From positions 20,643-84,642 of the IMG/VR virus record IMGVR_UViG_3300046009_009315: a stretch of DNA of 64,000 bases. One strand, written 5' to 3'. Shown one piece after another: positions 1-64,000 of the stretch (positions are counted from its first letter, which is position 1; each line of letters starts with the position of its first letter). The DNA comes from a virus. A program made the translations under genes and the position numbers. Below the pieces are notes generated by a model, which did no database searches, was not told the DNA's origin, and saw only the letters and a list, made by a program, of their open reading frames with translations.

Positions 1-432
1 TAAAAATCCTACTGGTAAACCTTTTACTCTCTCTTCTTTTAATAATCTTTCTACTTGACTTTTTGGTAATAATTCATGTAATTTATCCATTAATGGTTGC
101 AAATAAGGATCTAATTTGCTATGTAAGTCACCTTTAAGGAAACCTAAATTATGAGTAGAACTTTCAACTGGATTACGAATGTAAAATATTTCACCTATTT
201 TTTTATCATTTAAAGATCTTAAAGCAGAATATACAGATAACAAGCTTTTGGCTGTTCCTGCTGGACCTTTACAGAATACTATTTTTGTTTCTTTATTCTG
301 TATAAGTTCTATAAATTTCTTTTGATTATCTGTCCATTGTAATTCACGAATATCCAAGAAACCTTCAATTTTATCTCTTTGAGGAACTACTGGTGACTTA
401 TCTTCTTGTTTACGTTTATTCTTTTTAGACAT
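1..432 (-). CDS. phoH: PhoH-like ATPase (partial, C-terminus outside window)
   Basis: The first 144 codons of a P-loop ATPase of the PhoH family, common in large phages. After a basic, lysine-rich N-terminus it shows the Walker A region KGPAGTAKS at about residue 65, followed by FYIRNPVESS and a conserved GFLKGDL segment, as in PhoH. The rest lies beyond base 1. It is divergent from the gene at 488, and each has its own TGTAAAT box in the shared 55-bp gap. PhoH prote­ins bind ATP and are linked to RNA metabolism; the phage role is unknown. Confidence 0.93.
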   Translation of the reverse strand, partial: MSKKNKRKQEDKSPVVPQRDKIEGFLDIRELQWTDNQKKFIELIQNKETKIVFCKGPAGTAKSLLSVYSALRSLNDKKIGEIFYIRNPVESSTHNLGFLKGDLHSKLDPYLQPLMDKLHELLPKSQVERLLKEERVKGLPVGFL

Positions 433-445
433 TATACTTACATGA

Positions 446-454
446 TAATTTACA
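446..454 (-). promoter_or_regulatory. Late-type promoter box upstream of phoH
   Basis: TGTAAATTA on the minus strand, preceded by GG, 13 nt from the phoH start, with no -35 hexamer. Same box as upstream of the fibre genes. Confidence 0.5.
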
Positions 455-471
455 CCATATTTTTAATTTAG

Positions 472-480
472 TGTAAATAA
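472..480 (+). promoter_or_regulatory. Late-type promoter box upstream of the 488 gene
   Basis: TGTAAATAA preceded by AG, 7 nt before the GTG start; no TTGACA-like element upstream. Confidence 0.55.
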
Positions 481-487
481 ATTAGCT

Positions 488-1135
488 GTGGCATTTCTAA
501 ACGCAAACATACCTCCCATAGAATGTTATGTAAGAGGAAACTATCTCCGAGATCAAAAAGATAGCCATGACAAATACTTTCAAGCTCTAGTTTTTGGTGT
601 CACATCTTTGCCTGGGCAAGTTCCACTTTTTAATTTTATTATGGAAGATGGTGGAATCTGGTGGCATGCACCTATTAGTGCATTTACCTCTAAAGAAGGA
701 ACTCCAGAACAAGATCTACATGAATTAGAACTTTGGGATAGTTTTAGTTATCACGTAGCTGTAACTAAATTTTCTATACTACAAAATAAAAAACTAAAGT
801 TCCTTGCTAGGAATGGTCAAGAATATTTTGGTACATATTTATTTACTTTAGATTGGGCGCATAGTGATTTTAATGAATTAAATTTTGGATTTAGTGAAAA
901 TCCAGGCCAACATAAATGTGGTCATGTATTACAATTAGATAATGGAAACTATGCAATACAACCTAATAATAGATTAAGATTATATGATCCTAATTTTGTA
1001 ACTAAACAAGGGCAAAATCTTATTCAAAGGCAAGTTAATAGTCATATTTATACTGTCGAAAACTGTCCTAAGTGGGTAACAGAAGATTCTGACAATTATG
1101 AATATACTATAAATCAAATGGGAGATATGAAATGA
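488..1135 (+). CDS. Conserved hypothetical phage protein (215 aa)
   Basis: GTG start chosen because it directly follows a late-type TGTAAATAA box. The N-terminus MAFLNANIPPIECYVRGNYL is of a kind I associate with marine T4-like phages, but I cannot assign a function. No membrane segment or signal peptide is seen; the protein is rich in aromatic residues. It overlaps the next gene by 4 nt (ATGA), so the two are translationally coupled. Late promoter use suggests a virion or assembly role (inference). Confidence 0.85.
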   Translation: MAFLNANIPPIECYVRGNYLRDQKDSHDKYFQALVFGVTSLPGQVPLFNFIMEDGGIWWHAPISAFTSKEGTPEQDLHELELWDSFSYHVAVTKFSILQNKKLKFLARNGQEYFGTYLFTLDWAHSDFNELNFGFSENPGQHKCGHVLQLDNGNYAIQPNNRLRLYDPNFVTKQGQNLIQRQVNSHIYTVENCPKWVTEDSDNYEYTINQMGDMK

Positions 1136-1413
1136 AGCAAACGATAAAAGTAACAAATCAGAATATATTAGAAGGAGAAAAAGCTAATCCTCAAAATTGC
1201 GCTATAGCTAGAGCTATAAAAAGTAAAATGAGGAAAAAGATTACTAATGTATCCGTTCTACCAACTCAAGTTACTCTTGAGATGGATAAAAAGATGTTCG
1301 TAGCAGAGATGCCAAAGATTGGAACTAACTTTATTAAAAGATTTGATCGTGGTCAAGCCGTAAACTCTTTTGAATTAAATCTAAAATTCAAAAAGGGTTA
1401 CGCTTTAGTCTAA
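1132..1413 (+). CDS. Hypothetical basic protein (93 aa)
   Basis: Second gene of the two-gene late unit starting at 488, with an ATGA overlap. A small lysine-rich protein without recognisable domain. Its end overlaps by 9 nt the end of the convergent gene at 1405. Confidence 0.82.
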   Translation: MKQTIKVTNQNILEGEKANPQNCAIARAIKSKMRKKITNVSVLPTQVTLEMDKKMFVAEMPKIGTNFIKRFDRGQAVNSFELNLKFKKGYALV

Positions 1414-2406
1414 ATTACATTTTAAATTTGGATCTGCAAGATCTGGATTGTGGGCTTTTTTAGTGCCACGCTTATAGTTGGAGTATATTCTTTCTATAAT
1501 TTTAATTGGTTTTTCTACTATTTTTTCTATAGGTTTTTCAACCTCAACGATCTTTTCTACAATTGTCTCATTTGGTTTTCTATTAGAAGCTATATTATAA
1601 GCTAACACGAGACAGACCGCTAGAGGATCAAATACTACTACTATAAATAATATAAACCATTTAACTACAGTCTCGATGGGAACATTAAAGGCTTCGGCTA
1701 TAAATTTATAAGTACCTATATCTGAACTAATTACTTGTCTTTTTAATTCTATTATTTGATTATCTAGGTTATTTATCTCTGAATTTAAATTGTTATTAAT
1801 ATTATTAATTTTTTCTATATTAGACTCTAGATTTGTTATATTTCCTTGCATAGTATTCAAAGTTTGGCTTTTTAATTCTACTGATCTCTTATCTATTACT
1901 GTTTCTTGCTTATCACCGCCAAAGAGTCCGCTAGATTTTGTAACCGTAGTCGTTGTAGATTGATTAAGGGCTTTACTTAGATTAGATTCTTGTTCTTTTC
2001 TTGTGTCTATAAGAGTTTTAATTCTTTCTGTATTACTAGATATTTGAGTACTTAAGGAGTTCTTCTTTGCTTCTAGAAGAGAAACCTGCGACTCTATTGA
2101 ATCTATATTAGCTTTTGTTGCATAAAAGGCTTGGGAAAGAAAACCAAAGACTCCAAGGCTAGTTATGCCCATAAGTATAACAACGGCGCTAATTAAATAA
2201 ACTTTTAATAATTTATTGATTTTATTCCAGTATCTATAAAGAAAGCTTGTAGCCATTATCTTACCAAATTCAAGACTACTAGCCATTACTATTGTGGCCC
2301 AAAAACTACCAGAGAACAGCAACCCTATGCCTTTAACCGAGAAGAATCCACCACAAGCTGCTACAAAAAGGGCGCTTAATCCTAATAAGCCATTAAATAT
2401 ATTCAC
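1405..2406 (-). CDS. Membrane protein with a central coiled coil (333 aa)
   Basis: Three N-terminal hydrophobic segments (about residues 5-30, 38-55, 70-95) are followed by about 140 residues of heptad-rich coiled coil, another hydrophobic segment near 245-270 (motif VVVFDPLAVCLVLAYN), and a Val/Glu/Lys/Pro-rich tail. The GTG start follows a TGTAAATTA box by 3 nt. The end of the upstream gene at 2403 overlaps it. The layout resembles DUF4407-type membrane proteins; function unknown. Confidence 0.82.
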   Translation of the reverse strand: MNIFNGLLGLSALFVAACGGFFSVKGIGLLFSGSFWATIVMASSLEFGKIMATSFLYRYWNKINKLLKVYLISAVVILMGITSLGVFGFLSQAFYATKANIDSIESQVSLLEAKKNSLSTQISSNTERIKTLIDTRKEQESNLSKALNQSTTTTVTKSSGLFGGDKQETVIDKRSVELKSQTLNTMQGNITNLESNIEKINNINNNLNSEINNLDNQIIELKRQVISSDIGTYKFIAEAFNVPIETVVKWFILFIVVVFDPLAVCLVLAYNIASNRKPNETIVEKIVEVEKPIEKIVEKPIKIIERIYSNYKRGTKKAHNPDLADPNLKCNLD

Positions 2407-2684
2407 ACATAATTTACACTAACTACTAGGTGATTCTTTCTTTTTGGTTTATGTTTAACTAGGAGATTCTTGAAATTAGTATCTTTTATCTTATTTATGT
2501 TATCTAATGATAGGTTAATTTTGGGGTCGGGCGGTAAATCTAAAGGCTTGGGGTCAATTTTTTCGTCAGATTTATTAATAATCAATAATTGTGATTCATC
2601 CTTATCTTTAAAGAAACCATATAACCATAAAACAAACTTAAATGCAAAATAAGTTAAAACAAGATTAACTACTAAGCTAATCAT
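2403..2684 (-). CDS. Small membrane protein (93 aa)
   Basis: One N-terminal transmembrane segment (about residues 3-23) followed by a charged, proline-rich cytoplasmic tail. First gene of a two-gene minus-strand unit with the coiled-coil membrane protein. Not recognised. Confidence 0.75.
   Translation of the reverse strand: MISLVVNLVLTYFAFKFVLWLYGFFKDKDESQLLIINKSDEKIDPKPLDLPPDPKINLSLDNINKIKDTNFKNLLVKHKPKRKNHLVVSVNYV
2410..2418 (-). promoter_or_regulatory. Late-type promoter box for the 2406 gene
   Basis: TGTAAATTA preceded by AG, 3 nt before the GTG start, lying within the end of the upstream gene; no -35. Confidence 0.5.
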
Positions 2685-2965
2685 AATATTACTACTATAC
2701 TATACTTTTATATTAAAAACAAGCATATTAAAAGGGGTTTATAACAAAAATAGCCGCCGGGATTTTTTTACCTTAAGAGATAAATGAATTTAAATTCTTT
2801 TTTATAGATTTAGAAAAAGGGGGTATAGATAAGAATATATGGATAAATAGTATTATATAGTTGGGGAGAATGATGTTAATACCCCCACGGCCATGTTGAG
2901 CTAGAAATGGTTTAACGATTTTCAAAAATGGGGGTATATATCTTAAAATTTTTTAGCTATGTTCT

Positions 2966-2990
2966 GTAAGTCGTTGATAATCAATGAAAT
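2966..2990 (+). repeat. Partial palindromic repeat, unit 1
   Basis: GTAAGTCGTTGA followed by a decayed right arm, TCAATGA. The tail AATGAAATTTAAATG is shared with unit 3 (about 4728-4740), upstream of a paralogous gene. Confidence 0.7.
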
Positions 2991-3018
2991 TTAAATGCAA
3001 TAAAAAGCCTAGCATCGC

Positions 3019-3046
3019 TTGACAAATCGTAATAGTGTGATAGATT
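3019..3046 (+). promoter_or_regulatory. Early leaderless promoter for 3053
   Basis: TTGACA, 16 nt, TAGATT, then 6 nt to the ATG, so transcription is predicted to start on the start codon. Confidence 0.8.
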
Positions 3047-3052
3047 AAGAGT

Positions 3053-3217
3053 ATGAAAGTTAAAGCAAACAAGTTCAACCTAGACGAAACCATCCGCAGA
3101 CTCAACGCTATCGCAGAAGGCTACAAAGCCTCTGCCCAACGCCTCGACAACATCGTGGCAGAAGCCCAAGCGAAGAAGGATGAAGCCCACAAAAAGTATA
3201 TGGGCGAAACCAAATAA
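3053..3217 (+). CDS. Small helical protein, paralogue of the 4805 gene (54 aa)
   Basis: A short charged helical protein with the pattern ETIRRL-x5-GYKASAQR, repeated in the product of 4805 as ETIKRL-x5-GYQDSAKR. The start is fixed by a leaderless promoter ending 6 nt upstream. Function unknown. The gene, its promoter and the upstream half-repeat appear to have been duplicated as one block. Confidence 0.78.
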   Translation: MKVKANKFNLDETIRRLNAIAEGYKASAQRLDNIVAEAQAKKDEAHKKYMGETK

Positions 3218-3256
3218 CCCTTGACGAAAATCAAACCAGAAAGCAATATAAGCTAT

Positions 3257-3676
3257 ATGAAAAACCAAATCACCATCACCAAACAAACCTTCGGCAACAC
3301 TACCGCTTTCCTCTTGGAAGGCAACAAGAGCCAGATCGAAAACTTCCACAACGCTATGTATAACCATAGTGCAACCAATGGCGAGTTGCACGATATGGGC
3401 AACGGCAAGGCGTTCTACTTCTACGCACAGCCAGAAGCCGTGCTAGAAGCGATGACTAAAGTGGCTCTCTATGCTCTATGCAATAAGATCAAAGCTAAAG
3501 GGATGAAGGGTGGGTTGCTCGCCCTTGCAAGGCAGAAAGCCCAAGACAAGTTCGATGCGATTAAAGATGGGCGATTCCTTCGCACCAGCATCAGCACCGA
3601 TGTCTTTAACCTTGGAAGCATCACCGCAGAGAAACCCTCTGACTACTGCGGTGCGATCAGTGCGGGGAGAGACTAA
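3257..3676 (+). CDS. Hypothetical protein of a three-member paralogous family (139 aa)
   Basis: Shares the core F(H/Y)NxxYN-x2-TNxxL followed by an aromatic AYFY/AFYF segment with the proteins at 5739 and 10234. I place the start at the ATG at 3257, not the upstream in-frame ATG at 3221, because a TTGACG and TATAAG promoter lies between them. The last gene codons run into the hydrolase gene, whose ATG follows the stop by 1 nt. Unknown function; a small early host-takeover protein is possible. Confidence 0.75.
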   Translation: MKNQITITKQTFGNTTAFLLEGNKSQIENFHNAMYNHSATNGELHDMGNGKAFYFYAQPEAVLEAMTKVALYALCNKIKAKGMKGGLLALARQKAQDKFDAIKDGRFLRTSISTDVFNLGSITAEKPSDYCGAISAGRD

Positions 3677-3677
3677 A

Positions 3678-4055
3678 ATGACCGCAGAGATTCTTGTTAT
3701 AGCTTTGACCATCCTTGGCGAAGCACGAGGCGAAGGCTTTGAGGGAATGGCGGGTGTTGCGTCTGTCATTCAGACACGAGCCATCGAGCGAAAGCAAACG
3801 CCCACACAAGTCTGCCTTGCACCAAAGCAATTCAGCTTCTGGAATGGTGGAGTGAGTGAGGCGAAGAAGCAGGAGCTTCTAAAGAACCCTCAAGCACCCA
3901 ACGCCATCCGTCTCGCTAAACTTGTAGCAGAGAAACGAATGCCCGATGTTGTGCAGGGTGCGAACCACTACCACACCTTCCAAGTGTCGCCCAAGTGGTC
4001 AAGAGGAGAGCAGACTGTCGCAGTAATTAAGAATCACAAGTTTTACCGCTTGTAA
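3678..4055 (+). CDS. Cell wall hydrolase, SleB/Hydrolase_2 family (endolysin-like)
   Basis: 125 aa matching the SleB-like hydrolase fold: LGEARGEGFEGMAGVASVI near the N-terminus, then QFSFWN, then GANHYHTF with a P-x-W, and a closing IKNHKFYRL. The glutamate of GEARGE is the expected catalytic residue. The family cleaves peptidoglycan glycan strands. There is no signal peptide, so a holin or other export route would be needed. It starts 1 nt after the upstream stop and is probably co-transcribed with it. Confidence 0.88.
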   Translation: MTAEILVIALTILGEARGEGFEGMAGVASVIQTRAIERKQTPTQVCLAPKQFSFWNGGVSEAKKQELLKNPQAPNAIRLAKLVAEKRMPDVVQGANHYHTFQVSPKWSRGEQTVAVIKNHKFYRL

Positions 4056-4058
4056 GAC

Positions 4059-4086
4059 TTGACAACAACGAAAGGTATGATAAGCT
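4059..4086 (+). promoter_or_regulatory. Early leaderless promoter for 4093
   Basis: TTGACA, 16 nt, TAAGCT, 6 nt, ATG. Confidence 0.78.
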
Positions 4087-4092
4087 AAAGAT

Positions 4093-4488
4093 ATGACAAA
4101 CAATAATCCAATCAAACGAGCGATCCTCATCGATCCATTCACCGAAACCATCATAGAGGTTAAGATGGTAGACACTAAAATCCAAACTATCTACGCACTC
4201 TTGGGATGCGATGTGATAACTATGACAGGCCTTGCAAATGGAATTGATATGATTCTAGATGACGAAGGCTTGCTAAAAGACAGCGAGAACCAAGCATACT
4301 TTAAGTTTGGCATCGCTTCGCAACCTTTCGCTGGAAAAGCTCTGATCGTTGCAACAGATGACGAAGGAGACTTTGCATCTCTGCCAGAAAAAGTTTCAGT
4401 CGAAAAAATAAACGACAAAGTCATCTTCTTTAAACCCTCCAAAAAAACTTTAGAAGAATCTCTAAAAATAAAAATCACACCATTCTAA
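4093..4488 (+). CDS. DUF3846-like protein (131 aa)
   Basis: The order of segments, AILIDPFTETI at the N-terminus, then IYALLGCD, DDEGLLKD, PFAGKALIVATDDEGD, matches the phage/plasmid DUF3846 family as I remember it. Function of the family is unknown. A single-gene transcription unit with a leaderless promoter, ending just before repeat unit 2. Confidence 0.78.
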   Translation: MTNNNPIKRAILIDPFTETIIEVKMVDTKIQTIYALLGCDVITMTGLANGIDMILDDEGLLKDSENQAYFKFGIASQPFAGKALIVATDDEGDFASLPEKVSVEKINDKVIFFKPSKKTLEESLKIKITPF

Positions 4489-4499
4489 AAGCAGCCTCC

Positions 4500-4575
4500 G
4501 TAAGTTGTTCAGTATCAACGACTTACGTGGGGCGGGGGGGCTGTCTTTATAAGTGCCTAATAATCAATCACTTGC
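4500..4575 (+). repeat. Bipartite palindromic repeat, unit 2
   Basis: Copy A at 4500-4526 and copy B at 4549-4575, 49 bp apart, separated by a G-rich spacer. Copy A ends in ATCAACGACTTAC. Confidence 0.85.
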
Positions 4576-4610
4576 GAATGCTGATCTTGGAACAAAACCT
4601 GATGGAATGC

Positions 4611-4633
4611 AAAAGATCAATGTCTGATCTTTT
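4611..4633. terminator. Hairpin terminator
   Basis: AAAAGATCA and TGATCTTTT form a perfect 9-bp stem with a 5-nt loop and an A/T flank on both sides, so it could work in either direction. Confidence 0.6.
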
Positions 4634-4665
4634 CAACTTTGAGTCTTAAACGCAGAAAACCGAAA

Positions 4666-4731
4666 GCGTTGACTATCAACTACTTGAACGGAGGGCCTCC
4701 CTTGCGTTGTAACTCGTTGATGGTCAATGAA
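4666..4731 (+). repeat. Bipartite palindromic repeat, unit 3
   Basis: AAAGCGTTGACTATCAACTAC, then the dyad GGAGGGCCTCCC, then GTAACTCGTTGATGGTCAATG. The second half and its flank match unit 1. Confidence 0.75.
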
Positions 4732-4750
4732 ATTTAAATGAAGATTTTTC

Positions 4751-4778
4751 TTGCGAAAAATGAAAAATGTGATAGATT
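4751..4778 (+). promoter_or_regulatory. Early promoter for 4805
   Basis: TTGCGA, 16 nt, TAGATT. Unlike most early promoters here it leaves a leader of about 20 nt before the ATG, and the leader holds a purine-rich AGAAAGAAG. Confidence 0.65.
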
Positions 4779-4804
4779 AAAGGTAGAAAGAAAGAAGAAA
4801 AAAA

Positions 4805-4951
4805 ATGAAAACAAAAATCAAAATCAAATTCGACATCAATGAAACAATCAAACGCCTTGAGGAAATTTCCAAAGGCTATCAAGATTCCGCAAAACGGATG
4901 GAAAAAATCATCGTCAAAATGGACGAAATCGAAACTCTTAAGAAAGGATAA
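4805..4951 (+). CDS. Small helical protein, paralogue of the 3053 gene (48 aa)
   Basis: Pattern ETIKRL-x5-GYQDSAKR as in the 3053 product; charged, probably a helical hairpin or coiled coil. Followed after 4 nt by the 4956 gene, with AAAGGA before that start. Function unknown. Confidence 0.72.
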   Translation: MKTKIKIKFDINETIKRLEEISKGYQDSAKRMEKIIVKMDEIETLKKG

Positions 4952-4955
4952 AAAA

Positions 4956-5150
4956 ATGATAACAATAAATCCCGAACTATACGAAAACAAAGACCTCTAC
5001 ATCTACGAAGGAATGCTAGTCAAAATATTCCCTTCTACGATTGGTTGGAAAACAAGAACCGCAACCGCTGAAATTATGGATGGCCCTGATAAGGGTAAAT
5101 GGACTACCATTTATCTTCGCAAGGGTATTCAAGCCGTTGATGCTCAATAA
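4956..5150 (+). CDS. Hypothetical protein (64 aa)
   Basis: Second gene of the 4805 unit, with AAAGGA 8 nt before its ATG. Short beta-rich sequence (YEGMLVKIFPSTIGWKTR then TAEIMDGPDKGKW), suggestive of a small SH3/KOW-like barrel, but this is only a guess. Confidence 0.72.
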   Translation: MITINPELYENKDLYIYEGMLVKIFPSTIGWKTRTATAEIMDGPDKGKWTTIYLRKGIQAVDAQ

Positions 5151-5160
5151 GAAATAAAAG

Positions 5161-5188
5161 TTGACAAAATCAAAAAATCTGATAGGAT
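5161..5188 (+). promoter_or_regulatory. Early leaderless promoter for 5195
   Basis: TTGACA, 16 nt, TAGGAT, 6 nt, ATG. Confidence 0.8.
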
Positions 5189-5194
5189 AAAAGT

Positions 5195-5485
5195 ATGAAA
5201 GATAAGAACAAAACAATGCAACCCGAAATCGGAACCTTCTACCTCTTGACCAATGACAGGACGAAAACTCCTTGGCTTCAGCCCGAAGAAATCCTTTATG
5301 TGAAAGACGAAAACACCTTCATCAAAATCAGCGTTAGCCAAGGTGCAGGATATTCCTCTCGCTGGGATTGGGCAACCGAAAACGCTGTGACCATCACGAA
5401 ACTCGCAACGAATAAACATCTCTTGGATCAACTCAACCTCTCGGTTGAAATTGGCAGAGACATCGCCAAAGCAGAAGGAGTCTAA
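5195..5485 (+). CDS. Hypothetical protein (96 aa)
   Basis: Starts on a leaderless promoter. Soluble, no membrane segments; the middle part (EEILYVKDENTFIKI) looks like beta strands. Not recognised. Co-transcribed with the short ORF at 5490 through a GGAG site overlapping its stop. Confidence 0.75.
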   Translation: MKDKNKTMQPEIGTFYLLTNDRTKTPWLQPEEILYVKDENTFIKISVSQGAGYSSRWDWATENAVTITKLATNKHLLDQLNLSVEIGRDIAKAEGV

Positions 5486-5489
5486 AAAA

Positions 5490-5627
5490 ATGAAAAAGAT
5501 TCTTTTCCAAATAAATAAAAAAACTTTTCGTCTCGCAGTTTCTCACGGCGAAAAGAAAAACTTTTTGCGTGAAAGATTTTTCTACTATGTTTCTGCGAGT
5601 TGCTTGAATCTCCGAGACCTATTGTAA
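5490..5627 (+). CDS. Possible small basic protein (45 aa)
   Basis: ATG with GGAG 9 nt upstream. Doubtful because a strong 12-bp hairpin with a T-run (5543-5580) lies inside the reading frame, where a transcription terminator for the upstream gene would be expected. It may be an ORF overlying a 3' untranslated region. Confidence 0.4.
   Translation: MKKILFQINKKTFRLAVSHGEKKNFLRERFFYYVSASCLNLRDLL
5543..5580 (+). terminator. Hairpin terminator inside the 5490 ORF
   Basis: TCACG-g-CGAAAAG pairs with CTTTTTG-CGTGA around an AAAAA loop and is followed by AAAGATTTTT. Confidence 0.6.
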
Positions 5628-5698
5628 GTCTCTAAGCATCAACGACTTACAGACGAAGGGAAGCCCCCCGCGCAAGTCCTTGACTATCAACGACTTAC
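5623..5698 (+). repeat. Bipartite palindromic repeat, unit 4
   Basis: Copy A 5623-5650 and copy B 5672-5698 (TTGACTATCAACGACTTAC), spacer AAGGGAAGCCCCCC. Confidence 0.85.
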
Positions 5699-5704
5699 AT
5701 AAGC

Positions 5705-5732
5705 TTGACAAAAAGAAAATTTTTGCTATTCT
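5705..5732 (+). promoter_or_regulatory. Early leaderless promoter for 5739
   Basis: TTGACA, 16 nt, TATTCT, 6 nt, ATG. The -35 begins 6 nt after repeat copy B. Confidence 0.8.
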
Positions 5733-5738
5733 CTTTTT

Positions 5739-6104
5739 ATGCAGAATAAAATAAAAATCTTTATGGAACCTTTTGGCCCTAACCTCGCCTATTTAATCGA
5801 AGCAGATTTCCCATCTGCTGAAAGATTCTATAATGCAATTTACAATTTCGGCGGAACCAATTATAAATTACAAGATCGTGGAAGCGGAAAAGCGTTTTAC
5901 TTTTATGCCGAACCAGCAAAGTTTCGCAGGGCTTTATCTCTCGCACTCGCCACGAATCTCGAATCATCTTTTGCTCAAGGTGATTGGAACTCTCACGCAG
6001 AAGCATTGGCAGATCAAATAATTTCAGAAATAAAACCAGCAACTTTTGTAAGGCGTTGTCATTCAATGGAATATTCTTGCAGAAAATCTTTGACAGAATC
6101 GTAA
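5739..6104 (+). CDS. Hypothetical protein of the three-member paralogous family (121 aa)
   Basis: Shares RFYNAIYNFGGTNYKLQ and GSGKAFYFYAEP with the proteins at 3257 and 10234. Start set by the leaderless promoter. Its last codons contain the TTGACA of the next gene's promoter, so packing is tight. Function unknown. Confidence 0.78.
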   Translation: MQNKIKIFMEPFGPNLAYLIEADFPSAERFYNAIYNFGGTNYKLQDRGSGKAFYFYAEPAKFRRALSLALATNLESSFAQGDWNSHAEALADQIISEIKPATFVRRCHSMEYSCRKSLTES

Positions 6105-6117
6105 TCTGTGATACATT
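6090..6117 (+). promoter_or_regulatory. Early leaderless promoter for 6124
   Basis: TTGACA (inside the end of the upstream gene), 16 nt, TACATT, 6 nt, ATG. Confidence 0.8.
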
Positions 6118-6123
6118 ACCTAT

Positions 6124-6348
6124 ATGAACCAAAACGACATATCCTACCTAGCCTCGATTAACTGCACCGAAGCCTTTGCTGATGCGGAAGCATTCTTCGA
6201 TTACATCAACTCCGCTGATGCCATCAACGAGATGCTCGACAAGATGGCTCCCTCTTACGATGAGAGGGATACCGAGGTCACCAACTTCTTTGGCGCTAAG
6301 GCTGTTCCTTTTCGCCTCACCTGTCAGAATGCAATGGAGGTCAAATAA
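6124..6348 (+). CDS. Hypothetical acidic protein (74 aa)
   Basis: First gene of a three-gene unit (6124, 6350, 6625). Acidic, alanine-rich, no known domain. The GGAGG near its end serves the next gene. Confidence 0.75.
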   Translation: MNQNDISYLASINCTEAFADAEAFFDYINSADAINEMLDKMAPSYDERDTEVTNFFGAKAVPFRLTCQNAMEVK

Positions 6349-6349
6349 C

Positions 6350-6622
6350 ATGGACTACAAAGCCTCTCTCAAGGAGTGGATGAACCAGCACATGCTGACT
6401 CGGTTAGATGTGCGCGACATCCTTAACGAGATGACGCGTGATGACGAGCGCATCCTCGCATCTTCTCAATCTAACCTCTCGGATGTGGACGAATCGATGG
6501 ATGGCGACTTCGATTCTGCTATGGCTTCTGCAGGTCACGGCACAGACGAAGACTATGGTGGCGGGTGCTACCAGATGGAAGACTTCGGTTGGGCTGGTGA
6601 TCCAGAAATTTGTGGAGAATAA
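6350..6622 (+). CDS. Hypothetical acidic protein (90 aa)
   Basis: Starts 1 nt after the previous stop, with GGAGG 9 nt upstream. Strongly acidic, Asp/Ser/Gly-rich in the second half (DEDYGGGCYQMEDFGWAG). Overall charge would suit a DNA-mimic or inhibitor, but nothing proves this. Confidence 0.75.
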   Translation: MDYKASLKEWMNQHMLTRLDVRDILNEMTRDDERILASSQSNLSDVDESMDGDFDSAMASAGHGTDEDYGGGCYQMEDFGWAGDPEICGE

Positions 6623-6624
6623 TT

Positions 6625-6741
6625 ATGATTGAAAAATATATACTCGCAATCGCTGGACTTGGAATTTTTTTCCTTGCTCTAGCTCTATTAGAAACCCTTA
6701 TTAACTTTGGCCTCTGGCTTTGGGAGCGTAAGCGTAAGTAG
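6625..6741 (+). CDS. Small single-span membrane protein (38 aa)
   Basis: A hydrophobic segment of about 22 residues (ILAIAGLGIFFLALALLETL) followed by a basic tail WERKRK. GGAG precedes the ATG. The stop and last codons lie within copy A of repeat unit 5. It could be a holin-like or regulatory membrane peptide; too short to assign. Confidence 0.65.
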   Translation: MIEKYILAIAGLGIFFLALALLETLINFGLWLWERKRK

Positions 6742-6808
6742 TTAACTATCAACGACTTACGGCGGCGGGGAGGGCGCCCTCGTAAGTCCCTGACTACAAA
6801 AGACTTAC
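6734..6808 (+). repeat. Bipartite palindromic repeat, unit 5
   Basis: Copy A 6734-6760 (overlaps the stop codon of 6625) and copy B 6782-6808; spacer GGCGGCGGGGAGGGCGCC. Confidence 0.88.
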
Positions 6809-6820
6809 GAAGATTAAGTT

Positions 6821-7039
6821 TTACATAGACGCTCGCCAACCCTCAAAAAATTCATCTATCTCTCTTTCTTTTTGCAAAAAAGTTTTGTTTGAATCTAGAG
6901 GAGGATTATCGTTATCGCTCCACGGATAAAAAGTTTCAAGATTTTCGTTTAATAGTTTTTCGATGTTCATTTTTGTTTGTTTAGGATTAATGTTAGAATT
7001 ATCGCCGAGGTTAGAATTGTTAAAAGCATAAGACGACAT
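6821..7039 (-). CDS. Hypothetical protein (72 aa)
   Basis: Second gene of the GP88 unit: its ATG follows the GP88 stop by 1 nt. Asn-rich N-terminus, charged C-terminus (KEREIDEFFEGWRASM). The true start could also be an internal ATG at MNIEKLL. Not recognised. Confidence 0.6.
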   Translation of the reverse strand: MSSYAFNNSNLGDNSNINPKQTKMNIEKLLNENLETFYPWSDNDNPPLDSNKTFLQKEREIDEFFEGWRASM

Positions 7040-7040
7040 C

Positions 7041-7676
7041 TTAATGCTTTTTGTAGTTAATTGCAAACTCATTCTTATGCCAGCATGCACGGCACGAACC
7101 GCACTTGTTTCCTTGTTTCGATGAAGGGCAATTAAATTCTCCCTTGTTGCTCGCACCGCTAACACAAAGGCCAAGGCGTTCTGCTAACCCAACCGGTGCG
7201 GGGCCATTCATCATAAGAGCAGAGAGACGGATGGTAAGATTAAAAGGAACTTCACCGCCCTTGGCTATATACTCTGAAACGAAAGAGTATTCACGAGTAG
7301 GCAACCAAAAAGAAATATGCGGAAGATTCTTTGCAACTTTGACAATCTTTTCGAGATGCCAAATACCTTGCAAATCTCCCGAATCGTGCCAACGGAAGTG
7401 AGGGTTGTTTGCTTTACCAATAAGGTAAGTCATCGCATCCACCCAAAGATCGTGAGTAAGAGAAGCAAAACGCTTTTCCATCGCAGCTTGAACATTGGGG
7501 AAAACATAACGCCCTTTAAGAGCATAGCAGAAAGCACAAATGCTTCCCGCAACCTGACGCATTTTTTGCCCGATAATGCAACGCTTCGCTGGCGTTGAAT
7601 AAGCATAACCTGGCATCTTCGAGGGTTTAGATAGTGTGCCGACAATAGCTTCGGCTTGCTTTTTGTTTTTGAACAT
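7041..7676 (-). CDS. Gene product 88 (GP88) family protein
   Basis: 211 aa with the hallmark blocks of the phage GP88 family: MPGYAYSTPAKRC, CAFCYALKGRYVFPNVQAA, FRWHDSGDLQ, FWLPTREYS, FNLTIRLSA, and a C-terminal cysteine cluster CGSCRACW. The Cys clusters suggest a bound metal or iron-sulfur centre. Family function is unknown. Leaderless promoter directly upstream. Confidence 0.88.
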   Translation of the reverse strand: MFKNKKQAEAIVGTLSKPSKMPGYAYSTPAKRCIIGQKMRQVAGSICAFCYALKGRYVFPNVQAAMEKRFASLTHDLWVDAMTYLIGKANNPHFRWHDSGDLQGIWHLEKIVKVAKNLPHISFWLPTREYSFVSEYIAKGGEVPFNLTIRLSALMMNGPAPVGLAERLGLCVSGASNKGEFNCPSSKQGNKCGSCRACWHKNEFAINYKKH

Positions 7677-7682
7677 AAAATT

Positions 7683-7710
7683 ACTTTATCAGTTTTTTTT
7701 CTTGTGACAA
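7683..7710 (-). promoter_or_regulatory. Early leaderless promoter for GP88
   Basis: TTGTCA, 16 nt, TAAAGT, 6 nt, ATG. Confidence 0.75.
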
Positions 7711-7725
7711 GTTTTTTTTGCAGTT

Positions 7726-7800
7726 AAATCTCGTTGAGTATCAATGACTTACAACCGTAAGGGCCCCGCTTGCCTAAGTTGTTGAGACTTAAGCAGTTAC
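7726..7800 (+). repeat. Bipartite palindromic repeat, unit 6
   Basis: Copy A 7726-7752 and copy B 7773-7800; spacer holds GGGCCCC. Copy B supplies the last three codons and stop of the ArdC gene. Confidence 0.82.
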
Positions 7801-8628
7801 AGTTTCTTCTTCTGGAATCTCTTCGGTTTCTTTTTTACCAAGGAAAGCGTCAAATCTTTTTTGAGCTTTGCTCGAAGCCGAAATAATAAAGTTCATATCT
7901 TTTTTCAAAACTTGGAGCCAACTCGAAAGATAGCTCGCAGAATTGTTGAAACATTTTTCAGAATCAATCCCACAAAAGTTAAGACAAAGACTCGCAAAAA
8001 TCTCTGCGGTCAATTCCTCTTTGCTATAATTCTCTGAACCAAATCCATTTTTGATATCATCATTGGTTGCCTTGTGCATAGCGTGACCAATTTCGTGAAA
8101 CGCTGTGGAATAATACTCCTCAACGCTGTTGAAGTTTTCTTTCTCGGGCAGATCAATCTTATGTTCCTGCGGGTAATAGCAGGCACGGCTTCCACCATAC
8201 TTGATCTTGATAATGCACTTGTTTATCAACTTCTCTGCTTCTTCTACTGGAGAAAATTCCAGCTTCTTAACTTCGGGCTGTTTCCACTTTAGCCCCTCGA
8301 CATCGCTCAAACCAAAGACTCTGTAATAACGCATCATCGGAAAGCTTTTGGTTTCATTGTCTTTCTCAGACTTCAATAGTTTGTAATAAACTACCATATG
8401 CGACTTTGCCCCAGTTTTGATCTTTCCGCCAAGTTCTTTAATCTGATTAAAGGTAAAGAAAAAATCATCCGATGAAACCATCCGAAGCAAAAACTGATTG
8501 ATGCCCCGATAATTCTTTTTGGAAACGCCGTTGCAAAGATCAAAAACTTTCCAAGGTTTCTGCCAAGGGCAAACGCCTTTGTTGAGGGCTTCAATGAATT
8601 TTTCTGTGATGATTTCGTTAACTTTCAT
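7789..8628 (-). CDS. ardC: ArdC-like antirestriction protein with zincin metallopeptidase domain
   Basis: 279 aa. N-terminal ArdC/DUF1738 ssDNA-binding-like part (NEIITEKFIEALNKGVCPW, then NYRGINQFLL), then a zinc metallopeptidase part with FHEIGHA (HExxH) near residue 178 and a downstream EEL/E that can serve as third ligand. The family protects incoming DNA against restriction on plasmids and phages. C-terminal acidic tail. Leaderless promoter upstream; the 3' end lies inside repeat unit 6, consistent with a cassette-like insertion. Confidence 0.9.
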   Translation of the reverse strand: MKVNEIITEKFIEALNKGVCPWQKPWKVFDLCNGVSKKNYRGINQFLLRMVSSDDFFFTFNQIKELGGKIKTGAKSHMVVYYKLLKSEKDNETKSFPMMRYYRVFGLSDVEGLKWKQPEVKKLEFSPVEEAEKLINKCIIKIKYGGSRACYYPQEHKIDLPEKENFNSVEEYYSTAFHEIGHAMHKATNDDIKNGFGSENYSKEELTAEIFASLCLNFCGIDSEKCFNNSASYLSSWLQVLKKDMNFIISASSKAQKRFDAFLGKKETEEIPEEETVTA

Positions 8629-8634
8629 AGTTTA

Positions 8635-8662
8635 AATATATCAGAAATTATCTTTTTGTCTA
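8635..8662 (-). promoter_or_regulatory. Early leaderless promoter for ardC
   Basis: TAGACA, 16 nt, TATATT, 6 nt, ATG. Confidence 0.7.
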
Positions 8663-8668
8663 CAAAAG

Positions 8669-8742
8669 AATCTCATTGAATATCAACGATTTAGAACCGC
8701 AGGGACCCCGCTTCTGTAAGTGCTTGATACTAAAAGACTTAG
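8669..8742 (+). repeat. Bipartite palindromic repeat, unit 7
   Basis: Copy A ends at about 8693 and copy B is 8716-8742, touching the 3' end of tRNA-Glu; spacer GCAGGGACCCCGC. Confidence 0.8.
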
Positions 8743-8811
8743 GGCTAAACGGATTCGAACCGATACACCCTCATTGAAAGCGAGGAGTCCTAACCATTAG
8801 ACGATAGCCCC
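8740..8811 (-). tRNA. tRNA-Glu (UUC)
   Basis: Acceptor GGGGCTA/TAGCCCT, anticodon loop CTTTCAA (anticodon TTC), T-loop TTCGAAT. No encoded CCA. The T stem has one T-T mismatch. The variable region is short. Confidence 0.9.
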
Positions 8812-8895
8812 AATATGTAGTATTATTATATTAAGTATTTAGCTATTTAGCAATTATTATTTGCTATTTTGTGTAATCTAATTTAGAATTTAGAT

Positions 8896-9078
8896 ATGAA
8901 CTCAAAAGTCAGCGGTCTATTAGAATCATCTGCATTATATAAACAATTCCTCAAAGAACGAGAAGAGATATTAAAACATAAATGGCTTGAAAGTGAGAAA
9001 GCTGGACACGATGTTGGTTTTGAATGGGCTCTATTAGATTGGAACTTCAATCACAGAAACGGCTGGCGTAATAAATAA
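8896..9078 (+). CDS. Hypothetical protein (60 aa)
   Basis: Pattern EREEILKHKWLESEKAGHDV then GFEWALLDW, a short conserved bacterial/phage motif that I have seen in small proteins but cannot name with certainty. Single gene; a TGTAAT box lies 20-30 nt upstream. The same frame stays open after the TAA for a long way, probably by chance. Confidence 0.78.
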   Translation: MNSKVSGLLESSALYKQFLKEREEILKHKWLESEKAGHDVGFEWALLDWNFNHRNGWRNK

Positions 9079-9248
9079 TTCTTCCGCTCTCTCTGCTCTA
9101 GAATCAAAGAGAATATATTCCCACCTTTAATTGCCTCAGACTCTGGGCATTGGGGCTTCAAGGGCTCTTATGGAGGAAGTCATCCTCACTCCTTGCGGAA
9201 AGAACTTCCACTATCCTATAATAAATTACTATTTTGTCAAATAAAAAA

Positions 9249-9270
9249 GGCGAGGATTTTACTCCTCGCC
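9249..9270 (-). terminator. Terminator of the 9295 gene
   Basis: GGCGAGG and CCTCGCC form a 7-bp G+C stem, followed on the minus strand by TTTTTTAT. Confidence 0.8.
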
Positions 9271-9294
9271 CTTTCTATAAGTATCTCTCTGTTG

Positions 9295-9561
9295 TTAAAC
9301 TGGCGAGAGACCTCCAGCGATCCGATCATAACGGAACTGACGCACGCCAGAATCCATACGACCAGAGAAGCAAAAGCTCGTAAAGAGTTTGTTGCCAGCC
9401 TTACTCGTCCTAAAAGAACTAGGCTTGCTGATGATGTAGGTGAAAACCTGTTCACCGCCGTAGGGTTTGTATTCGATTAGATACCTCTGTCCCAAAATAA
9501 ATAGGACAAGATACTTGATGTAGGTGACTGCATATACGATTGCATTTTTGATTTTGTTCAT
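9295..9561 (-). CDS. Hypothetical protein (88 aa)
   Basis: Short hydrophobic N-terminal region (YAVTYIKYLVLFILGQ), then a soluble part. Start fixed by a leaderless promoter; a good terminator follows the stop. Not recognised. Confidence 0.75.
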   Translation of the reverse strand: MNKIKNAIVYAVTYIKYLVLFILGQRYLIEYKPYGGEQVFTYIISKPSSFRTSKAGNKLFTSFCFSGRMDSGVRQFRYDRIAGGLSPV

Positions 9562-9567
9562 AAGATA

Positions 9568-9595
9568 ATCATACCATAACTTCGTTTTACTGCAA
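9568..9595 (-). promoter_or_regulatory. Early leaderless promoter for 9561
   Basis: TTGCAG, 16 nt, TATGAT, 6 nt, ATG. Confidence 0.78.
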
Positions 9596-9601
9596 GAAAA
9601 A

Positions 9602-9675
9602 TATCTCGTTGACTATCAACGACTTACGCGGCGAGAGTCCCCGCCGATGTAACTACTTGATAATCAAAGGCTTAC
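9602..9675 (+). repeat. Bipartite palindromic repeat, unit 8
   Basis: Copy A 9602-9627 (GTTGACTATCAACGACTTAC) and copy B 9649-9675; spacer GGCGAGAGTCCCCGCC. Confidence 0.85.
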
Positions 9676-9685
9676 AAAAGTTAAA

Positions 9686-9847
9686 TTATTCTTCTGATTC
9701 TTTCCAATTGGGATGCGCTTTAGCCCACTTAACGAAAACAACTTCCAACTCTGCCAAATATTTTTCTATTTGAGCAATGAGTTTAGGATCTTCGTCTTTG
9801 AGAACTCTTTTCTCTAATATCTTGCTGATTCTATTCTCGGGCTTCAT
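9686..9847 (-). CDS. Hypothetical small helical protein (53 aa)
   Basis: Charged, alpha-helical, ending WAKAHPNWKESEE. Upstream TTGAAA, 17 nt, TAAAAT and 7 nt to the ATG. Not recognised. Confidence 0.65.
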   Translation of the reverse strand: MKPENRISKILEKRVLKDEDPKLIAQIEKYLAELEVVFVKWAKAHPNWKESEE

Positions 9848-10074
9848 ATATACTATTTTACAGTAGCATGTAGATTATTTCAATATTTTATTTATGCTAT
9901 GATAATTATTGGGAAAAGTTATTTTAGATGTGTAATTATAATTTTCGAAAGCTCTATCAATACTCCCCACGATATACTCCCACAAATCATAACAAGAAAA
10001 ATCCACCAAAAATTTCTTTCAAACCATCTCACATAGAAACTTTACATAAGAAAAAATCTTTTGGGAAAAATTCT

Positions 10075-10148
10075 CGCTTTCAGCAGGGATCGAACCTGCA
10101 ACCTACGGATTAGAAATCCGTTGCTCTATCCAATTGAGCTATGAAAGC
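10075..10148 (-). tRNA. tRNA-Arg (UCU)
   Basis: Acceptor GCTTTCA/TGAAAGC, anticodon loop TTTCTAA (TCT), T-loop TTCGATC. Discriminator G. No encoded CCA. Confidence 0.93.
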
Positions 10149-10150
10149 GA

Positions 10151-10226
10151 TGGTCGCCTAGGTCAGACTCGAACTGACACTATAACGATTTTAAGTCGTT
10201 TGCCTCTGCCATTGGGCTACTAGGCG
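10151..10226 (-). tRNA. tRNA-Leu (UAA) with a short variable loop
   Basis: Acceptor CGCCTAG/CTAGGCG, discriminator A, encoded CCA, anticodon stem AACGA/TCGTT with loop CTTAAAA (TAA). The variable loop has only about 5 nt, whereas bacterial tRNA-Leu normally has a long variable arm. Confidence 0.88.
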
Positions 10227-10233
10227 GATTGTT

Positions 10234-10629
10234 TTAGCTGTCAGTATCTAACTTTTCAGCCGAAACTTCTCCAAGCGTATAAGTTGGTTCGATCTGTGCG
10301 GTGCGAACAAAATTCTCAACAGGAATCTTGCTGATTGTATTCCGCACACGATTCATAACAACTTCTTTCATTCCACCTTTACGATTGCGGAATTTCAAAC
10401 CAAACTTATCTGTCATACCATTCATAACATACTTAAACATCACTCGCTCCAACTTCTCAAAGGTAATCCAGAAATAAGCAAAGTCATCTGCCATCCATTG
10501 AAGCTCGCCGTTTGTTCCACCCCAATTATAGACACGATTATGGAACTGCTCGATTTTATCCTTGGAACCTTTAATTCCAATAACCCAATGAGCGCCGAGG
10601 TTTTGTTTATATAATTTGATTTGTCTCAT
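10234..10629 (-). CDS. Hypothetical protein of the three-member paralogous family (131 aa)
   Basis: Third family member: QFHNRVYNWGGTNGELQWM and FAYFWITFEKL match the 3257 and 5739 proteins. Encoded on the opposite strand to the other two. AAGGAG precedes the ATG, and the upstream gene overlaps it by 23 nt, so it is the second gene of its unit. Confidence 0.78.
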   Translation of the reverse strand: MRQIKLYKQNLGAHWVIGIKGSKDKIEQFHNRVYNWGGTNGELQWMADDFAYFWITFEKLERVMFKYVMNGMTDKFGLKFRNRKGGMKEVVMNRVRNTISKIPVENFVRTAQIEPTYTLGEVSAEKLDTDS

Positions 10630-10786
10630 TTTTTCTGATTCTCCTTTTGTTTTCTGCTCTTGCTTTGAAGTATGCCTTAATATCTTCTTCTGTCAATTCT
10701 GTATGTTTTGCATAGCCATTAAGCATCCAATGATAAGTGGGTGCGACAAGGTGGCTATCCTTAATAATGTCATAAGTTTGTTTCAT
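10607..10786 (-). CDS. Hypothetical protein (59 aa)
   Basis: Leaderless promoter (TTGACA, 16 nt, TAAACT, 7 nt). Ends inside the 10629 gene and carries its ribosome-binding site. Contains HTELTEEDIKAYFKARAENK, probably helical. Not recognised. Confidence 0.7.
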   Translation of the reverse strand: MKQTYDIIKDSHLVAPTYHWMLNGYAKHTELTEEDIKAYFKARAENKRRIRKNETNQII

Positions 10787-10793
10787 TGTTTTT

Positions 10794-10821
10794 AGTTTAA
10801 CAGGTTTTGCTTTTTTGTCAA
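10794..10821 (-). promoter_or_regulatory. Early leaderless promoter for 10786
   Basis: TTGACA, 16 nt, TAAACT, 7 nt, ATG. Confidence 0.75.
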
Positions 10822-10840
10822 GGGTTTTCTTAAACTTTTT

Positions 10841-10913
10841 TGGATCGTGTAGGACTCGAACCTACAACCTATTGGTTAAAAGCCAACTGCTCTACCAATT
10901 GAGCTAACGATCC
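10841..10913 (-). tRNA. tRNA-Lys (UUU)
   Basis: Acceptor GGATCGT/ACGATCC, anticodon loop CTTTTAA (TTT), T-loop TTCGAGT, discriminator A. No encoded CCA. Confidence 0.94.
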
Positions 10914-10921
10914 GAAAGTCT

Positions 10922-10994
10922 TGGGCCTGATAGGATTCGAACCTATAACCAAAGGATTATGAGTCCTCTGCTCTAACCGTTGAGCTACAAGCCC
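10922..10994 (-). tRNA. tRNA with CAU anticodon (Met or Ile2)
   Basis: Acceptor GGGCTTG/CAGGCCC, anticodon loop CTCATAA (CAT), T-loop TTCGAAT. The acceptor pairing and the TTGGT variable region do not separate elongator tRNA-Met from lysidine-modified tRNA-Ile2. Not an initiator by its G-C first pair. Confidence 0.9.
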
Positions 10995-11000
10995 AATAAA

Positions 11001-11228
11001 TTAAGCCGCTGAAATCTCCGTTGGAAATTCACTAGGCTCTGGAACGAGCTTGAAGGCCACATTAAAAGCCTTGCTGATCCTGTAAAGATCCTGCAAGCTG
11101 TATGTGTTCTGTTTGGTTGCTTCACGGATTCGAGCATCCATAATGTAAGCCCTACGCTCACCAAAGATCATCTTGGTATAGTAAGGAGTCCACTTAGGAG
11201 CTTCCCAGTTTGAGGTTTTGTTTGTCAT
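11001..11228 (-). CDS. Hypothetical protein (75 aa)
   Basis: I start it at the second in-frame ATG (MTNKTSNWEAP) because a leaderless promoter ends 6 nt upstream and covers the first. The C-terminal part (EATKQNTYSLQDLYRISKAF) resembles a short helix-turn-helix, but this is weak. Confidence 0.7.
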   Translation of the reverse strand: MTNKTSNWEAPKWTPYYTKMIFGERRAYIMDARIREATKQNTYSLQDLYRISKAFNVAFKLVPEPSEFPTEISAA

Positions 11229-11234
11229 AGGTTT

Positions 11235-11262
11235 AATATACAATAGTTTGATAAATAGTCAA
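11235..11262 (-). promoter_or_regulatory. Early leaderless promoter for 11228
   Basis: TTGACT, 16 nt, TATATT, 6 nt, ATG. Confidence 0.8.
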
Positions 11263-11271
11263 CAAAAATAA

Positions 11272-11294
11272 TTGGTTGAATATCAACGATTTAC
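11272..11294 (+). repeat. Single palindromic repeat, unit 9
   Basis: GGTTGAATATCAACGATTTAC, one copy only, just before the tRNA at 11307. Confidence 0.65.
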
Positions 11295-11306
11295 ATATAA
11301 TAAGAT

Positions 11307-11400
11307 TGGTACGAGGGGCAGGATTCGAACCTGCATTTTGCCCAAATCTAGAGCGACCACATTATAAGTGTGGGGTCTTAACCAGTTAGACGACCCTCGC
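11307..11400 (-). tRNA. tRNA with UAU anticodon and a long variable arm
   Basis: Acceptor GCGAGGG/CCCTCGT (one G-U), D stem GTCT/AGAC, anticodon stem CCACA/TGTGG with loop CTTATAA (TAT, Ile codon AUA), 22-nt variable region that can form GCTC/GGGC, T-loop TTCGAAT, discriminator A, encoded CCA. A long arm is normal for Leu, Ser and Tyr tRNAs, not for Ile, so the true charging identity is open. Confidence 0.82.
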
Positions 11401-11436
11401 ATCACCTAGCCCGTAGCTAGTGTCAGCCTCCGATCT

Positions 11437-11607
11437 TTAGGCTTTCTTTTCCGAGCCAATCTTTTTGATTACGACCTTCGTGCCATCAGGCCATGCACGA
11501 ATAACCTTCCGCCAAAATTCAGCTTCTGCTTCAGCTTCCTTTAGGTCAGAGTGCATATCCTCGCTAACACGAATACCATCACGCAGAACGATATATCTTA
11601 AATTCAT
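11437..11607 (-). CDS. Hypothetical protein (56 aa)
   Basis: Overlaps the stop of 11604 (ATGA), with GGAGG upstream. Small alpha/beta protein, VIRAWPDGTKVVIKKIG at the C-terminus. Not recognised. Confidence 0.72.
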   Translation of the reverse strand: MNLRYIVLRDGIRVSEDMHSDLKEAEAEAEFWRKVIRAWPDGTKVVIKKIGSEKKA

Positions 11608-11834
11608 TCTTCTACCTCCACGGCGATTTCATTATCAAATAGTGAGCCACCATCAACCTTGTCGCAGATAACGATGTCATTACTGCCATCATCACCAGCA
11701 TACACGGCACGAAGTTTCTTTACTTGACTATACTCTTTTTTAGTCCATTGACTCTCTGGAACGCCGAGGACTTGCAGAGCCTCAACTCTCTCTGGAGGGA
11801 TCGCCTCTCCACTTACTGCACAATGATAGGTCAT
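11604..11834 (-). CDS. Hypothetical protein (76 aa)
   Basis: The longest frame begins further upstream, but I start at MTYHCAVSG because a leaderless promoter (TTGACA, 16 nt, TACAAT, 7 nt) sits just before it. The N-terminus YHCAVSGEAIPPERVEAL looks like a small zinc-ribbon-like treble clef with few cysteines. Function unknown. Confidence 0.75.
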   Translation of the reverse strand: MTYHCAVSGEAIPPERVEALQVLGVPESQWTKKEYSQVKKLRAVYAGDDGSNDIVICDKVDGGSLFDNEIAVEVEE

Positions 11835-11841
11835 AGTTGTG

Positions 11842-11869
11842 ATTGTAATATGTTTTTTTATTCTGTCAA
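11842..11869 (-). promoter_or_regulatory. Early leaderless promoter for 11834
   Basis: TTGACA, 16 nt, TACAAT, 7 nt, ATG. It overlaps the 3' end of the upstream gene. Confidence 0.78.
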
Positions 11870-12225
11870 GCGATTTTGCGAGGACGACCACGACCACGCT
11901 TTTCACCGCTAGGCAGAATTGATGTTGCATTATAGTTTGTTAGTTTCTCCTGCAATTCACCGAAACGCTTGTTGGCATCTTCGATGCTAGTGCAAGTGAA
12001 AGCCCAATCGCCCCATTGACTATCGCTAGGATACATTTCAGCGGGAGGCATCTTTACGCCAGCGATCTCATAACCATTGTGACGCTTGATTGCGATAACT
12101 TCATAATGATAGTTTTCACATTCGGGGTCATCGAGTTGTTTTTTGTAGATAGCGATGTCGCCATCACGCTTTACCTGCTGAAGTTTGAATCCTTTAGAAG
12201 TAAAAGATTCTTCAAGAATTTTCAA
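11866..12225 (-). CDS. Hypothetical protein with C-terminal AT-hook-like motif (119 aa)
   Basis: I propose a TTG start at 12225 (LKILEESF), coupled to the end of the upstream gene, with GGGA upstream; the longer reading frame overlaps that gene completely. The C-terminus GEKRGRGRPRKIA contains the AT-hook core RGRPRK, which binds the minor groove of AT-rich DNA. The rest is not recognised. Confidence 0.68.
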   Translation of the reverse strand: MKILEESFTSKGFKLQQVKRDGDIAIYKKQLDDPECENYHYEVIAIKRHNGYEIAGVKMPPAEMYPSDSQWGDWAFTCTSIEDANKRFGELQEKLTNYNATSILPSGEKRGRGRPRKIA

Positions 12226-12367
12226 TTTTAGTTCCCGCTGGAAGCCAGTTTTTAGGGTCAAGGTTTTCCCCAATATAACCAACTTGGGTTTCGGTTTTAG
12301 TTTTAGGGTCAGTAGCGTAAATAGCATAGCCACCTTCAGCCAGCTTCTTTACTTTAGTGATGTTCAT
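12212..12367 (-). CDS. Hypothetical protein (51 aa)
   Basis: Leaderless promoter directly upstream. Small beta-rich protein with GYAIYATDPKTKTETQVGYI. Overlaps the next gene by 14 nt. Confidence 0.7.
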   Translation of the reverse strand: MNITKVKKLAEGGYAIYATDPKTKTETQVGYIGENLDPKNWLPAGTKIENS

Positions 12368-12373
12368 ATGATA

Positions 12374-12401
12374 ATTATAGTATACTTTTAGATTAATTCA
12401 A
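12374..12401 (-). promoter_or_regulatory. Early leaderless promoter for 12367
   Basis: TTGAAT, 16 nt, TATAAT, 6 nt, ATG. Confidence 0.8.
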
Positions 12402-12731
12402 GACAAAAATTTCACGACCAATAACGCCAGCCCATTTAGCTTTATATACAGGACGCTTGGTGTCAGCATAAACAAAACTATGATACTTATAGGGATTATA
12501 GGTTACTTGCCGCTCTCCATGAATAGGCCAACCTTCGTCTGGTGTGCCACACACAAAAGCGTGGACATTCTTACGCTTTTCTTTTAAGACTCGGTTTCTG
12601 CCAGCTTGACTCACACGAAACTCAACATCTTTCAAAAAGAACTCTGAGCTATGTTGGAGGACTTTGCCTTTAAGCATAATACTCAAACAATGTTTATGTA
12701 AGTTATAATAGACTTTGTGTTTTGCTTTCAC
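12393..12731 (-). CDS. Conserved hypothetical protein (112 aa)
   Basis: GTG start placed by a leaderless promoter. The N-terminal YYNLHKHCLSI, then FRVSQAGRNRVLKEKRKNV and HAFVCG, is a widespread phage hypothetical pattern I recognise without a function. Basic protein. Confidence 0.82.
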   Translation of the reverse strand: MKAKHKVYYNLHKHCLSIMLKGKVLQHSSEFFLKDVEFRVSQAGRNRVLKEKRKNVHAFVCGTPDEGWPIHGERQVTYNPYKYHSFVYADTKRPVYKAKWAGVIGREIFVLN

Positions 12732-12738
12732 TCCCTTA

Positions 12739-12766
12739 ACTATAAGATAAATTCTATAAATGTCAA
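12739..12766 (-). promoter_or_regulatory. Early leaderless promoter for 12731
   Basis: TTGACA, 16 nt, TATAGT, 7 nt, GTG. Confidence 0.78.
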
Positions 12767-12770
12767 GGTT

Positions 12771-12846
12771 TATAAGTGCTTGATAGTCAACGACTTACAA
12801 CGGCGGGGTCCCGCGCACCGTAAATCCTTGATAGTCAACAACTTAC
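12771..12846 (+). repeat. Bipartite palindromic repeat, unit 10
   Basis: Copy A 12771-12798 and copy B 12820-12846; spacer CGGCGGGGTCCCGCGC. Confidence 0.88.
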
Positions 12847-12872
12847 AACTCATCGAATTTAGACAAAAAGAA

Positions 12873-12891
12873 GCGGGGGATTTACCCCCGC
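12873..12891 (-). terminator. Terminator of the DUF932 gene
   Basis: GCGGGGG/CCCCCGC, 7-bp stem, 5-nt loop, followed on the minus strand by TTCTTTTT. Confidence 0.8.
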
Positions 12892-12915
12892 CTCGGTTAA
12901 GGTTTTGGTTTTAGT

Positions 12916-13773
12916 TTAGGCGACCAGTTTCAAGAGGTCTTCGTCACGGGTCTTGCCGCTGAAGACTTTGAGCAGGTCACGGTTGACACGCTCGCTGTAC
13001 TCGTAGCGCTCTTGCGAGACATTGCGAGTCAGGAACTGAGTTGCCGCATTATAAAGGTTATACAGATTGCGATCCGTATCCTCCTCATAAGCGGGATTGC
13101 GCCAAACAGCCTCGATCCCCTCACGCACCTTGCCGGAGATAATGTCTTTCTCTTCCAGCTTGGTGAGCAGGTTCAAGCCCTGTTCGTTAGTGAGAGCCTT
13201 CTGCGCCAGTTTATTGAAAACTTGCGCCGAAGATTCTACGCTGTCACAAGCATGAGCCAATGCATCACCAACGAAGTCGAGATTGACAGCAAGCGTGTGG
13301 CGCTTCGTCATGCTGAACTCCTTGGTAAGCGAGGTCATACCGTTCTCGCAGATGAGACGAAGGAAGCCGAGAGACAACGAAACACGAGTTGAGCGGTCAT
13401 AACTGTTGTTAACGACCAGCCGCAACCCAAGAATGTCACCCTTGGCTCGCTTGCCCACGGGCTTCAATTCCGTTTTGAAATCGGTGAAGTCGTAGGAAGC
13501 GTAGAAACGAGCGCCGTCACGCACGACGAACTTCTTCGAGGTAAAATTCGAGAGTTTGTCATGATTGGCGAGGTTGGTTTCCACCATCTCGATGAGGTCT
13601 GCATTTTTCACCACACCATACTGCTCGGTGCAAACTCCGAGTGTAATGGGTTCGGCGGTGTCACGGCGCACCATGCCGAAGTATCCTGTCCTCTTGCCGT
13701 CAGTTGTGAGGAGTGGCTCTTGGTGTACATCGAAATCGTATACACTTTGAGCGGGTTTGGTTTGTCTTGCCAT
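12916..13773 (-). CDS. DUF932 family protein
   Basis: 285 aa matching the phage/plasmid DUF932 family: GVCTEQYGVVKNADLIEMVE, FTSKKFVVRDGARFYASYDF, LRLVVNNSYDRSTRVSL, GFLRLICENGM. The family occurs on plasmids and phages; function unknown, sometimes near recombination or anti-defence genes. This is the most G+C-rich gene of the window, unlike its AT-rich surroundings, which suggests recent acquisition. Leaderless promoter, strong terminator. Confidence 0.9.
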   Translation of the reverse strand: MARQTKPAQSVYDFDVHQEPLLTTDGKRTGYFGMVRRDTAEPITLGVCTEQYGVVKNADLIEMVETNLANHDKLSNFTSKKFVVRDGARFYASYDFTDFKTELKPVGKRAKGDILGLRLVVNNSYDRSTRVSLSLGFLRLICENGMTSLTKEFSMTKRHTLAVNLDFVGDALAHACDSVESSAQVFNKLAQKALTNEQGLNLLTKLEEKDIISGKVREGIEAVWRNPAYEEDTDRNLYNLYNAATQFLTRNVSQERYEYSERVNRDLLKVFSGKTRDEDLLKLVA

Positions 13774-13779
13774 AAAATA

Positions 13780-13807
13780 ATCATACCATACTTTTAACTT
13801 GTGACAA
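13780..13807 (-). promoter_or_regulatory. Early leaderless promoter for DUF932
   Basis: TTGTCA, 16 nt, TATGAT, 6 nt, ATG. Confidence 0.78.
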
Positions 13808-13880
13808 GAACTTTTTTCATCTCATAAGATACTGCTAGCCAGCGGGTTGCCTATCCTGTTAAAAATAAATACTATCATAC

Positions 13881-13956
13881 GTAACACCTTGATTATCAAC
13901 GACTTGCGCGCGCGGGGAGCCCGCCGCCCTAACTATATAATAATCAACAACTTATG
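13881..13956 (+). repeat. Bipartite palindromic repeat, unit 11
   Basis: Copy A 13881-13906 and copy B 13930-13956; spacer GCGCGCGGGGAGCCCGCC. Copy B overlaps the stop of the 13952 gene. Last unit of the island. Confidence 0.82.
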
Positions 13957-14404
13957 TCAATTGAAATTTAATATTACTCTTTCTATACTCTCTTACTTTC
14001 CTTATAGCATATAATGTAGCATCTACTTCACTTAATTTAGCTTTAGTTCCCATGTTGTATTTTCTTATCTTTTTAATACCATGATAAAATTTATTCTTTT
14101 TATATTGCCATAGGTGTCTTACTTCATGGGCTATAATATCAACCAAAGACTCTTCCCAATTATATGTTTTAAGAGGTAAATATCCCCTCTCGCCTCCACT
14201 AATATATGGTTTAACATACTTAGAATAAGCTGGAACTCCAATATGCACACGACCACTATACCAAGCCCTACCATGCCAACCTAATTTAGTATTACCAAAA
14301 TCTATTTTTCTAATATCTTTAAGGTGCAATCCTTGAGGGAGACACCATTTAATAATTTCTTTTAGTTTATCAGAGCAATATGAGGTAGTATTAATGAGCT
14401 TCAT
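13952..14404 (-). CDS. Predicted zinc metalloprotease (SprT-like)
   Basis: 150 aa with DIIAHEVRHLWQYKK near residue 93, a classic HExxH zinc site. Upstream blocks (LGWHGRAWYSGRVHIGV) and a downstream SEVDATLYA acid region resemble small SprT/minimal-peptidase proteins. Possible roles are proteolysis of host or DNA-bound proteins. Leaderless promoter (TTGACA, 16 nt, TATTAT, 7 nt). Confidence 0.75.
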   Translation of the reverse strand: MKLINTTSYCSDKLKEIIKWCLPQGLHLKDIRKIDFGNTKLGWHGRAWYSGRVHIGVPAYSKYVKPYISGGERGYLPLKTYNWEESLVDIIAHEVRHLWQYKKNKFYHGIKKIRKYNMGTKAKLSEVDATLYAIRKVREYRKSNIKFQLT

Positions 14405-14411
14405 AAACTCA

Positions 14412-14439
14412 ATAATAATACAAATTAATTTAGTGTCAA
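14412..14439 (-). promoter_or_regulatory. Early leaderless promoter for 14404
   Basis: TTGACA, 16 nt, TATTAT, 7 nt, ATG. Confidence 0.78.
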
Positions 14440-14612
14440 TTAAATTCTACTTGATTATCTGTTATCCAGCATAGTAAATCTTTGAGATCTTCTTTAACTT
14501 GAACCGCTTTAGGATTGTTGAACTTATCTAATGATATTATACGAGCCTTAAGCTCTTGAACAATTAAATATGTGTCCTTCCAGTGTGTTTTGTAAAATGT
14601 GTTTATGGTCAT
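14436..14612 (-). CDS. Hypothetical protein (58 aa)
   Basis: Start at MTINTFYK, the ATG 6 nt after a consensus promoter, not the longer frame. Helical, with KVDLKDLLCWITDNQ-like C-terminus. Not recognised. Confidence 0.7.
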   Translation of the reverse strand: MTINTFYKTHWKDTYLIVQELKARIISLDKFNNPKAVQVKEDLKDLLCWITDNQVEFN

Positions 14613-14618
14613 AGGATA

Positions 14619-14646
14619 ACTATAATACAAATTAATTCTATGTCAA
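14619..14646 (-). promoter_or_regulatory. Early leaderless promoter for 14612
   Basis: TTGACA, 16 nt, TATAGT, 6 nt, ATG. Its TTGACA holds the TGA stop of the 14699 peptide. Confidence 0.8.
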
Positions 14647-14699
14647 GGGGCTTTTATTGCAATAATAAGTCCAATAATAATAGGTATTAGTATTTCCAT
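14643..14699 (-). CDS. Possible membrane micropeptide (18 aa)
   Basis: MEILIPIIIGLIIAIKAP: almost entirely hydrophobic. Downstream of the 14852 gene; no clear ribosome-binding site. Listed because similar tiny membrane peptides recur in this genome. Confidence 0.35.
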   Translation of the reverse strand: MEILIPIIIGLIIAIKAP

Positions 14700-14726
14700 A
14701 TCATCTATTTATTATTTAGTCAATAG

Positions 14727-14852
14727 TTATTTCCAATCTAAATTCATATTATATTTAAGATAATCAGCTTTCTCTTTTGCTTCCTCTAATGTTTCTGCTT
14801 CTACTTCAAGAGTCGCAGAGCAAGATTTGGTGACTTGTATAATGTATTTCAT
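14727..14852 (-). CDS. Small hypothetical protein (41 aa)
   Basis: Start overlaps the stop of the upstream gene (TAATG). Pattern ATLEVEAETLEEAKEKA is shared with 15480 and 28507, a small family of beta-strand plus EEA-helix proteins. Confidence 0.72.
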   Translation of the reverse strand: MKYIIQVTKSCSATLEVEAETLEEAKEKADYLKYNMNLDWK

Positions 14853-15055
14853 TATTTAACCCTAGTATAAGTAGCTTTTATTTTATTTAACCAAGCTTTG
14901 CATTCTTTTAATTTAGGGAAATATAGTGTTTCTATGGGATGACATCCATCATATTTAGCCATGTAGACTGGCTTGCCAAGATACTCCCCACGCTCGTAAC
15001 CGCCGCCAAATAAATAAGGGTTTCTATTTATGACTTTTTGAATAGTGTAGTGCAT
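14852..15055 (-). CDS. Hypothetical protein (67 aa)
   Basis: First gene of its unit, leaderless promoter. Basic, with PYLFGGGYERGEYLGKPVYM. Not recognised. Confidence 0.75.
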   Translation of the reverse strand: MHYTIQKVINRNPYLFGGGYERGEYLGKPVYMAKYDGCHPIETLYFPKLKECKAWLNKIKATYTRVK

Positions 15056-15061
15056 CTATTT

Positions 15062-15089
15062 AGCTTATATTAAATTCTATTTTTGTCAA
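15062..15089 (-). promoter_or_regulatory. Early leaderless promoter for 15055
   Basis: TTGACA, 16 nt, TAAGCT, 6 nt, ATG. Confidence 0.8.
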
Positions 15090-15159
15090 TAATGATTAAG
15101 ATAAATATAAATAGCCGTGAAAGTTATGATAAGAAAGGCAACTATTGTGTCTCCTGTGA

Positions 15160-15240
15160 TCATACAAACGGCAATATTAATCCTACAATAACAAAGCCAA
15201 ATGCAATTAACATAAGAATATCAGTAATAATTTTAATCAT
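15160..15240 (-). CDS. Membrane micropeptide (26 aa)
   Basis: MIKIITDILMLIAFGFVIVG plus a short tail: one transmembrane segment. GGAG upstream, and the ATGA overlap with the 15233 gene supports translation. Confidence 0.6.
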   Translation of the reverse strand: MIKIITDILMLIAFGFVIVGLILPFV

Positions 15241-15493
15241 TTGCCCACTCCTCGGAAGTCCATAGACTACCCTCTCTAGGCTCGTTGCCTTCAATCCAAT
15301 CTATAATATCTTCTAATTCGTTAACTACTGCTTCTAATTCTTTTGGCTCTTCCTGCTTTTCGTTTTCGCCCAAAGGAATTCCAAGTAACATCTTGGTTTG
15401 CCATGCTGACTTCTTATCAATTTCTTGTGTGCATCTACCAATTCTATCATAGATTTTATTGATAATATCTTCGGTAGTTCTAGCTGTTTTCAT
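15233..15493 (-). CDS. Hypothetical helical protein (86 aa)
   Basis: I start at MKTARTTED (15493), with GAGGA upstream and overlapping the end of 15480; the longer frame is a shadow. Acidic helices (EELEAVVNELEDIIDWIEG-like). Not recognised. Confidence 0.7.
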   Translation of the reverse strand: MKTARTTEDIINKIYDRIGRCTQEIDKKSAWQTKMLLGIPLGENEKQEEPKELEAVVNELEDIIDWIEGNEPREGSLWTSEEWAND

Positions 15494-15692
15494 CTTCTTC
15501 GTCCTCATCGGTTTCAATGTGAATAATATCAAAGTTATAATCCACTTCCTCGAAGTTAGCATCACAATCTTCTGCCCTGTTAAGGGCCATCTCTTCTGCT
15601 TCTCCTTGGCTCTCTGCCTCGACTTCGATTTCAGCCTCGGCAATTTGGTTTCGTTGAATTGTTATGGTATATTTTTTTAAGGTGTCGCTCAT
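15480..15692 (-). CDS. Small acidic protein, EVEAE family (70 aa)
   Basis: KYTITIQRNQIAEAEIEVEA followed by EAEEMALNRAED, the same strand-plus-helix pattern as 14727 and 28507, with a very acidic tail. First gene of a three-gene unit with a leaderless promoter. Confidence 0.75.
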   Translation of the reverse strand: MSDTLKKYTITIQRNQIAEAEIEVEAESQGEAEEMALNRAEDCDANFEEVDYNFDIIHIETDEDEEDENS

Positions 15693-15698
15693 AGGTCT

Positions 15699-15726
15699 AC
15701 TATAATGTATTTTTTAATATAGTCAA
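15699..15726 (-). promoter_or_regulatory. Early leaderless promoter for 15692
   Basis: TTGACT, 16 nt, TATAGT, 6 nt, ATG. Confidence 0.8.
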
Positions 15727-15989
15727 ATACTATTTTTAATTAATTCTACTTTCCAGTTCTTGTTAATCCAGCTAGTAATCATATCAGTATAATAAGTAGT
15801 AGTAATCTGCCAAAGGTCACGCTCAATCCTAATCCTATCAAAGCTATAATAGATATATTGATTAACCAATTTGCCTGTGCCGTAATTGCTATCAAGCACA
15901 TCTATTTTAATAGTAGTTAAGGTTTTAGGAATAGATACCTTGATCTTTCCTCCAACAGCATACTCGCCAATCTTGAATGTTTTAGTCAT
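15723..15989 (-). CDS. Hypothetical protein (88 aa)
   Basis: Soluble, beta-rich (GGKIKVSIPKTLTTIKIDV), single gene with a leaderless promoter. Not recognised. Confidence 0.75.
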   Translation of the reverse strand: MTKTFKIGEYAVGGKIKVSIPKTLTTIKIDVLDSNYGTGKLVNQYIYYSFDRIRIERDLWQITTTYYTDMITSWINKNWKVELIKNSI

Positions 15990-15995
15990 TCAATT

Positions 15996-16023
15996 AATAT
16001 ATGGTAAATTTATATTTTGTCAA
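15996..16023 (-). promoter_or_regulatory. Early leaderless promoter for 15989
   Basis: TTGACA, 16 nt, TATATT, 6 nt, ATG. Its -35 contains the TGA stop of the upstream ORF. Confidence 0.8.
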
Positions 16024-16277
16024 TCTCTATGATCTGTTCCAGGATAACGACTTATCAATGATGCTTTGAAGCTTTCACATTCGAATCCTGTGACATCTTT
16101 TATTGCTTGACCACCCCTACAATTCAAATTGCCAAAGCCTTTGTCCGCTTGATATTTACTTAAATCAACATAAATAGTATTTGGTAAAACACCATTAATA
16201 ATACCATTTGGTTGCTTGTAGATTATGTCGTATAATTTATATCTCAAAATAAAAAAATATGGTTTCGGCGACACCAA
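16020..16277 (-). CDS. Possible small protein (85 aa, TTG start)
   Basis: Protein-like sequence (YVDLSKYQADKGFGNLN, AIKDVTGFECESFKA), but only TTG or GTG starts and no clear ribosome-binding site. It begins right at the end of the structured RNA region. Its stop falls in the next promoter's TTGACA, as for other genes here, which favours it being real. Confidence 0.4.
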   Translation of the reverse strand: MVSPKPYFFILRYKLYDIIYKQPNGIINGVLPNTIYVDLSKYQADKGFGNLNCRGGQAIKDVTGFECESFKASLISRYPGTDHRD

Positions 16278-16280
16278 AAA

Positions 16281-16640
16281 ACGCTCACAGGATATATGGC
16301 TGTAGCAGGGTTCCGCTTTGCAACAACATCCAATCTGTGATCTAATGCGGAAAACTTTCCACTAGGATTTCAGCGTCCTAACACGCATCGAGCCCCGAAA
16401 GGATTAGACTCGCCATAGTGATTCGGTTAGTTCAACCATTTTCTCTTGAGGGACAATCCACGGCTCGCCAATTACGAGGCGATGTTATTCCTTGGTTTGG
16501 GTTGGATAACCCTTTAATTAAGCCCCCATTGATATCAAAGAACATACAGGGAACGAAAGACCATCAAGAGATCAACCTCAACATATCTTTCATTACATCC
16601 TCTCGCACCCGAGAGTTTGCCCTGTATCTATATATATTAT
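16281..16640 (-). ncRNA. Structured RNA candidate A (about 360 nt)
   Basis: A G+C-richer, gene-free stretch in AT-rich sequence with dense pairing. ATACAGGG (16544-16551) and CCCTGTAT (16620-16627) close a junction holding GAAAGA/TCTTTC and CTCTCG/CGAGAG hairpins. Further on, TAGGA/TCCTA (16363-67/16376-80) and GCGT/ACGC (16373-76/16383-86) interleave as an H-type pseudoknot. Other hairpins: GGTT/AACC and CTCG/CGAG. Minus orientation is inferred from neighbours and a T6 run near 16278-16283. I see no RNase P, 6S, group I intron or tmRNA signature; ROOL- or GOLLD-like RNA is possible. Confidence 0.6.
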
Positions 16641-16792
16641 TATTTTTTTAGAGACTTGTCAACTATCTTTTTAGTTTCTATAATAGTATTTTCTACTCCC
16701 TCGCACACGCCCTCCAAAAGATTACCGAAAAAACAGAAAATATTATTGCAATCGCCATAGTTTAAGTTCTCCTCGAATTGTTTTTTGCTCAT
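16640..16792 (-). CDS. Small Cys-containing protein (50 aa)
   Basis: YGDCNNIFCFFGNLLEGVCE with three cysteines and a basic C-terminus. TATAAT lies 7 nt before the ATG; the -35 is poor. It sits between tRNA-Asn and structured RNA A. Not recognised. Confidence 0.65.
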   Translation of the reverse strand: MSKKQFEENLNYGDCNNIFCFFGNLLEGVCEGVENTIIETKKIVDKSLKK

Positions 16793-16844
16793 ACAACCTA
16801 TTATACATCAAATACAATATTTTGTAGAACAAATATTTTTTATT

Positions 16845-16916
16845 CTGCCTAAATAGGACTCGAACCTATAACCATACCGTTAACAGCGGTACGCTCTACC
16901 ATTGAGCTATTAGGCA
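16845..16916 (-). tRNA. tRNA-Asn (GUU)
   Basis: Acceptor TGCCTAA/TTAGGCA, anticodon stem TACCG/CGGTA with loop CTGTTAA (GTT), T-loop TTCGAGT, discriminator G. Confidence 0.93.
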
Positions 16917-17016
16917 AAAACGGCGAGGGTTTACGATACCCCCAAACGATTCGCTTATTACGGAAGCGACCACCGATGACCTCACCATCACCTCACACAA
17001 CAAATCTTTGTCTACT
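16917..17016 (-). other. G+C-rich intergenic segment with hairpins
   Basis: On the minus strand it holds TCGCTT/AAGCGA and GATG/CATC hairpins and GGG/CCC pairs between the DUF6915-like gene and tRNA-Asn. It could be a 3' untranslated region or part of a longer RNA; a 30-codon open frame across it ends inside the tRNA and is unlikely. Confidence 0.4.
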
Positions 17017-17367
17017 TTAGACCAATTCTAGTTCGATGTCAAGTTTCTTGGTTTTGCCCATCCAACTTTCGGGCATAATATGTTTGAACCAGTCTTGCAT
17101 CGAAGGAATACGACCCAAATCTTCAATAACGTGCTGTTCGCCAATCCAGCGAGTAGGAATCTTTTTGCCGTTGGATAATGTGATCGTGTGACCAAATATC
17201 CTCTCACACATAAAGATGCCCTCGGCGTGATGACGCAACGCACGATGTCTAAAGTCTGCCATCATCATCTTTGATTCATCGAACCAATCGTGAATCTTCT
17301 GATAATCTTCGGGCGTTCCTCCCCATTTCTTTGCTGAAGATACAGAATGATGGTAAGGATTAGCCAT
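17017..17367 (-). CDS. DUF6915-like protein
   Basis: 116 aa: ANPYHHSVSSAKKWGG, IHDWFDESKMMMADFRHRAL, RHHAEGIFMCERIFG, and IGEQHVIEDLGRIPSMQDW, matching the phage/plasmid DUF6915 family as I remember it. His-rich centre may bind metal. GAGGAAA precedes the ATG, which overlaps the upstream stop by 1 nt. Confidence 0.82.
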   Translation of the reverse strand: MANPYHHSVSSAKKWGGTPEDYQKIHDWFDESKMMMADFRHRALRHHAEGIFMCERIFGHTITLSNGKKIPTRWIGEQHVIEDLGRIPSMQDWFKHIMPESWMGKTKKLDIELELV

Positions 17368-17867
17368 TAGAATGTTTCCTCGGTAGTATTCACGCTTTCG
17401 ATACGCTCATTAAACTCAAGACTAATCTTGCGATTAAGAACATCAAAGCTGAATGTGCCGTAGGAACCTTCGTTGATCTCCCAACCCATATGCTTTGAAC
17501 CTAACTTATCATAGCATATCTCGTGAACAAGCTCTTCAACACAACCTTGGCGAGGAGGCATTTCTTCCATCTTCTTCTTCTTATCGTTCCACTGGTATCC
17601 AGCTTCTAGTCGTGAATTAGGAACTTCGCCAACTGGAGTAGTCATATCTTTGCCCCTATGGTCAAGATACTCTACATTATTGATCTGTCCACTATCGCCA
17701 CAACCATCAAATGTTGCATTGATAGTAGATATTCTTGATTCTTGCAAGAAATCAAATAATGCTTTTGCATTACGCTTGACTGCTTCGCCTTTAGTTAAAC
17801 GCTCTTCTGCGATCTTTTGATAGATGTCGTCCATCTTTGGTAATTTAATTTTTTTGGATTTGCTCAT
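17367..17867 (-). CDS. DUF6878-like protein
   Basis: 166 aa: ALFDFLQESRISTINATFDG, CGDSGQI, HMGWEINEGSYGTFSFDV and ISLEFNERI match the DUF6878 family. Start at MSKSKKIK (17867), 6 nt after a consensus promoter, not the longer frame. Paired with the DUF6915-like gene in one unit, as on other mobile elements. Confidence 0.82.
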   Translation of the reverse strand: MSKSKKIKLPKMDDIYQKIAEERLTKGEAVKRNAKALFDFLQESRISTINATFDGCGDSGQINNVEYLDHRGKDMTTPVGEVPNSRLEAGYQWNDKKKKMEEMPPRQGCVEELVHEICYDKLGSKHMGWEINEGSYGTFSFDVLNRKISLEFNERIESVNTTEETF

Positions 17868-17873
17868 AAGAAG

Positions 17874-17901
17874 AGCATACCACAAACTAAAACCTAGTCA
17901 A
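17874..17901 (-). promoter_or_regulatory. Early leaderless promoter for 17867
   Basis: TTGACT, 16 nt, TATGCT, 6 nt, ATG. Its TTGACT contains the stop of the 18077 gene. Confidence 0.8.
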
Positions 17902-18077
17902 GACCTACGGCGACTTTTCTTTTTCTTCTTAAAGATATTAAAGATATCACACTTATAATCAAACAACTTACCGCATACCCAATAAGTGCTATACATCGAT
18001 ATCCAAAGTACCAAAGCTAATCCTAAGACTCTTATTTCAGAGCTTTCAATTAATTTTTCAGTTATAATAGATATCAT
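17898..18077 (-). CDS. Small membrane protein (59 aa)
   Basis: One transmembrane segment (VLGLALVLWISMYSTYWV) and a basic C-terminus KKKKKSRRRS. Downstream of the 18252 gene, 4 nt gap. Not recognised. Confidence 0.7.
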   Translation of the reverse strand: MISIITEKLIESSEIRVLGLALVLWISMYSTYWVCGKLFDYKCDIFNIFKKKKKSRRRS

Positions 18078-18081
18078 ATAT

Positions 18082-18252
18082 TTAAACCCTTGGTGTTAAT
18101 CCTTTCACACGAATCTTATCTAGAACAATTTCCAATTGATCAACCACATCTTCGTAACTAAAGTTGTCTCTGGCTCTAAGAGTAAAAATCTTGTCTACAA
18201 TACAATCTTGAATTAATCTCCAATCTTCTAACGATAGGTTATTTTGGTTCAT
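18082..18252 (-). CDS. Hypothetical protein (56 aa)
   Basis: Acidic helical protein (DNFSYEDVVDQLEIVLDKI). Upstream TTGACT with a weak -10. First gene of a two-gene unit. Confidence 0.7.
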   Translation of the reverse strand: MNQNNLSLEDWRLIQDCIVDKIFTLRARDNFSYEDVVDQLEIVLDKIRVKGLTPRV

Positions 18253-18287
18253 AAGATTAGTTTATTTTACTTATTTAGTTTAGTCAA

Positions 18288-18533
18288 TTAAATATTATTT
18301 AGATCTGAAGCTTCTCTTTGTTTTCTTATAGTTTTTCTAAGTTCTATAAATGATAATGCTTCTTGAATTTCTTTCTTCTTATTTTCATTAGACTCATTAG
18401 CTTCTGCGGTTTTTAATATTTGTTCTATAGAATTTAATTTTTCTAAAAAATTGATTCTTGGATCTTCGAGGTGTCTATTTGAATAAGGCTCAGAGATAGT
18501 TGATTCGTTATTGCTTTGATTTATGTTTTCCAT
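18288..18533 (-). CDS. Hypothetical helical protein (81 aa)
   Basis: Ser/Asn/Glu-rich N-terminus, coiled-coil-like centre (FLEKLNSIEQILKTAEANE). Overlaps the end of 18521. Not recognised. Confidence 0.7.
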   Translation of the reverse strand: MENINQSNNESTISEPYSNRHLEDPRINFLEKLNSIEQILKTAEANESNENKKKEIQEALSFIELRKTIRKQREASDLNNI

Positions 18534-18790
18534 AATATATTATTACACTTTCTTAAATAGTTGAATTTATTATAAGATCCTACTCTATTAATCTTATTTA
18601 CAGACAAATACTTCTTATTTCGCTTCTTAAAAGTCTTATATCTTTTCTTTATTTTTTGTTTCTTATTTAGCCAATAGTGAATAGGCTTTGTATCAATATA
18701 ATAATATTTAGACCTAATATAACCAATAATAGGAATAGCCGCCGAGACTATCAAAGTAAACAAAAACAAATAAGCATATAGTTGGTTCAT
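18521..18790 (-). CDS. Membrane protein (89 aa)
   Basis: Start at MNQLYAYLF, with GGAG upstream and 1 nt after the previous stop. One N-terminal transmembrane segment (LFLFTLIVSAAIPIIGYI), then a very basic, Lys-rich tail. Not recognised. Confidence 0.72.
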   Translation of the reverse strand: MNQLYAYLFLFTLIVSAAIPIIGYIRSKYYYIDTKPIHYWLNKKQKIKKRYKTFKKRNKKYLSVNKINRVGSYNKFNYLRKCNNILWKT

Positions 18791-18791
18791 A

Positions 18792-19304
18792 TTATTTTGC
18801 TCCAAAGTATTCTTTTAGTTTATTTGGATTATTTAATTTGTCAAATGGAATTGTCCATCTCTGACCATATCCAAAATCCTTGGGTTCTGCTTTATTTAAG
18901 AATTCCTCTTTAGTAATCCAGCCTCGGATAATAGTTTCTGTGATAGATATAACCGAAGCAAAAACCGCTAAGTCTGCTTTAAATAAACTTTTATCATTAA
19001 ATAGCAAATGCTTATTTTGTTCTTTGATGCTAGTTTTTACTTGAATTGTTTTATTATCTTTTACTAAGTCTTTTATTTTATCATCGCCACTAAGTGAAAT
19101 GTTTTTATCTAATTTGATATTAAGAAATCTAGCAACAGCCGCTTCGCCCATTACTCCATTAATATGAGTTAAAAAATCAGTTTGATTCTTATCATATCTT
19201 TGGCTTTTTACGCCATATACTTGTTTAATAATATTTCGTCTTTCAGCAATACCTAATATGCTTAAAAGATCAAAATAATCAAAATTAACTTTTATATCAG
19301 ACAT
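18792..19304 (-). CDS. Predicted PD-(D/E)XK-type nuclease
   Basis: 170 aa. GVMGEAAVARFLN supplies the N-terminal glutamate helix; DDKIKDLVKDNKTIQVKTS gives the D-xn-(I)QVK nuclease core, and FKADLAVFA the following strand. This order is typical of restriction-endonuclease-like phage proteins. Substrate unknown. Overlaps the upstream gene by 8 nt. Confidence 0.62.
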   Translation of the reverse strand: MSDIKVNFDYFDLLSILGIAERRNIIKQVYGVKSQRYDKNQTDFLTHINGVMGEAAVARFLNIKLDKNISLSGDDKIKDLVKDNKTIQVKTSIKEQNKHLLFNDKSLFKADLAVFASVISITETIIRGWITKEEFLNKAEPKDFGYGQRWTIPFDKLNNPNKLKEYFGAK

Positions 19305-19533
19305 ATTCTTCTAGTTTATTTAGTATATCCATAATAATGTTTTTATTTTCGTCTGTCAAGTTGGAACTATATTTATTTAAAAGATATTGAATACTATTAT
19401 TTTTAAAGGTTTTCATAATATTTAGGTTCATAGGATAGCCCATATTTAAACTATTCCATTCAGTATCTAAACAATAATAAAGATAAGCTAATTCATTTTC
19501 TGTCATAGCTTTTATTTGGTTGGTTGTTATCAT
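19297..19533 (-). CDS. Hypothetical protein (78 aa)
   Basis: Helical; begins MITTNQIKAMTENELAYLYY. Lies directly behind a pseudoknot-forming leader (19541-19612) and has no Shine-Dalgarno sequence; the leader's ACCACC strand ends 13 nt before the ATG. First gene of the nuclease unit. Confidence 0.72.
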   Translation of the reverse strand: MITTNQIKAMTENELAYLYYCLDTEWNSLNMGYPMNLNIMKTFKNNSIQYLLNKYSSNLTDENKNIIMDILNKLEEYV

Positions 19534-19540
19534 TATTTAA

Positions 19541-19612
19541 AGAGGTGGTTTTCGCAATCTGGAAGGGGTCTAAAAGATTACAGGTTCACCACTAACCTTG
19601 GGTTTCACGGCT
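19541..19612 (-). ncRNA. Pseudoknot leader upstream of 19533 (cis-regulatory candidate)
   Basis: On the minus strand, AGGTT and AACCT form a hairpin whose loop GTGGT can pair with ACCAC just before the 19533 start; between them AATCT/AGATT forms a second hairpin. An H-type pseudoknot at a start codon is typical of translational riboswitches. No known class recognised. Confidence 0.5.
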
Positions 19613-19666
19613 TATTCTATTATAATCTAAATATCTTATTATGCAAACAAAATGTCGCAAATAGGG

Positions 19667-20092
19667 TTAAATATCTTCAATTTCTTCTAAATTTTTAATA
19701 GCTTTGCGGGTTATCTTCCAGCCTAGAATCTTACATATATATTTAATATCTGGCACTTCGCCTGTATTATTTTCAATATTATGAACACTATTCTTATTTA
19801 TCATAACAAGAGTTATATTTTTAGTTAGATCATATTCTCTTTCACATATATTTACCGCAAGAAAATTACTATTATATTTTAATAGGATATATTCCTTTTT
19901 AGATTCTGCTACTACATATCTTTCTTTTCTTTTAGTTAGTTCGTTTTCGCCGTGATATAGAGTTAAGCTATTTATAGTTATATTATCTTTATATTTGTAG
20001 TAGAAATACTCATCTACAACAACCCAATCATCTATTTTTAGTTTATTTTTGTTGATTTTATAGGTATCATATATCTTATCCATATCATCCAT
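19667..20092 (-). CDS. Hypothetical protein (141 aa)
   Basis: TATAAT lies 6 nt before the ATG, with a poor -35. The C-terminal part (VPDIKYICKILGWKITRKA) resembles a short DNA-binding helix-turn-helix, but weakly. Otherwise not recognised. Confidence 0.72.
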   Translation of the reverse strand: MDDMDKIYDTYKINKNKLKIDDWVVVDEYFYYKYKDNITINSLTLYHGENELTKRKERYVVAESKKEYILLKYNSNFLAVNICEREYDLTKNITLVMINKNSVHNIENNTGEVPDIKYICKILGWKITRKAIKNLEEIEDI

Positions 20093-20174
20093 AACACTAT
20101 TATAGTAGATAAGAGAAAAAAAGAAAATATATTATTAATTTTTCTCTTGACTTATTTGTATAAAGAAAATATAG

Positions 20175-20399
20175 TCAAACCCCTTTAACACCCTTATATT
20201 TAACTAATTTATTACCTTTCTTTATCTCTCCCCAACTATTTAACAGAGTATATTTAAATTTATAATAAGCTAAAGATAATCCAATAGGAATTACCATTAA
20301 TAAGAACAATAATACTCCAATTAACAATAGAAAAGGCTTAAATTCCCTCTTACCTAATGCCATTTCTATACCTAACAAAGATCGTATTTGATTTTTCAT
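20175..20399 (-). CDS. Membrane protein (74 aa)
   Basis: One long hydrophobic segment (FLLLIGVLLFLLMVIPIGL) between a basic N-terminus and basic tail. AAAGGGG precedes the ATG. Last gene of the micro-membrane-protein unit starting at 20864. Confidence 0.7.
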   Translation of the reverse strand: MKNQIRSLLGIEMALGKREFKPFLLLIGVLLFLLMVIPIGLSLAYYKFKYTLLNSWGEIKKGNKLVKYKGVKGV

Positions 20400-20421
20400 A
20401 CCCCTTTTTAATATATCCTTT

Positions 20422-20583
20422 CTATTTATCTCCTCTACGCTTAATATACCTCTTTATCTTATTTAAAACAACAAGAATATATGCAGATAGCCCCAAAATA
20501 CCCACTATTAGTGCAGTAAGGGCGATGGATACCACTAACAGGATAATTGTTCCTTCTATGCTAGAACCAAAGTAAATATACAT
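20422..20583 (-). CDS. Small membrane protein (53 aa)
   Basis: Transmembrane segment TIILLVVSIALTALIVGIL, basic C-terminus KRYIKRRGDK. Part of a run of tiny overlapping genes. Confidence 0.65.
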   Translation of the reverse strand: MYIYFGSSIEGTIILLVVSIALTALIVGILGLSAYILVVLNKIKRYIKRRGDK

Positions 20584-20584
20584 A

Positions 20585-20662
20585 TTAGTCCTTAAACTCT
20601 ATAAGAAAAGATATAATAAACATAACCGCAAAGGCTTCTATTATAAATTGAATAGTATTCAT
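20585..20662 (-). CDS. Membrane micropeptide (25 aa)
   Basis: Hydrophobic (MNTIQFIIEAFAVMFIISFL), overlapping the previous stop by ATGA. Translation supported only by its overlap arrangement. Confidence 0.55.
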   Translation of the reverse strand: MNTIQFIIEAFAVMFIISFLIEFKD

Positions 20663-20736
20663 TTATTTAGGTAGTTAAAAGCTAATACCGAAGAAAGACC
20701 AAGAGCCAAACTAATAATGGTAGTTAGTTCATTCAT
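20659..20736 (-). CDS. Membrane micropeptide (25 aa)
   Basis: TTIISLALGLSSVLAFNYL; overlaps both neighbours by 4 nt. Confidence 0.55.
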   Translation of the reverse strand: MNELTTIISLALGLSSVLAFNYLNK

Positions 20737-20864
20737 ATCTTCTTTAGAATATCCTTAATATCCTTTTTTGAAAAGCCAAATTTAAGAATATTACCCAAGA
20801 CCGCAAAGAGATAATGCTTTTCTGATTTACTCAATTTATTGGTTTTCTTTTTAAATTTAGCCAT
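20733..20864 (-). CDS. Small basic protein (43 aa)
   Basis: Lysine-rich: AKFKKKTNKLSKSEKHYLF then GFSKKDIKDILKKI. Overlaps the next gene by 4 nt. Not recognised. Confidence 0.65.
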   Translation of the reverse strand: MAKFKKKTNKLSKSEKHYLFAVLGNILKFGFSKKDIKDILKKI

Positions 20865-20889
20865 TTTTAGCCTCGCCCAAGCCTAATAT

Positions 20890-21114
20890 CTAATCCTGTT
20901 CGCCTTCGTGCAAGGTTTCAGCTTCTTCTGCTACCTCACGCCTATAATCTTCAATTTCTGTGATAGTATCATCTGCTGGCATATATTCAAATAGCAAATC
21001 TACTAGATCGCTAACAGAGCTATGATAGTATAAGCTATAAATATACTCTTGCTCATCTTCGTTAAGAGTTTGCATATATTCTTTTAGATTTTTGAATTTT
21101 TTAGTTTTGGTCAT
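20890..21114 (-). CDS. Hypothetical acidic protein (74 aa)
   Basis: Acidic (DDTITEIEDYRREVAEEAET). GAGGAG precedes the ATG, which overlaps the previous stop. Not recognised. Confidence 0.72.
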   Translation of the reverse strand: MTKTKKFKNLKEYMQTLNEDEQEYIYSLYYHSSVSDLVDLLFEYMPADDTITEIEDYRREVAEEAETLHEGEQD

Positions 21115-21275
21115 TGGTTTATCTCCTCGTTATAGGGTATAGTATCTAGCAATTTTATTACTTGGTCAATCTCTTTTGCAAAACTTTCTGATGGGTGATG
21201 ATGGTAATAGTCTTTTAATGCTCTAAAAACTATATTAAATTGTTCTTCGTTAAGAGTTAAAGTTTTTGTTTTCAA
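21111..21275 (-). CDS. Hypothetical protein (54 aa, TTG start)
   Basis: TTG start inferred from frame and overlaps: the stop (ATGA) overlaps the next ATG. Content EEQFNIVFRALKDYYHHHP. No ribosome-binding site seen. Confidence 0.55.
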   Translation of the reverse strand: MKTKTLTLNEEQFNIVFRALKDYYHHHPSESFAKEIDQVIKLLDTIPYNEEINQ

Positions 21276-21280
21276 CTATG

Positions 21281-21532
21281 CTAATAGATATTTTCTACAA
21301 AATGTATAGCTTCTTCTCTAATATACCAATCCCAATTCTCTCCTACGACAACACAATAATGTTCAGAGTTTGGAACACCCGCAATCTTACCATAGAATTG
21401 AGTGTCTTGAAGCTGAAACATAACTTCCTTGCCGATATTTCTTTCCATTATCTCAATCTTTGCCTCATCATTGGTATGAGTATCAGCGGTTTGAGGGTAT
21501 TTCGCATCATAGTCTAAAGGGTTTGCGTTCAT
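21281..21532 (-). CDS. Hypothetical protein (83 aa)
   Basis: ATG overlaps the MazG stop. Middle part FQLQDTQFYGKIAGVPNSEH looks like a small beta barrel. Not recognised. Confidence 0.72.
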   Translation of the reverse strand: MNANPLDYDAKYPQTADTHTNDEAKIEIMERNIGKEVMFQLQDTQFYGKIAGVPNSEHYCVVVGENWDWYIREEAIHFVENIY

Positions 21533-21864
21533 CGGTTATCTCCACTTCCTTTTATTTTATCTCTTTTTAATCGGTCTGCAAGTTTATTTATATTAGAAAT
21601 CGCAACATCTTCAAGATTAACACCAAGTTCATCTGCCATAGTTGCACAATACCATAGAACATCTCCAAGTTCAGCATAGAGGTCTGCTTTATGGATTTCC
21701 TCTAACTTCCCTCCGTTATCTCTCATTATTTTCTTGACTTTGTTAGCAACTTCGCCAGCTTCACCAGCAAGTCCTAGTGCTGTATAATAAAGTCCTTGAT
21801 TTGGAAATACTCTTGGGTAGAAAGCAGTTCTACTAGCATTAGTCTGATAGTTATTGAAGGTCAT
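21529..21864 (-). CDS. MazG-like nucleotide pyrophosphohydrolase
   Basis: 111 aa with the MazG core: GLAGEAGEVANKVKKIMRD, then YAELGDVLWYCATMADELG, and a closing KRDKIKGSGDNR. The ExxE and ELGDxLWY residues bind the metals and the nucleotide. MazG enzymes hydrolyse (d)NTPs to (d)NMPs and may lower ppGpp. MazG-like MazZ also acts in 2-aminoadenine phages, relevant to the PurA-like gene at 45443. Overlaps neighbours on both sides. Confidence 0.9.
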   Translation of the reverse strand: MTFNNYQTNASRTAFYPRVFPNQGLYYTALGLAGEAGEVANKVKKIMRDNGGKLEEIHKADLYAELGDVLWYCATMADELGVNLEDVAISNINKLADRLKRDKIKGSGDNR

Positions 21865-22097
21865 TTCTTCTTCTTTTTCTTGTTCTTTTCAGCGATTTCT
21901 TCTGCAAGTTCTAATCCTTTAATTAGTGCATAATTAAATCCAATATTAATAAACTGGTCATCGGTAATAACTTGCTTTCCGAGATCAAGAAAGTAAGCTC
22001 TATTATGTTCGCTCATATCCACATCAACATCATAAACATTTTTCTTCTTAAACTTACCGATTTTAAGATAGTTAGAGTCTTTAATTTTTGTTTTCAT
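21861..22097 (-). CDS. Hypothetical protein (78 aa)
   Basis: Ends in a run of lysines. Body AYFLDLGKQVITDDQFINIG. Overlaps both neighbours; not recognised. Confidence 0.72.
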   Translation of the reverse strand: MKTKIKDSNYLKIGKFKKKNVYDVDVDMSEHNRAYFLDLGKQVITDDQFINIGFNYALIKGLELAEEIAEKNKKKKKK

Positions 22098-22275
22098 AGT
22101 TTTCCTCCTCTGTAAATGCTTCTACTCTATCTAAATGAAAACCGCATCCACGAAGAAAGTCTGTAAATCTCTCACAAATATCTTCAAGAACAAAGTCATT
22201 AGTTTCAAGAGTATTATTGATCTCTTTACCATTTGCATCTTTAAATGTATGCGAAAATGTAAATTTTTGGTTCAC
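22081..22275 (-). CDS. Hypothetical protein (64 aa)
   Basis: Pattern SHTFKDANGKEINNTLET then DFLRGCGFHLDRVE, a small alpha/beta protein of a kind seen in phages. Function unknown. Confidence 0.72.
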   Translation of the reverse strand: MNQKFTFSHTFKDANGKEINNTLETNDFVLEDICERFTDFLRGCGFHLDRVEAFTEEENYENKN

Positions 22276-22457
22276 ACTTTTATCTTCCTCTGTTTTCCAT
22301 CTTTTGTCAATAGTAATTTGCTACGCATCTTTTCAAATTTTTTAATTATGATAGGATTGTCTACATTTCTTAATGCCATATCAATAGCATAAATCAATGA
22401 TATTTTATCATCAGAACCTAACTGATGAAGTTCTGGGGTAATTCGCCAATTACTCAT
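22272..22457 (-). CDS. Hypothetical protein (61 aa)
   Basis: Helical, basic C-terminus. Overlaps both neighbours by 4 nt. Not recognised. Confidence 0.7.
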   Translation of the reverse strand: MSNWRITPELHQLGSDDKISLIYAIDMALRNVDNPIIIKKFEKMRSKLLLTKDGKQRKIKV

Positions 22458-22642
22458 TCAGAATTACCTTTAGTCTTAAAAGAAAAGATTTTGCTAGTCC
22501 AATCAAAGTTTTTGGCTGGATAACCTTTGATATTTAATTTTGGAAGTGGCTTTTGCATCAAAGCGAGAGTTTGATCGAGTTTATCCTCGATACGCTTTAG
22601 TGCTTCATTTATTTCAATTAATTCTTGTTTTGATAGTGCCAT
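22454..22642 (-). CDS. Hypothetical coiled-coil protein (62 aa)
   Basis: MALSKQELIEINEALKRIED shares its first half with the 23489 product (MALSKEELKE). Short coiled coil then a basic tail. Confidence 0.7.
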   Translation of the reverse strand: MALSKQELIEINEALKRIEDKLDQTLALMQKPLPKLNIKGYPAKNFDWTSKIFSFKTKGNSE

Positions 22643-22643
22643 A

Positions 22644-22880
22644 TTAAAATTCCTTTCTAAAAACTTTTACATTAGCATTAGGGTCGTCTTGACCATTATC
22701 CATCATATTATATTTACTATTATAAAAACTTTGGTTATCTTCTTCCATACCAACAGGAAACCAACCTTCTTTTTCTTGGACTTTATCTACGCTCGCACAT
22801 CCAATAAAAAAGAATGTAAGAAGAATCCAAGCAATTACCACCATAACAAAAGCAACTGCTCTACGAAGATTAAACATCAT
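22644..22880 (-). CDS. Predicted lipoprotein (78 aa)
   Basis: Basic N-terminus, hydrophobic core VAFVMVVIAWILLTFFFIG and lipobox FIGCAS with Cys near residue 28. Mature part acidic and Asn/Asp-rich. Would be an outer-membrane or periplasmic lipoprotein, possibly in lysis or superinfection control. Confidence 0.75.
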   Translation of the reverse strand: MMFNLRRAVAFVMVVIAWILLTFFFIGCASVDKVQEKEGWFPVGMEEDNQSFYNSKYNMMDNGQDDPNANVKVFRKEF

Positions 22881-23016
22881 CTCTTAATCCAATCGTTTGA
22901 CGAATTACTTTGTTCTCTTTTGCTTCGATAATTTCTGCAACACTTAACCTTGCTTCTTGACAAGGAGAAAAATTACAAAACCAAGCTATGAAGAATATAT
23001 CTATTGGCGACCACAT
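22870..23016 (-). CDS. Hypothetical protein (48 aa)
   Basis: MWSPIDIFFIAWFCNFSPCQ, a hydrophobic N-terminus, then helical. Upstream TTGCAA, about 15 nt, TATAAA. Overlaps the lipoprotein gene. Confidence 0.65.
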   Translation of the reverse strand: MWSPIDIFFIAWFCNFSPCQEARLSVAEIIEAKENKVIRQTIGLRDDV

Positions 23017-23067
23017 ATTTTTATTTTATATTAGTTTTATACTTGTTGCAAGTCTTTTGAAAAAATA

Positions 23068-23101
23068 AATAGGGCATCGGGGATTAGCCCAATGCCCTAT
23101 T
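23068..23101 (-). terminator. Terminator of the 23107 gene
   Basis: AATAGGGCAT/ATGCCCTATT, 10-bp stem, followed on the minus strand by TTATTTTTTC. Confidence 0.8.
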
Positions 23102-23106
23102 ATTAA

Positions 23107-23268
23107 TTACTTGGTCGAGACAGAAACTACTTGACCACCAGTTTTGTTAGCGAAACGCTTACTGGCGATCTTTGCACCACGAAGGGTAGGGTAGCTCTTT
23201 GGAGCCACAACTACTTGTCCGTTGGTAGCTTTTACTGACCAAGTGTATTGGTTTTGAGTTGTATTCAT
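23107..23268 (-). CDS. Small basic protein (53 aa)
   Basis: YTWSVKATNGQVVVAPKSYP, then LRGAKIASKRFANKTGG. The strand-turn-strand-helix pattern with an NGQ turn is similar to YegP/DUF1508 repeats; this is a loose comparison. Own promoter (TTGACA) and strong terminator. Confidence 0.75.
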   Translation of the reverse strand: MNTTQNQYTWSVKATNGQVVVAPKSYPTLRGAKIASKRFANKTGGQVVSVSTK

Positions 23269-23309
23269 ATTGTTATATTAATATATATTTGAGATAATGT
23301 CAATATATA

Positions 23310-23489
23310 TTATTGATTTTTCTTAAATTTTTCCATATCGCCTTGGTCATCAGCATCTTCTCTGTTGAAGATAGGCTTTTTGGATTTAAATTTAATTTTT
23401 TTAGTATTTCCCCAAGGATTCATACCGCTATTTTTAATAGTAGATGCAATCTTGCGGACTTCTTTTAGTTCTTCTTTTGATAGTGCCAT
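23310..23489 (-). CDS. Small basic protein (59 aa)
   Basis: Starts MALSKEELKEVRKIA, like 22642. Contains MNPWGNTKKIKFKSKK. TTGATC lies upstream. Not recognised. Confidence 0.7.
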   Translation of the reverse strand: MALSKEELKEVRKIASTIKNSGMNPWGNTKKIKFKSKKPIFNREDADDQGDMEKFKKNQ

Positions 23490-23518
23490 AGTTAGTATAT
23501 ACTAACTGAATTTAAAAT

Positions 23519-23581
23519 TTAGATCAAGTTATTTTTACAATTACAAGCAGAACAGCCACAACCTAATTTAATACCCAACAA
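23519..23581 (-). CDS. Possible Cys-rich micropeptide (20 aa, TTG start)
   Basis: MLGIKLGCGCSACNCKNNLI: four cysteines in nine residues. TTG start, no clear ribosome-binding site. May be a metal-binding peptide or chance. Confidence 0.3.
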   Translation of the reverse strand: MLGIKLGCGCSACNCKNNLI

Positions 23582-23585
23582 CCAC

Positions 23586-23795
23586 TTAAACGCTTTTTTT
23601 AGCCTTTTTAGCACTTTTCTTTTTGGCTTTCTTTTTCTTTGGTTTAACTTCAATTTCTTCTACTTCTTCTATGTTATCCCATTGAGCATCAATCTCTTTT
23701 AATTCTTTTGATAGTTTAATCTTATCTTGGATTGCCCAAACTGCATCTTCAATTTTCCACTTAACTGAATCAAAAATATTTAATAGCCAGTTCAT
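23586..23795 (-). CDS. Lysine-rich protein (69 aa)
   Basis: N-terminal helix LLNIFDSVKWKIEDAVWAIQ, then an acidic stretch and a C-terminus of KKKK/AKK repeats like histone tails. Possible DNA or RNA binding. Overlaps the upstream stop. Confidence 0.72.
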   Translation of the reverse strand: MNWLLNIFDSVKWKIEDAVWAIQDKIKLSKELKEIDAQWDNIEEVEEIEVKPKKKKAKKKSAKKAKKSV

Positions 23796-23857
23796 ACGAA
23801 CCTAACTCCAAAAATACTACCGAGGATAAAACAAGCGGAAATAATTAAAAGTTCCAT
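23792..23857 (-). CDS. Membrane micropeptide (21 aa)
   Basis: MELLIISACFILGSIFGVRF: one transmembrane segment; stop overlaps the next ATG. Confidence 0.5.
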   Translation of the reverse strand: MELLIISACFILGSIFGVRFV

Positions 23858-23879
23858 ATATTCTTACTTTTTATTACAC

Positions 23880-24083
23880 CTAATTTTTAACCTTTTCCTT
23901 GGATTTTTTATTATACTCTAGAACATCATCTAGATATTTGTTAATCATATTTTTAATAGTGCGTTCTTTTTCGTGATCTTTATGAAAATAAGTTTTATCT
24001 AATTTTAATAGCTCATCTCGCCAATGATTTAAACTAGCGATATGCTCTGAAAGGAATTGGATTTTAATTTTCTTTGGTGGCAT
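23880..24083 (-). CDS. Hypothetical helical protein (67 aa)
   Basis: Basic helices (HWRDELLKLDKTYFHKDHEK). Overlaps the end of 24064. Not recognised. Confidence 0.7.
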   Translation of the reverse strand: MPPKKIKIQFLSEHIASLNHWRDELLKLDKTYFHKDHEKERTIKNMINKYLDDVLEYNKKSKEKVKN

Positions 24084-24447
24084 TTTTTACCTCTCTTTTC
24101 CATATCTTAACAATATTTTCTGTATCTGCAACATCATAATATTTATTACTTCTTAAAAGATAAAATGTTTTTTCTGAGGATTCTATCTTATCAGATATTT
24201 TCCTAAATCCTTTCTTTAATTCTTCTTTATCTCTGTAATAATAACTCTGCATATAAGGATTTTTGCTTTTATCGGTCATTATACTTTGAGTTAAAAGATA
24301 GCCATTATGTTCATCTTTTTGACATAAAAGAACATTTTTATATTTTTCTTTAGAGTAAATATCAGAAAATTCTTTTGATAAATTTAAATGAAAAACACAA
24401 TTATGATAATATACGCCAAAGAAACTGACGCTATCATCAATAATCAT
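24064..24447 (-). CDS. Hypothetical protein (127 aa)
   Basis: Soluble, mixed alpha/beta, no recognisable motif. Follows the 3D-domain gene by 3 nt. Confidence 0.7.
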   Translation of the reverse strand: MIIDDSVSFFGVYYHNCVFHLNLSKEFSDIYSKEKYKNVLLCQKDEHNGYLLTQSIMTDKSKNPYMQSYYYRDKEELKKGFRKISDKIESSEKTFYLLRSNKYYDVADTENIVKIWKREVKNATKEN

Positions 24448-24450
24448 ATA

Positions 24451-24930
24451 CTATATTCTATCAAAAACTTTTACTTTTACAATCTTTGGATGAGTATTTG
24501 CGAACCTTATAGCATCTTTTTTATTCAAAAAGAAAATATCAATAACAGGATATTTACCACCACTAGCCTTCTTATTAATAACTGCTGTTCCAGTATCGTG
24601 AGCATATCTAAATCCAAGATTAGGTATATAAACTCTACTAAAATAAGGTATAACTTTTGGGTCTACGGCAACTGAAATATTAGGTTTAAGTCTAACACCA
24701 GTAGAGCTTTGGCGTTTTGCACTCCAACTATCAGTATCGCCACCTTTTGCCCAATAAGCTGTTAATCGAACCTTAATCTCTTTTTTAGGAATATTAGCCT
24801 TTACAAAGCGTTCAGTCTTAACGCATCTTTGAATTACTTGATCGCCAGAAAAAGATGGAGCCTTAATTTCGTTGCGGAATAATCCCAACGAAACAACGCT
24901 AATCAGTATTAATCTGCATAGTATTTGCAT
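24451..24930 (-). CDS. 3D-domain protein (RlpA-like barrel), probably secreted
   Basis: 159 aa. Hydrophobic N-terminus of a signal peptide, then a double-psi barrel with the 3D motif: VRLTAYWA, ISVAVDPKVIP, RYAHDTGTAV and VIDIFF supply the three aspartates. Such domains cut or bind peptidoglycan; a lysis or wall-remodelling role is likely. TTGACA promoter with a 20-nt leader and AGGAGG, an exception to the leaderless rule. Confidence 0.8.
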   Translation of the reverse strand: MQILCRLILISVVSLGLFRNEIKAPSFSGDQVIQRCVKTERFVKANIPKKEIKVRLTAYWAKGGDTDSWSAKRQSSTGVRLKPNISVAVDPKVIPYFSRVYIPNLGFRYAHDTGTAVINKKASGGKYPVIDIFFLNKKDAIRFANTHPKIVKVKVFDRI

Positions 24931-24950
24931 AACTTGTCCTCCTAGAATTA

Positions 24951-24979
24951 AATTTAATTTAAATTGGGAAAAATGTCAA
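24951..24979 (-). promoter_or_regulatory. Early promoter for the 3D-domain gene
   Basis: TTGACA, 17 nt, TAAATT, followed by a leader with AGGAGG before the ATG. Confidence 0.7.
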
Positions 24980-25099
24980 GCCAGATTAACTTCTTCTGGC
25001 GACTACGAAACTCCTATTATAATTATTAGACTTCATAACAAAATAGATTACACCCATAACTCGGTATTTCTACCAAATTAAGGGTGAATCGTATGATAC

Positions 25100-25276
25100 T
25101 TATTTCGTGACGAGGACTGAATTACGGAGCTTGCTGGTCAATCTACGCTTATCGAATGATCTCCAATGACGAGCGTGTTGATTAACCTTGTCAAGAACCT
25201 TTGTCTCGCTGATGGTAAATGTGCCATCAGTATTATCAGTCATCTTAACGAAGTATGTTTTGGGTCTAATTGCCAT
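25100..25276 (-). CDS. Small basic protein (58 aa)
   Basis: MAIRPKTYFVKMTDNTDGTF, with basic C-terminus FDKRRLTSKLRNSV. TTGACA, 17 nt, TAATAT upstream, inside the end of the deaminase gene. Not recognised. Confidence 0.72.
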   Translation of the reverse strand: MAIRPKTYFVKMTDNTDGTFTISETKVLDKVNQHARHWRSFDKRRLTSKLRNSVLVTK

Positions 25277-25298
25277 AATTATTAATATTAATTGATAT

Positions 25299-25712
25299 TT
25301 AACTATTTGTCAAATTTAATTTATCGAATTTGCCTTGAACATTACTAAAATATACATTCTTGAAATTTAATTGCTTAATCATATCACAGCATCCATTACA
25401 AGGAGCAGAAAAATCTAGCATATTATTTCTATTAATCCTTGTATTTACGAGAGTTAATTTAGAGCAATCTTCTTCGCCAAGTCTAATAACTGCACTTAAT
25501 TCACTATGAGTTCCAACAATATTTGAAATCTTTTCGTTATTTTTATTAACATAATTGTATTTAAGATTAAGAGGATGAGTTTTCGGGGAGTTTAATCCAA
25601 TACTTATAATACGATTTCTGTCCAGAATAAAACTAAAATGTCTACAACGAAGATCAGCGTTATGCTTATTGATTAGAGCATAACTAACCTCAATAATTTT
25701 GTTAAAGTTCAC
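25299..25712 (-). CDS. Cytidine/deoxycytidylate deaminase-like protein
   Basis: 137 aa. GTHSELSAVIRL gives the Hx E zinc/catalytic site (HSE, where HAE is usual), and APCNGCCDMIKQLNFKNVYF the PCxxC zinc site. Family members convert cytosine nucleotides to uracil ones. Distinct from the dCMP deaminase at 48784. Substrate uncertain. Confidence 0.8.
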   Translation of the reverse strand: MNFNKIIEVSYALINKHNADLRCRHFSFILDRNRIISIGLNSPKTHPLNLKYNYVNKNNEKISNIVGTHSELSAVIRLGEEDCSKLTLVNTRINRNNMLDFSAPCNGCCDMIKQLNFKNVYFSNVQGKFDKLNLTNS

Positions 25713-25732
25713 GATCTAAATTTAATTTAAAT

Positions 25733-25831
25733 TTAAAATTTACGCAAGTCTAAATAAAATAAATAACAAATTCCAGCTATAATTGTATTAATTATAATAC
25801 CTAAAGTCACACCTATAACAATATCTACCAT
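25733..25831 (-). CDS. Membrane micropeptide (32 aa)
   Basis: DIVIGVTLGIIINTIIAGI then YLFYLDLRKF. One transmembrane segment. Confidence 0.5.
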   Translation of the reverse strand: MVDIVIGVTLGIIINTIIAGICYLFYLDLRKF

Positions 25832-25849
25832 TCATATATACTATATGAA

Positions 25850-26176
25850 TTAATCTTTTTTATCTAAATCTTTATATTGATTTTCTACTTCGTTTGCTTC
25901 TTTATCTAGTTGATCTTGAAAGTCTTTTAAATAATCATCAATTTTATCTAAATCTGGATTCTTTGGGGTATAGATATTACTTATATAATTATTATTACTA
26001 TTCCCAAAAAGTATGCGAATAATAGTATAGCCACCAAGGATTTGAAGGAACGAAAAACGCAAATCATAAAATGGAGCAAAAAGAAAATTCCAAATAAGCC
26101 AAATAACACCACTATAAACAAATCCAAAGAAAAGATAGGTGGTAGCTAAATTAAACCAGTCTACTTTATATTTCAT
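25850..26176 (-). CDS. Membrane protein (108 aa)
   Basis: Two hydrophobic segments (YLFFGFVYSGVIWLIWNFLF and LQILGGYTIIRILFG), then an acidic helical tail. ATG overlaps the end of 26177. Not recognised. Confidence 0.75.
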   Translation of the reverse strand: MKYKVDWFNLATTYLFFGFVYSGVIWLIWNFLFAPFYDLRFSFLQILGGYTIIRILFGNSNNNYISNIYTPKNPDLDKIDDYLKDFQDQLDKEANEVENQYKDLDKKD

Positions 26177-26470
26177 TTAAAGTGTATGGATGAACATTGG
26201 GGTAAATTCGCCAACATAAGAGCCACGAACATTAAACTCAAAGTAATCAATAGCATCAGTTTCGGGGTCATCTTGATCGCTGAATTGTTCTGCGAGAATA
26301 TCCAAGCATTTCTCAATAGAATATACTGCAACAGGATTACCATTTTCATTTTCGCCAACGCCGATAAAAGCCTCATCAAATCCATCCGCAAGAAGAATCT
26401 TGTCAGTATAATCGGGGAAAGATGTTTCAATAAAGTCTGTGATATTTTTCTTATGTTTGCTTAATTTCAT
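26177..26470 (-). CDS. Conserved phage hypothetical protein (97 aa)
   Basis: Start at MKLSKHKK (26470). Blocks DGFDEAFIGVGENENGNPVA and YFEFNVRGSYVGEFTP recur in many phage genomes, function unknown. A T4-late-like TATAAATA lies about 25 nt upstream. Confidence 0.82.
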   Translation of the reverse strand: MKLSKHKKNITDFIETSFPDYTDKILLADGFDEAFIGVGENENGNPVAVYSIEKCLDILAEQFSDQDDPETDAIDYFEFNVRGSYVGEFTPMFIHTL

Positions 26471-26496
26471 AATTGCTAATGTATATGGTGTCCTCT

Positions 26497-26504
26497 TAAC
26501 CTTA
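26497..26504 (-). promoter_or_regulatory. T4-late-like TATAAATA box
   Basis: TATAAATA on the minus strand upstream of the 26470 gene; matches the T4 late consensus exactly. Position approximate to a few bases. Confidence 0.4.
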
Positions 26505-26541
26505 TTTATACTCACATTTTAATTTACACGCAAGCATTTTT

Positions 26542-27186
26542 TTAAAAACTATAATTAAAATCATTTAAATAATATTCAAAGTGTTTTTCTACTAATTTTT
26601 TAGTTTTTTTATTATAGCACAATCTATAATCAAAATTTTTTGGTCTATTGCTACTTTTATATTTTTGTAATTTTCTAGTTGATTCTGGTAAATTTATTTT
26701 TTTCCTTATCCTTTCTAAATCATTTATTAAATTTTCAAATCTAATAAAATCATTTAGAATTATTTGATTATTAATATATAAAATATCTTTTGTTTTTTTA
26801 GCAAAAACATCTATCATTGTTTCAATATATTCTTCAAAATAATCTCTTTTTCTATTTGAATAGAAATTATAACTCCAGAAATATGAACTTACGACCATAT
26901 CAAATGGATTTCTTACTACGGAAAACTTAAAATAATCATCAAATTTTTTTCCTATATTTTCTTTTAAACTATAAGCTGGAATATGATCGTAAAATGTCGG
27001 GAGTTGAACTGGTTGTATAGATTCTCTCCTAAATCCTATAATGTAGTCTTTAGCTACTATTTCTTTTGAAAAATGAGTTTCTTTTAAAGAAGGCTTACAA
27101 TATTGTTCAAAAAATATTTCTACGGAGGTTCCAGCGGTTTTATAAGATTTTAAAAAAATAAACTTATATTTATCCGTTAATAACAT
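26542..27186 (-). CDS. Sulfotransferase family protein
   Basis: 214 aa. FIFLKSYKTAGTSVEIF near residue 9 is the 5'-phosphosulfate loop, and SVVRNPFDMVVSSYFW near residue 90 is the 3'-phosphate-binding motif of PAPS-dependent sulfotransferases. It could sulfate glycans or lipids on the host surface or virion. An auxiliary metabolic gene rarely found in phages. Confidence 0.82.
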   Translation of the reverse strand: MLLTDKYKFIFLKSYKTAGTSVEIFFEQYCKPSLKETHFSKEIVAKDYIIGFRRESIQPVQLPTFYDHIPAYSLKENIGKKFDDYFKFSVVRNPFDMVVSSYFWSYNFYSNRKRDYFEEYIETMIDVFAKKTKDILYINNQIILNDFIRFENLINDLERIRKKINLPESTRKLQKYKSSNRPKNFDYRLCYNKKTKKLVEKHFEYYLNDFNYSF

Positions 27187-27198
27187 ACAGCAATCCTT

Positions 27199-27495
27199 TT
27201 AATTAATCCAAATTCTATTGACGATCTCCTCTGATTTTTTATTCGATACTTTTGACAGACAAAATAGAAACTTACTGATATTCAAGCAAATAGAACCAAA
27301 AGCCGATAAGAATATATAATAAAAAAAAAGTAAAATAAGCGAAACATCTGCTAAAACCTCTGCGGTCAAAGGTTTTGCAAAGTTAAATAAACCTTTAATA
27401 CTTTTCAATAGTTCTGATGCAACATAACTAAATGTCATCAACCCTACAAAAATAAACCCAAAAAAGGTATTAATAAAATCTGAAATGAATCTCAT
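27199..27495 (-). CDS. Membrane protein (98 aa)
   Basis: Two transmembrane segments (FFGFIFVGLMTFSYVAS and EVLADVSLILLFFYYIFLSA). ATG overlaps the end of 27492. Not recognised. Confidence 0.72.
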   Translation of the reverse strand: MRFISDFINTFFGFIFVGLMTFSYVASELLKSIKGLFNFAKPLTAEVLADVSLILLFFYYIFLSAFGSICLNISKFLFCLSKVSNKKSEEIVNRIWIN

Positions 27496-27674
27496 CTTTT
27501 AAAATGCTTTTTGAGTTTTTTTACAAGTCCTTCTACTTTATCTAGTTCTTTCCAATTTACGCCAGCAATATGCTTGTGATTTTCTTCGTGCCATTTGATT
27601 AAACCTTTTATATCATCTTCGAGTTCAACCAAATCTTTATTTAAGTGTGATACTAATGTCTTTGCGTTTTCCAT
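27492..27674 (-). CDS. Hypothetical helical protein (60 aa)
   Basis: Charged helices: LVELEDDIKGLIKWHEENHK, basic C-terminus KLKKHFKR. Confidence 0.7.
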   Translation of the reverse strand: MENAKTLVSHLNKDLVELEDDIKGLIKWHEENHKHIAGVNWKELDKVEGLVKKLKKHFKR

Positions 27675-27678
27675 AAAT

Positions 27679-27846
27679 TTATCCTAAAAACTTTTTTAAA
27701 TATTCAACCATTTCTTCTTCTTGTTCTACAATATATTTAAATTTAACATAAAATTCGTGAAGTTTATTTGTTGGCATTTCTTCTCTAGATTCATACCAAG
27801 CTATAAATTCCTTCATAGTGCGAAGTGCCTTGACTCGTTCTTCCAT
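27679..27846 (-). CDS. Hypothetical helical protein (55 aa)
   Basis: RVKALRTMKEFIAWYESREE, highly charged. 4 nt before the next gene's ATG. Not recognised. Confidence 0.68.
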   Translation of the reverse strand: MEERVKALRTMKEFIAWYESREEMPTNKLHEFYVKFKYIVEQEEEMVEYLKKFLG

Positions 27847-27867
27847 ACAATAGATAATATAAGAAGT

Positions 27868-28077
27868 TTATTTTTTCTTCAACTTTAATTTTGCGTGATC
27901 TGCGAATAACTTTGGGTCGTCTTTATAAAGTTTTTCAAGACAATCTTTTGTAAATTCTCTTAAAGATTTTTCGTCCTTTATAGCATCAACAATCTTTTTA
28001 GACATAACAGAAAAAGTCTTTTCTTCTTTTTCTATTTCTTTTACTATTCTTGGTTTTTCTACTTTTTTCCTTGCCAT
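27868..28077 (-). CDS. Small basic protein (69 aa)
   Basis: ARKKVEKPRIVKEIEKEEK, C-terminus KLKLKKK. Carries the late-type box TGTAATTAG 4 nt before the ATG, so it may be expressed late within the early cluster. Confidence 0.72.
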   Translation of the reverse strand: MARKKVEKPRIVKEIEKEEKTFSVMSKKIVDAIKDEKSLREFTKDCLEKLYKDDPKLFADHAKLKLKKK

Positions 28078-28081
28078 ACTT

Positions 28082-28090
28082 CTAATTACA
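28082..28090 (-). promoter_or_regulatory. Late-type promoter box for 28077
   Basis: TGTAATTAG preceded by TG, 4 nt before the ATG. Confidence 0.55.
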
Positions 28091-28092
28091 CA

Positions 28093-28305
28093 TTAGAAAT
28101 TAAATTCAAACTGCTCTGCGATATATTTTGAATTAGTCTCATACTTTTCAGCGTATCTTTGACATAGTTCATAATCCGAAAGATGAACATAAAATTCCAT
28201 AACACGATCTACAAGAGTCTTGTTATCTTCTTGGAGATATGCTTTCTTTAGGTTTGCAAGAATCATATCTCTGGGATTGGTATGTTTAATTACTCCATTA
28301 ATCAT
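28093..28305 (-). CDS. Hypothetical protein (70 aa)
   Basis: Helical: LANLKKAYLQEDNKTLVDRV. Overlaps the previous gene by 8 nt. Not recognised. Confidence 0.7.
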   Translation of the reverse strand: MINGVIKHTNPRDMILANLKKAYLQEDNKTLVDRVMEFYVHLSDYELCQRYAEKYETNSKYIAEQFEFNF

Positions 28306-28507
28306 TTTCTTTCTCCAATAAAAATTCTGGAATCATATCTTCCTTTGCGTTCTTGTCCTCGATGACATCAATCCAATTACCGATATTACCATACTTAACG
28401 CCTTGCATCAAATCTTCATATAGACATTCGTAGGCTCTTTCAACCATTTCTTGATTGTCCATATCTACAATATAATTTAAATCCAAACAAACTCGCCCTA
28501 GTTTCAT
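28298..28507 (-). CDS. Hypothetical acidic protein (69 aa)
   Basis: VCLDLNYIVDMDNQEMVERA; small acidic protein. ATG overlaps the stop of 28507-28641. Not recognised. Confidence 0.7.
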   Translation of the reverse strand: MKLGRVCLDLNYIVDMDNQEMVERAYECLYEDLMQGVKYGNIGNWIDVIEDKNAKEDMIPEFLLEKEND

Positions 28508-28641
28508 TAGATATGAACCTCCTTAATCCAAAAATTAGATAAATCTTTATCTTGGTTGATTGCTTCTTTCAACTGCTCAAGAGCTTCCTCTTTAGAATCT
28601 GCTTGATATTGTTTGCTATATGTGACAATATAAGTTTTCAT
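28507..28641 (-). CDS. Small protein, EVEAE-like family (44 aa)
   Basis: KTYIVTYSKQYQADSKEEAL then EQLKEAINQDKDL, the same strand plus EEA-helix pattern as 14727 and 15480. GGAGG near its end serves the next gene. Confidence 0.68.
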   Translation of the reverse strand: MKTYIVTYSKQYQADSKEEALEQLKEAINQDKDLSNFWIKEVHI

Positions 28642-28793
28642 TTTTGGTTTCTATACTCCTTTATAAACTCACTTGCTTCTTCAAGAGCGTTCATAAAATG
28701 AATCGTCCTACAATCGTGAGGACAATCTTCGTCAGCTTGATCTACAAGCTCTGCGAGTAGCTTAATTGCTTTTTCCATATCTTTATTTTGCAT
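28638..28793 (-). CDS. Hypothetical protein (51 aa)
   Basis: Helical acidic protein; contains DCPHDC and a C-terminal FIKEYRNQK. Overlaps both neighbours. Confidence 0.65.
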   Translation of the reverse strand: MQNKDMEKAIKLLAELVDQADEDCPHDCRTIHFMNALEEASEFIKEYRNQK

Positions 28794-29013
28794 CTTTTTC
28801 ATTTGTTGGCAAGCCAAATCCTAGTTTTGGTCTTTCATTTTCTTTAAACAATTCTATAATACGAATGTTATCAATCAAGTGCCAATCAGAATTAATTTTA
28901 ATACATTTTTTAGCGGGAGAAATCTCTGACACTTTTCCCTCTTGAATTGCGTATTTATTAATAGGATAATTAATAAAAAGAATCTTGCGATCAATTAAAT
29001 CTTCTAGTTTCAT
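28783..29013 (-). CDS. Hypothetical protein (76 aa)
   Basis: Beta-rich N-terminus (ILFINYPINKYAIQEGKVSE), resembling a small SH3-like fold. Not recognised. Confidence 0.7.
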   Translation of the reverse strand: MKLEDLIDRKILFINYPINKYAIQEGKVSEISPAKKCIKINSDWHLIDNIRIIELFKENERPKLGFGLPTNEKDAK

Positions 29014-29201
29014 TATTCTAAATCCTCAATTTTCATATCATTAAAATAAACATCTATCTTTTCTACCAATTTATAATACTTATCAGTAGCATCGTGAGAT
29101 ATTGAAACTTCATCTAGAAATTCTTTATTGGTCAATAGATCACCAAGAATACCCATAGCTAGTTCAATCTCTCCATCTGTAAAATAAGATGATGCTTTCA
29201 T
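29013..29201 (-). CDS. Hypothetical protein (62 aa)
   Basis: Start at MKASSYFTDG (29201), 1 nt after the previous stop; the longer frame overlaps that gene. Acidic helical protein. Confidence 0.7.
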   Translation of the reverse strand: MKASSYFTDGEIELAMGILGDLLTNKEFLDEVSISHDATDKYYKLVEKIDVYFNDMKIEDLE

Positions 29202-29202
29202 A

Positions 29203-29880
29203 TTAAAATGGCTTGAGAACATATCCCCAATAATCACTATCGGGCTGTTTCTGAATCTCATCCCACATAATACAACGAGCGATATAGGAAGGAACATTCA
29301 ATTTCTGACAATTTTCCATCCAATGTTGTTCCATCGCTTTATACTTTGCAACACCTACTTTTGATTTTGTATATTTTAAATCTTGCATACCATAGAAGCG
29401 AAGATGATGGACATCACCGCATAAAACTCTAGCAAAGAGAGGGTCAATCATCTCAAAGCTAAAACTGACCTTGGCATAACTAAGTCCACGAATACGCTCC
29501 ACAAGATTATCACGAACAGAAACATATCGGTTTCTCTTTTGTGGGCAAGAGAAGTCTTTAGGATTCTGCCAGAAATCTTTTGCAAAATCCCAAATGTAAT
29601 CGGTGCGTTCTTTCTGACAACCAACGCCAGAACGAGTAAGACGCTTTAGAAGTTCTTTGCGATTGTGCTTCCAATAAACAAAGTCACGAATCGCAAGATA
29701 ACCATTGATATTACCTTTCCAAGTCGTATGAACAGAGCAGAAGGCAAAAAGCCAACGCCTAAAAATATCCTCATCGGTTTTGGGTCTGACGCTCTCCCAA
29801 TACTGCTTATAAGGTTCGACCTTGTGACGATGAAGTTCGTCAAAGGTGGCAAAGAATTGATCTGGTTTAGTTGTATCCAT
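29203..29880 (-). CDS. Conserved phage hypothetical protein (225 aa)
   Basis: Conserved-looking blocks RRWLFAFCSVHTTWKGNINGYL, then IRGLSYAKVSFSFEMIDPLF and ARVLCGDVHHLRFYG, and YIARCIMWDEIQKQ. The order and the aspartate in CGDVH are faintly like HhH-GPD DNA glycosylases, but the hairpin motif is not clear. Leaderless promoter; first gene of a long unit. Confidence 0.72.
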   Translation of the reverse strand: MDTTKPDQFFATFDELHRHKVEPYKQYWESVRPKTDEDIFRRWLFAFCSVHTTWKGNINGYLAIRDFVYWKHNRKELLKRLTRSGVGCQKERTDYIWDFAKDFWQNPKDFSCPQKRNRYVSVRDNLVERIRGLSYAKVSFSFEMIDPLFARVLCGDVHHLRFYGMQDLKYTKSKVGVAKYKAMEQHWMENCQKLNVPSYIARCIMWDEIQKQPDSDYWGYVLKPF

Positions 29881-29886
29881 AGATCA

Positions 29887-29914
29887 AATATAATTTAAAT
29901 TTAATTTAAGTCAA
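29887..29914 (-). promoter_or_regulatory. Early leaderless promoter for 29880
   Basis: TTGACT, 16 nt, TATATT, 6 nt, ATG. Confidence 0.8.
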
Positions 29915-29920
29915 AGAAAA

Positions 29921-30136
29921 TTATTGAATAATCCAAACAATTTCGTCAAAGCGTTGGCTATCAAAGTCTAATACTTCTTGATGACTGCCGTAATACCATT
30001 CAGAATTTTTATCTTTAAGAATTTTTGCTTTTCTTAATAGAGAAACATAGTCCAAGCCATCCTCGTATCCTTTGATACATATACGAGTATCTGGCGATAA
30101 GGTGTTAAGATGGTCAATTAATTCTTTTGCCGTCAT
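29921..30136 (-). CDS. Hypothetical protein (71 aa)
   Basis: TAKELIDHLNTLSPDTRICI then EVLDFDSQRFDEIVWII: a small alpha/beta protein. Overlaps the end of the next gene by 23 nt. Confidence 0.72.
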   Translation of the reverse strand: MTAKELIDHLNTLSPDTRICIKGYEDGLDYVSLLRKAKILKDKNSEWYYGSHQEVLDFDSQRFDEIVWIIQ

Positions 30137-30308
30137 ATTCCATCCAATTTCTTGCGTGATGGGGACTAGGAAAAGTTTTTACTATTTTTGCGTCTTTAAA
30201 TACCCAATGTCCTTTAGCAGTAATTTGTTCTTCGTAAACAGCCCATTTATCAAGAGGCTTACCAAACTCATCTTCAAGCTCTTTGATATAACGAATTACT
30301 TTATTCAT
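30114..30308 (-). CDS. Hypothetical protein, tandem paralogue of 30301 (64 aa)
   Basis: MNKVIRYIKELEDEFGKPL and WAVYEEQIT match YHYIDQIKDQYGNLL and WGVYEKTIT of the next gene up, and both end with KIVKTF/KILKQF plus a helix. Start at the ATG of MNKV. Function unknown. Confidence 0.75.
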   Translation of the reverse strand: MNKVIRYIKELEDEFGKPLDKWAVYEEQITAKGHWVFKDAKIVKTFPSPHHARNWMEYDGKRIN

Positions 30309-30501
30309 TGACACCAAGCAACTTATCTAAGTATTTCTGTGCGTCTTTTACGGATTCAAATTGCTTCAATATTTTAACATTCATCTTTGGCTTTTCACCA
30401 ATACTTTCTAGGGTAATTGTTTTTTCATAAACTCCCCAAGAAACAAGAAGGTTTCCGTATTGATCTTTGATCTGATCTATGTAATGATAGGTTGTTTTCA
30501 T
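30301..30501 (-). CDS. Hypothetical protein, tandem paralogue of 30114 (66 aa)
   Basis: See 30114: shared YI-x5-G-x2-L-x2-W-x-VYE core. Stop overlaps the next ATG region by 8 nt. Confidence 0.75.
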   Translation of the reverse strand: MKTTYHYIDQIKDQYGNLLVSWGVYEKTITLESIGEKPKMNVKILKQFESVKDAQKYLDKLLGVNE

Positions 30502-30780
30502 TTATACTATGATATTAATTTTAGCATTAAGTTTATAAACTAAATTGCCTCTTTGTTCATCGGGGTCGCTAATTGTGATACGCTTTTTATCAGCAAAGTT
30601 AAATACTCTACCATCGTCAAGATTGACGATATTATTTGAACCATTCTTAATTTTCATAAAAATAGAATGATTGCCTCTTTGGACTGATTCGGGGTCAAAG
30701 AAAGAAAAAACTTCTCCTTCTTTAATAGAATCAAAGTCTACCATAGCTTCTTTATCTCTTGATGTTATTGTGTATTTCAT
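30502..30780 (-). CDS. Hypothetical protein (92 aa)
   Basis: FDSIKEGEVFSFFDPESVQR and NIVNLDDGRVFNF: beta-rich, possibly a small barrel. Phage-type protein without known function. Confidence 0.72.
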   Translation of the reverse strand: MKYTITSRDKEAMVDFDSIKEGEVFSFFDPESVQRGNHSIFMKIKNGSNNIVNLDDGRVFNFADKKRITISDPDEQRGNLVYKLNAKINIIV

Positions 30781-30784
30781 AAAT

Positions 30785-31087
30785 TTAAAATGGTCTAAAG
30801 TTATACATCCTTTCTGCTATCTTACTGAAAGTATCAGCGTTTGTAAAGCTGAATTTATACTTTTTCTTAAATTTTTCTAGTTTCTTTTTATTGATATTCT
30901 TTTTGCCAAAATCAGCTATTTTAGATTCATCAGAAATTAAAACTTCATCATAATCGTAAGAAAATAAATCCAATAACTCAGCTACTTGGTCTTTATACTT
31001 CTCAACAATGGTAGTATCGGCAAACTCTATAATTTGCCCATCGTATGAAATTAATTTTCCTTTATCGAAATCGTATCTAGGTTTCAA
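30785..31087 (-). CDS. Hypothetical protein (100 aa)
   Basis: Mixed charge, very lysine-rich (NINKKKLEKFKKKYKFSF). Same-strand unit. Not recognised. Confidence 0.7.
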   Translation of the reverse strand: MKPRYDFDKGKLISYDGQIIEFADTTIVEKYKDQVAELLDLFSYDYDEVLISDESKIADFGKKNINKKKLEKFKKKYKFSFTNADTFSKIAERMYNFRPF

Positions 31088-31303
31088 TTATTTACTCCAT
31101 TGAAACTCAAAAATCCATCCTAACCAATTAAACCCACACTCAATATAATATTTGTTTTTCATACAAAAGAATTTTGGAAATGATTTAAATTTATATGAAT
31201 TTAAAATATATAGCCCAAAATCTTTAACTCTGATACGATAATGAACCTTGCTTAAAAAAATACCATTTTCATTAGCCCAATTCTCGTATTGTTCACTTGT
31301 CAT
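31088..31303 (-). CDS. Hypothetical protein (71 aa)
   Basis: Aromatic-rich: FFCMKNKYYIECGFNWLGWI. Overlaps the end of 31293. Not recognised. Confidence 0.7.
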   Translation of the reverse strand: MTSEQYENWANENGIFLSKVHYRIRVKDFGLYILNSYKFKSFPKFFCMKNKYYIECGFNWLGWIFEFQWSK

Positions 31304-31427
31304 TTTCTTGATTTTCTTTTATAATTTGTTTTGTTAATCTATCAAAATTTTCAGCAAGACTATATAATGATTGATCTATACCCTGCAAAACTCCTTTAAT
31401 CTGTAATAGTATTTTTGTGTTGTCCAT
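31293..31427 (-). CDS. Small helical protein (44 aa)
   Basis: MDNTKILLQIKGVLQGIDQS then AENFDRLTKQIIKENQ. Coiled-coil-like. 3 nt after the 31431 stop. Confidence 0.65.
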   Translation of the reverse strand: MDNTKILLQIKGVLQGIDQSLYSLAENFDRLTKQIIKENQENDK

Positions 31428-31430
31428 AAA

Positions 31431-32105
31431 TTAATCCCATAAATCTCTAAAGTAAAGTCCGAGCAGAAGAAAACCATTTCTTTGACGCTCAAAGGCTTTG
31501 TTTAATTTAGAGTAATCTGCTTGAATATTATCTTTTGTTTCTATTTCAACCGAGTAATTACCATCTTCTTGTTTTGTTAATAGCATTTTACGATCACGAA
31601 CAGGGTCGAAACCTAATGGATAAACTTCATATAGTTTATCAATCTGTGCGTTAGGGTCATCTTCAAGCAAAAGAAATTCAAGAGCAAAAATAATCTCATC
31701 CAAAACATTTTCATATTCTTCTTTAGAAAGAGAATTAGTTTTATTAATTGATTTATCAATGTAATCGCCTTGTTCTTGACTATATTCTAGATTCTTTTCA
31801 TCTGGAACATAAGGAATAACCTTACCATCTACAACAAGATGATGGCGATTGGAAAGACTATTAAAGTTTTTGCGAAGATGTTTAATTCTTGGTAAAATAA
31901 ATCTCGCAGTAGATTGAGGAAGATTCCAGCAATCGCTATCAGAATAACCACGAAAGATTGATTGCAATTTATTCTTTAAATTCCACTTTACATTAAAGTA
32001 AGTGTGAGAGTAATAATTAACCTCACTATAAATCCAATTTAAAATAGGATTCTTGTGAAACCTAAAAGACCGCATCAGTTCTTCTAAAGTTTGCCTGTCG
32101 CTCAT
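31431..32105 (-). CDS. Conserved phage hypothetical protein (224 aa)
   Basis: FRGYSDSDCWNLPQSTARFI then LPRIKHLRKN, and a middle EYENVLDEIIFALEFLL, a pattern found in many large phages. Function unknown. Overlaps the upstream gene by 4 nt. Confidence 0.78.
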   Translation of the reverse strand: MSDRQTLEELMRSFRFHKNPILNWIYSEVNYYSHTYFNVKWNLKNKLQSIFRGYSDSDCWNLPQSTARFILPRIKHLRKNFNSLSNRHHLVVDGKVIPYVPDEKNLEYSQEQGDYIDKSINKTNSLSKEEYENVLDEIIFALEFLLLEDDPNAQIDKLYEVYPLGFDPVRDRKMLLTKQEDGNYSVEIETKDNIQADYSKLNKAFERQRNGFLLLGLYFRDLWD

Positions 32106-32479
32106 AGTTTATTTAAAATCTCCTTACAATATGATATTGCATCAGCTACATCTTGTAAAGAGTATGTTTCTGAAAGACCACCATTAAAAACAAATTCATC
32201 TTTACCTTTATAAAAGGAAACCATTAGCTTACAATCTGCATAGTCATAATTATAATTACCAGAGAAACTATTTCCTCCAGTATATGTTTTTAACTTACCA
32301 TAAAAATATGCAGTTCCACTTACATTTTGTTTGCTAGTATTATGCAATCTAATAGTGATCTTGCCAGCGGGAAACTTCTCGGTTGAAGTCTTTTGAATAA
32401 TTTTAGTTGGATTAATCAAAGTAGAGTTTTTGACTCTTGAATTATTTTCCCAAACAATGTTATCTATAACTTGACTCAT
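32102..32479 (-). CDS. Hypothetical protein (125 aa)
   Basis: Beta-rich (KITIRLHNTSKQNVSGTAYF, GNYNYDYADCKLMVSFYKG). Overlaps both neighbours by 4 nt. Not recognised. Confidence 0.72.
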   Translation of the reverse strand: MSQVIDNIVWENNSRVKNSTLINPTKIIQKTSTEKFPAGKITIRLHNTSKQNVSGTAYFYGKLKTYTGGNSFSGNYNYDYADCKLMVSFYKGKDEFVFNGGLSETYSLQDVADAISYCKEILNKL

Positions 32480-32808
32480 AAACCTTCCTCCTTACATTTA
32501 TCCTCGTATGCTTTTACTTCGTTAAATTCTTCCCAACGACCAGCGTTAGCAAGAACATTACTTGTTAAAAGGACTCGGTGTTCATCTTCATTTTTAATAT
32601 TCTTTTCATCCCAAGTCAAGAGGATAACTCCTAAACCAAAATTATCATAGTCATCAATCTTTAATTCAACCCCTTCTTTTTCTTCTTGATCTAAAACGCT
32701 TTCAACTGCTCTTGTGCAAGCCTCGCTATACCAATCTGCTTTATCAAGTTTCTTGGTATCAATTTCTACCTTCGCAGACCAATTATGTCCTGTCACATAA
32801 ATATTCAT
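32476..32808 (-). CDS. Hypothetical protein (110 aa)
   Basis: Acidic alpha/beta protein, ends in LLTSNVLANAGRWEEFNEVK. Same operon. Not recognised. Confidence 0.72.
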   Translation of the reverse strand: MNIYVTGHNWSAKVEIDTKKLDKADWYSEACTRAVESVLDQEEKEGVELKIDDYDNFGLGVILLTWDEKNIKNEDEHRVLLTSNVLANAGRWEEFNEVKAYEDKCKEEGL

Positions 32809-33077
32809 TAAAATGGTAGATCATTTCCTTCATCTTCGCTCTCATCAATAAAATCTAAAACTCTTTCATTTTCTTCGTGAGAACGAAACCACAAAATTGT
32901 ATTGTCGCCAACCTTTTGAGCGTCTTGATATTCCAAAGGGCATTTAGCCAAACGCTCTTTGACAATATCTACAAAGCGATTTGAAAGACGAATAAACAAA
33001 CTCTCATCGCTCTCAATCCACTCATAGGATTCAGCAAACTCATCACAAATCATTTTTACTTTAGGATGTAGCTTCAT
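32808..33077 (-). CDS. Hypothetical protein (89 aa)
   Basis: MICDEFAESYEWIESDES then FIRLSNRFVDIVKERL; weakly similar to the 42232 protein (ICSEFADEYGVDIDDGE). Acidic tail. Overlaps neighbours. Confidence 0.72.
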   Translation of the reverse strand: MKLHPKVKMICDEFAESYEWIESDESLFIRLSNRFVDIVKERLAKCPLEYQDAQKVGDNTILWFRSHEENERVLDFIDESEDEGNDLPF

Positions 33078-33268
33078 AGATTATTTAGATCAACCTTATC
33101 TGGTTCATCTTCTTGACAGAGTAATTGACCTTTAAGGTGTGTCAAAGTTTCAACAGCAGAATCTAAATCGTATTCTGATGTATCACTTGTGTCAAAATTA
33201 ACAGACTCTTGAAGATCAAGAATATCTTGAATAATTAAATCAATCTTATCAATTTGTTTCTTTTTCAT
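33074..33268 (-). CDS. Hypothetical acidic protein (64 aa)
   Basis: Helical and acidic (IIQDILDLQESVNFDTSDTS). Not recognised. Confidence 0.7.
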   Translation of the reverse strand: MKKKQIDKIDLIIQDILDLQESVNFDTSDTSEYDLDSAVETLTHLKGQLLCQEDEPDKVDLNNL

Positions 33269-33446
33269 TAGTCATCTCCTGTTTAAGAGTATCTAGCCTT
33301 TTTGCGTCAATGTCAAGAGCAGAAGGATGAATACTCAAAGTCATATCTAGGTGAGGAATAAAGCAATAGAATAGTTTTGAAACTGAATCGTATGATACGA
33401 TTTCCATTGGAGTTCCACGATTGCTTTTTACTTTAATTCTTTTCAA
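33249..33446 (-). CDS. Hypothetical protein (65 aa)
   Basis: MKRIKVKSNRGTPMEIVSYD: beta-rich N-terminus, charged C-terminus. Overlaps the RuvB-like gene by 14 nt. Confidence 0.7.
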   Translation of the reverse strand: MKRIKVKSNRGTPMEIVSYDSVSKLFYCFIPHLDMTLSIHPSALDIDAKRLDTLKQEMTNEKETN

Positions 33447-34368
33447 GATGTTCCTTGTGATAATCGTGTCCTTTTTTAGTCAAAGCACGACCAGTAGGTT
33501 TAATCTCAATAAGATGATTTCTCATTAAATATAGCTCAACATTTTTCTGCAACATATCTTTGGTAAGATTTGTTTTTGCGGAAAGATTGGTAAGTCTCAA
33601 TTCACCATATTCCTTGAGCAATTTAATTACATTAAGTTCGATTTCTGTAAGGCCAAGAGGGTAGATAGACAATCTATCTTTAATCTCTAGCCAACCAGTT
33701 TTATCTAGTTCTTTGGAATTTTTAGATGCCAAATAAGACGAAACTTGATTTGCCATAGACTGAGCTTGTCTGGCATTACCACGACATACGCTTGCAACCT
33801 CATTCAAAATATCTTCTTTAATCTTTTGATTTTTAATTTCAAGATTCTTTGAGATAATCCTACCAAGATCAATGTAAGAATAATCTTCAAGATCAACTCT
33901 ATAAAGACGATCAAGAAGTGCGTGAAAAATCTTTTGAGCTTCGGTAGTGCAGAAAATAAAACTATTTTTATTAAATCTAAATGTATAAGTTCCATCGTCA
34001 AAAGTAAAATCGTTGGAATTATTCTGATTGGGATTAAGGATGGTTAGAAGTGCCATCGTGACATCTCTAGGAAGTTCGCTCGCCTCATCAAATATAATTG
34101 TCGTATCCTTATCATAAACATAAGGCAACATAATCTGATTAAAGAAACTCTTTACATTTTTAATCGTAGAACAATTAACAATAATGCTTCTCTCACGATT
34201 CATTATATTTGCTGTCTCTTGAGCGATAAGAGTTTTGCCACATCCTCTTGGAGCAACAAAAAGAAGATGAGGAATGATTTTCGTTTTAGAATAGCCATCT
34301 AAAAGAAAGTTTAGCTTCTTCTTTACTTTATCTTGACCTACGATTTTAGAATAATTTTCTTGTGACAT
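33433..34368 (-). CDS. RuvB-like AAA+ ATPase
   Basis: 311 aa. IVGQDKVKKKLNFLL, Walker A APRGCGKT, sensor-1-like region FIFCTTEAQKIFHALLDR, Walker B TIIFDEA, arginine-containing CRGNARQAQSMANQ, then a C-terminal winged helix (LTEIELNVIKLLKEYGELRL). This architecture is that of RuvB or a clamp-loader-like ATPase, with a role in Holliday junction migration or replication fork handling. Leaderless promoter start (TTGATC, about 16 nt). Confidence 0.85.
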   Translation of the reverse strand: MSQENYSKIVGQDKVKKKLNFLLDGYSKTKIIPHLLFVAPRGCGKTLIAQETANIMNRERSIIVNCSTIKNVKSFFNQIMLPYVYDKDTTIIFDEASELPRDVTMALLTILNPNQNNSNDFTFDDGTYTFRFNKNSFIFCTTEAQKIFHALLDRLYRVDLEDYSYIDLGRIISKNLEIKNQKIKEDILNEVASVCRGNARQAQSMANQVSSYLASKNSKELDKTGWLEIKDRLSIYPLGLTEIELNVIKLLKEYGELRLTNLSAKTNLTKDMLQKNVELYLMRNHLIEIKPTGRALTKKGHDYHKEHLEKN

Positions 34369-34375
34369 AGTGTGT

Positions 34376-34403
34376 TTATATACTGGTTTAAAAGTAAGAT
34401 CAA
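34376..34403 (-). promoter_or_regulatory. Early leaderless promoter for 34368
   Basis: TTGATC, 16 nt, ATATAA, 7 nt, ATG (or TATAAA with 17 and 6 nt). Confidence 0.65.
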
Positions 34404-34405
34404 GT

Positions 34406-34621
34406 TTAATTTACTTGAAACTCAATTTGTTCTTCTAAACTCTGATATGTTTTAGTATTGACTTCTTTCTCTATTCCTCTTATGTTTAAATTGTCGAGGA
34501 ATTTCTTTGATACGATAACAACAGCATCTTGCTTCAATACTTTGTTAAGTTCACTTAACGGAACCATTGAAAAACAAAACGAACCTTTTTTTCTACCACG
34601 ATTAGATTTCATCTTCTTCAT
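34406..34621 (-). CDS. Hypothetical protein (71 aa)
   Basis: KSNRGRKKGSFCFSMVPLSE then LNKVLKQDAVVIVSKKFLDNL, a pattern common in phage proteins. Basic N-terminus. Confidence 0.75.
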   Translation of the reverse strand: MKKMKSNRGRKKGSFCFSMVPLSELNKVLKQDAVVIVSKKFLDNLNIRGIEKEVNTKTYQSLEEQIEFQVN

Positions 34622-34793
34622 CCTCCTTTGCGAGAGTTTGCATAGCGTTTAATAAATCAAACTTCAAAGATTCTAATACGCCAATAACTTGATAAGCGGT
34701 CATATCGCTTTCGTGAGCATATCTTACAATATCCTTGTATAAGATTTGCCTCAACTGATTGCCAGCTTGACAATTAAAATTTTCTTCGCTCAT
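34602..34793 (-). CDS. Hypothetical protein (63 aa)
   Basis: YAHESDMTAYQVIGVLESLK then FDLLNAMQTLAKED, a small helical phage protein. Overlaps the next gene by 20 nt. Confidence 0.75.
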   Translation of the reverse strand: MSEENFNCQAGNQLRQILYKDIVRYAHESDMTAYQVIGVLESLKFDLLNAMQTLAKEDEEDEI

Positions 34794-35062
34794 TTGATTT
34801 TTATATTATACCTAGATATTCTAAATCCGCAACCTAAAATGCAGAATGTAAATATCTTTCCATATTCGTATAATTCAAATGAAATGTCGCTAGTCAATTT
34901 CAATTTAAATCCAAACCATTTACTATCAACATCATTGTATATAGAATCATTCGGAGTATGATAACCGAAACTGATGGCTGGTAAGAGGATGGCGATTGAC
35001 CAATCTTTGCTCTTACCAAACCACCAATCACGATTCAGATTAACTTGTAATCCGAATTTCAT
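34790..35062 (-). CDS. Hypothetical protein (90 aa)
   Basis: Beta-rich, aromatic (NRDWWFGKSKDWSIAILLPA, GYHTPNDSIYNDV), with hydrophobic C-terminal part. Not recognised. Confidence 0.7.
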   Translation of the reverse strand: MKFGLQVNLNRDWWFGKSKDWSIAILLPAISFGYHTPNDSIYNDVDSKWFGFKLKLTSDISFELYEYGKIFTFCILGCGFRISRYNIKIK

Positions 35063-35977
35063 TTAGCCTTTAATGAATCTCCCTGTCTTTGGGTCACGCT
35101 TGCTGTGATAATTAACATAGGATTGTAAAGTGCCATCATTGGCATAATCATTATCATCTTCATCATCCTCGTAATCATCTTCGTCATCATATCCAAACAT
35201 TTCATTCATAGCCTCTTGAGCTTCTGGACGATAAGGGTGAATATAATTGTCATAGACCTTATCATAAAGTTCTTTGTCTAGAGCTTTACGATACAAAGCT
35301 ACTACCTCTAAACGATATGCACGAAGTTTCTGACATTCACAATCTGTTGGAACAGATACAACATCAGCAGGGTTAATCTTAACTATCACAAGATTACCAC
35401 CACCATTAAAACTCTTTGCATATTCTTCTGAACCAGCGTGAAAGCCAGCAGAACAACCAACATCTGCATTATCGCAAACTTGATTACGAGCCATCTCACG
35501 AATTTGTCCGATTGAGAAATCGTGCTGACCACTATACCAATCGGTAAAGTTTGCTTGAACACTCTTGTATGCAAGGAAATCTCCATCGGGAGTAAGAGGC
35601 ATCTTCTTATGCTCCAAGAATTTATACAATTCATTTACTGCCCTGCGAGAAGGATTTTGCATTAGCTTATCAAGAAACTTAACAAGAGGCTCATAAGGCA
35701 AACCATTCTTAATAAAGTTTAAGATGCGATCTACAACGATATTATGAATTTCCTCGCCAGCATAGGTCACAAGACCATCACGCACTTCAATGTTGCCGTG
35801 AGAAAATCGTGCGATAGCTTTACTCTTGTCGAGAATATCTGGAAGTTCGCTAAACCTTCCTTCTCGGATTGCGGAAATAGCGTCATTCCAAACTGGATTT
35901 TCGCTAGTAATAGTCTTTGGCTCATCGTTAAGAACGATGGTAAGACTACGATCAGTTAATATATATGGTATCTTCAT
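35063..35977 (-). CDS. rIIB: RIIB-like protein
   Basis: 304 aa. HNIVVDRILNFIKNGLPYEP, YKFLEHKKMPLTPDGDFLAY, and GCSAGFHAGSEEYAKSF are typical of T4 RIIB homologues, with a following acidic Asp-rich stretch and a GRFIKG C-terminus. It sits 21 nt after rIIA, as in T4-like phages. RIIA/RIIB act against Rex-like exclusion in T4. Upstream TTGACA, 16 nt, TAAAAC and a distant AAGGAG. Confidence 0.88.
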   Translation of the reverse strand: MKIPYILTDRSLTIVLNDEPKTITSENPVWNDAISAIREGRFSELPDILDKSKAIARFSHGNIEVRDGLVTYAGEEIHNIVVDRILNFIKNGLPYEPLVKFLDKLMQNPSRRAVNELYKFLEHKKMPLTPDGDFLAYKSVQANFTDWYSGQHDFSIGQIREMARNQVCDNADVGCSAGFHAGSEEYAKSFNGGGNLVIVKINPADVVSVPTDCECQKLRAYRLEVVALYRKALDKELYDKVYDNYIHPYRPEAQEAMNEMFGYDDEDDYEDDEDDNDYANDGTLQSYVNYHSKRDPKTGRFIKG

Positions 35978-35998
35978 ATTTATAGTTTTACTCCTTTT

Positions 35999-38197
35999 TT
36001 AGTTTTTGTCAATAAGATTTATGTAATTTAAAATCTTTGTTAGTTGTTGCTTGCTGTTGTAATGCCACCCATAAGTATGAGGGACAAATACATCTAGCAA
36101 TTCATATCTGCCTTGAATATTCTTTAATAGAGTATCCAAATTATAACTTGGATTGACCATATCGAATTTAATTTCAATTTCGGCCAATTTTAAAAACTCA
36201 AGAGCTTCACCAACCTTCTTGAAGTTCGATTTTGCATAGAACATAACCGCACTTAAGTATTGAGCAAACTCTGAATTTGTATTTTCAATAAGTTCGTGCA
36301 AACTTTTCTTGTGCATCTCTTGGACAAGATCAGCAAAGTTATTATCTTCTTTATTATGCTTATCCCAATGATTCTTGTCTGTGATTTGCTGTGATAGTTT
36401 AGAATACTCCTTGCGGATTCCATCTTCAAGATGTTTCCAGAGGCTTGTAAGATTTTTATTTTTATTAATAATCTTTTTCTTGGATTCAAAAGTTTTAGTT
36501 TTGATTCCATAAACTTCTGGAAGTTTCTCGCCAGTAAGTTCTTCATACTTCTCAAGAATATCTTTTAAAGTTCCATTTCTAAATTCGTGTTCTTTGCCTT
36601 GGGCTTGGAAGTTATTGATCTCTACATAGATAGCAGTATCATTAGCAAGATCAATAGTCATAGTCTCCCAATTAGCGGATTTTGTTCCCCAATTAGTAGC
36701 ATCATTACGATTAAACTTAAAGATTTGAGAAGAATGTTTTGGATTCTTATTAACTACAACGCTAGTTCCAGAATTGATCTTCTGAATTGTAATCTTTTCG
36801 TAATCAGATAGATTCAAATAATTCTCATCAACAAGACCAAGTTCCTTGTTAAAGTCATCTTTAGTTGCTTGATCTGCGAATGTAAATACATAAGCACCAT
36901 CAATCTTGTCTCCTAGTTCATTCCAGAGAGTAGCAAGACGATGAGTTACTCCCATCGCTGAACCAGTATCATTGATTAGAATCTTGTGCGTCTTTTCGCA
37001 AAGAATCCTTTTAGCTTCATTCTCTGAATTTAATTTTGTGCTTCTGCGAGACTTCTGATAAAACTTTGAAGTCAATTTACCATTCTCGATCATCTTACCA
37101 ATCTTATCATTGAAATCAATATGATTATCAGTAATAGTCTTGCTTTTCCAAGTTACCTTGTTGCTCAAAGCACTACGAACAATATAACCCAAACTACCAT
37201 AAGTTCCAAAGACTTCATTATAAAGAGCTTTGGCATCATAGATGTTTGTTGAATCTTTAAATTGTTGAGAGATGCACTCTGCCATCTCTTTCTTAATCTT
37301 GCGAAACTTTTCTCTGATAGCTTTCCTAGTCTTTTCAGTATATTCTAGATTCTCACGGCTTGCAGTAATATCAAGTTCTCCAAGATCAAACTCAACTTCA
37401 AATCCTTGAGAGCAAATACCTTGCTCATCAGAATCTTCTTTGAATTGCACATCGCTAGTATCAATAGGATAACCAACTCCCATAATAGCAACAGATTCTC
37501 TACCATAGCTAGAGGTATTATAATAAGCCCAACCATTACCTTTAAATACTGGTGTGCGATCATAGATTTCAGACAAATCTTCTTTTCTTGCACCTTTGAT
37601 AACTGGTTTGTTCTTGAAATACTTAAACAAGTTTTTAGCAGTATATAAGAAAGTTTCAGTATCTTCTTCTTTGATTGGAACAGAAATTAATACACCAGTA
37701 GGCTCGGAAGATTTTTCTTCCTTGAGCTTTACAATCTTACCGATTTTAGTTTCATCAATAAAAGCATTGTAAGTAGTTTTCTTGCCATCGTGATAAGAAA
37801 TTAAAACAAAGTTATCACCATAACTGAATGGTGCGAATTTACCAATTCCATAATATCCAATAGCAGAATTACTATTGCGTTTCGTAGATTCACCATAATA
37901 GCAATAAAGATTCTTAATATCATCAGCAGAAAGACCATTACCAAAATCTCTGATAGTTAAAGTAGGGTCTAATTTTGTAGGAAGTTTAATCTCAATAGGA
38001 CGCTTGCTCTTTGCTTCGATATTAGCGTCTTGTGCATTACAAGCGATCTCACGCAAAACTGCAAGAGGCTTATTGGAATACAACTGATTGCGAAGGATGT
38101 TAAAGATATAAGGAAGTCCAGATTGCTTGATTCCGAAACTTACGGACTCAAAACTATCGGACTCGACTACATTGATGGGTTTTTCGATTAATTTCAT
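35999..38197 (-). CDS. rIIA: RIIA-like GHKL ATPase
   Basis: 732 aa. The N-terminal HSP90-type ATPase module is clear: LREIACNAQDANIEA (N box), IRDFGNGLSADDI (G1), GYYGIGKFAPFSY (G2). The long C-terminal part is helical. It is the T4 RIIA type and is paired with rIIB. Leaderless promoter TTGACG, 16 nt, TTAAAT, 7 nt. Confidence 0.9.
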   Translation of the reverse strand: MKLIEKPINVVESDSFESVSFGIKQSGLPYIFNILRNQLYSNKPLAVLREIACNAQDANIEAKSKRPIEIKLPTKLDPTLTIRDFGNGLSADDIKNLYCYYGESTKRNSNSAIGYYGIGKFAPFSYGDNFVLISYHDGKKTTYNAFIDETKIGKIVKLKEEKSSEPTGVLISVPIKEEDTETFLYTAKNLFKYFKNKPVIKGARKEDLSEIYDRTPVFKGNGWAYYNTSSYGRESVAIMGVGYPIDTSDVQFKEDSDEQGICSQGFEVEFDLGELDITASRENLEYTEKTRKAIREKFRKIKKEMAECISQQFKDSTNIYDAKALYNEVFGTYGSLGYIVRSALSNKVTWKSKTITDNHIDFNDKIGKMIENGKLTSKFYQKSRRSTKLNSENEAKRILCEKTHKILINDTGSAMGVTHRLATLWNELGDKIDGAYVFTFADQATKDDFNKELGLVDENYLNLSDYEKITIQKINSGTSVVVNKNPKHSSQIFKFNRNDATNWGTKSANWETMTIDLANDTAIYVEINNFQAQGKEHEFRNGTLKDILEKYEELTGEKLPEVYGIKTKTFESKKKIINKNKNLTSLWKHLEDGIRKEYSKLSQQITDKNHWDKHNKEDNNFADLVQEMHKKSLHELIENTNSEFAQYLSAVMFYAKSNFKKVGEALEFLKLAEIEIKFDMVNPSYNLDTLLKNIQGRYELLDVFVPHTYGWHYNSKQQLTKILNYINLIDKN

Positions 38198-38204
38198 ATA
38201 TTGA

Positions 38205-38232
38205 ATTTAAATGAGTTTTAAATTAGCGTCAA
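38205..38232 (-). promoter_or_regulatory. Early leaderless promoter for rIIA
   Basis: TTGACG, 16 nt, TTAAAT, 7 nt, ATG. Confidence 0.7.
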
Positions 38233-38239
38233 GGTATTT

Positions 38240-38329
38240 CTACCAATGATGTATCGCATTTATAATCAGCACTATATTAGCGATTACGCCAAGAATAATT
38301 ACAAAATATTCAAAGAATTTTTGGTTCAT
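38240..38329 (-). CDS. Membrane micropeptide (29 aa)
   Basis: KFFEYFVIILGVIANIVLII then NAIHHW: one transmembrane segment. Starts 5 nt after the ligase stop. Confidence 0.55.
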   Translation of the reverse strand: MNQKFFEYFVIILGVIANIVLIINAIHHW

Positions 38330-38334
38330 AAAAT

Positions 38335-39453
38335 TTATTCGTAGCTTTCTCTATCAATCGCTATTACATAACCAAATCTAGGCACATCATCTGGTGTGTA
38401 ATTGAAAAACTTTATGGTAGCTTTCTTGCCTACAAGTTTATTCTTATCTTTAAGTAGTTGAGCTAGATAAGTAAAATCGCCTTTAATATTGCTTTTAAAA
38501 GGTCTGCCGTGTTTATTTTTAAACACCATATAACCCGCAGTTCCTTTTCTATTACCTTCACCTTCAACGACTTCTTGAATTATAAATTCCTCATCCATAA
38601 AATCTTTTCTTTTAAGAAGATTTTTGCTACGCTTATTTTCATAAGCAAGATTTAATCTAACCATTTGACCTTCATAGCCTTGTTCCATATACATTTCATA
38701 TGCTTCGTCAAGTTCTTGTTGTTTGCTAATTTTTAAAGTAGTCACAACTTTGATCTTTTTATACTGATTACTCTTTTTAAGAGCGTCTAATACAAGTTCG
38801 TATCTTTCATAGAAAGAATCGTTTGCGGAAATCATACCAATTTTAGGTGCATCATAAACCCAATACTCGATAGTTTCTGCACTTTCTTCCAGTTCTTCCT
38901 CGGTAGGCTTTGTCCTTTTTACAAGTGAGCAAATCTTATTAAAATCATTTGCTAATTTATCACAATATAATTCACCATCAAGAATAGCGTTAGGATATTT
39001 CTTAAAAAATCCTTCTAGATTTTCTCGGATATGAGGAGCAGAGATAATCTTTTTACCATTACGAGAGAACATACCATCTTTAGTTGTGATGCAACGAATA
39101 CCATCTAATTTGGGTTGAGAATATACAGGAAAATTAATATCATAATCCTCATACTTATGAGCCAACATTGGTTCAAAGTATTGAGTTTTATTAATATCTT
39201 TAATAGATTCAAAATAACCAGATTCCAATTTCTTTTTACGCTTCGCTTCTGCTTCTTTAATTGCTTGTTCTTCTGGAGTAGTAGCGTTTGCTCTACCAGC
39301 ATTTTTTACATCACAATCTGTCCACTCATTAACTATTTTATTATCACTATCTGTATGACCAGAAATCGTGCGGTATTGATTTCCTTTGACTTCGATAGTC
39401 CACTCTTGGACTTTACCAGTCTTTGTCTTTTTATAAATTGTAGGTAGCTTCAT
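38335..39453 (-). CDS. ATP-dependent DNA ligase
   Basis: 372 aa. N-terminal WGR-like part (VQEWTIEVKGNQYRTISGHT), then the adenylation domain with the active lysine in QPKLDGIRC, GELYCDKLAND, YEGQMVRL and LKRKDFMDEEF (motifs III-V), and an OB part ending in FFNYTPDDVPRFG. Seals DNA nicks during replication and repair. Promoter TTGACA with a 15-16-nt spacer. Confidence 0.93.
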   Translation of the reverse strand: MKLPTIYKKTKTGKVQEWTIEVKGNQYRTISGHTDSDNKIVNEWTDCDVKNAGRANATTPEEQAIKEAEAKRKKKLESGYFESIKDINKTQYFEPMLAHKYEDYDINFPVYSQPKLDGIRCITTKDGMFSRNGKKIISAPHIRENLEGFFKKYPNAILDGELYCDKLANDFNKICSLVKRTKPTEEELEESAETIEYWVYDAPKIGMISANDSFYERYELVLDALKKSNQYKKIKVVTTLKISKQQELDEAYEMYMEQGYEGQMVRLNLAYENKRSKNLLKRKDFMDEEFIIQEVVEGEGNRKGTAGYMVFKNKHGRPFKSNIKGDFTYLAQLLKDKNKLVGKKATIKFFNYTPDDVPRFGYVIAIDRESYE

Positions 39454-39484
39454 AGTCTCAGTTTATACTGGACTAGCCAACTTG

Positions 39485-39673
39485 TCAAATTTTGTTTTTT
39501 TTTGATTTAGAAGGAGTTGCAACTTTGAGCAAACTCCAAGTGCCATCTTTATTATCGTGCCAATCAATCGTATCACCGATTTTCCATCCCATCTTTTTTA
39601 AAAGAGAATTTGGTAGTTCAATATATTGATAACCATTCTCCTCTTTTATTTCAAGAGTATGAGAGTTTTTCAT
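39485..39673 (-). CDS. AbrB/MazE-like DNA-binding protein
   Basis: 62 aa: YIELPNSLLKKMGWKIGDTI then DWHDNKDGTWSLLKV, a swapped-hairpin AbrB fold with the typical LP-x-L-K-K-G-W-x-x-GD core. Probably a small transcriptional regulator. Overlaps the upstream gene by 4 nt. Basic tail. Confidence 0.8.
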   Translation of the reverse strand: MKNSHTLEIKEENGYQYIELPNSLLKKMGWKIGDTIDWHDNKDGTWSLLKVATPSKSKKNKI

Positions 39674-40338
39674 CTAGGAGTTAATACTTTAACAATGAAT
39701 CTAATACCACGCCAGTTAAGCCAATTAAGAGCATTGATTAATTTCGTGCAAAGTCTCGTTAGTCTCCATCCAAGATTTTCTACAACACGCACATAATAAT
39801 TAAAATAAAATTTATAAACTGGACAACGCATTTTCTTTTCGTGAAGCATAGTCTCTGCTTCCCACTTTAATTGATTTTCAATTCTATCTTTACTAGAATA
39901 TTTGTTATATTCTGGAAGAATTGTAAGAGTTTTTACCACGCCATCAACTACAACAGCTTTCCAATCTGGAAAGAAATCGGTGGCATCAATATTATCACCA
40001 TTCACAACACACCCAAAAACAAAACTGCCAGTATAATCCTCACGAAACTTCTCATATTTTTTATCAACTACCCACTTTTGATTATGAAGTGAAGGAAGTC
40101 TAATCCATCCGTTATATTTTTTATTATCTTCCTGTATTTCTTCTTTGGTCTTATCCTCGTAATGACCTTCGATTACTTCTTCATATAATTTATTATCTCT
40201 TAAAATATAAGTAGAAAGACAATTTTCTTCTATCTCTTTTGTCTGAAATTCCTCATCTCGCCAATTACGATTTAGCGTCTTTAATGTAGCATCAAGAGGA
40301 AGTTCTTGCTCTACTCGGATATAATTAAATAGTCCCAT
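39670..40338 (-). CDS. Conserved phage hypothetical protein (222 aa)
   Basis: MGLFNYIRVEQELPLDATLK and FQTKEIEENCLSTYIL are typical of a T4-like-phage protein family with unknown function. C-terminal part is hydrophobic/basic (TRLCTKLINALNWLNWR). Leaderless promoter. Confidence 0.78.
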   Translation of the reverse strand: MGLFNYIRVEQELPLDATLKTLNRNWRDEEFQTKEIEENCLSTYILRDNKLYEEVIEGHYEDKTKEEIQEDNKKYNGWIRLPSLHNQKWVVDKKYEKFREDYTGSFVFGCVVNGDNIDATDFFPDWKAVVVDGVVKTLTILPEYNKYSSKDRIENQLKWEAETMLHEKKMRCPVYKFYFNYYVRVVENLGWRLTRLCTKLINALNWLNWRGIRFIVKVLTPR

Positions 40339-40344
40339 ATTGGT

Positions 40345-40372
40345 ATTATATTCTAAATTTTTATTAAGTCAA
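40345..40372 (-). promoter_or_regulatory. Early leaderless promoter for 40338
   Basis: TTGACT, 16 nt, TATAAT, 6 nt, ATG. Confidence 0.8.
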
Positions 40373-41012
40373 TATTATTTTTATTGTCTATTATAACAAA
40401 AGAAGCCCTTTCCTCGCAAAAACTACCAGTATTAATATATTTATCAGAGTATTCGGATATATGTGAATGACCGCAAATTACTTTGTCATAGTTATTATTT
40501 TCTATATATTTCAAAGCATTTCTTTTCATATCAGAGCTTTTCTCTATAAAATTATTTGTCCTATTTTTAAATAAACGGAAGAAATCATCGGCAAATGGAG
40601 TATAATGTCGGAATATGTAATATAATTTTACAATAAAATTTGTTATATATTTAAACTTACTAAAGTAAATATCAAAAATATCGCCGTGAACAACAAGAAT
40701 CTTTTGATCTTTTAATTCCAAGATATATTCATCTTTACAATCAAATCCAAGAAGAATACTCATAAACTCTGCTTTAAGAAAACAATGATTACCAATAAGG
40801 TAGATAACCTTTTGTTTTTTAGATAGTTTCCTTAATTTAGATAACACTTTCCAATGATTACCTTTTAAACGATTTAAGTTGTAATGGTCAAAAAGATCGC
40901 CAGCTATAATAATTGTTTTTGCTTTATGTTTCTTTAAAACTTTTAATAGGATTTCGGCTTTACAATCTTTATCTCCAAGATGAATGTCAGAGATTATGAG
41001 ATATTTATTCAT
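40353..41012 (-). CDS. Metallophosphoesterase (LpxH-like)
   Basis: 219 aa calcineurin-like phosphoesterase: ISDIHLGD, AGDLFDHYN, IGNHCF (GNHC where GNHD or GNHE is usual), VVHGDIFD, CGHSHI. The arrangement is closest to UDP-2,3-diacylglucosamine hydrolase/LpxH-like enzymes, but the substrate is uncertain. Overlaps uvsE by 4 nt. Confidence 0.87.
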   Translation of the reverse strand: MNKYLIISDIHLGDKDCKAEILLKVLKKHKAKTIIIAGDLFDHYNLNRLKGNHWKVLSKLRKLSKKQKVIYLIGNHCFLKAEFMSILLGFDCKDEYILELKDQKILVVHGDIFDIYFSKFKYITNFIVKLYYIFRHYTPFADDFFRLFKNRTNNFIEKSSDMKRNALKYIENNNYDKVICGHSHISEYSDKYINTGSFCEERASFVIIDNKNNIDLIKI

Positions 41013-41905
41013 AGACTAGCGAAAGATTTTTCTTTCATTTTTAATTCAAAATCTACATCTACATTTAATCCGTATGAATCTGGTATGCGAGTTGCATAGT
41101 CAGCGTGTTTGCGTGGATTCTTATGTCCTTCAATGCTTTCTGAATAATGAAACAATGGAGTAGTATTCCAAGTAGAATAAGCTAACTCAAACGCTTGCTT
41201 CTCGGTTAATCCATCTGGATGACACTTGTGATGAAGATAATCAAAAGTAATTGGTATAGCTGTGACAGAATGAAAATGTCTCATAAGTTTCTTGATAGAC
41301 CAGCAGGAATCTTTGTCATCGTTTTCTATAACTAATCTGGTCTTAACATCCTCTGATAGCTTATCAAAGTTGCTCATAAATTTCTTGACTATGCTATTTA
41401 GATCACCCTTGGAATTATGTATGTGCATATTCATAGGCGAGTTATAGTTTAGTGGACAACCAATTTGCGTCATAAACCAACCATAGAAATTTAATTCTTT
41501 GATTGTTTTATCTACGGCATTTTGATTGTCACTAGCGAGAACATTAAATTCAGAGGGATGACAAGAAACTCTTACATTGGTAGATTGAATTAGAGATTTG
41601 ATATTATTGAATTGATCTAGTATTAGATTATAGTCTGGTAAATCTTGTAATGATACATTCGCCTTGTCATAAGTAATAAGAGGAAATAAATCAGAAGATA
41701 ATCTATATGTATGTTTGTTGTCTGCACAATATTTGATAGCGTGATATGTGACATCCATATTGTTAAGAATACGAGAGGATAACTCTTTCAATGCTTCTTC
41801 TCTAGGAAGTTGAGAGAATCTTTTATATGTCATCGTCTTAAACTTCTTTGGAACATCTTGTTCCTCTAGAGCTAAGACAATACAGCATACTCCTTTTCGA
41901 TTCAT
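41009..41905 (-). CDS. uvsE: UV DNA damage endonuclease (UvsE/UvdE)
   Basis: 298 aa TIM-barrel nuclease. Signature blocks: YRLSSDLFPLITY, VRVSCHPSEFNVLA, LVIENDDKDSCWSI, ITFDYLHHKCHPDGL, LFHYSES. The His/Glu/Asp residues bind the metal ions. It cuts 5' to UV photoproducts and starts alternative excision repair. First gene of a unit with a TTGACT promoter (17-nt spacer). Confidence 0.92.
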   Translation of the reverse strand: MNRKGVCCIVLALEEQDVPKKFKTMTYKRFSQLPREEALKELSSRILNNMDVTYHAIKYCADNKHTYRLSSDLFPLITYDKANVSLQDLPDYNLILDQFNNIKSLIQSTNVRVSCHPSEFNVLASDNQNAVDKTIKELNFYGWFMTQIGCPLNYNSPMNMHIHNSKGDLNSIVKKFMSNFDKLSEDVKTRLVIENDDKDSCWSIKKLMRHFHSVTAIPITFDYLHHKCHPDGLTEKQAFELAYSTWNTTPLFHYSESIEGHKNPRKHADYATRIPDSYGLNVDVDFELKMKEKSFASL

Positions 41906-41911
41906 ACTCTG

Positions 41912-41940
41912 ATATTACTCTACCCTATGAATATAGTCAA
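41912..41940 (-). promoter_or_regulatory. Early promoter for uvsE
   Basis: TTGACT, 17 nt, TAATAT, 6 nt, ATG. Confidence 0.7.
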
Positions 41941-41951
41941 GAGAGTAAAAA

Positions 41952-42128
41952 TTATCTGTAAATATATGTAGATGAGCCGTTTTGTTTTTTTAATTCTTTT
42001 TTAATCAACGACTTTTGATTATCTTCTGACCATTTTATACTATCATAGTTATTTTTAAACCTATTAGAGAAACAATTTCTTGGCTTGTCGCCTTTTCCAG
42101 CTCCATTATTTGCAGTTTTTTCGTTCAT
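41952..42128 (-). CDS. Small basic protein (58 aa)
   Basis: NGAGKGDKPRNCFSNRFKNN then YDSIKWSEDN, a motif found in small phage and plasmid proteins (GKGDKPRN). Function unknown. Upstream lies one of three related repeats (42127-42160). Confidence 0.72.
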   Translation of the reverse strand: MNEKTANNGAGKGDKPRNCFSNRFKNNYDSIKWSEDNQKSLIKKELKKQNGSSTYIYR

Positions 42129-42160
42129 ATTTGGCGTTTTTTAGTTCGTAAATCGAATAT
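42127..42160. repeat. Dispersed short repeat, copy 1
   Basis: ATTTGGCGTTTTTTAGTT followed by CGTAAATCGAAT; related to 42206-42237 and 42465-42497. Confidence 0.6.
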
Positions 42161-42205
42161 TTTTATTATACATCAAAATTAACTTATTTGCAAAAATTTT
42201 ATTCG

Positions 42206-42237
42206 TATTTGGCATTTTTTAGTTAGCAAATCTAATC
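42206..42237. repeat. Dispersed short repeat, copy 2
   Basis: ATTTGGCATTTTTTAGTT followed by AGCAAATCTAAT; overlaps the end of the 42232 gene. Confidence 0.6.
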
Positions 42238-42444
42238 TTCGACTGGTATAAAATTAACTAATGCATCATTTCCATATACTTTGAATGATTTTAACTTATA
42301 TCTTTTTCTTTCAAGCATATTTTTTAATTCATTAATATATTCACTTTTCATATAAACTACAACTGTTTCGCCATCGTCTATATCTACTCCGTATTCATCT
42401 GCAAACTCCGAACAAATAGCTAATGCCTCATTTTGATTGTCCAT
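42232..42444 (-). CDS. Hypothetical acidic protein (70 aa)
   Basis: ICSEFADEYGVDIDDGETVV, weakly similar to the 32808 protein. A late-type TGTAATCCA box lies 4 nt before the ATG. Function unknown. Confidence 0.75.
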   Translation of the reverse strand: MDNQNEALAICSEFADEYGVDIDDGETVVVYMKSEYINELKNMLERKRYKLKSFKVYGNDALVNFIPVED

Positions 42445-42448
42445 AATA

Positions 42449-42457
42449 TGGATTACA
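42449..42457 (-). promoter_or_regulatory. Late-type promoter box for 42444
   Basis: TGTAATCCA preceded by GG, 4 nt before the ATG. Confidence 0.5.
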
Positions 42458-42464
42458 CCTTATA

Positions 42465-42497
42465 TATTTGGCATTTTCTTATTAGTAAATTGAAAAT
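42465..42497. repeat. Dispersed short repeat, copy 3
   Basis: ATTTGGCATTTTCTTATT followed by AGTAAATTGAAA; lies between tRNA-Ser and the 42232 gene. Confidence 0.5.
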
Positions 42498-42498
42498 T

Positions 42499-42586
42499 TG
42501 GAACGAGTAGGATTCGAACCTACGGATGATATTGAACCATCGGAAGTTTAGTAAACTTCTGCTTTAGACCACTCAGCCATCGTTCC
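42499..42586 (-). tRNA. tRNA-Ser-like, anticodon ACU
   Basis: Acceptor GGAACGA/TCGTTCC, long variable arm GATG/CATC, T-loop TTCGAAT. Anticodon stem GAAGT/ACTTC with loop TTACTAA gives anticodon ACT. The body resembles tRNA-Ser(GCU) but position 34 is A, and the discriminator is A where bacterial tRNA-Ser has G. Confidence 0.85.
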
Positions 42587-42588
42587 TA

Positions 42589-43203
42589 TTATTTTAACCA
42601 TACAGATGTAGGATTATAAGTTTCTGTATCAAGATAATCCCACACTTTCCAATCTTTATTTCCCTTACAATATTCTATAATATTCCAAAGAAATGCGTGA
42701 AGATCTTCAATATGCCAAACATCATCAAGCAACTTCTTTCCTAGATATCTTGATTGATGAGCCACATGATCTGCGTAACTATATGCAAAAGCAGAGAAAG
42801 GTGGTAATACGCATCCCATAGAGCAAAGTACTCCTTGCATACGAGATGCAACTTCTTTGCCTCCAACAGAATGCATCGTAACTATAACTCCCGCTGGTTT
42901 GCCTAGAAGATGTTTTTTTCCTTCAATCTCTGTCATCTTTTCGAAAAGTTGTTGCATATTTGAACCCCAACTATCCCAATATGTTCCCGTACAAAAAATT
43001 AAGGCATCGCTTTCTTTAATGATATGTCGTACTTTAGGCCAGTAGAAATCTTTATGGAGATGAACTATTTTTATTTTTATATTTGAATCAATACGATTAA
43101 TTTTTTTCCTTATTTTCTTAATAAGAGAGCCAGTATTACCATTCTTACCACCAATAGCTCCGTTAATTATGGTGAGAGTTTTTTTCTTTTCTGGCGAGTT
43201 CAT
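42589..43203 (-). CDS. NADPH-dependent FMN reductase/flavodoxin-like protein
   Basis: 204 aa. INGAIGGKNGNTGSLIKKIR is the flavin phosphate loop, and ALIFCTGTYWDSWGSNMQQL and KPAGVIVTMHSVGGKEVASR follow as in NAD(P)H:FMN reductases. Would reduce flavins or quinones; the phage role is unclear, possibly redox supply. The overlap with 43163 is 41 nt. Confidence 0.78.
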   Translation of the reverse strand: MNSPEKKKTLTIINGAIGGKNGNTGSLIKKIRKKINRIDSNIKIKIVHLHKDFYWPKVRHIIKESDALIFCTGTYWDSWGSNMQQLFEKMTEIEGKKHLLGKPAGVIVTMHSVGGKEVASRMQGVLCSMGCVLPPFSAFAYSYADHVAHQSRYLGKKLLDDVWHIEDLHAFLWNIIEYCKGNKDWKVWDYLDTETYNPTSVWLK

Positions 43204-43456
43204 CTATATAGTCCTTTATTATATTATATAATCTAGACTCCTCTGGATTTGCTTCTCTTTCTACCTCATCAAAATTATAGAATACATATTCTTTTAATTG
43301 ATGGTGTTTGAATCGATGTATTCCTTTTTTGTCATCTCCATAAACATATATATATCTAAATGGTAGAGGTTCATTTTTTATTTTATATAAATTTCCATAT
43401 TTGGGATAAAGTTGTTCGCTTTTATCTAAAAAATTTAATATCTTTTTAAAAATCAT
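43163..43456 (-). CDS. Hypothetical protein (97 aa)
   Basis: Charged, with a block FRYIYVYGDDKKGIHRFKHH. Overlaps both neighbours. Not recognised. Confidence 0.72.
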   Translation of the reverse strand: MIFKKILNFLDKSEQLYPKYGNLYKIKNEPLPFRYIYVYGDDKKGIHRFKHHQLKEYVFYNFDEVEREANPEESRLYNIIKDYIDELARKEKNSHHN

Positions 43457-43656
43457 AGGATGCCAAAAACCTTAAGTAATACCAAAGAAGATACTGTCGC
43501 ACCAATTAGACTACTGCAAGTTCTAATTATTTCTAGTTTATGATTATGATGATCTACCCAAATTTCAAAAGGATCTCTTAGTTTGCCTTTGGCCAAAAGT
43601 TTTTTTCTTTGTTTTTTACTAAGTTTTAGATTTGATATATCTTTTAATGTTATCAT
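43453..43656 (-). CDS. Small basic membrane protein (67 aa)
   Basis: Basic N-terminus (KLSKKQRKKLLAKGKLRDPF), then a C-terminal transmembrane segment LIGATVSSLVLLKVFGIL. Not recognised. Confidence 0.7.
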   Translation of the reverse strand: MITLKDISNLKLSKKQRKKLLAKGKLRDPFEIWVDHHNHKLEIIRTCSSLIGATVSSLVLLKVFGIL

Positions 43657-43832
43657 TTTCTTCTTTTTCTATTTTTGACAGGTTTCCATATTTTATGTTC
43701 AACATCTAAATTAACGCTTAAATTCATTACCTTTTGATATATGCTATAACCAAGTCCATTAAACCATTGCATTGTTGTTCTGCTAATAATATCTCCAATA
43801 AAGTATAATAAATAAGATAAAATAAACTTCAT
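43653..43832 (-). CDS. Conserved phage hypothetical protein (59 aa)
   Basis: N-terminal hydrophobic helix and TTMQWFNGLGYSIYQKVMNL, a small pattern common in T4-like phages; basic tail. Overlaps the next gene by 4 nt. Confidence 0.75.
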   Translation of the reverse strand: MKFILSYLLYFIGDIISRTTMQWFNGLGYSIYQKVMNLSVNLDVEHKIWKPVKNRKRRK

Positions 43833-43836
43833 TATT

Positions 43837-44004
43837 TTATTTCCATTTTATTTTCTCATAGTTTTCTTGGTATTTTTTTAAAGAAATACTCTTTGGAGGA
43901 CTTTCTTTTAAATATGTACCAGGAATTTTAGTTGATAATGTCACATCTATAAGATCAGGATTTTCCTTATTTCGTTTTTCTATTTGTTTAGTTTTATATT
44001 TCAT
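43837..44004 (-). CDS. Small basic protein (55 aa)
   Basis: Ends in KKYQENYEKIKWK, with ESPPKSISL in the middle. Overlaps the next gene by 4 nt. Not recognised. Confidence 0.7.
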   Translation of the reverse strand: MKYKTKQIEKRNKENPDLIDVTLSTKIPGTYLKESPPKSISLKKYQENYEKIKWK

Positions 44005-44153
44005 TTTATCTTAATATATAAGTTTTTATTTTTTAATTTTTCATTTATATATTTTTGAGCATTAGATTTGCCTTCTTTTGTAAAAGGAAAGACTCCATAT
44101 AGAAAATTATCATTTTTAGAATATATTCCGTAAAATTTTTTTTTATTCTTCAT
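44001..44153 (-). CDS. Small basic protein (50 aa)
   Basis: KNKKKFYGIYSKNDNFLYGV then FTKEGKSNAQKYINEKL. Not recognised. Confidence 0.7.
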   Translation of the reverse strand: MKNKKKFYGIYSKNDNFLYGVFPFTKEGKSNAQKYINEKLKNKNLYIKIK

Positions 44154-44301
44154 TTTCTGTTATTAGATCTTTTAAAAGTTTTAAATGATGAGTATTCCAA
44201 TCTAAACCCGTTTCTTCCTTCTCTTTATTTAATTGATCTTTCAAATAATTATATTCAATTATTTGATTTAGTAGGGTAATGACAGTTTTATAATTCTTCA
44301 T
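44143..44301 (-). CDS. Hypothetical helical protein (52 aa)
   Basis: ETGLDWNTHHLKLLKDLITE, a phage-type short motif. First gene of the four-gene minus unit, divergent from the late gene at 44348; the two share a 46-bp gap. Confidence 0.72.
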   Translation of the reverse strand: MKNYKTVITLLNQIIEYNYLKDQLNKEKEETGLDWNTHHLKLLKDLITENEE

Positions 44302-44328
44302 CTATAATATATTATATAATATCTAGTG

Positions 44329-44337
44329 TGTAATATA
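44329..44337 (+). promoter_or_regulatory. Late-type promoter box for 44348
   Basis: TGTAATATA preceded by TG, 10 nt before the ATG, in a divergent AT-rich gap. Confidence 0.6.
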
Positions 44338-44347
44338 TAATATATTT

Positions 44348-44962
44348 ATGGCTAATTATTTTGCTGCAGGATGTACATATACATTTAATATATTTTATAC
44401 AAGAGCACCTTCAATAAATTGGAAGCCTGCATATAAACAATTTTTTAGCGATCCAGCTAGAACTTGCAGTAATATTTTTACATGTAGGGATTATTATGGA
44501 ACAATTACAAATAGCGAACTTTGTACTATTGGGGCTACTAATAATCTTAATCCATCTACTCCAACATTTCGAACCTTTAATACAACAAACCGAACCCTTT
44601 CAAATGGATTTATAGTAAATGCTGGATTTTATATTATGGTTAGCTTTAGTAGAGCAAATCTTCTATCTTCATCTGCCATTGTAAATGGTGCATTTAGATA
44701 TACTGGGGCTAGGATAAGAAATGAGGTTACTGGAACAGATTTAATTTTAAGTGCATCGATAATATCTCCTGTAGAAATAGGTGGATATCCACAAAGGGGA
44801 TTTAATTTAGGAACTGGTCCTAGCGCTTCATATAATGAGTATGGAGACTTATGTTATATATATGATGTAATTTTATCTAATTCTTATATAACAAATGGAA
44901 ATGGATTTTTTCCAAGTAATTTAAGAGAAATTTTAACTTACGGTTGTCAGCCATGTCTTTAA
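44348..44962 (+). CDS. Hypothetical protein, possibly a virion protein (204 aa)
   Basis: Ser/Thr/Asn/Gly-rich, beta-type sequence with paired cysteines near both ends (CTYTFNIFYTR, TYGCQPCL). No signal peptide, no known domain. A late-type box and the composition, like that of the fibre genes at 59-64 kb, suggest a structural or adhesion protein (inference). Confidence 0.72.
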   Translation: MANYFAAGCTYTFNIFYTRAPSINWKPAYKQFFSDPARTCSNIFTCRDYYGTITNSELCTIGATNNLNPSTPTFRTFNTTNRTLSNGFIVNAGFYIMVSFSRANLLSSSAIVNGAFRYTGARIRNEVTGTDLILSASIISPVEIGGYPQRGFNLGTGPSASYNEYGDLCYIYDVILSNSYITNGNGFFPSNLREILTYGCQPCL

Positions 44963-44999
44963 TTTTAGAAATAAGGTTTATATAAAAGTATTATCCAAT

Positions 45000-45446
45000 A
45001 TGAGATCTATAGTACGCAAATATTACGAACTTCTTTGTTACGATGATATAATCTACAATAAATTAAAAAATAAATATCCAGAACTAAAAGATCATCTTGA
45101 TGATATAAGAAAAAATATTATTTCTGAAAAAAAAGAAAATATTATAAATTATTTAGAAATCAAAATAAATTTAGAGAAAGATAATGAATATATAGAAAAT
45201 ATGTTTCTAGACGAAAGACTAACCGAAACCAGAAAACGTATAGATCATAATTGGGAAATCGCCGACAAAGAAGAAATAAAGAATGAAACAATGTCTTTTG
45301 AGATACTAGATTCCAATAAAGTTTATAAGATAAAAAAAGGAGATAAATATTGGTCTGAGTTTAAGCAAAATATTGCGTCAAAAATATTTTTTCAAAATTT
45401 TTCAATTTTAGAAAAGAAAAATCATTTAGAAGTTTATTTTATTTAA
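45000..45446 (+). CDS. Hypothetical protein (148 aa)
   Basis: Charged helical protein (YEL LCYDDIIYNKLKNKYPELK). Follows 44348 by 37 nt on the same strand. Ends convergent with purA-like. Not recognised. Confidence 0.75.
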   Translation: MRSIVRKYYELLCYDDIIYNKLKNKYPELKDHLDDIRKNIISEKKENIINYLEIKINLEKDNEYIENMFLDERLTETRKRIDHNWEIADKEEIKNETMSFEILDSNKVYKIKKGDKYWSEFKQNIASKIFFQNFSILEKKNHLEVYFI

Positions 45447-46435
45447 ATTAAATTTTTGTTTCCAGAGAAAGTTATCTCAATAAATTCATCTAAAGTATGA
45501 TTTAATTGAGACTTAATGAAGGATTGCATAGCCTGTAAAGTATTGAATTTATAAAGATTATTATTTTGAAATATCTTATAGATATGTATCTTTTCAAGAA
45601 TATCACATTTATTTATAATAAGTTTATTAACTCCAGAAATCTTAATTGAGTCAATTAGTTTATTTAGATTCAACCAATTAACAATTCTTTTTCTTCCAGT
45701 TGTAGAACCATACTCTTGACCAGCTTCTATAAGCATATTTAATTCTGGATCTTCCCAAAGACTTTCTGGAAATAATGGGTCTACTCCACTCTTGGTGTCG
45801 TAAATCTTTGCAACTCCAATGATATCTCTAATTTTTTTAGGAGAAAAACCTAAAGAACAAGCTGAATAAGGTAAAGTTTCGCTACTTGTAACATATGGAT
45901 AATCTCCATAATTTATATCAAGCCAAAAACTCTGTGCGCCTTCGCAGAGGATATTGCCATAAAGTTCACTATCCCAAAGATATTTTTTGTCAATATAATC
46001 TCTAGCTAGTTTACCTACTCTCAACATTTTATCTCCATATGCAGGAGCAATGCCTTGACCAGTTGTTCCAAGTTTAGGTTTTAAAAATTGAAGATCATAT
46101 TTAATATGTCTTTCAGTAATTATATGAGCTTTTGGACTAATTTTAATTAAAGATGTATCAAATCCTTCTTTCTGCAAATATTCTATTTCATCAAAAAATT
46201 TATCAACATTGACAACGCAGTTTGGGCCAATGACGCTAAGTTTATTTTGGAAAATTCCGCAAGGAATAATATGGGTTTTATATTTTTTATCATTAAGGTA
46301 AACTGTATGACCAGCATTTGGACCACCATTCCAGCGACAGACTATGTCGTAATTTTTAGCTATAGCATTACTGATCTTACCTTTGCCTTCATCTCCCCAA
46401 GCTAAACCAAATATTATATCAACTGCTTTTATCAT
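45443..46435 (-). CDS. Adenylosuccinate synthetase family protein (PurA/PurZ-like)
   Basis: 330 aa. GLAWGDEGKGKISNAI (P-loop with the catalytic Asp), RWNGGPNAGHTVYLN, HIIPCGIFQ, LGTTGQGIAPAYGDKM, CEGAQSFWLDINYGDYPYV, YGSTTGRKRIVNWLN, NKCDIL. Much shorter than bacterial PurA (about 430 aa) and close in length to phage PurZ and archaeal PurA. PurZ makes the 2-aminoadenine precursor from dGMP. The Asp, which PurZ of Z-phages is reported to lack, is kept here. The region TSSETLPYSACSLGF differs from PurA. Activity could be IMP to adenylosuccinate or PurZ-like. Confidence 0.87.
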   Translation of the reverse strand: MIKAVDIIFGLAWGDEGKGKISNAIAKNYDIVCRWNGGPNAGHTVYLNDKKYKTHIIPCGIFQNKLSVIGPNCVVNVDKFFDEIEYLQKEGFDTSLIKISPKAHIITERHIKYDLQFLKPKLGTTGQGIAPAYGDKMLRVGKLARDYIDKKYLWDSELYGNILCEGAQSFWLDINYGDYPYVTSSETLPYSACSLGFSPKKIRDIIGVAKIYDTKSGVDPLFPESLWEDPELNMLIEAGQEYGSTTGRKRIVNWLNLNKLIDSIKISGVNKLIINKCDILEKIHIYKIFQNNNLYKFNTLQAMQSFIKSQLNHTLDEFIEITFSGNKNLI

Positions 46436-46658
46436 CTGGTTTTTGTCTTAATTCATTAATATAATTTTCTAAATTCTCTTTTGCTTTTGTGCAGAAATCT
46501 TGTCCAGAAGCGCCACAGCAATTTTTAAATTTTTTATTTGTCAATGGACACAATGCATTTCTGGAAATCTTTGGCAAAACTCTAACCACTGGAGAGAATG
46601 GGGTAGCTCTTGCGTATGGATTATTATTTAATGTTATTTTTTCTATTTGATCACTCAT
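46419..46658 (-). CDS. SEC-C-like zinc motif protein (79 aa)
   Basis: SRNALCPLTNKKFKNCCG is a SEC-C-like zinc site (usually CPCGSGKKFKKCC), with GQDFC behind. Overlaps purA-like by 17 nt. May mediate protein binding, as SecA's SEC-C does. Confidence 0.75.
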   Translation of the reverse strand: MSDQIEKITLNNNPYARATPFSPVVRVLPKISRNALCPLTNKKFKNCCGASGQDFCTKAKENLENYINELRQKPDDKSS

Positions 46659-47037
46659 TATTTTTTAATGTTGGTTTAAGTGCATTATAATTTGCATTGT
46701 ATCTATTTACATCTCCTATTTTATTAGCATCCATAAGCATGAAGGCTTTTTGATTTAATCTAAAATTTTCAGATTGTTTTGCGGAAATTACTCCCTGTAT
46801 TCTTGATCTTGATATTGATTCATCTTTTCTTAAGACTGAGTAATTGCTTTTTTCTGAGTTTAGCATTTTAATCATCTTTCTATTAGATTCTATTTGAGAT
46901 TTTGCGATATGATATTCTGCGCCTCTGGTAACATTATCATATTTCTGATATGTCGTTTGACCATGAGAGCAACTAATCAATATATATATAAATATAATTG
47001 ATAGTAGAATCTGCTTAATATAATTTTTATTTTCCAT
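46651..47037 (-). CDS. Predicted lipoprotein (128 aa)
   Basis: Start at MENKNYIKQ (47037), with GAAGGA upstream. Signal peptide ending in LISC (Cys near residue 23), then a coiled-coil-like mature part. Located between the GMP reductase-like gene and the SEC-C gene. Possible spanin- or exclusion-type lipoprotein; not proven. Confidence 0.72.
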   Translation of the reverse strand: MENKNYIKQILLSIIFIYILISCSHGQTTYQKYDNVTRGAEYHIAKSQIESNRKMIKMLNSEKSNYSVLRKDESISRSRIQGVISAKQSENFRLNQKAFMLMDANKIGDVNRYNANYNALKPTLKNNE

Positions 47038-48127
47038 GAGCAAATCCCTCATATAAAGAATTACTTGTTACTTTAATTGCTTTTATCTTGTCTGTCCATA
47101 AGCCGCCTCTCATATCTTCCATTGATCTAAACCCAAGATAACTCATAGCACTTCTTAAACCATTAGCAAAATCATAAACTACATCTTCGATAGTTTTATC
47201 TTCAATAAGAGGTATCAAAGTATTATCTCCTTCTACGAATAAATTTCTCTTCGTTCCATCGGATAGTTCATATTCTTCAACAACATCCTTACTAGCCATT
47301 CCTCTATATCTTGCATATCTTTTACCATTATTTTCTACAATGTTTTCTTCATCAACTACGTCAGCTAACCCAGCGAATATCCTGCCGCAAATTACTGCGT
47401 CTGCACCGCTCGCAATAGCCTTTACTAAATCTTTTGGATATCTAATACCGCCATCTGCTAGTATACTAGGACGATTCTCTTCTTTAGGATTTTCATGTCT
47501 AAAATAATCTAGATTTGCTAATTGAAAATTTCTAACAGCTTTCCAAGCATAATATAAACCTGTAACGCTTGGGCATCCTATACCTGTTTTCATTTGAGTT
47601 AAGCACATACTTCCAGGACCAATCAGATGTCTAAATCCATCTGCCTTAAGATTAGCAAGTCTATATACACTTTGCTTTGTAAGCGTATTTCCTACGATAA
47701 TATCCTGTTTATAATTTGACTGCTTGTAATCAATAAGAAAATTCTCGACTTGTATAGATAAACCATTTGCAGTATCTAGAAAAAATATGTCAGTATATGG
47801 AGACAATTCTTTTATTCTGTCTTTGGAATCTTTAAGGCCAATGGCATTTATAGAAAAATTACTTTCATCTTTAATTTTTTTACTTTTTGCTACCTGTTCT
47901 TCTATTGACATAAATCTATGCAAAACTCCAGCTGCGCCAATTTTATTTATCTTAATACAGGATTTAACAGAAGAAACTGTATCCATTGGAGAAAGTATAA
48001 TTGGAATCTCTACATATTTATTCTTAGAGATCTTAGTTCTAGTAGAAATCTCTTTTCTAGAGACAATATCAGAAAAATTTGGTAGTAAAGTTATGTCATC
48101 ATAACTTAAACTTTCTTTGAATTCCAT
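47027..48127 (-). CDS. IMP dehydrogenase/GMP reductase family protein
   Basis: 366 aa TIM barrel without CBS domains. SYDDITLLPNFSDI, IILSPMDTVSS, AAGVLHRFMS, then the active-site loop GPGSMCLTQMKTGIG with its catalytic Cys, DGGIRYPKDLVKAIASGADA and YRGMASKDV. The KTGIGCP after the Cys is closer to GMP reductase (KTGVGYP) than to IMPDH. It would convert GMP to IMP or the reverse. Upstream TTGACA, 17 nt, TATATT, 6 nt. Confidence 0.87.
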   Translation of the reverse strand: MEFKESLSYDDITLLPNFSDIVSRKEISTRTKISKNKYVEIPIILSPMDTVSSVKSCIKINKIGAAGVLHRFMSIEEQVAKSKKIKDESNFSINAIGLKDSKDRIKELSPYTDIFFLDTANGLSIQVENFLIDYKQSNYKQDIIVGNTLTKQSVYRLANLKADGFRHLIGPGSMCLTQMKTGIGCPSVTGLYYAWKAVRNFQLANLDYFRHENPKEENRPSILADGGIRYPKDLVKAIASGADAVICGRIFAGLADVVDEENIVENNGKRYARYRGMASKDVVEEYELSDGTKRNLFVEGDNTLIPLIEDKTIEDVVYDFANGLRSAMSYLGFRSMEDMRGGLWTDKIKAIKVTSNSLYEGFAHGK

Positions 48128-48133
48128 ATTTAA

Positions 48134-48162
48134 AATATACTACAAATTATTATCTATGTCAA
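48134..48162 (-). promoter_or_regulatory. Early promoter for the IMPDH/GMP reductase gene
   Basis: TTGACA, 17 nt, TATATT, 6 nt, ATG. Confidence 0.7.
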
Positions 48163-48441
48163 TCAAACTTCTAAAAAAATATTTCCGTCTAATGATCTAA
48201 AATAGATTTTATTTACATTTAATATAACTTTAAGTCTTTCAAAATCTTCTTTTGGTTGATTCATTATCTTTGCTACAAAATAATTTTGAGCGTTGACTTC
48301 CCTGTTTTTCTTCGAACAATTACATCCACCAATGGTACTGTTGTACATTGTGACTACATCTCTCCAAATATCTAAGTCCTTATTCTTGTTATTATTTAAA
48401 AGTTCGGCGAATGAACTTAACTCTAAATTTATACTATTCAT
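48163..48441 (-). CDS. Conserved phage hypothetical protein (92 aa)
   Basis: Start at MNSINLELSSF. GGCNCSKKNREVNAQNYFVA is a small conserved phage motif with two cysteines. Overlaps the membrane protein gene. Function unknown. Confidence 0.75.
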   Translation of the reverse strand: MNSINLELSSFAELLNNNKNKDLDIWRDVVTMYNSTIGGCNCSKKNREVNAQNYFVAKIMNQPKEDFERLKVILNVNKIYFRSLDGNIFLEV

Positions 48442-48787
48442 TATATCTTTTTCCAAAATAAATTAATACATAATATATTACAATAGAAAGCACATAATTT
48501 ACAAAAAAGAAATATTTATTAATTAGCAAGCAGACAGTAGTTAAATTAATCCAAAATAGTGAACAATATATACAAGACACCAATCTTGTTAAAAAATTAT
48601 TATAATATACTTGAAGATATACTGGGTATGTTAAATTGCCACCTTTAAACTGATAATCCTTAAATTCTTTAATCTTTAATAGATTTCTTACCTTTGGTAT
48701 ATACTTAAAATACTCTATAAATGCTTCTGTATTAAACCAGATAAATAACCAAAATACATTATAAAAACTAAAAATAATATCTATCAT
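48434..48787 (-). CDS. Membrane protein, CxxC-x3-W type (117 aa)
   Basis: Three hydrophobic segments. LVSCIYCSLFWINLTT carries the CxxC-x2-FW pattern, reminiscent of DUF1360-like phage membrane proteins. ATG overlaps the dCMP deaminase stop. Confidence 0.72.
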   Translation of the reverse strand: MIDIIFSFYNVFWLFIWFNTEAFIEYFKYIPKVRNLLKIKEFKDYQFKGGNLTYPVYLQVYYNNFLTRLVSCIYCSLFWINLTTVCLLINKYFFFVNYVLSIVIYYVLIYFGKRYNE

Positions 48788-49200
48788 TTGACAGTATATT
48801 TTATCAAATTTATATTATAAAAATCAAATATTTCTTTAGCTAATTCATCTTTAGCGTACTCTTCAACATAAATAACTTCTTTTATTCCATGAGAAGCTAT
48901 ATTTATTGCACAACTTGAGCAAGGAAGTAGGGTGGAAGCTAATATGTAAGGACTTTCATATCTTGTAATACAGGATAAGGCATTTGTTTCTGCGTGAATT
49001 ACGTATTTTCTTCTTTCATCTCTATCTTCCCAAAAATTATCATTTACCTTATGCTTTGGAGATAGTCCGTTGTATCCTATGCTTAGAACTCTACCTTCGC
49101 TATTCAATATGCAACATCCAACTTTCTTATGAGGATCTTCTGATCTCAAAGAAGCATCTAACGCAAATCTTATCGCCATTTCATTAAAAGAAATTCTCAT
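48784..49200 (-). CDS. Deoxycytidylate deaminase
   Basis: 138 aa. YVIHAETNALSC (HAE) and STLLPCSSCAINIASHGIKEV (PCxxC) form the zinc site; RSEDPHKKVGCCILNSEGR is the dCMP-deaminase N-terminal block. Makes dUMP, the thymidylate precursor. TTGACT promoter upstream. First gene of its unit, divergent from dNMP kinase. Confidence 0.93.
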   Translation of the reverse strand: MRISFNEMAIRFALDASLRSEDPHKKVGCCILNSEGRVLSIGYNGLSPKHKVNDNFWEDRDERRKYVIHAETNALSCITRYESPYILASTLLPCSSCAINIASHGIKEVIYVEEYAKDELAKEIFDFYNINLIKYTVK

Positions 49201-49261
49201 AGCTATATGATATATATATTTTAAAAAAAAGTCAAATTGATACTTTACTTTTAATTAAACT

Positions 49262-49270
49262 TGTAATATA
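49262..49270 (+). promoter_or_regulatory. Late-type promoter box for the dNMP kinase gene
   Basis: TGTAATATA preceded by CT, about 9 nt before the ATG. Confidence 0.6.
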
Positions 49271-49279
49271 ATACCTTTT

Positions 49280-49861
49280 ATGATTGGCATAACTGGTGTC
49301 GCAAGATCTGGAAAAGATACTTTCTATTCTATATTAAATAAATATCTAAAAGAGAAAAATCTAGAATCACAGAGAATAGCTTTAGCAGATGAGTTAAAGA
49401 AAGAGCTTGGTGATTTTGTAGAAAAGAAATTTAAAATAGATTTAAATAAATGTGATGGTTCTGATAAAGAATTAATTAGACCTCTTATGGTCGCTTATGG
49501 AAAATGTAGAAGAGTACAGACTCAAGGAAAATATTGGACATCTATTGTAGATCAAAAAGTTAAAGAACTAAAGAAGGACAATATTGTTCCGATAATAACT
49601 GATATTAGATATATAGAATACAAAGAAGATGAGTATGCGTGGTTGAAATCGTATAATGGTATTTTAATTCATTTATCTAGAAAATTAGACGATGGATCTT
49701 TTGTTCCTCCCGCTAATATGGAAGAAAAATCAAATGACAATAAATTGAAAGCAGTAGCAGATTTCTCAATATGCTGGGAAACTTGTCAAGATACAAATTT
49801 TCTATATGAGTTAATGCAAAAGAATTTAAGGAATATATATGACAGACTTACAATTAATTAA
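49280..49861 (+). CDS. Deoxynucleoside monophosphate kinase
   Basis: 193 aa. Walker A GVARSGKDT at the N-terminus, then IALADELKKELG, YGKCRRVQTQGKYW (nucleotide-binding loop) and ITDIRYIEY, like T4 gene 1 product. Phosphorylates dNMPs after host DNA breakdown. Overlaps the sigma gene by 23 nt. Confidence 0.87.
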   Translation: MIGITGVARSGKDTFYSILNKYLKEKNLESQRIALADELKKELGDFVEKKFKIDLNKCDGSDKELIRPLMVAYGKCRRVQTQGKYWTSIVDQKVKELKKDNIVPIITDIRYIEYKEDEYAWLKSYNGILIHLSRKLDDGSFVPPANMEEKSNDNKLKAVADFSICWETCQDTNFLYELMQKNLRNIYDRLTIN

Positions 49862-50429
49862 TAACATTAAAAAACATGATTGCGAAAAAAGTTTATTAGA
49901 ACTCGCTGAAAAACATACTGGAATCTGTAATAAAATGATACAGAAATATTGCAGAGTGTGTTCTGATATAGGAGTTTCTATAGATAATTTAAATACAGAT
50001 AAATTATTGGTAGTATATAGATCTGCTAAAAATTTTAATCCAGATAAGAAAATAAAGTTTTCTACATGGCTTGGTAATCAAATGAGATATCATTGCTTAA
50101 ATACTTTAAATAAAACAAGTAAAGATGTATCTATGGAGAATGAAAGCATAAAATTTATTGCTGAAAAAAATCAAAGTCTTTTTCTTGATAAAGAAAATTC
50201 TACGCAAGATAAGATTGATTTTATTAATGATATATTGAATCAAATGGGTGATTCTAGAATTAAAAAGATCTTTAACCTAAGATATTTTTCCGATTCTAAG
50301 ATTAATTCTTGGTATAAAATAGGCAAGAAAATGAAGATAAGCACTCAGACAGCTATAAATATACATAATAAAGCGATTAGTTTTTTGAATAAAAAGATGT
50401 CTAGTAATTTTTTATTTGACAAAATATAA
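49839..50429 (+). CDS. Sigma factor-like protein (late transcription)
   Basis: 196 aa. SAKNFNPDKKIKFSTWLGNQ and MRYHCLN are typical of the sigma region 2 core; the C-terminal part (INSWYKIGKKMKISTQTAIN) is a region 4-like helix-turn-helix. Size and position resemble T4 gp55. Likely directs host RNA polymerase to the late boxes found upstream of the fibre and nrdA genes (inference). Confidence 0.83.
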   Translation: MTDLQLINNIKKHDCEKSLLELAEKHTGICNKMIQKYCRVCSDIGVSIDNLNTDKLLVVYRSAKNFNPDKKIKFSTWLGNQMRYHCLNTLNKTSKDVSMENESIKFIAEKNQSLFLDKENSTQDKIDFINDILNQMGDSRIKKIFNLRYFSDSKINSWYKIGKKMKISTQTAINIHNKAISFLNKKMSSNFLFDKI

Positions 50430-50452
50430 TATATATTATATAATTTTAAAAT

Positions 50453-50743
50453 ATGAATACAAAATCTAACAATAATAATAACAAAAATCAAAATGAGCTG
50501 GGCGCTCTTTGGAAAAAGAAAAGTAAAACTGGTCTGTCATTTCTATCTGGTTACATTAATGATCATGATGGTCAAAGAATTGATGTAGTAGTTTTTGCTA
50601 ATAGCAATAAGAAGAATGAGAAAGCTCCAGATTATAGACTATATGTTTCCAAGCCTTTAGAAAATAAGGATACACCAAAGGTTGAACCCAAAAAGGTAGT
50701 AAAGAAAACTGAGGTAGTTGATTCAGAAGAAGAATTATTCTAA
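50453..50743 (+). CDS. DUF736-like protein (96 aa)
   Basis: NELGALWKKKSKTGLSFLSG then GQRIDVVVFANSNKK and APDYRLYVS, a phage pattern similar to DUF736 proteins, with an acidic/Lys-rich tail (EVVDSEEELF). May bind ssDNA or other proteins through its acidic tail; unproven. Confidence 0.78.
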   Translation: MNTKSNNNNNKNQNELGALWKKKSKTGLSFLSGYINDHDGQRIDVVVFANSNKKNEKAPDYRLYVSKPLENKDTPKVEPKKVVKKTEVVDSEEELF

Positions 50744-50764
50744 TTCTCAATCTATTTAATATAG

Positions 50765-51853
50765 ATGAGTTTTATTTTAAATGTTCCAGTAAATAGTGTT
50801 AGTTTTGGTCAAGTATCAACTCTAATCGTAAGAGAACTATTTAAATTAAATAAAGAATTCATTCTTTACCCTATCGGGAATAACGCTGATTTATCATCTC
50901 AGGATATAGATGAAAATTTCTATAATTACATAAAAAATTCTTCTGATAATTACCTATCAAGATCTAAGAGAGAATTTCCAGCGTTTAAACTTTGGCATTT
51001 AAATGGTTCTATAGAATCTATTTCTAACAAAAGATTCTTATTATCATTCTACGAACTAGATAATCCAACAAAAGAAGAAATTAATATAGTAAAAAATCAA
51101 GATAAGGTTTATTTCTCATCTAACTATACAGTTGATCTATTTAAAAGTTTTGGCTGTAATAATGTTGAATATCTGCCTCTAGCTTTTGATAAATACAATT
51201 TTAATACATTAAATAAGAAATATTTTAATGATGATAGAGTTGTATTTAATCTAGTTGGTAAACTAGAGAAAAGAAAGCATCACAAGAAAGTAATACAATC
51301 TTGGATTAAAAAGTACGGAAATAAGCATGGATATCATTTACAATGTGCTATCTATAATCCTTTCCTTAAAGAAGAAGATAATAAAGCTTTGCTAAATTCT
51401 ATACTAGAAGGTAAAAATTATTTTAATATTTCATTTTTGGGTCAAATGCAGAAAAATTCATTGTACAATGATTTCTTGAATAGCGGAGATATTATAATTG
51501 GTATGAGTGGCGGAGAAGGATGGGGTTTACCAGAGTTTCAATCGGTCTCAATAGGAAAACACGCTATTATTCTGAATGCTCATGCATATAAAGAGTGGGC
51601 TAATGAAGAAAATTCTGTTCTAGTTGAACCAAATGGCAAGATAGAAGCTTATGATGGAATGTTTTTCCAAAAAGGTTCTCAATATAATCAAGGAAATATT
51701 TTCGATTTTAATCAAGACGATTTCTTAAGCGCATGTGATAAAGCTGTAGATAGAGTAAAATTAAATAGATCAAATGCTAAAGGTCTAGAATTACAAGCTA
51801 AGTTTAGCTCAGAAAAATTGGCGCAAAACGTACTAAACATAATCAATAAATAA
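50765..51853 (+). CDS. Glycosyltransferase (GT4-type, GT-B fold)
   Basis: 362 aa. VFNLVGKLEKRKHHKKVIQS and a nucleotide-sugar site GMSGGEGWGLPEFQSVSIGK (E-x7-E type) are typical of GT4 enzymes. Might glycosylate phage DNA, virions or host surface. Short AT-rich upstream gap without clear motif. Confidence 0.85.
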   Translation: MSFILNVPVNSVSFGQVSTLIVRELFKLNKEFILYPIGNNADLSSQDIDENFYNYIKNSSDNYLSRSKREFPAFKLWHLNGSIESISNKRFLLSFYELDNPTKEEINIVKNQDKVYFSSNYTVDLFKSFGCNNVEYLPLAFDKYNFNTLNKKYFNDDRVVFNLVGKLEKRKHHKKVIQSWIKKYGNKHGYHLQCAIYNPFLKEEDNKALLNSILEGKNYFNISFLGQMQKNSLYNDFLNSGDIIIGMSGGEGWGLPEFQSVSIGKHAIILNAHAYKEWANEENSVLVEPNGKIEAYDGMFFQKGSQYNQGNIFDFNQDDFLSACDKAVDRVKLNRSNAKGLELQAKFSSEKLAQNVLNIINK

Positions 51854-51854
51854 T

Positions 51855-52205
51855 ATGCCAATATATCTCTATCAACATCCAAAGACAAAACAAATAAAAG
51901 AGATCATACAAAGTGTTCATGATAAACATGAATATATTGAAAATGGAGTTAAATGGGATAGAATTTTTACTGCTCCAGAATTAAATACTCATGATAAACT
52001 TGGCGCAGAATCATCTTCGCAAAAGTTTGCAGAATTAACTGGTAAACAAAAAGGTACAATGGGAGATCTTTGGGATCGTAGCAAAGAACTTTCTGAGAAA
52101 AGAAAGAAGCTCTATGGTGGAGAAGATCCTGTAAAAAAGAATTATTATAAAGACTGGTCTAAGAAACGAAAAGGAAAAGTACACCCAAAAAGTCAATCCG
52201 AGTAA
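51855..52205 (+). CDS. FmdB-like phage protein (116 aa)
   Basis: MPIYLYQHPKTKQIKEIIQS, HEYIENGVKWDRIFTAPE, GDLWDRSKELSEKRKKLYGG, then DPVKKNYYKDWSKKRKGK: a phage family with an FmdB-like N-terminus but no zinc cysteines. Starts 1 nt after the glycosyltransferase stop. Confidence 0.8.
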   Translation: MPIYLYQHPKTKQIKEIIQSVHDKHEYIENGVKWDRIFTAPELNTHDKLGAESSSQKFAELTGKQKGTMGDLWDRSKELSEKRKKLYGGEDPVKKNYYKDWSKKRKGKVHPKSQSE

Positions 52206-52252
52206 ATTGTTAGTAAGTTTTTTGTTTTTTCTTTTCTTAACCTTAAAATCAA

Positions 52253-52261
52253 TGTAATATA
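52253..52261 (+). promoter_or_regulatory. Late-type promoter box for nrdA
   Basis: TGTAATATA preceded by AA, 11 nt before the TTG start. Confidence 0.6.
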
Positions 52262-52272
52262 AGATTCACAGC

Positions 52273-54537
52273 TTGAGTCTTATGAATATAAAAGTAAAAA
52301 AAAGAAATGGCGTTACAGAAAAATTTGATATAGAAAAAATTCATAAAGTAATAAGTTGGGCTATAAAAGATTTAGCTGGTGTTAGTTTGACTGATGTAGA
52401 GATTAATGCTAAAATAAATATACATGAAGGTATTTCTACAAAAGAAATACATAAACTTTTAATTGAATCTGCGGCAAACATGATTAGTGTTGAGAAACCA
52501 AACTATCAATATGTAGCTGGAAGATTATTAAATTATCAACTAAGAAAAGATGTTTGGAAAGGTAAGCATGCTCCAAGATTATTAGAATTCTTAAATCAAG
52601 GATTAAAAAATAAAATCTATGATCCAATTATATTGCAAAAATATGATGAAGATGAGTTGAATAAAATGGGAGAGTTTATTGATCATGAAAGAGATTATAA
52701 TTTTACTTATGCAGGAGTAAAACAACTGTGCGATAAATACCTAATAAAAGATCGGGTTACAGGAAAAATATATGAAACTCCTCAATTTGCTTATTTATTG
52801 ATATCTGCATATGCTTTTATAAATTACCCTAAAGAAACACGATTAAATTATGTTAGAAAATTTTATGATGCTATAAGTAAACATAAGATTAACTTACCAA
52901 CTCCAGTAATGGCTGGAGTAAGAACTCCAAGTAAAAATTATGCAAGTTGTTGCTTAATTGGTGTTGATGATAGCAAGGATAGTATTACTGCTAGTGCAAC
53001 TGCCGTAAGTATGGCTACAGCTAGTAGATGCGGAATAGGTATAGATGTATCAAAGATAAGAGCTATTGGATCACCTATTAAAAATGGAGAAGTAGTTCAT
53101 ACTGGACTAATTCCATTTCTTAAGATTTACGAAAGTAGTGTTAAGGCATGGCAACAAAATGGTCTTCGTGGTGGAAGCGCTACTTGCAATATTCAATGGT
53201 GGCATTACGAAATCGAAGATATTGTAGTATTAAAAAATAATGCAGGAACAGACGACAATCGTGTTCGTAAATTAGATTATACAGTTGGTATGAGCAAATT
53301 ATTCTACGATAGAGTCTTAAAAGATGAAGAGATTACTTTATTTAACACCGCTGAAGTTCCAGAGTTATATGAAGCTTGGGGAACGAAAGATTTTGATAAG
53401 GTCTATAAAGAATGCGAAGCTAAAAAACTAAAAATAAAAAAGAAAGTATCTGCTCGTAAATTATTCTCTCTAATCATTAAAGAAAGAGTTGAAACTGGTA
53501 GAATCTATATCCTTAATGTAGATCACGCTAATAATCATGGAGCTTGGTTAGATAAAGTTACGATGAGTAATCTTTGTACAGAAGTTATCCACCCTACTAT
53601 CCCATTGAATGATTATCATGATAAAAATGGTGAAATTGGTATGTGTATTCTTTCGGCAGTAAATATGCTAGAAATAAAAAACTGGCAAGATCTTGAAAAG
53701 ACTTGCGATCTTATCGTAAGATTTCTTGATGAAATCATTGAAATTCAAGATTACTTTAATATTGCTGCTGAAAATTTTGCAAAAAAACGCCGTAGTCTTG
53801 GAATAGGAATAACTAATTTAGCAGCATATTTTGCTAAAAATGAATTAAAATATACATCTGATAAAACAATTCCAGTTCTTGATGAATGGATGGAGCATTT
53901 CCAATACTATCTCCTTAAATCAAGTTTAGAACTTGCTAAAGAAAAAGGAAAATGTGAAAAGTTTGATAGAACAAAATACTCTAAAGGAATTCTTCCTATT
54001 GATACTTACAAAGATAAGATCGATGAATTTTGTAAAAGAAAGCTATCTCTTGATTGGGAAAAATTAAGAAAAGAGATTAAAGAATTTGGATTAAGACATT
54101 CTACATTATCATCTTGTATGCCATGTGAAAGTAGTTCTGTAATTCAATCATCAACAAATGGCGTAGAACCTATTCGCAGTTTAATTACTTATAAGATGAG
54201 TAAAATGGGTAAATTACCAGTACTAGTTCCTGGGGTTGGCAAATATGATGATAACTATGAACTAGCATATGACTTCAAGGATAATTCTGGTTTACTAAAA
54301 ATAAATGCCGTTATTCAAAAATACATTGACATGGCAATATCAACTAATGTATACTACAATTATTCTCATTATGAAAATAATGTTCTTCCAGACGCTAAGG
54401 TAATGAAAGAGATCATGCAAGCGTACTCTCTAGGTTTAATTAGTCTTTATTATAATAATACAGACGATGGAGATAAGGAGCAGCTAATGAATCAGAAAGA
54501 AGATCGTGATTGTTCCTCTGGAGCGTGTAAATTATAA
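52273..54537 (+). CDS. nrdA: Ribonucleotide reductase alpha subunit (class I)
   Basis: 754 aa. N-terminal ATP cone (VKKRNGVTEKFDIEKIHKVI), CCLIGVDDSKDS with the redox Cys, NLCTEVIHP, GMCILSAVNML, VYYNYSHY tyrosine pair and the C-terminal CSSGACKL. Start is TTG at 52273 or ATG at 52282; I use TTG because the late box fits it better. Reduces NDPs with NrdB. Confidence 0.95.
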   Translation: MSLMNIKVKKRNGVTEKFDIEKIHKVISWAIKDLAGVSLTDVEINAKINIHEGISTKEIHKLLIESAANMISVEKPNYQYVAGRLLNYQLRKDVWKGKHAPRLLEFLNQGLKNKIYDPIILQKYDEDELNKMGEFIDHERDYNFTYAGVKQLCDKYLIKDRVTGKIYETPQFAYLLISAYAFINYPKETRLNYVRKFYDAISKHKINLPTPVMAGVRTPSKNYASCCLIGVDDSKDSITASATAVSMATASRCGIGIDVSKIRAIGSPIKNGEVVHTGLIPFLKIYESSVKAWQQNGLRGGSATCNIQWWHYEIEDIVVLKNNAGTDDNRVRKLDYTVGMSKLFYDRVLKDEEITLFNTAEVPELYEAWGTKDFDKVYKECEAKKLKIKKKVSARKLFSLIIKERVETGRIYILNVDHANNHGAWLDKVTMSNLCTEVIHPTIPLNDYHDKNGEIGMCILSAVNMLEIKNWQDLEKTCDLIVRFLDEIIEIQDYFNIAAENFAKKRRSLGIGITNLAAYFAKNELKYTSDKTIPVLDEWMEHFQYYLLKSSLELAKEKGKCEKFDRTKYSKGILPIDTYKDKIDEFCKRKLSLDWEKLRKEIKEFGLRHSTLSSCMPCESSSVIQSSTNGVEPIRSLITYKMSKMGKLPVLVPGVGKYDDNYELAYDFKDNSGLLKINAVIQKYIDMAISTNVYYNYSHYENNVLPDAKVMKEIMQAYSLGLISLYYNNTDDGDKEQLMNQKEDRDCSSGACKL

Positions 54538-54540
54538 TCT

Positions 54541-55605
54541 ATGAAAAGTGTTTTAAATTTAAAAAATATAGATCATACAAAACAACCATTGTTTTTTGGA
54601 GAAGATCTTAATCTTCAAAGATATGATCGTTTTAAATATCCTATATTCTTTGAATTATTTAAAAAACAAGAAGAGTTCTTTTGGTGGCCACATGAAATAG
54701 CATTAAATAAAGATCGTAGCGATTATAAAGATCTAGCTGGACAGGAAAGGTTCGTATTTGATACTAACTTAAAATTTCAAACTCTTGGAGACAGTATGCT
54801 TTCAAGAAGTATTCATTCTTTAAAAGATTATGTAAGTAATCCAGAGCTTGAAATATGCATGAATACTTGGCAAAGATTTGAAGGTATTCATAGTTATTCT
54901 TATTCATATCTTCTTAATAATGTTCATCCAGATGCAAGTAAATTTTTTGATAGCATTATGGAAGATAAAGAAATCGTATCTCGCGCAGAGCTTATTAGAA
55001 ATAATTTTGATAAAATCCTTGGTGATGATGATAAGAAAGACTTAAAACAAAAAATATTTGATTGTATCCTTTCTGTTAATGTAATGGAAGGTCTTGTATT
55101 CTATGTTTCGTTTGCTTGTTCTTTTTATTTTGGATATCGTGGTAAAATGGAAGGTAATGCTAAGATTATTAAATTTATTCAAAGAGATGAAGCTTTACAT
55201 TTTGCTACAACTCAAAACTTAATCAAGATTCTTAAAGAAGAAGATAAAGAAGGTTTTACTTCTATTGTAAAGAAGAGTGAAGATAAAGTTTATGCCTTCT
55301 ATGAACAAGCTGCAAAAAATGAAATTGAATGGGCAGAGTACCTTTTTAGTAAAGGTTCTTTATTGGGTTTAAATGCAGAAGTTCTAGCTGGTTATTCTAA
55401 ATGGCTTTGTGATGCTCGTTTACGATCATTAGGATATAAGAAAATTTTTAATCAAAAAGACAATCCTATTGCTGGCTGGTTAGATAGTTATCTTGACAGT
55501 AGTAAGGTGCAAGTAGCTCCACAAGAAACAGAAATATCTACTTATAAGATTGGTGCAAGAAAAACTGATATATCTGATGATGATTTTGGAGATATGAAGC
55601 TATAA
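54541..55605 (+). CDS. nrdB: Ribonucleotide reductase beta subunit (class I)
   Basis: 354 aa. EGIHSYSYSYLL holds the iron ligands and radical tyrosine, FACSFYFGYRGK and FIQRDEALHFATTQ the second metal half-site. Follows nrdA by 3 nt. C-terminal acidic tail DDDFGDMKL binds NrdA. Confidence 0.95.
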   Translation: MKSVLNLKNIDHTKQPLFFGEDLNLQRYDRFKYPIFFELFKKQEEFFWWPHEIALNKDRSDYKDLAGQERFVFDTNLKFQTLGDSMLSRSIHSLKDYVSNPELEICMNTWQRFEGIHSYSYSYLLNNVHPDASKFFDSIMEDKEIVSRAELIRNNFDKILGDDDKKDLKQKIFDCILSVNVMEGLVFYVSFACSFYFGYRGKMEGNAKIIKFIQRDEALHFATTQNLIKILKEEDKEGFTSIVKKSEDKVYAFYEQAAKNEIEWAEYLFSKGSLLGLNAEVLAGYSKWLCDARLRSLGYKKIFNQKDNPIAGWLDSYLDSSKVQVAPQETEISTYKIGARKTDISDDDFGDMKL

Positions 55606-55618
55606 TATAATACAAAAG

Positions 55619-55627
55619 TGTATTATA
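55619..55627 (+). promoter_or_regulatory. Late-type promoter box for 55632
   Basis: TGTATTATA preceded by AG, 4 nt before the GTG. Confidence 0.45.
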
Positions 55628-55631
55628 TAGT

Positions 55632-55832
55632 GTGAGCGAAATTAAAAAGAAAAAGAAAGTAAATCAACTTACAATTAAAGAGTGCGAAGCTATCCTAAAT
55701 AGACTAGCTGGACAAATAGAATGTAAGTATTATCAGCATGTTTTAAATCACTATAGAAAGCTATTACCTTCTCATGGTGCAGCTATTGAACTATCTAATG
55801 TCCCAAGCGATAATAATGCTACTTTGCCTTAA
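55632..55832 (+). CDS. Small basic protein (66 aa)
   Basis: GTG start 4 nt after the box. QLTIKECEAILNRLAGQIEC then KYYQHVLNHYRKLLPSHGAA, a pattern common in phage proteins; function unknown. Confidence 0.8.
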   Translation: MSEIKKKKKVNQLTIKECEAILNRLAGQIECKYYQHVLNHYRKLLPSHGAAIELSNVPSDNNATLP

Positions 55833-55859
55833 TTTTAATTAAAAATAATCATCCTTAAG

Positions 55860-55868
55860 TGTAAATAT
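55860..55868 (+). promoter_or_regulatory. Late-type promoter box for 55873
   Basis: TGTAAATAT preceded by AG, 4 nt before the GTG. Confidence 0.55.
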
Positions 55869-55872
55869 ATGT

Positions 55873-56205
55873 GTGAATTTAGATATCACAACAGTATTTA
55901 ATCTTGTTATAGGAGCCTTATCATTTCTTGGTGGATGGCTATTTACTAGAGTATTTTCTATATCTGATCGTCAAGAGAAATTAATTAAAGATTTAAATGA
56001 CAAAACATTTAGTGACTTCATAGCTTTAAGAAAAGAAGTAGAAATAGAAAGTAGAAAACATCAACAAGAAATAGCAGACTTAGCTTTAAAGGTTAGTACT
56101 ACTTATGTTACGAAAGAATCCTTTGAAGCTTATTTTGATAGAATAGAAGCTAAACTTGATCGTAATTTCGAGACAATTCAACAATATTTGATGAACAAAA
56201 AATAA
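55873..56205 (+). CDS. Single-span membrane protein with coiled coil (110 aa)
   Basis: Transmembrane segment VFNLVIGALSFLGGWLFT near residues 8-25, then about 80 residues of coiled coil (IALRKEVEIESRKHQQEIAD). The layout resembles inner-membrane spanins or holin-associated proteins, and late timing fits lysis, but this is inference. Confidence 0.75.
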   Translation: MNLDITTVFNLVIGALSFLGGWLFTRVFSISDRQEKLIKDLNDKTFSDFIALRKEVEIESRKHQQEIADLALKVSTTYVTKESFEAYFDRIEAKLDRNFETIQQYLMNKK

Positions 56206-56213
56206 AAATTAAC

Positions 56214-56222
56214 TGTAATAGT
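56214..56222 (+). promoter_or_regulatory. Late-type promoter box for 56227
   Basis: TGTAATAGT preceded by AC, 4 nt before the GTG. Confidence 0.45.
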
Positions 56223-56226
56223 TAAT

Positions 56227-56742
56227 GTGACTCTTTCGGAAAGAGATATTGATTTTTTTGCAAAGAAATTAAGTTTATCGCCAGAAAAGACTTTTCTACT
56301 CTTGCAAGATCCAGATTGTTTGCCAGAAATTCTAAATAAAGTAGCAGAAGATAATATAGATGGAATTGTAGATATTAGTTTTCCTGTTTTTGCAGAGCTA
56401 ACGATTATAAAATATAGTAAAGATTTAAACTATTCTTTTGAAGAAAAAGAGTATGTGTCAGAAACAGTTGGAACAAAATTTTATGATCTAATAGAATATC
56501 CGCTACAAAATAAATACTTTTTTACATTAGAGCAAAATGAAGATACTGCTAAATCTGTATTAGTATTTCTAGGATTCTTTTATAAAAGTTTACAGAAAAC
56601 TAGAAGATGTTATCCATCAGAAAATGTTTATTATAATATAGCAAAAAATGGTTTTGAAAATTCAGAAAAACAAGAAATATCTTATCATCTTAAAGATTGG
56701 ATTAAAGTACTAAGAATCATACATAATGAAGTTTGGTATTAA
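56227..56742 (+). CDS. Hypothetical protein (171 aa)
   Basis: GTG start. Helical, charged; ends in YHLKDWIKVLRIIHNEVWY. Not recognised. Late-type box suggests late expression. Confidence 0.75.
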   Translation: MTLSERDIDFFAKKLSLSPEKTFLLLQDPDCLPEILNKVAEDNIDGIVDISFPVFAELTIIKYSKDLNYSFEEKEYVSETVGTKFYDLIEYPLQNKYFFTLEQNEDTAKSVLVFLGFFYKSLQKTRRCYPSENVYYNIAKNGFENSEKQEISYHLKDWIKVLRIIHNEVWY

Positions 56743-56759
56743 TACGATATCCTTAATTA

Positions 56760-57065
56760 TTTAACTTTTCTTTGATATCCAAAAGGGCTTTACCTCCAAA
56801 TTTTATATATCTGAAGTTAAGTATTATCAATCCAACTTTTCTTTTGACTCCAAATTTATCACGATCTCAGCGATAAACGGGCCATCGCACTTATGGGTCA
56901 GAGGTAGCTTCGACCACTACATTCTGCGATGCCTATAGCTACATTCCCTTCAAAAGCCATATTATGTACAAAAGAAGGTTTTAATAGTTGTCAGCCCTTT
57001 AGACATTGCTATCTCAAGGATTGATAGTTGATTTTTTGACATCAACAAACTGCTCTAATTGGAAG
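56760..57065. ncRNA. Structured RNA candidate B (about 300 nt)
   Basis: Gene-free, G+C-richer stretch. AAAGGGCT (56782-56789) and AGCCCTTT (56993-57000) form a perfect long-range 8-bp helix enclosing an H-type pseudoknot: CATCGC/GCGATG (56883-88/56926-31) interleaved with GTAGCT/AGCTAC (56904-09/56937-42). Hairpins CTATC/GATAG and GTTGA/TCAAC follow. Strand not certain. It lies 300 bp before the tmRNA, but I find no tmRNA, RNase P or 6S signature. Confidence 0.62.
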
Positions 57066-57128
57066 CTATGTTAAATTATATTAGAATAGATTTGTCTTTT
57101 TGTCAAAGTTTTTTTATAATATATAAAA

Positions 57129-57338
57129 ATGGAAATAATCAAAAATAAGGCTAAATGGTCAGTTTACTCTCAAAAATGCATTAAGCATTATAATATAGAT
57201 AATGATAATATTTATGATGAACCTAGCGAATATCCTTGTATTGCAATACCACAATTAATTTCGGACATAAATGGCGCAAGAGTTAAATTTAATTTTGTTT
57301 ATAAAAAAGATTGCCAAAAACTTTTAAAAGCTTTATAA
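57129..57338 (+). CDS. Hypothetical protein (69 aa)
   Basis: Lies between structured RNA B and the tmRNA. TATAAT 8 nt before the ATG. FVYKKDCQKLLKAL at the C-terminus. Not recognised. Confidence 0.7.
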   Translation: MEIIKNKAKWSVYSQKCIKHYNIDNDNIYDEPSEYPCIAIPQLISDINGARVKFNFVYKKDCQKLLKAL

Positions 57339-57368
57339 TGTGTAAAATAATATACGTTCTTTCTCATT

Positions 57369-57755
57369 GGGCCAGATTTGGTTTCGATTTTAGGAATCGG
57401 AATTAGAATGCAAGTAGAGGTTTAGGTGGGTCTCTTTAAAAAGCCTTAAAAGTATTAACTGCCAAAACAGCTAAATACAAAGGTCATATCTCTGCTAGAG
57501 TTTCTCTAGTCGAGGAGACCGCTTCTGTAGCTTAAGTTCTACAGCGTGATTACCATGACACATCTAATGGATAATTGCGTATTTAGATGTCTTTATTTAT
57601 AAAGTTTTTTTATTCTTTATAGGTTTAGTATTCAAAATAAAATCGCTGAGTATGTTTGTTTTTTCTCTATACAAAGCTAAAAACAAAAAGAACTAAACTT
57701 GTAGTATTTTAATTTAAATTCACTAAAAGAAGCGGTTCGACTCCGCACTGGTCCA
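57369..57755 (+). ncRNA. ssrA: Transfer-messenger RNA (tmRNA)
   Basis: 5' GGGCCAG pairs with 3' CTGGTCC (7 bp, one G-U); the 3' part has a T arm GCGG/CCGC with TTCGACT and discriminator A. After the AAAAAGCC segment comes the resume context TTAACT-GCC, much like B. subtilis TAACT-GGC. The tag frame runs 57461-57535: 24 codons (starting A-K-T-A-K-Y-K-G-H) to TAA, ending ETASVA. With the tRNA alanine the tag is 25 residues, longer than the usual 8-15. No encoded CCA. Rescues stalled ribosomes. Confidence 0.87.
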
Positions 57756-57801
57756 AGTTTATTATTGAGAATATTTATAATTATATTATACTTAAATATT
57801 A

Positions 57802-58353
57802 ATGATTAAAAAAACAAAGATAATTTGTGCCACTTGCAATAAAGAGCATGAAATAAGACTAAGTGATTATAAGAGAAAAATTAAAAATGGACAGGATAAA
57901 TTTTACTGTAGTTTAAAATGTTCTGGAAAAGCTGATTATAAAAATAATCCTCAAAAACTTGAAAAAAATAAAGGCAACATATCTTTATTAAAAGGATATG
58001 AGGCAAATAGATTAGATGAATATAGTCCATTCAAATATTCATTAAATAAAGCTAAATCCAGAAGTAAAGAAAGAGGAGAGGAGACAGATTTAACTTTAGA
58101 ATATTTAAAAGAAATTTATGATAAACAAAAAGGTTTATGTGCATATACTAATATAAAGATGGAAATTCCTAGATCTTCTCAAGATGAAGATATTAAAAAA
58201 AGCCCAACAAAATTAAGCTTAGATAGAATTCATTCTCATACTGGTTATTTTAAAGGAAATGTAGAATTTGTGTGTTATTGTATTAATGTTATGAAAAATG
58301 ATTTTACAAAAGAAGAGATGATAAAATTTATAAATCAAATAAAGTGTAAATAA
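57802..58353 (+). CDS. HNH-type endonuclease-like protein (183 aa)
   Basis: N-terminal Cys pair site (CATCNKEHE, CSLKCSGKADYK) and a C-terminal HNH-like block CAYTNIKM, SLDRIHSHTGYFKGNVEFVC, IN-VMKNDF. Such free-standing HNH proteins are often homing nucleases. Just downstream of the tmRNA. Confidence 0.75.
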   Translation: MIKKTKIICATCNKEHEIRLSDYKRKIKNGQDKFYCSLKCSGKADYKNNPQKLEKNKGNISLLKGYEANRLDEYSPFKYSLNKAKSRSKERGEETDLTLEYLKEIYDKQKGLCAYTNIKMEIPRSSQDEDIKKSPTKLSLDRIHSHTGYFKGNVEFVCYCINVMKNDFTKEEMIKFINQIKCK

Positions 58354-58358
58354 AATAA

Positions 58359-58442
58359 ATGAAAGATGGCGCAGAATATATTTATACTTTAATTATTGGG
58401 CTTATTATATTTGGTTTAGCCAAATTCTTATTAAGCCTATGA
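58359..58442 (+). CDS. Membrane micropeptide (27 aa)
   Basis: IYTLIIGLIIFGLAKFLLSL: one transmembrane segment; its stop overlaps the next ATG. Confidence 0.5.
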   Translation: MKDGAEYIYTLIIGLIIFGLAKFLLSL

Positions 58443-58636
58443 GCAATCCTAGATACAAGGTTGGCGACAAAGTAAAATATAAATGTGTTTATAACAATGA
58501 AATAGTAGTTGGCGAAATACTTAGCATAAGACAAGCAAATTTAAATTGGGATTATAGTATTAGATATGAAGTATTTGTTAATTTAGTTTATGTTCAATGG
58601 GTCAAAGAACAAGATATACTTGAGAGAGTAAAATAA
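58439..58636 (+). CDS. Hypothetical protein, KOW/SH3-like (65 aa)
   Basis: YKVGDKVKYKCVYNNEIVVG then VNLVYVQWVKEQDIL: beta-barrel pattern with VGD-x-V-x-Y start. Convergent with the HNH gene. Function unknown. Confidence 0.72.
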   Translation: MSNPRYKVGDKVKYKCVYNNEIVVGEILSIRQANLNWDYSIRYEVFVNLVYVQWVKEQDILERVK

Positions 58637-58639
58637 TAA

Positions 58640-59041
58640 TTATCTTACTTCTTTTCTTCCCTTACCTTTATTTAAATTTCTATGAGAATCAGTTAGTGAG
58701 TGGCAATTTGGACATAAAACTTCTAAATTGTTTATATTATTATTTTTAAAATCTCCATCTTTATGATGAATTTCTAATGTGCTTTTGCCTGTTGTTGAAT
58801 TTCTTTTATTCCAACCGCAGATTTCGCATGAGTAGTTCTTTTTGTTTATTAAATAATTTCTAATAAAAGGTCTAATTTGCCCATTTGTTGTATACCCTCT
58901 ATTGTTTCCATTTAACCAGTTTTGTATTTTAACATTGTTTTGATATTTAAACTGGCATGTATTATTACAATAATATTTTATAGGTTTATCACATTCTTTG
59001 TTACAATTTTTGCATTTTCTTCTTGGCTTTCTAATATTCAT
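58640..59041 (-). CDS. HNH endonuclease with N-terminal zinc fingers
   Basis: 133 aa. Start at MNIRKPRRK (59041), 4 nt after a late-type box. N-terminal Cys pairs CKNCNKECD and CNNTC; HNH core CEICGW-x11-LEIHHKDGDFKNNNINNL and VLCPNCHSLTDSH. The His-His and Asn residues form the metal site. Typical phage homing or packaging-type nuclease. Confidence 0.88.
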   Translation of the reverse strand: MNIRKPRRKCKNCNKECDKPIKYYCNNTCQFKYQNNVKIQNWLNGNNRGYTTNGQIRPFIRNYLINKKNYSCEICGWNKRNSTTGKSTLEIHHKDGDFKNNNINNLEVLCPNCHSLTDSHRNLNKGKGRKEVR

Positions 59042-59045
59042 ATAA

Positions 59046-59054
59046 AATATTACA
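59046..59054 (-). promoter_or_regulatory. Late-type promoter box for the HNH gene
   Basis: TGTAATATT preceded by AG, 4 nt before the ATG. Confidence 0.6.
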
Positions 59055-59118
59055 CTCAAAAATAGACCATTTAATAAATAATATTAGGTCTAATATAATA
59101 ATTTTGTATATTATTTAG

Positions 59119-59127
59119 TGTAATTAA
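59119..59127 (+). promoter_or_regulatory. Late-type promoter box for 59134
   Basis: TGTAATTAA preceded by AG, 6 nt before the ATG. Confidence 0.6.
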
Positions 59128-59133
59128 TCCGCA

Positions 59134-60495
59134 ATGGCCGATAATTTTTTTACATCTCCAGATCATTCCGAAAAAAGAATCGGGTTAGTTTACAATAGCG
59201 ATAGTGGTTATTATCAACCAATAGATTTTAGTAAAATAGATGATATTGAATCTCTTTTAAGGAATTCTTCAAGTCCAACTAATATTGATGCATTTGGTCG
59301 CCAAAGAATATCAAATCCATTTACTCTTGCAGATTATTCTCACGTTTACGGAGAAGAAACAGAATTATTAACTAAAACTAGTGGTACAAATTCTAATACA
59401 ACATTTAATATTAATCAAGCAAAAGCAGTGCTCCAAGTTGGAACTGGAGCTAATGATTTTACAATTCACCAAAGCAGAATGTATCATCACTACATGCCAG
59501 GAAAAAGTCAATTGACTTTTCAAAGTTTTAATTTTACAGGATATAGAGCTGGCACAAATAAAAGAATTGGTCTTTTTGATGATTATAATGGTATATTTTT
59601 TGAACAAAGTGGAGATGGAACACTAGCTCTTGTTTTAAGAAACGATGTTTCAGGATTTGTATCAGAAGAAAGAATAACCCAAAACAATTGGAATATAGAT
59701 AAATGTAATGGAAGTGGAATTTCTCAATTTAATATAGATATAACAAAAACACAATTATTCACTGCAGATTTTCAATGGTTAGGAGTAGGAAGACTACGAG
59801 CTGGATTTGTACATGATGGTCAATCAATAATTGCTCATGAATTTTATAATAGCAATAACAAACTAACCGTTTATTGGAGTAACCCAAATCTTCCAGTTAG
59901 ATGTGAAATTAGAAATTACGCTGTAGCAGTTGGAACAGATACTATGGATCAAATTTGCGCTACAGTAATGAGTGAAGGTGGATACAGTGAAGCAGGAGTA
60001 GATTTTGCAGCAAGAAATCTTACAGCAAGATCAGTAGCCACAACTAGCCAACTTCCACTAATCGCAATAGCACTAAAGACTGGATATTATGGTAAACCAA
60101 ACCGAAGCGTTGTTAGACCAAACATGGCTAATATTTATACAGCTGTAGATGCAGTAACTTATGAACTTTGGAGAATTCCAAGTACTGGTCAAATAGTTGG
60201 CGGAACTTGGGTAAGCGTAAACGATGAAAGCGTTGTTCAATATAATACTAGTGCAACAAGTGTTAATTTTGCCAGTGGTATGTTAATAGATGCTGGATAT
60301 TGTATTGCTGGAGGTCAGGGAGCAGGAAAATTTAGTTCTCAATCTCAAATACAAACTTTATCAAGCGCAAAAAGAGGTTATATTAGTCAAAATATTGATA
60401 GCACAAATAGTAATGTTTTTGTTATAGTTGGATCTGGAATTGGCGCTGCATCAAGCAATACTTTTGCAAGCTTACAATGGCGAGAAACTAGATAA
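59134..60495 (+). CDS. Virion structural/fibre protein (453 aa)
   Basis: The N-terminal 42 residues (SEKRIGLVYNSDSGYYQPID, then FSKIDDIESLL) recur in the 60540 protein. The body begins DAFGRQRISNPFTLADYSHV, a pattern of large-phage virion proteins, and is a long beta-rich, Gly/Ser/Asn-rich sequence. Probably a tail or capsid decoration protein. Confidence 0.8.
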   Translation: MADNFFTSPDHSEKRIGLVYNSDSGYYQPIDFSKIDDIESLLRNSSSPTNIDAFGRQRISNPFTLADYSHVYGEETELLTKTSGTNSNTTFNINQAKAVLQVGTGANDFTIHQSRMYHHYMPGKSQLTFQSFNFTGYRAGTNKRIGLFDDYNGIFFEQSGDGTLALVLRNDVSGFVSEERITQNNWNIDKCNGSGISQFNIDITKTQLFTADFQWLGVGRLRAGFVHDGQSIIAHEFYNSNNKLTVYWSNPNLPVRCEIRNYAVAVGTDTMDQICATVMSEGGYSEAGVDFAARNLTARSVATTSQLPLIAIALKTGYYGKPNRSVVRPNMANIYTAVDAVTYELWRIPSTGQIVGGTWVSVNDESVVQYNTSATSVNFASGMLIDAGYCIAGGQGAGKFSSQSQIQTLSSAKRGYISQNIDSTNSNVFVIVGSGIGAASSNTFASLQWRETR

Positions 60496-60523
60496 TTTAT
60501 AATATCAATTTTTATATTTAATG

Positions 60524-60532
60524 TGTAATATA
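60524..60532 (+). promoter_or_regulatory. Late-type promoter box for 60540
   Basis: TGTAATATA preceded by TG, 7 nt before the ATG. Confidence 0.6.
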
Positions 60533-60539
60533 AAATACT

Positions 60540-61037
60540 ATGGCAAATTTTACAACAAAAGATCCATCCGAAAAACGCATTTCTTTAGTATATAATAGTG
60601 ATATCACAGGATACCAACCAATTGATTTCAGTAAAATTGATGGAATCGAAGGTTTACTATCTAATATTTTTGTAACAGGAGCAAATATTCCTTCTGGAAT
60701 AACAGTTTATCAAGCTAATTTAGATAAAAATCTTGATAATGTTTCAACTTCTCCTATTCAAAGTTCTTCAGTATCTAACGCTACCGCAAGTGGATCAAAT
60801 GGTACAATTTTAGCCGCTAATGAAAATCGCTTAGAATTGTTTGTTCAAAATCTTGCAACTGGTCAATTATATGTAAAATACGGAACTTCTGCTGCTTCTA
60901 ATTCATTTAATTTTGTTTTAGCTGGTAATAGTTTTGCTAATGCTGGTGATGGCGGAAGTCTTTCTGACCAAGCTTATACTGGCGTAGTTAGTGTTTCTGG
61001 CGCAACCCCAAACTATATTAGCTGGGAAAGAAGTTAA
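60540..61037 (+). CDS. Virion protein with shared N-terminal module (165 aa)
   Basis: N-terminus SEKRISLVYNSDITGYQPID then FSKIDGIEGLL matches 59134 almost completely. The C-terminal part is beta-rich (LELFVQNLATGQLYVKYGTS). Probably binds the same virion site. Followed by a GGAG site for the long fibre gene. Confidence 0.8.
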   Translation: MANFTTKDPSEKRISLVYNSDITGYQPIDFSKIDGIEGLLSNIFVTGANIPSGITVYQANLDKNLDNVSTSPIQSSSVSNATASGSNGTILAANENRLELFVQNLATGQLYVKYGTSAASNSFNFVLAGNSFANAGDGGSLSDQAYTGVVSVSGATPNYISWERS

Positions 61038-61049
61038 TGGAGCCAGAAC

Positions 61050-64000
61050 ATGGCTCGCGCTAGTAAAAGATCGTTTGTTAGTAGAATAGTTTCAAAAGTA
61101 ACTGAAATTAAAAATATTCTTGCGGAAGTTGCTGCTTTAACAGCAGAAAAAACTAATTTACAATCAGACCCAGTAACTAACGCTCAAGTCATAACAGAAA
61201 AAACGCAGAGAATAGAATTAAAAACAAAAAAAATAGAAAATAAAGTTAAAAGATCAGAAGAAAAAGTAAATGTTATTGTTGTAAAAAAAATTGAAGAAAA
61301 AATTACAGCTTCTTTAATTGCGCCTTCAGATGAAGATTATGAACCAGTAAGTTCATTAGACAATAAACAAATTTCTTTTAATAATTCAATATATTATAAT
61401 TTTGATGAGAATATAGATAGTATGTCTTACTTTTTTGGTCCTAATGTTGTTAATAGTTATTTTAATAATAGATTTATAATTTTCAAAGGACAAAATGCTA
61501 TAGATTATTTAAGAATCTCAAGTCAATTAGAAAATACCACAGATTCAAGAGGATATTATAAAACCTATACTTCTAATGGAATTACAATTGGTGGAGAATA
61601 TAGAAAAAATTATATTAAATATAAAAGAAATGATATTTGGATTTTATATGATAATCTTAATGATATAGTCTATTACAATAATTATACTGGTAATAATTTC
61701 CCAACAAAAAAATGGTATCGTCCAGATATTTTATATAAGACATCAATAGAATTAAAAGTAAAAACAATTGAAAACAGTGGCGGTTCTGGCGGTTCTGGCG
61801 ATAGTGGAGGTTCTGGAAGCGTATCTAATAGCAGTTCTAGAAGTGGTTCTGGAAGTGGTTCTGGTAGCGGTTCTGGAAGTGGTACTTTAGCAGTAGGAAT
61901 GGGATCACTAAATAATGCTATTGATGCAACAAGAAGAGTTGCTGTTTCTTATAATAATGATGCTGGCTTAGGATCATTATTAGAAATGATTTATGGCGAT
62001 TATACAAGAAACGCAAGTAAACGAGCAATAGATATTGGTCATTTATTTGTTACCAGAAATAATGATGTAGTAGCAATTAACAGCAAACCAAGATCATTAG
62101 GCGGCGGAATCGGTTATGCTGGCGCTATATCTTTTTATAAAAATAACGACGGACTAGTTCCTGCCGCGGCGATATCTTATTCTCTTGAGCAAGCTTCTCT
62201 TTTTGCTAATATATCAGTTGCAAGCATTACAAATAATTATGGTGCAGGAGCAGGTTATGATATTTATCTTGTTAAAAATTCGCAACAGGTTTTGACTTCT
62301 CGTGGGCCTTCAATAGGTAGAAATTCATTAAAAATCTTAAATGATAATACATCTACACAAACTAATGCTTTTTTTGAAGTATTTAGTAATGGTAAGGTTT
62401 TTAGATCAAAGATAACTAATTCAGATGATTATGGATGGCACTATGGAAATTCTGATATTGATATCACACATGAGACAAGAAGGGTTTTGTATGCTGAAAA
62501 TGTTCATAATGGTTTATTTTTCGCAGAAGGTCCAATAGCTTGTTATGTAGAAAATGTAAACGATTTACCAGTTATAAATGTTATAGATCCTTCTAGACTA
62601 TCTTTAAAGAAAATTACAATGCCAGCAGACCTTCTTATATATATAACAATAAATAATATTAAAAAAATTATTATTAAAAATTTAGATGGCGGGATATATG
62701 ATATAGCCGTATCTATTGCACAAGAAGAAGGACAACCAAATCTATTTTATGGAAGGTTAGATTTAAATTCTAATGGCGAGCAACAAACAATAGCTTTTAC
62801 TAGTTATAGTGTAACTGCTGCAAATGATATAACATATAATTTTTCTGCAAATAATATTTACGCAGTTACAAAAAATTATCAAGTTTTCGCTGTTCGAGTA
62901 AATATTGGCCAACAACCAGTTGCATCAAATGTGAAATTGATTGCAAATAGTATAGGTATTAAATACATACCAAGCGAAGACAGCTCTGGATCAGGCTCTG
63001 GATCAGGCTCTGGATCATATGGAATCTCTATTGGAGAAAGTTTATTAGATGAATTTTTATTAGGACCATTATTTGGACCTCTAGATATTACAAATTCAAT
63101 CAAAAGTGTTCAAACAGTGAATGAAAATATAATACTATACGTTAACCAAGGACATGGAGCACCAATCTTACTAATTAATAAAACCTTAGAAAAATATATA
63201 ATTGATCCACAATTTAATAGCATTCAATCTGCGGGAGAAAATGTTTATACCAAACAAATCGATTATAATAGTTATAATTTACCAATAACTGGATGGCTTG
63301 ATGCTCAAAATAATCCTGTAGAATTTTCACTAACAGCAACTCCAGTAGAAGAATGGATAGTTATGTTTGGTACAGCTAATGGTTGGTATAATAATGCTTA
63401 TTGGATAAATAATGTTAAAACAACATTAACTCAAAATGGTACTGGAACTGTGAATGATTATGGCGTATTAGTAGAAAATAATGGAATTACAATAACTTCA
63501 TATTTTGGTAATGAAACACAGCTTACTATACCAAGCGAAATTTTAGGATTGCCTGTAAAAAGAATTCGCGAAAACGCTTTTAAGGACAAAATGAATATTA
63601 CTAGTATTACTATACCAAATTCTGTAACAACCATTGAAAGCTATGCATTCAGAGGTTGCCAGAATTTAATTAGTATAGTTCTCCCAAATTCTATAACAAG
63701 TATTGGAAACGGTGCGTTCGAATATTGTTATGATTTGACAAATATAACTATACCAAATTCTGTAACAAGTATTGGAAACGCTGCGTTCGCTCGTTGCACT
63801 AGTTTAACTACTATAAATATTCCAAATTCTGTAACAAGTATTGGAGACATTGCGTTCTATGATTGCAGCGGCTTAACTAGTGTTACTATCCCAAATTCTG
63901 TAACAACTATTGGAAATGGTGCGTTCTATGGTTGCACTGGTTTAACTAGTATCACTATCCCAAATTCTGTAACAAGTATTGGAGATATTGCATTTCTTTT
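61050..64000 (+). CDS. Long tail fibre/adhesin with BspA-type leucine-rich repeats (partial)
   Basis: One open frame of at least 983 codons running off the window, with GGAG 5-6 nt before the ATG. Basic, coiled-coil N-terminus; (Gly-Ser)n linker at about residues 243-278 and a second one (SGSGSGSGS) at about 647-657; mixed beta domains; then from about residue 827 tandem 23-residue repeats of the form ITIPNSVTSIGxxAFxxCxxL, as in BspA/LRR_5 surface proteins. The repeats are nearly identical at DNA level (69-bp period). A receptor-binding adhesin is likely. Confidence 0.85.
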   Translation, partial: MARASKRSFVSRIVSKVTEIKNILAEVAALTAEKTNLQSDPVTNAQVITEKTQRIELKTKKIENKVKRSEEKVNVIVVKKIEEKITASLIAPSDEDYEPVSSLDNKQISFNNSIYYNFDENIDSMSYFFGPNVVNSYFNNRFIIFKGQNAIDYLRISSQLENTTDSRGYYKTYTSNGITIGGEYRKNYIKYKRNDIWILYDNLNDIVYYNNYTGNNFPTKKWYRPDILYKTSIELKVKTIENSGGSGGSGDSGGSGSVSNSSSRSGSGSGSGSGSGSGTLAVGMGSLNNAIDATRRVAVSYNNDAGLGSLLEMIYGDYTRNASKRAIDIGHLFVTRNNDVVAINSKPRSLGGGIGYAGAISFYKNNDGLVPAAAISYSLEQASLFANISVASITNNYGAGAGYDIYLVKNSQQVLTSRGPSIGRNSLKILNDNTSTQTNAFFEVFSNGKVFRSKITNSDDYGWHYGNSDIDITHETRRVLYAENVHNGLFFAEGPIACYVENVNDLPVINVIDPSRLSLKKITMPADLLIYITINNIKKIIIKNLDGGIYDIAVSIAQEEGQPNLFYGRLDLNSNGEQQTIAFTSYSVTAANDITYNFSANNIYAVTKNYQVFAVRVNIGQQPVASNVKLIANSIGIKYIPSEDSSGSGSGSGSGSYGISIGESLLDEFLLGPLFGPLDITNSIKSVQTVNENIILYVNQGHGAPILLINKTLEKYIIDPQFNSIQSAGENVYTKQIDYNSYNLPITGWLDAQNNPVEFSLTATPVEEWIVMFGTANGWYNNAYWINNVKTTLTQNGTGTVNDYGVLVENNGITITSYFGNETQLTIPSEILGLPVKRIRENAFKDKMNITSITIPNSVTTIESYAFRGCQNLISIVLPNSITSIGNGAFEYCYDLTNITIPNSVTSIGNAAFARCTSLTTINIPNSVTSIGDIAFYDCSGLTSVTIPNSVTTIGNGAFYGCTGLTSITIPNSVTSIGDIAFL
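61778..61885 (+). repeat. Gly-Ser-rich coding repeat
   Basis: Repeated GGTTCTGG(A/C)AGT-type hexamers encode a (GS)n linker inside the long fibre gene. A shorter GGATCAGGCTCT run lies at 62988-63020. Confidence 0.75.
63600..64000 (+). repeat. 69-bp tandem repeats of the LRR region
   Basis: Core CCAAATTCTGTAACAAGTAT recurs every 69 bp with small changes (near 63616, 63685, 63754, 63823, 63892, 63961). The array continues past the window. Confidence 0.88.

Follow-up and report, generated by a model that had tools for sequence, protein, structure and literature searches.

The window, a 64,000-nucleotide stretch of an 84,642-base IMG/VR virus record, contains a complete one-piece tmRNA at positions 57369-57755 of the plus strand; no second tmRNA was found in the record. 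The terminase, nrdA/nrdB, rIIA and virion protein genes present in the record identify the virus as a tailed phage. The tmRNA gene, its tag frame and its immediate neighbors are:

57129-57338, plus strand: 69-residue ORF of unassigned function, usually immediately 5′ of the tmRNA
57311-57339, plus strand: sigma-70-like promoter, TTGCCA-17-TATAAT, with 11/12 consensus matches, 29 bases before the tmRNA
57369-57755, plus strand: tmRNA (ssrA), one-piece, 387 nt, detected by ARAGORN and Rfam RF00023, with no encoded 3′ CCA
57461-57535, plus strand: tag frame from the resume codon GCC to TAA (ARAGORN), preceded by ATTAACT
57802-58353, plus strand: gene for a 183-residue HNH/endonuclease VII-type protein (PHROG phrog_3322, E 6.8e-24), directly downstream of the tmRNA

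The promoter-like sequence is the best of 18 sites (shuffles give 11.1) and is a putative promoter. The 69-residue ORF has 33 homologues, in 30 of which the tmRNA starts 234-240 nt past the start of the ORF, and it is 70-94% identical in most relatives; it gave no PHROG match and, despite a fairly confident model, no fold match. A second, different HNH endonuclease gene lies near the tmRNA-HNH unit on the minus strand (58640-59059). The window also contains an IMP dehydrogenase/GMP reductase-family gene at 47027-48127 (Pfam PF00478, E 4e-64).

An earlier note on this DNA had proposed a phage-encoded tmRNA with clear acceptor stem and T arm, and had named a covariance-model search as one of the checks. 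The Rfam model RF00023 matched end to end at 57369-57756, covering model positions 1-374, with a score of 90.5 bits (E 7.3e-34; curated cut-off 47 bits). ARAGORN called a tmRNA at exactly 57369-57755 on the plus strand, with the tag AKTAKYKGHISARVSLVEETASVA followed by a stop codon. Since ARAGORN also called one tmRNA among 100 64-kb windows simulated with matching dinucleotide content, its call is not proof in itself; the Rfam E-value and the covariation described below carry the proof. We also considered and rejected a two-piece (permuted) tmRNA, as both Rfam and ARAGORN give the one-piece order on the linear sequence and the permuted reading arose solely from a short excerpt read as a circular molecule. 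CCA is absent from the 3′ end of the gene, as it is from the tRNA genes of the window.

A structural alignment of 42 tmRNA copies from relatives was used to examine the following elements:

57369-57375, plus strand: 5′ strand of the acceptor stem, GGGCCAG, which pairs with CUGGUCC at 57748-57754 and holds G3 of G3:U70
57748-57755, plus strand: 3′ strand of the acceptor stem and discriminator base A (A in 42/42 copies)
57731-57747, plus strand: T arm, 99% paired in relatives, with two-sided changes in 9 pair types
57416-57446, plus strand: pseudoknot 1, stems AGAG/CTCT (57416-57419 / 57432-57435) and AGGT/GCCT (57424-57427 / 57443-57446), 100% and 87% paired in the 42 relatives, with compensatory changes
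57553-57590, plus strand: pseudoknot 2, stems CCAT/ATGG (57553-57556 / 57567-57570) and ACATCTA/TAGATGT (57560-57566 / 57584-57590), 74% and 100% paired
57598-57642, plus strand: pseudoknot 3, stems TATAAAG/CTTTATA (57598-57604 / 57615-57621) and TTTTATT/AATAAAA (57608-57614 / 57636-57642), paired at 88% and 97% among the 36 class A copies whose 3′ half is their own
57650-57693, plus strand: pseudoknot 4, stems GTAT/ATAC (57650-57653 / 57669-57672) and GTTTTTT/AAAGAAC (57658-57664 / 57687-57693), paired at 97% and 98% among the 36 class A copies, with changes on both sides for 8 pair types of the second stem
57525-57544, plus strand: helix 5 (CTGTAG/CTACAG), formed around the stop codon of the tag, 100% paired in the 42 relatives and overlapping the Ser-Val-Ala codons of the tag

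The acceptor stem was paired in 100% of the 42 relatives, with three pair types changed on both sides. G3:U70, the known identity element for alanyl-tRNA synthetase, was G:U in 42 of 42 copies, whereas acceptor pairs 5 and 6 covaried. The T arm of the window copy has an A-A mismatch at its first pair. In class A copies (those with a tag like that of the window), the four pseudoknots were 73-100% paired, every stem scored above all of its slid controls, and most pseudoknot stems showed compensatory changes. Judged by this covariation, the tmRNA structure is intact and under selection. The RNA is almost certainly a working tmRNA. The earlier note was thus right about the tmRNA itself, its acceptor stem and its T arm; neither the lack of a covariance match nor the disruption of pseudoknots or resume codon in relatives, which it had listed as grounds for abandoning the call, was observed.

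Searches of virus contigs recovered 12 with the tag-DNA pattern and 76 with a degenerate tag pattern, while a 5′-core pattern that ignores the tag recovered 79, all with 24-residue tags of class A or class B. Seventy-five of the 79 contigs were common to the tag-independent and tag-shaped searches, with 80 found in total. We considered whether the tag-shaped search had an ascertainment bias and rejected this, as the four extra contigs of the tag-independent scan carry class A variants. The class A tag, which is that of the window, reads AKTAKYKGHISARVSLVEExxSVA and varies, with a few single exceptions, as AKTAKYKGH[ILV]SAR[VA]SLVE[EMLK][TA]xSVA. Class B tags read AK[TSP]AKLKGSFSLRVSHxKxxLIAA, and their helix 5 has a different sequence (UCGCAG/CUGCGA) in the same place. 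Two contigs contain chimeric tmRNAs in which a class A tag is joined to a class B 3′ half (L229:382-803 and L230:3713-4132), with pseudoknots 3 and 4 of class B type. Thus, the tmRNA gene recombines, and the chimeras are of the kind that gene conversion would make.

To compare constraint along the tag, we used the 50 distinct versions of class A tag DNA from loci matching the tag-independent pattern, every one of which is open to TAA. Pairwise averages of dN/dS over these related sequences, which are descriptive values, were 0.06 for codons 1-8, 0.18 for codons 9-16, 0.50 for codons 17-24 and 1.37 for codons 19-21; the other frames of the same DNA gave 2.1 (+1) and 0.76 (+2). The low dN/dS in codons 1-16 indicates that the tag interior is held as peptide. 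Since residues 1-16 are kept at the amino-acid level, some protein is likely to read the interior, a part of the tag on which the earlier note is silent. For a tag whose protease is not ClpXP, the Mesoplasma florum ssrA tag, read by Lon, is a precedent (PMC8138137, PMC9097571).

This constraint bears on an alternative in which ribosome recycling is the whole purpose: the tag would serve only to end translation, the fate of the tagged protein would be irrelevant, and the phage tmRNA would supplement or replace that of the host during mRNA degradation. The complete tmRNA structure is as expected under this alternative, and published work reviewed in PMC8012679 attributes cell survival to rescue of the stalled ribosome rather than to breakdown of the peptide. 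However, a mere spacer would not need its interior residues held at the amino-acid level, and we regard recycling alone as unlikely.

At the other end of the tag, the Ser and Val codons (TCT GTA) were nucleotide-identical in 50 of the 50 distinct class A versions. As these codons build the conserved helix 5, RNA structure alone could fix them, and the SVA end is not readable as a protease signal from the sequence. Thus, the earlier proposal that ending in SVA and not LAA weakens recognition by ClpXP is not established.

The same note had described a tag of 24 codons to a TAA, which is correct, and had called it unusually long. That description holds against bacteria, in which the mode of tag length is 10 residues (PMC11915505); tags of 17 bacteria, drawn from the genomes in our tag-pattern hit list, were 8-22 residues long with a median of 10. 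It does not hold against phages. Two phages that share a virion protein with the window phage carry other tmRNAs (class C), and a search with the class C tag core recovered 80 contigs (L327-L406) with tags mostly of 32-35 residues that share AEYIFNNAD (for example, AEDNTSDLLAEAEYIFNNADEFLAGVEDYALAA). All 12 of the 12 class C sequences tested were tmRNAs by Rfam. In one class C tmRNA (L253:1494-2190; tag ADNTDSILAEAEYIFNNADQFVGAEEEYLMAA), a group I intron (RF00028) interrupts the T loop, and the exon ends, GGGGTTCAACTC and CCCCTCACGTCCA, restore the T arm; tmRNA genes with a group I intron have been described (PMC11915505). The class C tag was also looked for in 397 genomes from a single phylum, to which an Actinomycetota MAG belongs, and was not found. 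Neither blastn with the locus nor tblastn with class A and class C tags found close relatives among isolated phages. Because tags of this second family reach 32-35 residues, what is new at the window locus is a conserved phage tag together with its HNH linkage, not tag length. In open-licence papers, we found no description of a conserved phage-specific tag family or of an HNH-linked tmRNA.

We asked whether the tag could instead lack phage specificity and stem from a host lineage missing from the sampling, whose ssrA gene the phage took up. Most phage tmRNAs cluster with the tmRNAs of host lineages (PMC9004378), and some bacteria do have long tags, up to 22 residues in our sample of 17. On the other side, a scan of 84,980 prokaryote species genomes with the pattern AANTGCNAARNCNGCNAARNNNAARGG found 92 matching stretches, none of which is a tmRNA, although the pattern fixes several codons, so that a host tag differing at these positions, or one from a lineage outside the collection, would escape it. 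A captured host tag seems improbable to us. Protein similarity gave no host assignment: the nearest relative of the ribonucleotide reductase is from Pelagibacter phage HTVC008M (53%), that of the virion protein is from Synechococcus phage S-RIM32 (42%), and no close relative of the terminase was found among isolates (about 25%).

We next considered the HNH gene, which the earlier note had overlooked. Eight residues of the encoded protein (C9, C12, C36, C40, D141, R142, N153 and N162) were invariant in 18 sequences, such that both the HNH residues and the zinc-finger cysteines are conserved. The predicted fold is nearest to the HNH endonucleases PacI and Gme, a weak match (E 0.02). We found 31 homologues, of which 29 start 428-494 nt past the tmRNA start; one of the other two has only 8 upstream bases, and the other adjoins a tmRNA that is cut at the contig end. 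An HNH gene away from a tmRNA was not found among the 31. The gene was present, at near-constant spacing, in 40 of the 65 class A loci with enough sequence and in none of six class B loci. By genomic context, it occurred in 19/32 class A loci with the 69-residue ORF upstream (context I), 17/25 with minus-strand neighbors (context II), 4/5 in other contexts and 0/3 where the context is not known. A tmRNA tree, whose support is weak and which recombination has probably influenced, implies no fewer than 14 changes of context and no fewer than 16 of HNH presence. In four context II loci, the 69-residue ORF lies on the opposite side. Some context II loci, including L236, L224 and L250, have a minus-strand downstream gene with the adenylosuccinate synthetase-like motif GLQWGDEGKGK, possibly PurA/PurZ as judged by eye. 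No clean empty site emerged, and relatives picked by the virion protein did not help, as this protein occurs in other phages with other neighbors.

The HNH gene comes after the tmRNA in two or more genomic contexts and was not found apart from it, a distribution that suggests spread by homing. This pattern is consistent with a free-standing homing endonuclease that takes the tmRNA with it, and the enzyme may thus mobilize the tmRNA; the link could also reflect shared ancestry within one phage lineage.

The neighboring nuclease also raises the idea of counter-defense, in which the phage copy would replace tmRNA or tRNA capacity destroyed by a host defense and the HNH enzyme would be able to amplify the locus. 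We know of no defense system that cuts tmRNA, and no tandem tmRNA copies were seen. The analogy is with SegB, a free-standing GIY-YIG homing endonuclease encoded beside phage tRNA genes, which amplifies these genes and defeats Septu (PMC13096335). Here too, a nuclease gene adjoins a translation-related RNA gene of a phage, but the window enzyme is of the HNH type, its activity is putative and it is linked to a tmRNA. We consider counter-defense doubtful. Least probable is a protective tag that evades the host ClpXP/adaptor route and lets truncated phage proteins or peptides survive. In its favor, the tag ends in SVA and not LAA, and DAS+4, an engineered tag whose end was altered, is stable when its adaptor is missing (PMC8138137). 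Against it, an RNA helix also constrains the SVA codons, and class B tags end in LIAA and class C tags often in ALAA or LLAA, resembling ordinary degrons.

As a whole, the data are best explained by a functional phage-specific tmRNA with a tag that is read in its interior and that has spread in part with the HNH gene, an explanation we hold to be probable. The RNA would be transcribed from its own sigma-70-like promoter, receive CCA from a host enzyme and be charged with alanine by the host alanyl-tRNA synthetase. As a search of 32 phage records with a tmRNA, mostly fragments, gave no SmpB while bacterial controls were positive, host SmpB would have to work with the phage tmRNA; because most records are fragments, SmpB could also be encoded in unsequenced parts of the phages. 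During infection, the phage tmRNA would free ribosomes stuck on cut or unfinished mRNAs, with each unfinished protein gaining alanine plus the 24-residue tag, and may in this way replace, dilute or redirect host rescue. A host or phage protein (an adaptor, a protease or another protein) would most likely read residues 1-16. Since the interior is the most conserved part of the tag, such a reader is the most likely reason, and proteins with the phage tag would be handled unlike those tagged by the host. The gene would persist and spread between related phages partly through the HNH enzyme, by free-standing homing in which the tmRNA is co-converted. A stronger version, in which one specific protein of host or phage reads the interior as a phage-made signal, infection thereby replaces the rescue-tag code of the host with that of the phage, the tmRNA-HNH unit is mobile between phages and class C represents a separate code of 32-35 residues, is possible but tentative.

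The window tmRNA shares with one-piece bacterial tmRNAs (RF00023) the tRNA-like domain with G3:U70, the resume codon, a TAA-ended tag frame and pseudoknots 1-4. It differs in being phage-borne and AT-rich, in its unencoded CCA and adjoining HNH gene, and in its 24-residue tag with a conserved interior and an SVA end. According to the authors describing the Methylophilales phage Melnitz, about 2% of phage genomes contain a tmRNA (PMC9004378). Melnitz, a tailed phage of an aquatic bacterium, also has a complete tmRNA, but that RNA is two-piece, circularly permuted, of alphaproteobacterial type and linked to a glutamine riboswitch, while the window tmRNA is a one-piece form preceded by a promoter-like site of its own. 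Mycobacterium phage DS6A encodes a tmRNA-like RNA that lacks a tag frame and inhibits host tmRNA if expressed in E. coli (PMC11915505); the window tmRNA, in contrast, has a complete, selected tag frame.

Accounts of phage tmRNAs have usually gone no further than to describe them as captured host genes. The tag described here is conserved across many phages, was not found in the sampled bacterial tmRNAs and is constrained along its interior and not only at its end. Such a conserved, interior-constrained phage tag makes the purpose of a phage-encoded tmRNA testable, and the adjoining nuclease suggests that ribosome-rescue genes, like phage tRNA genes, can be mobile.
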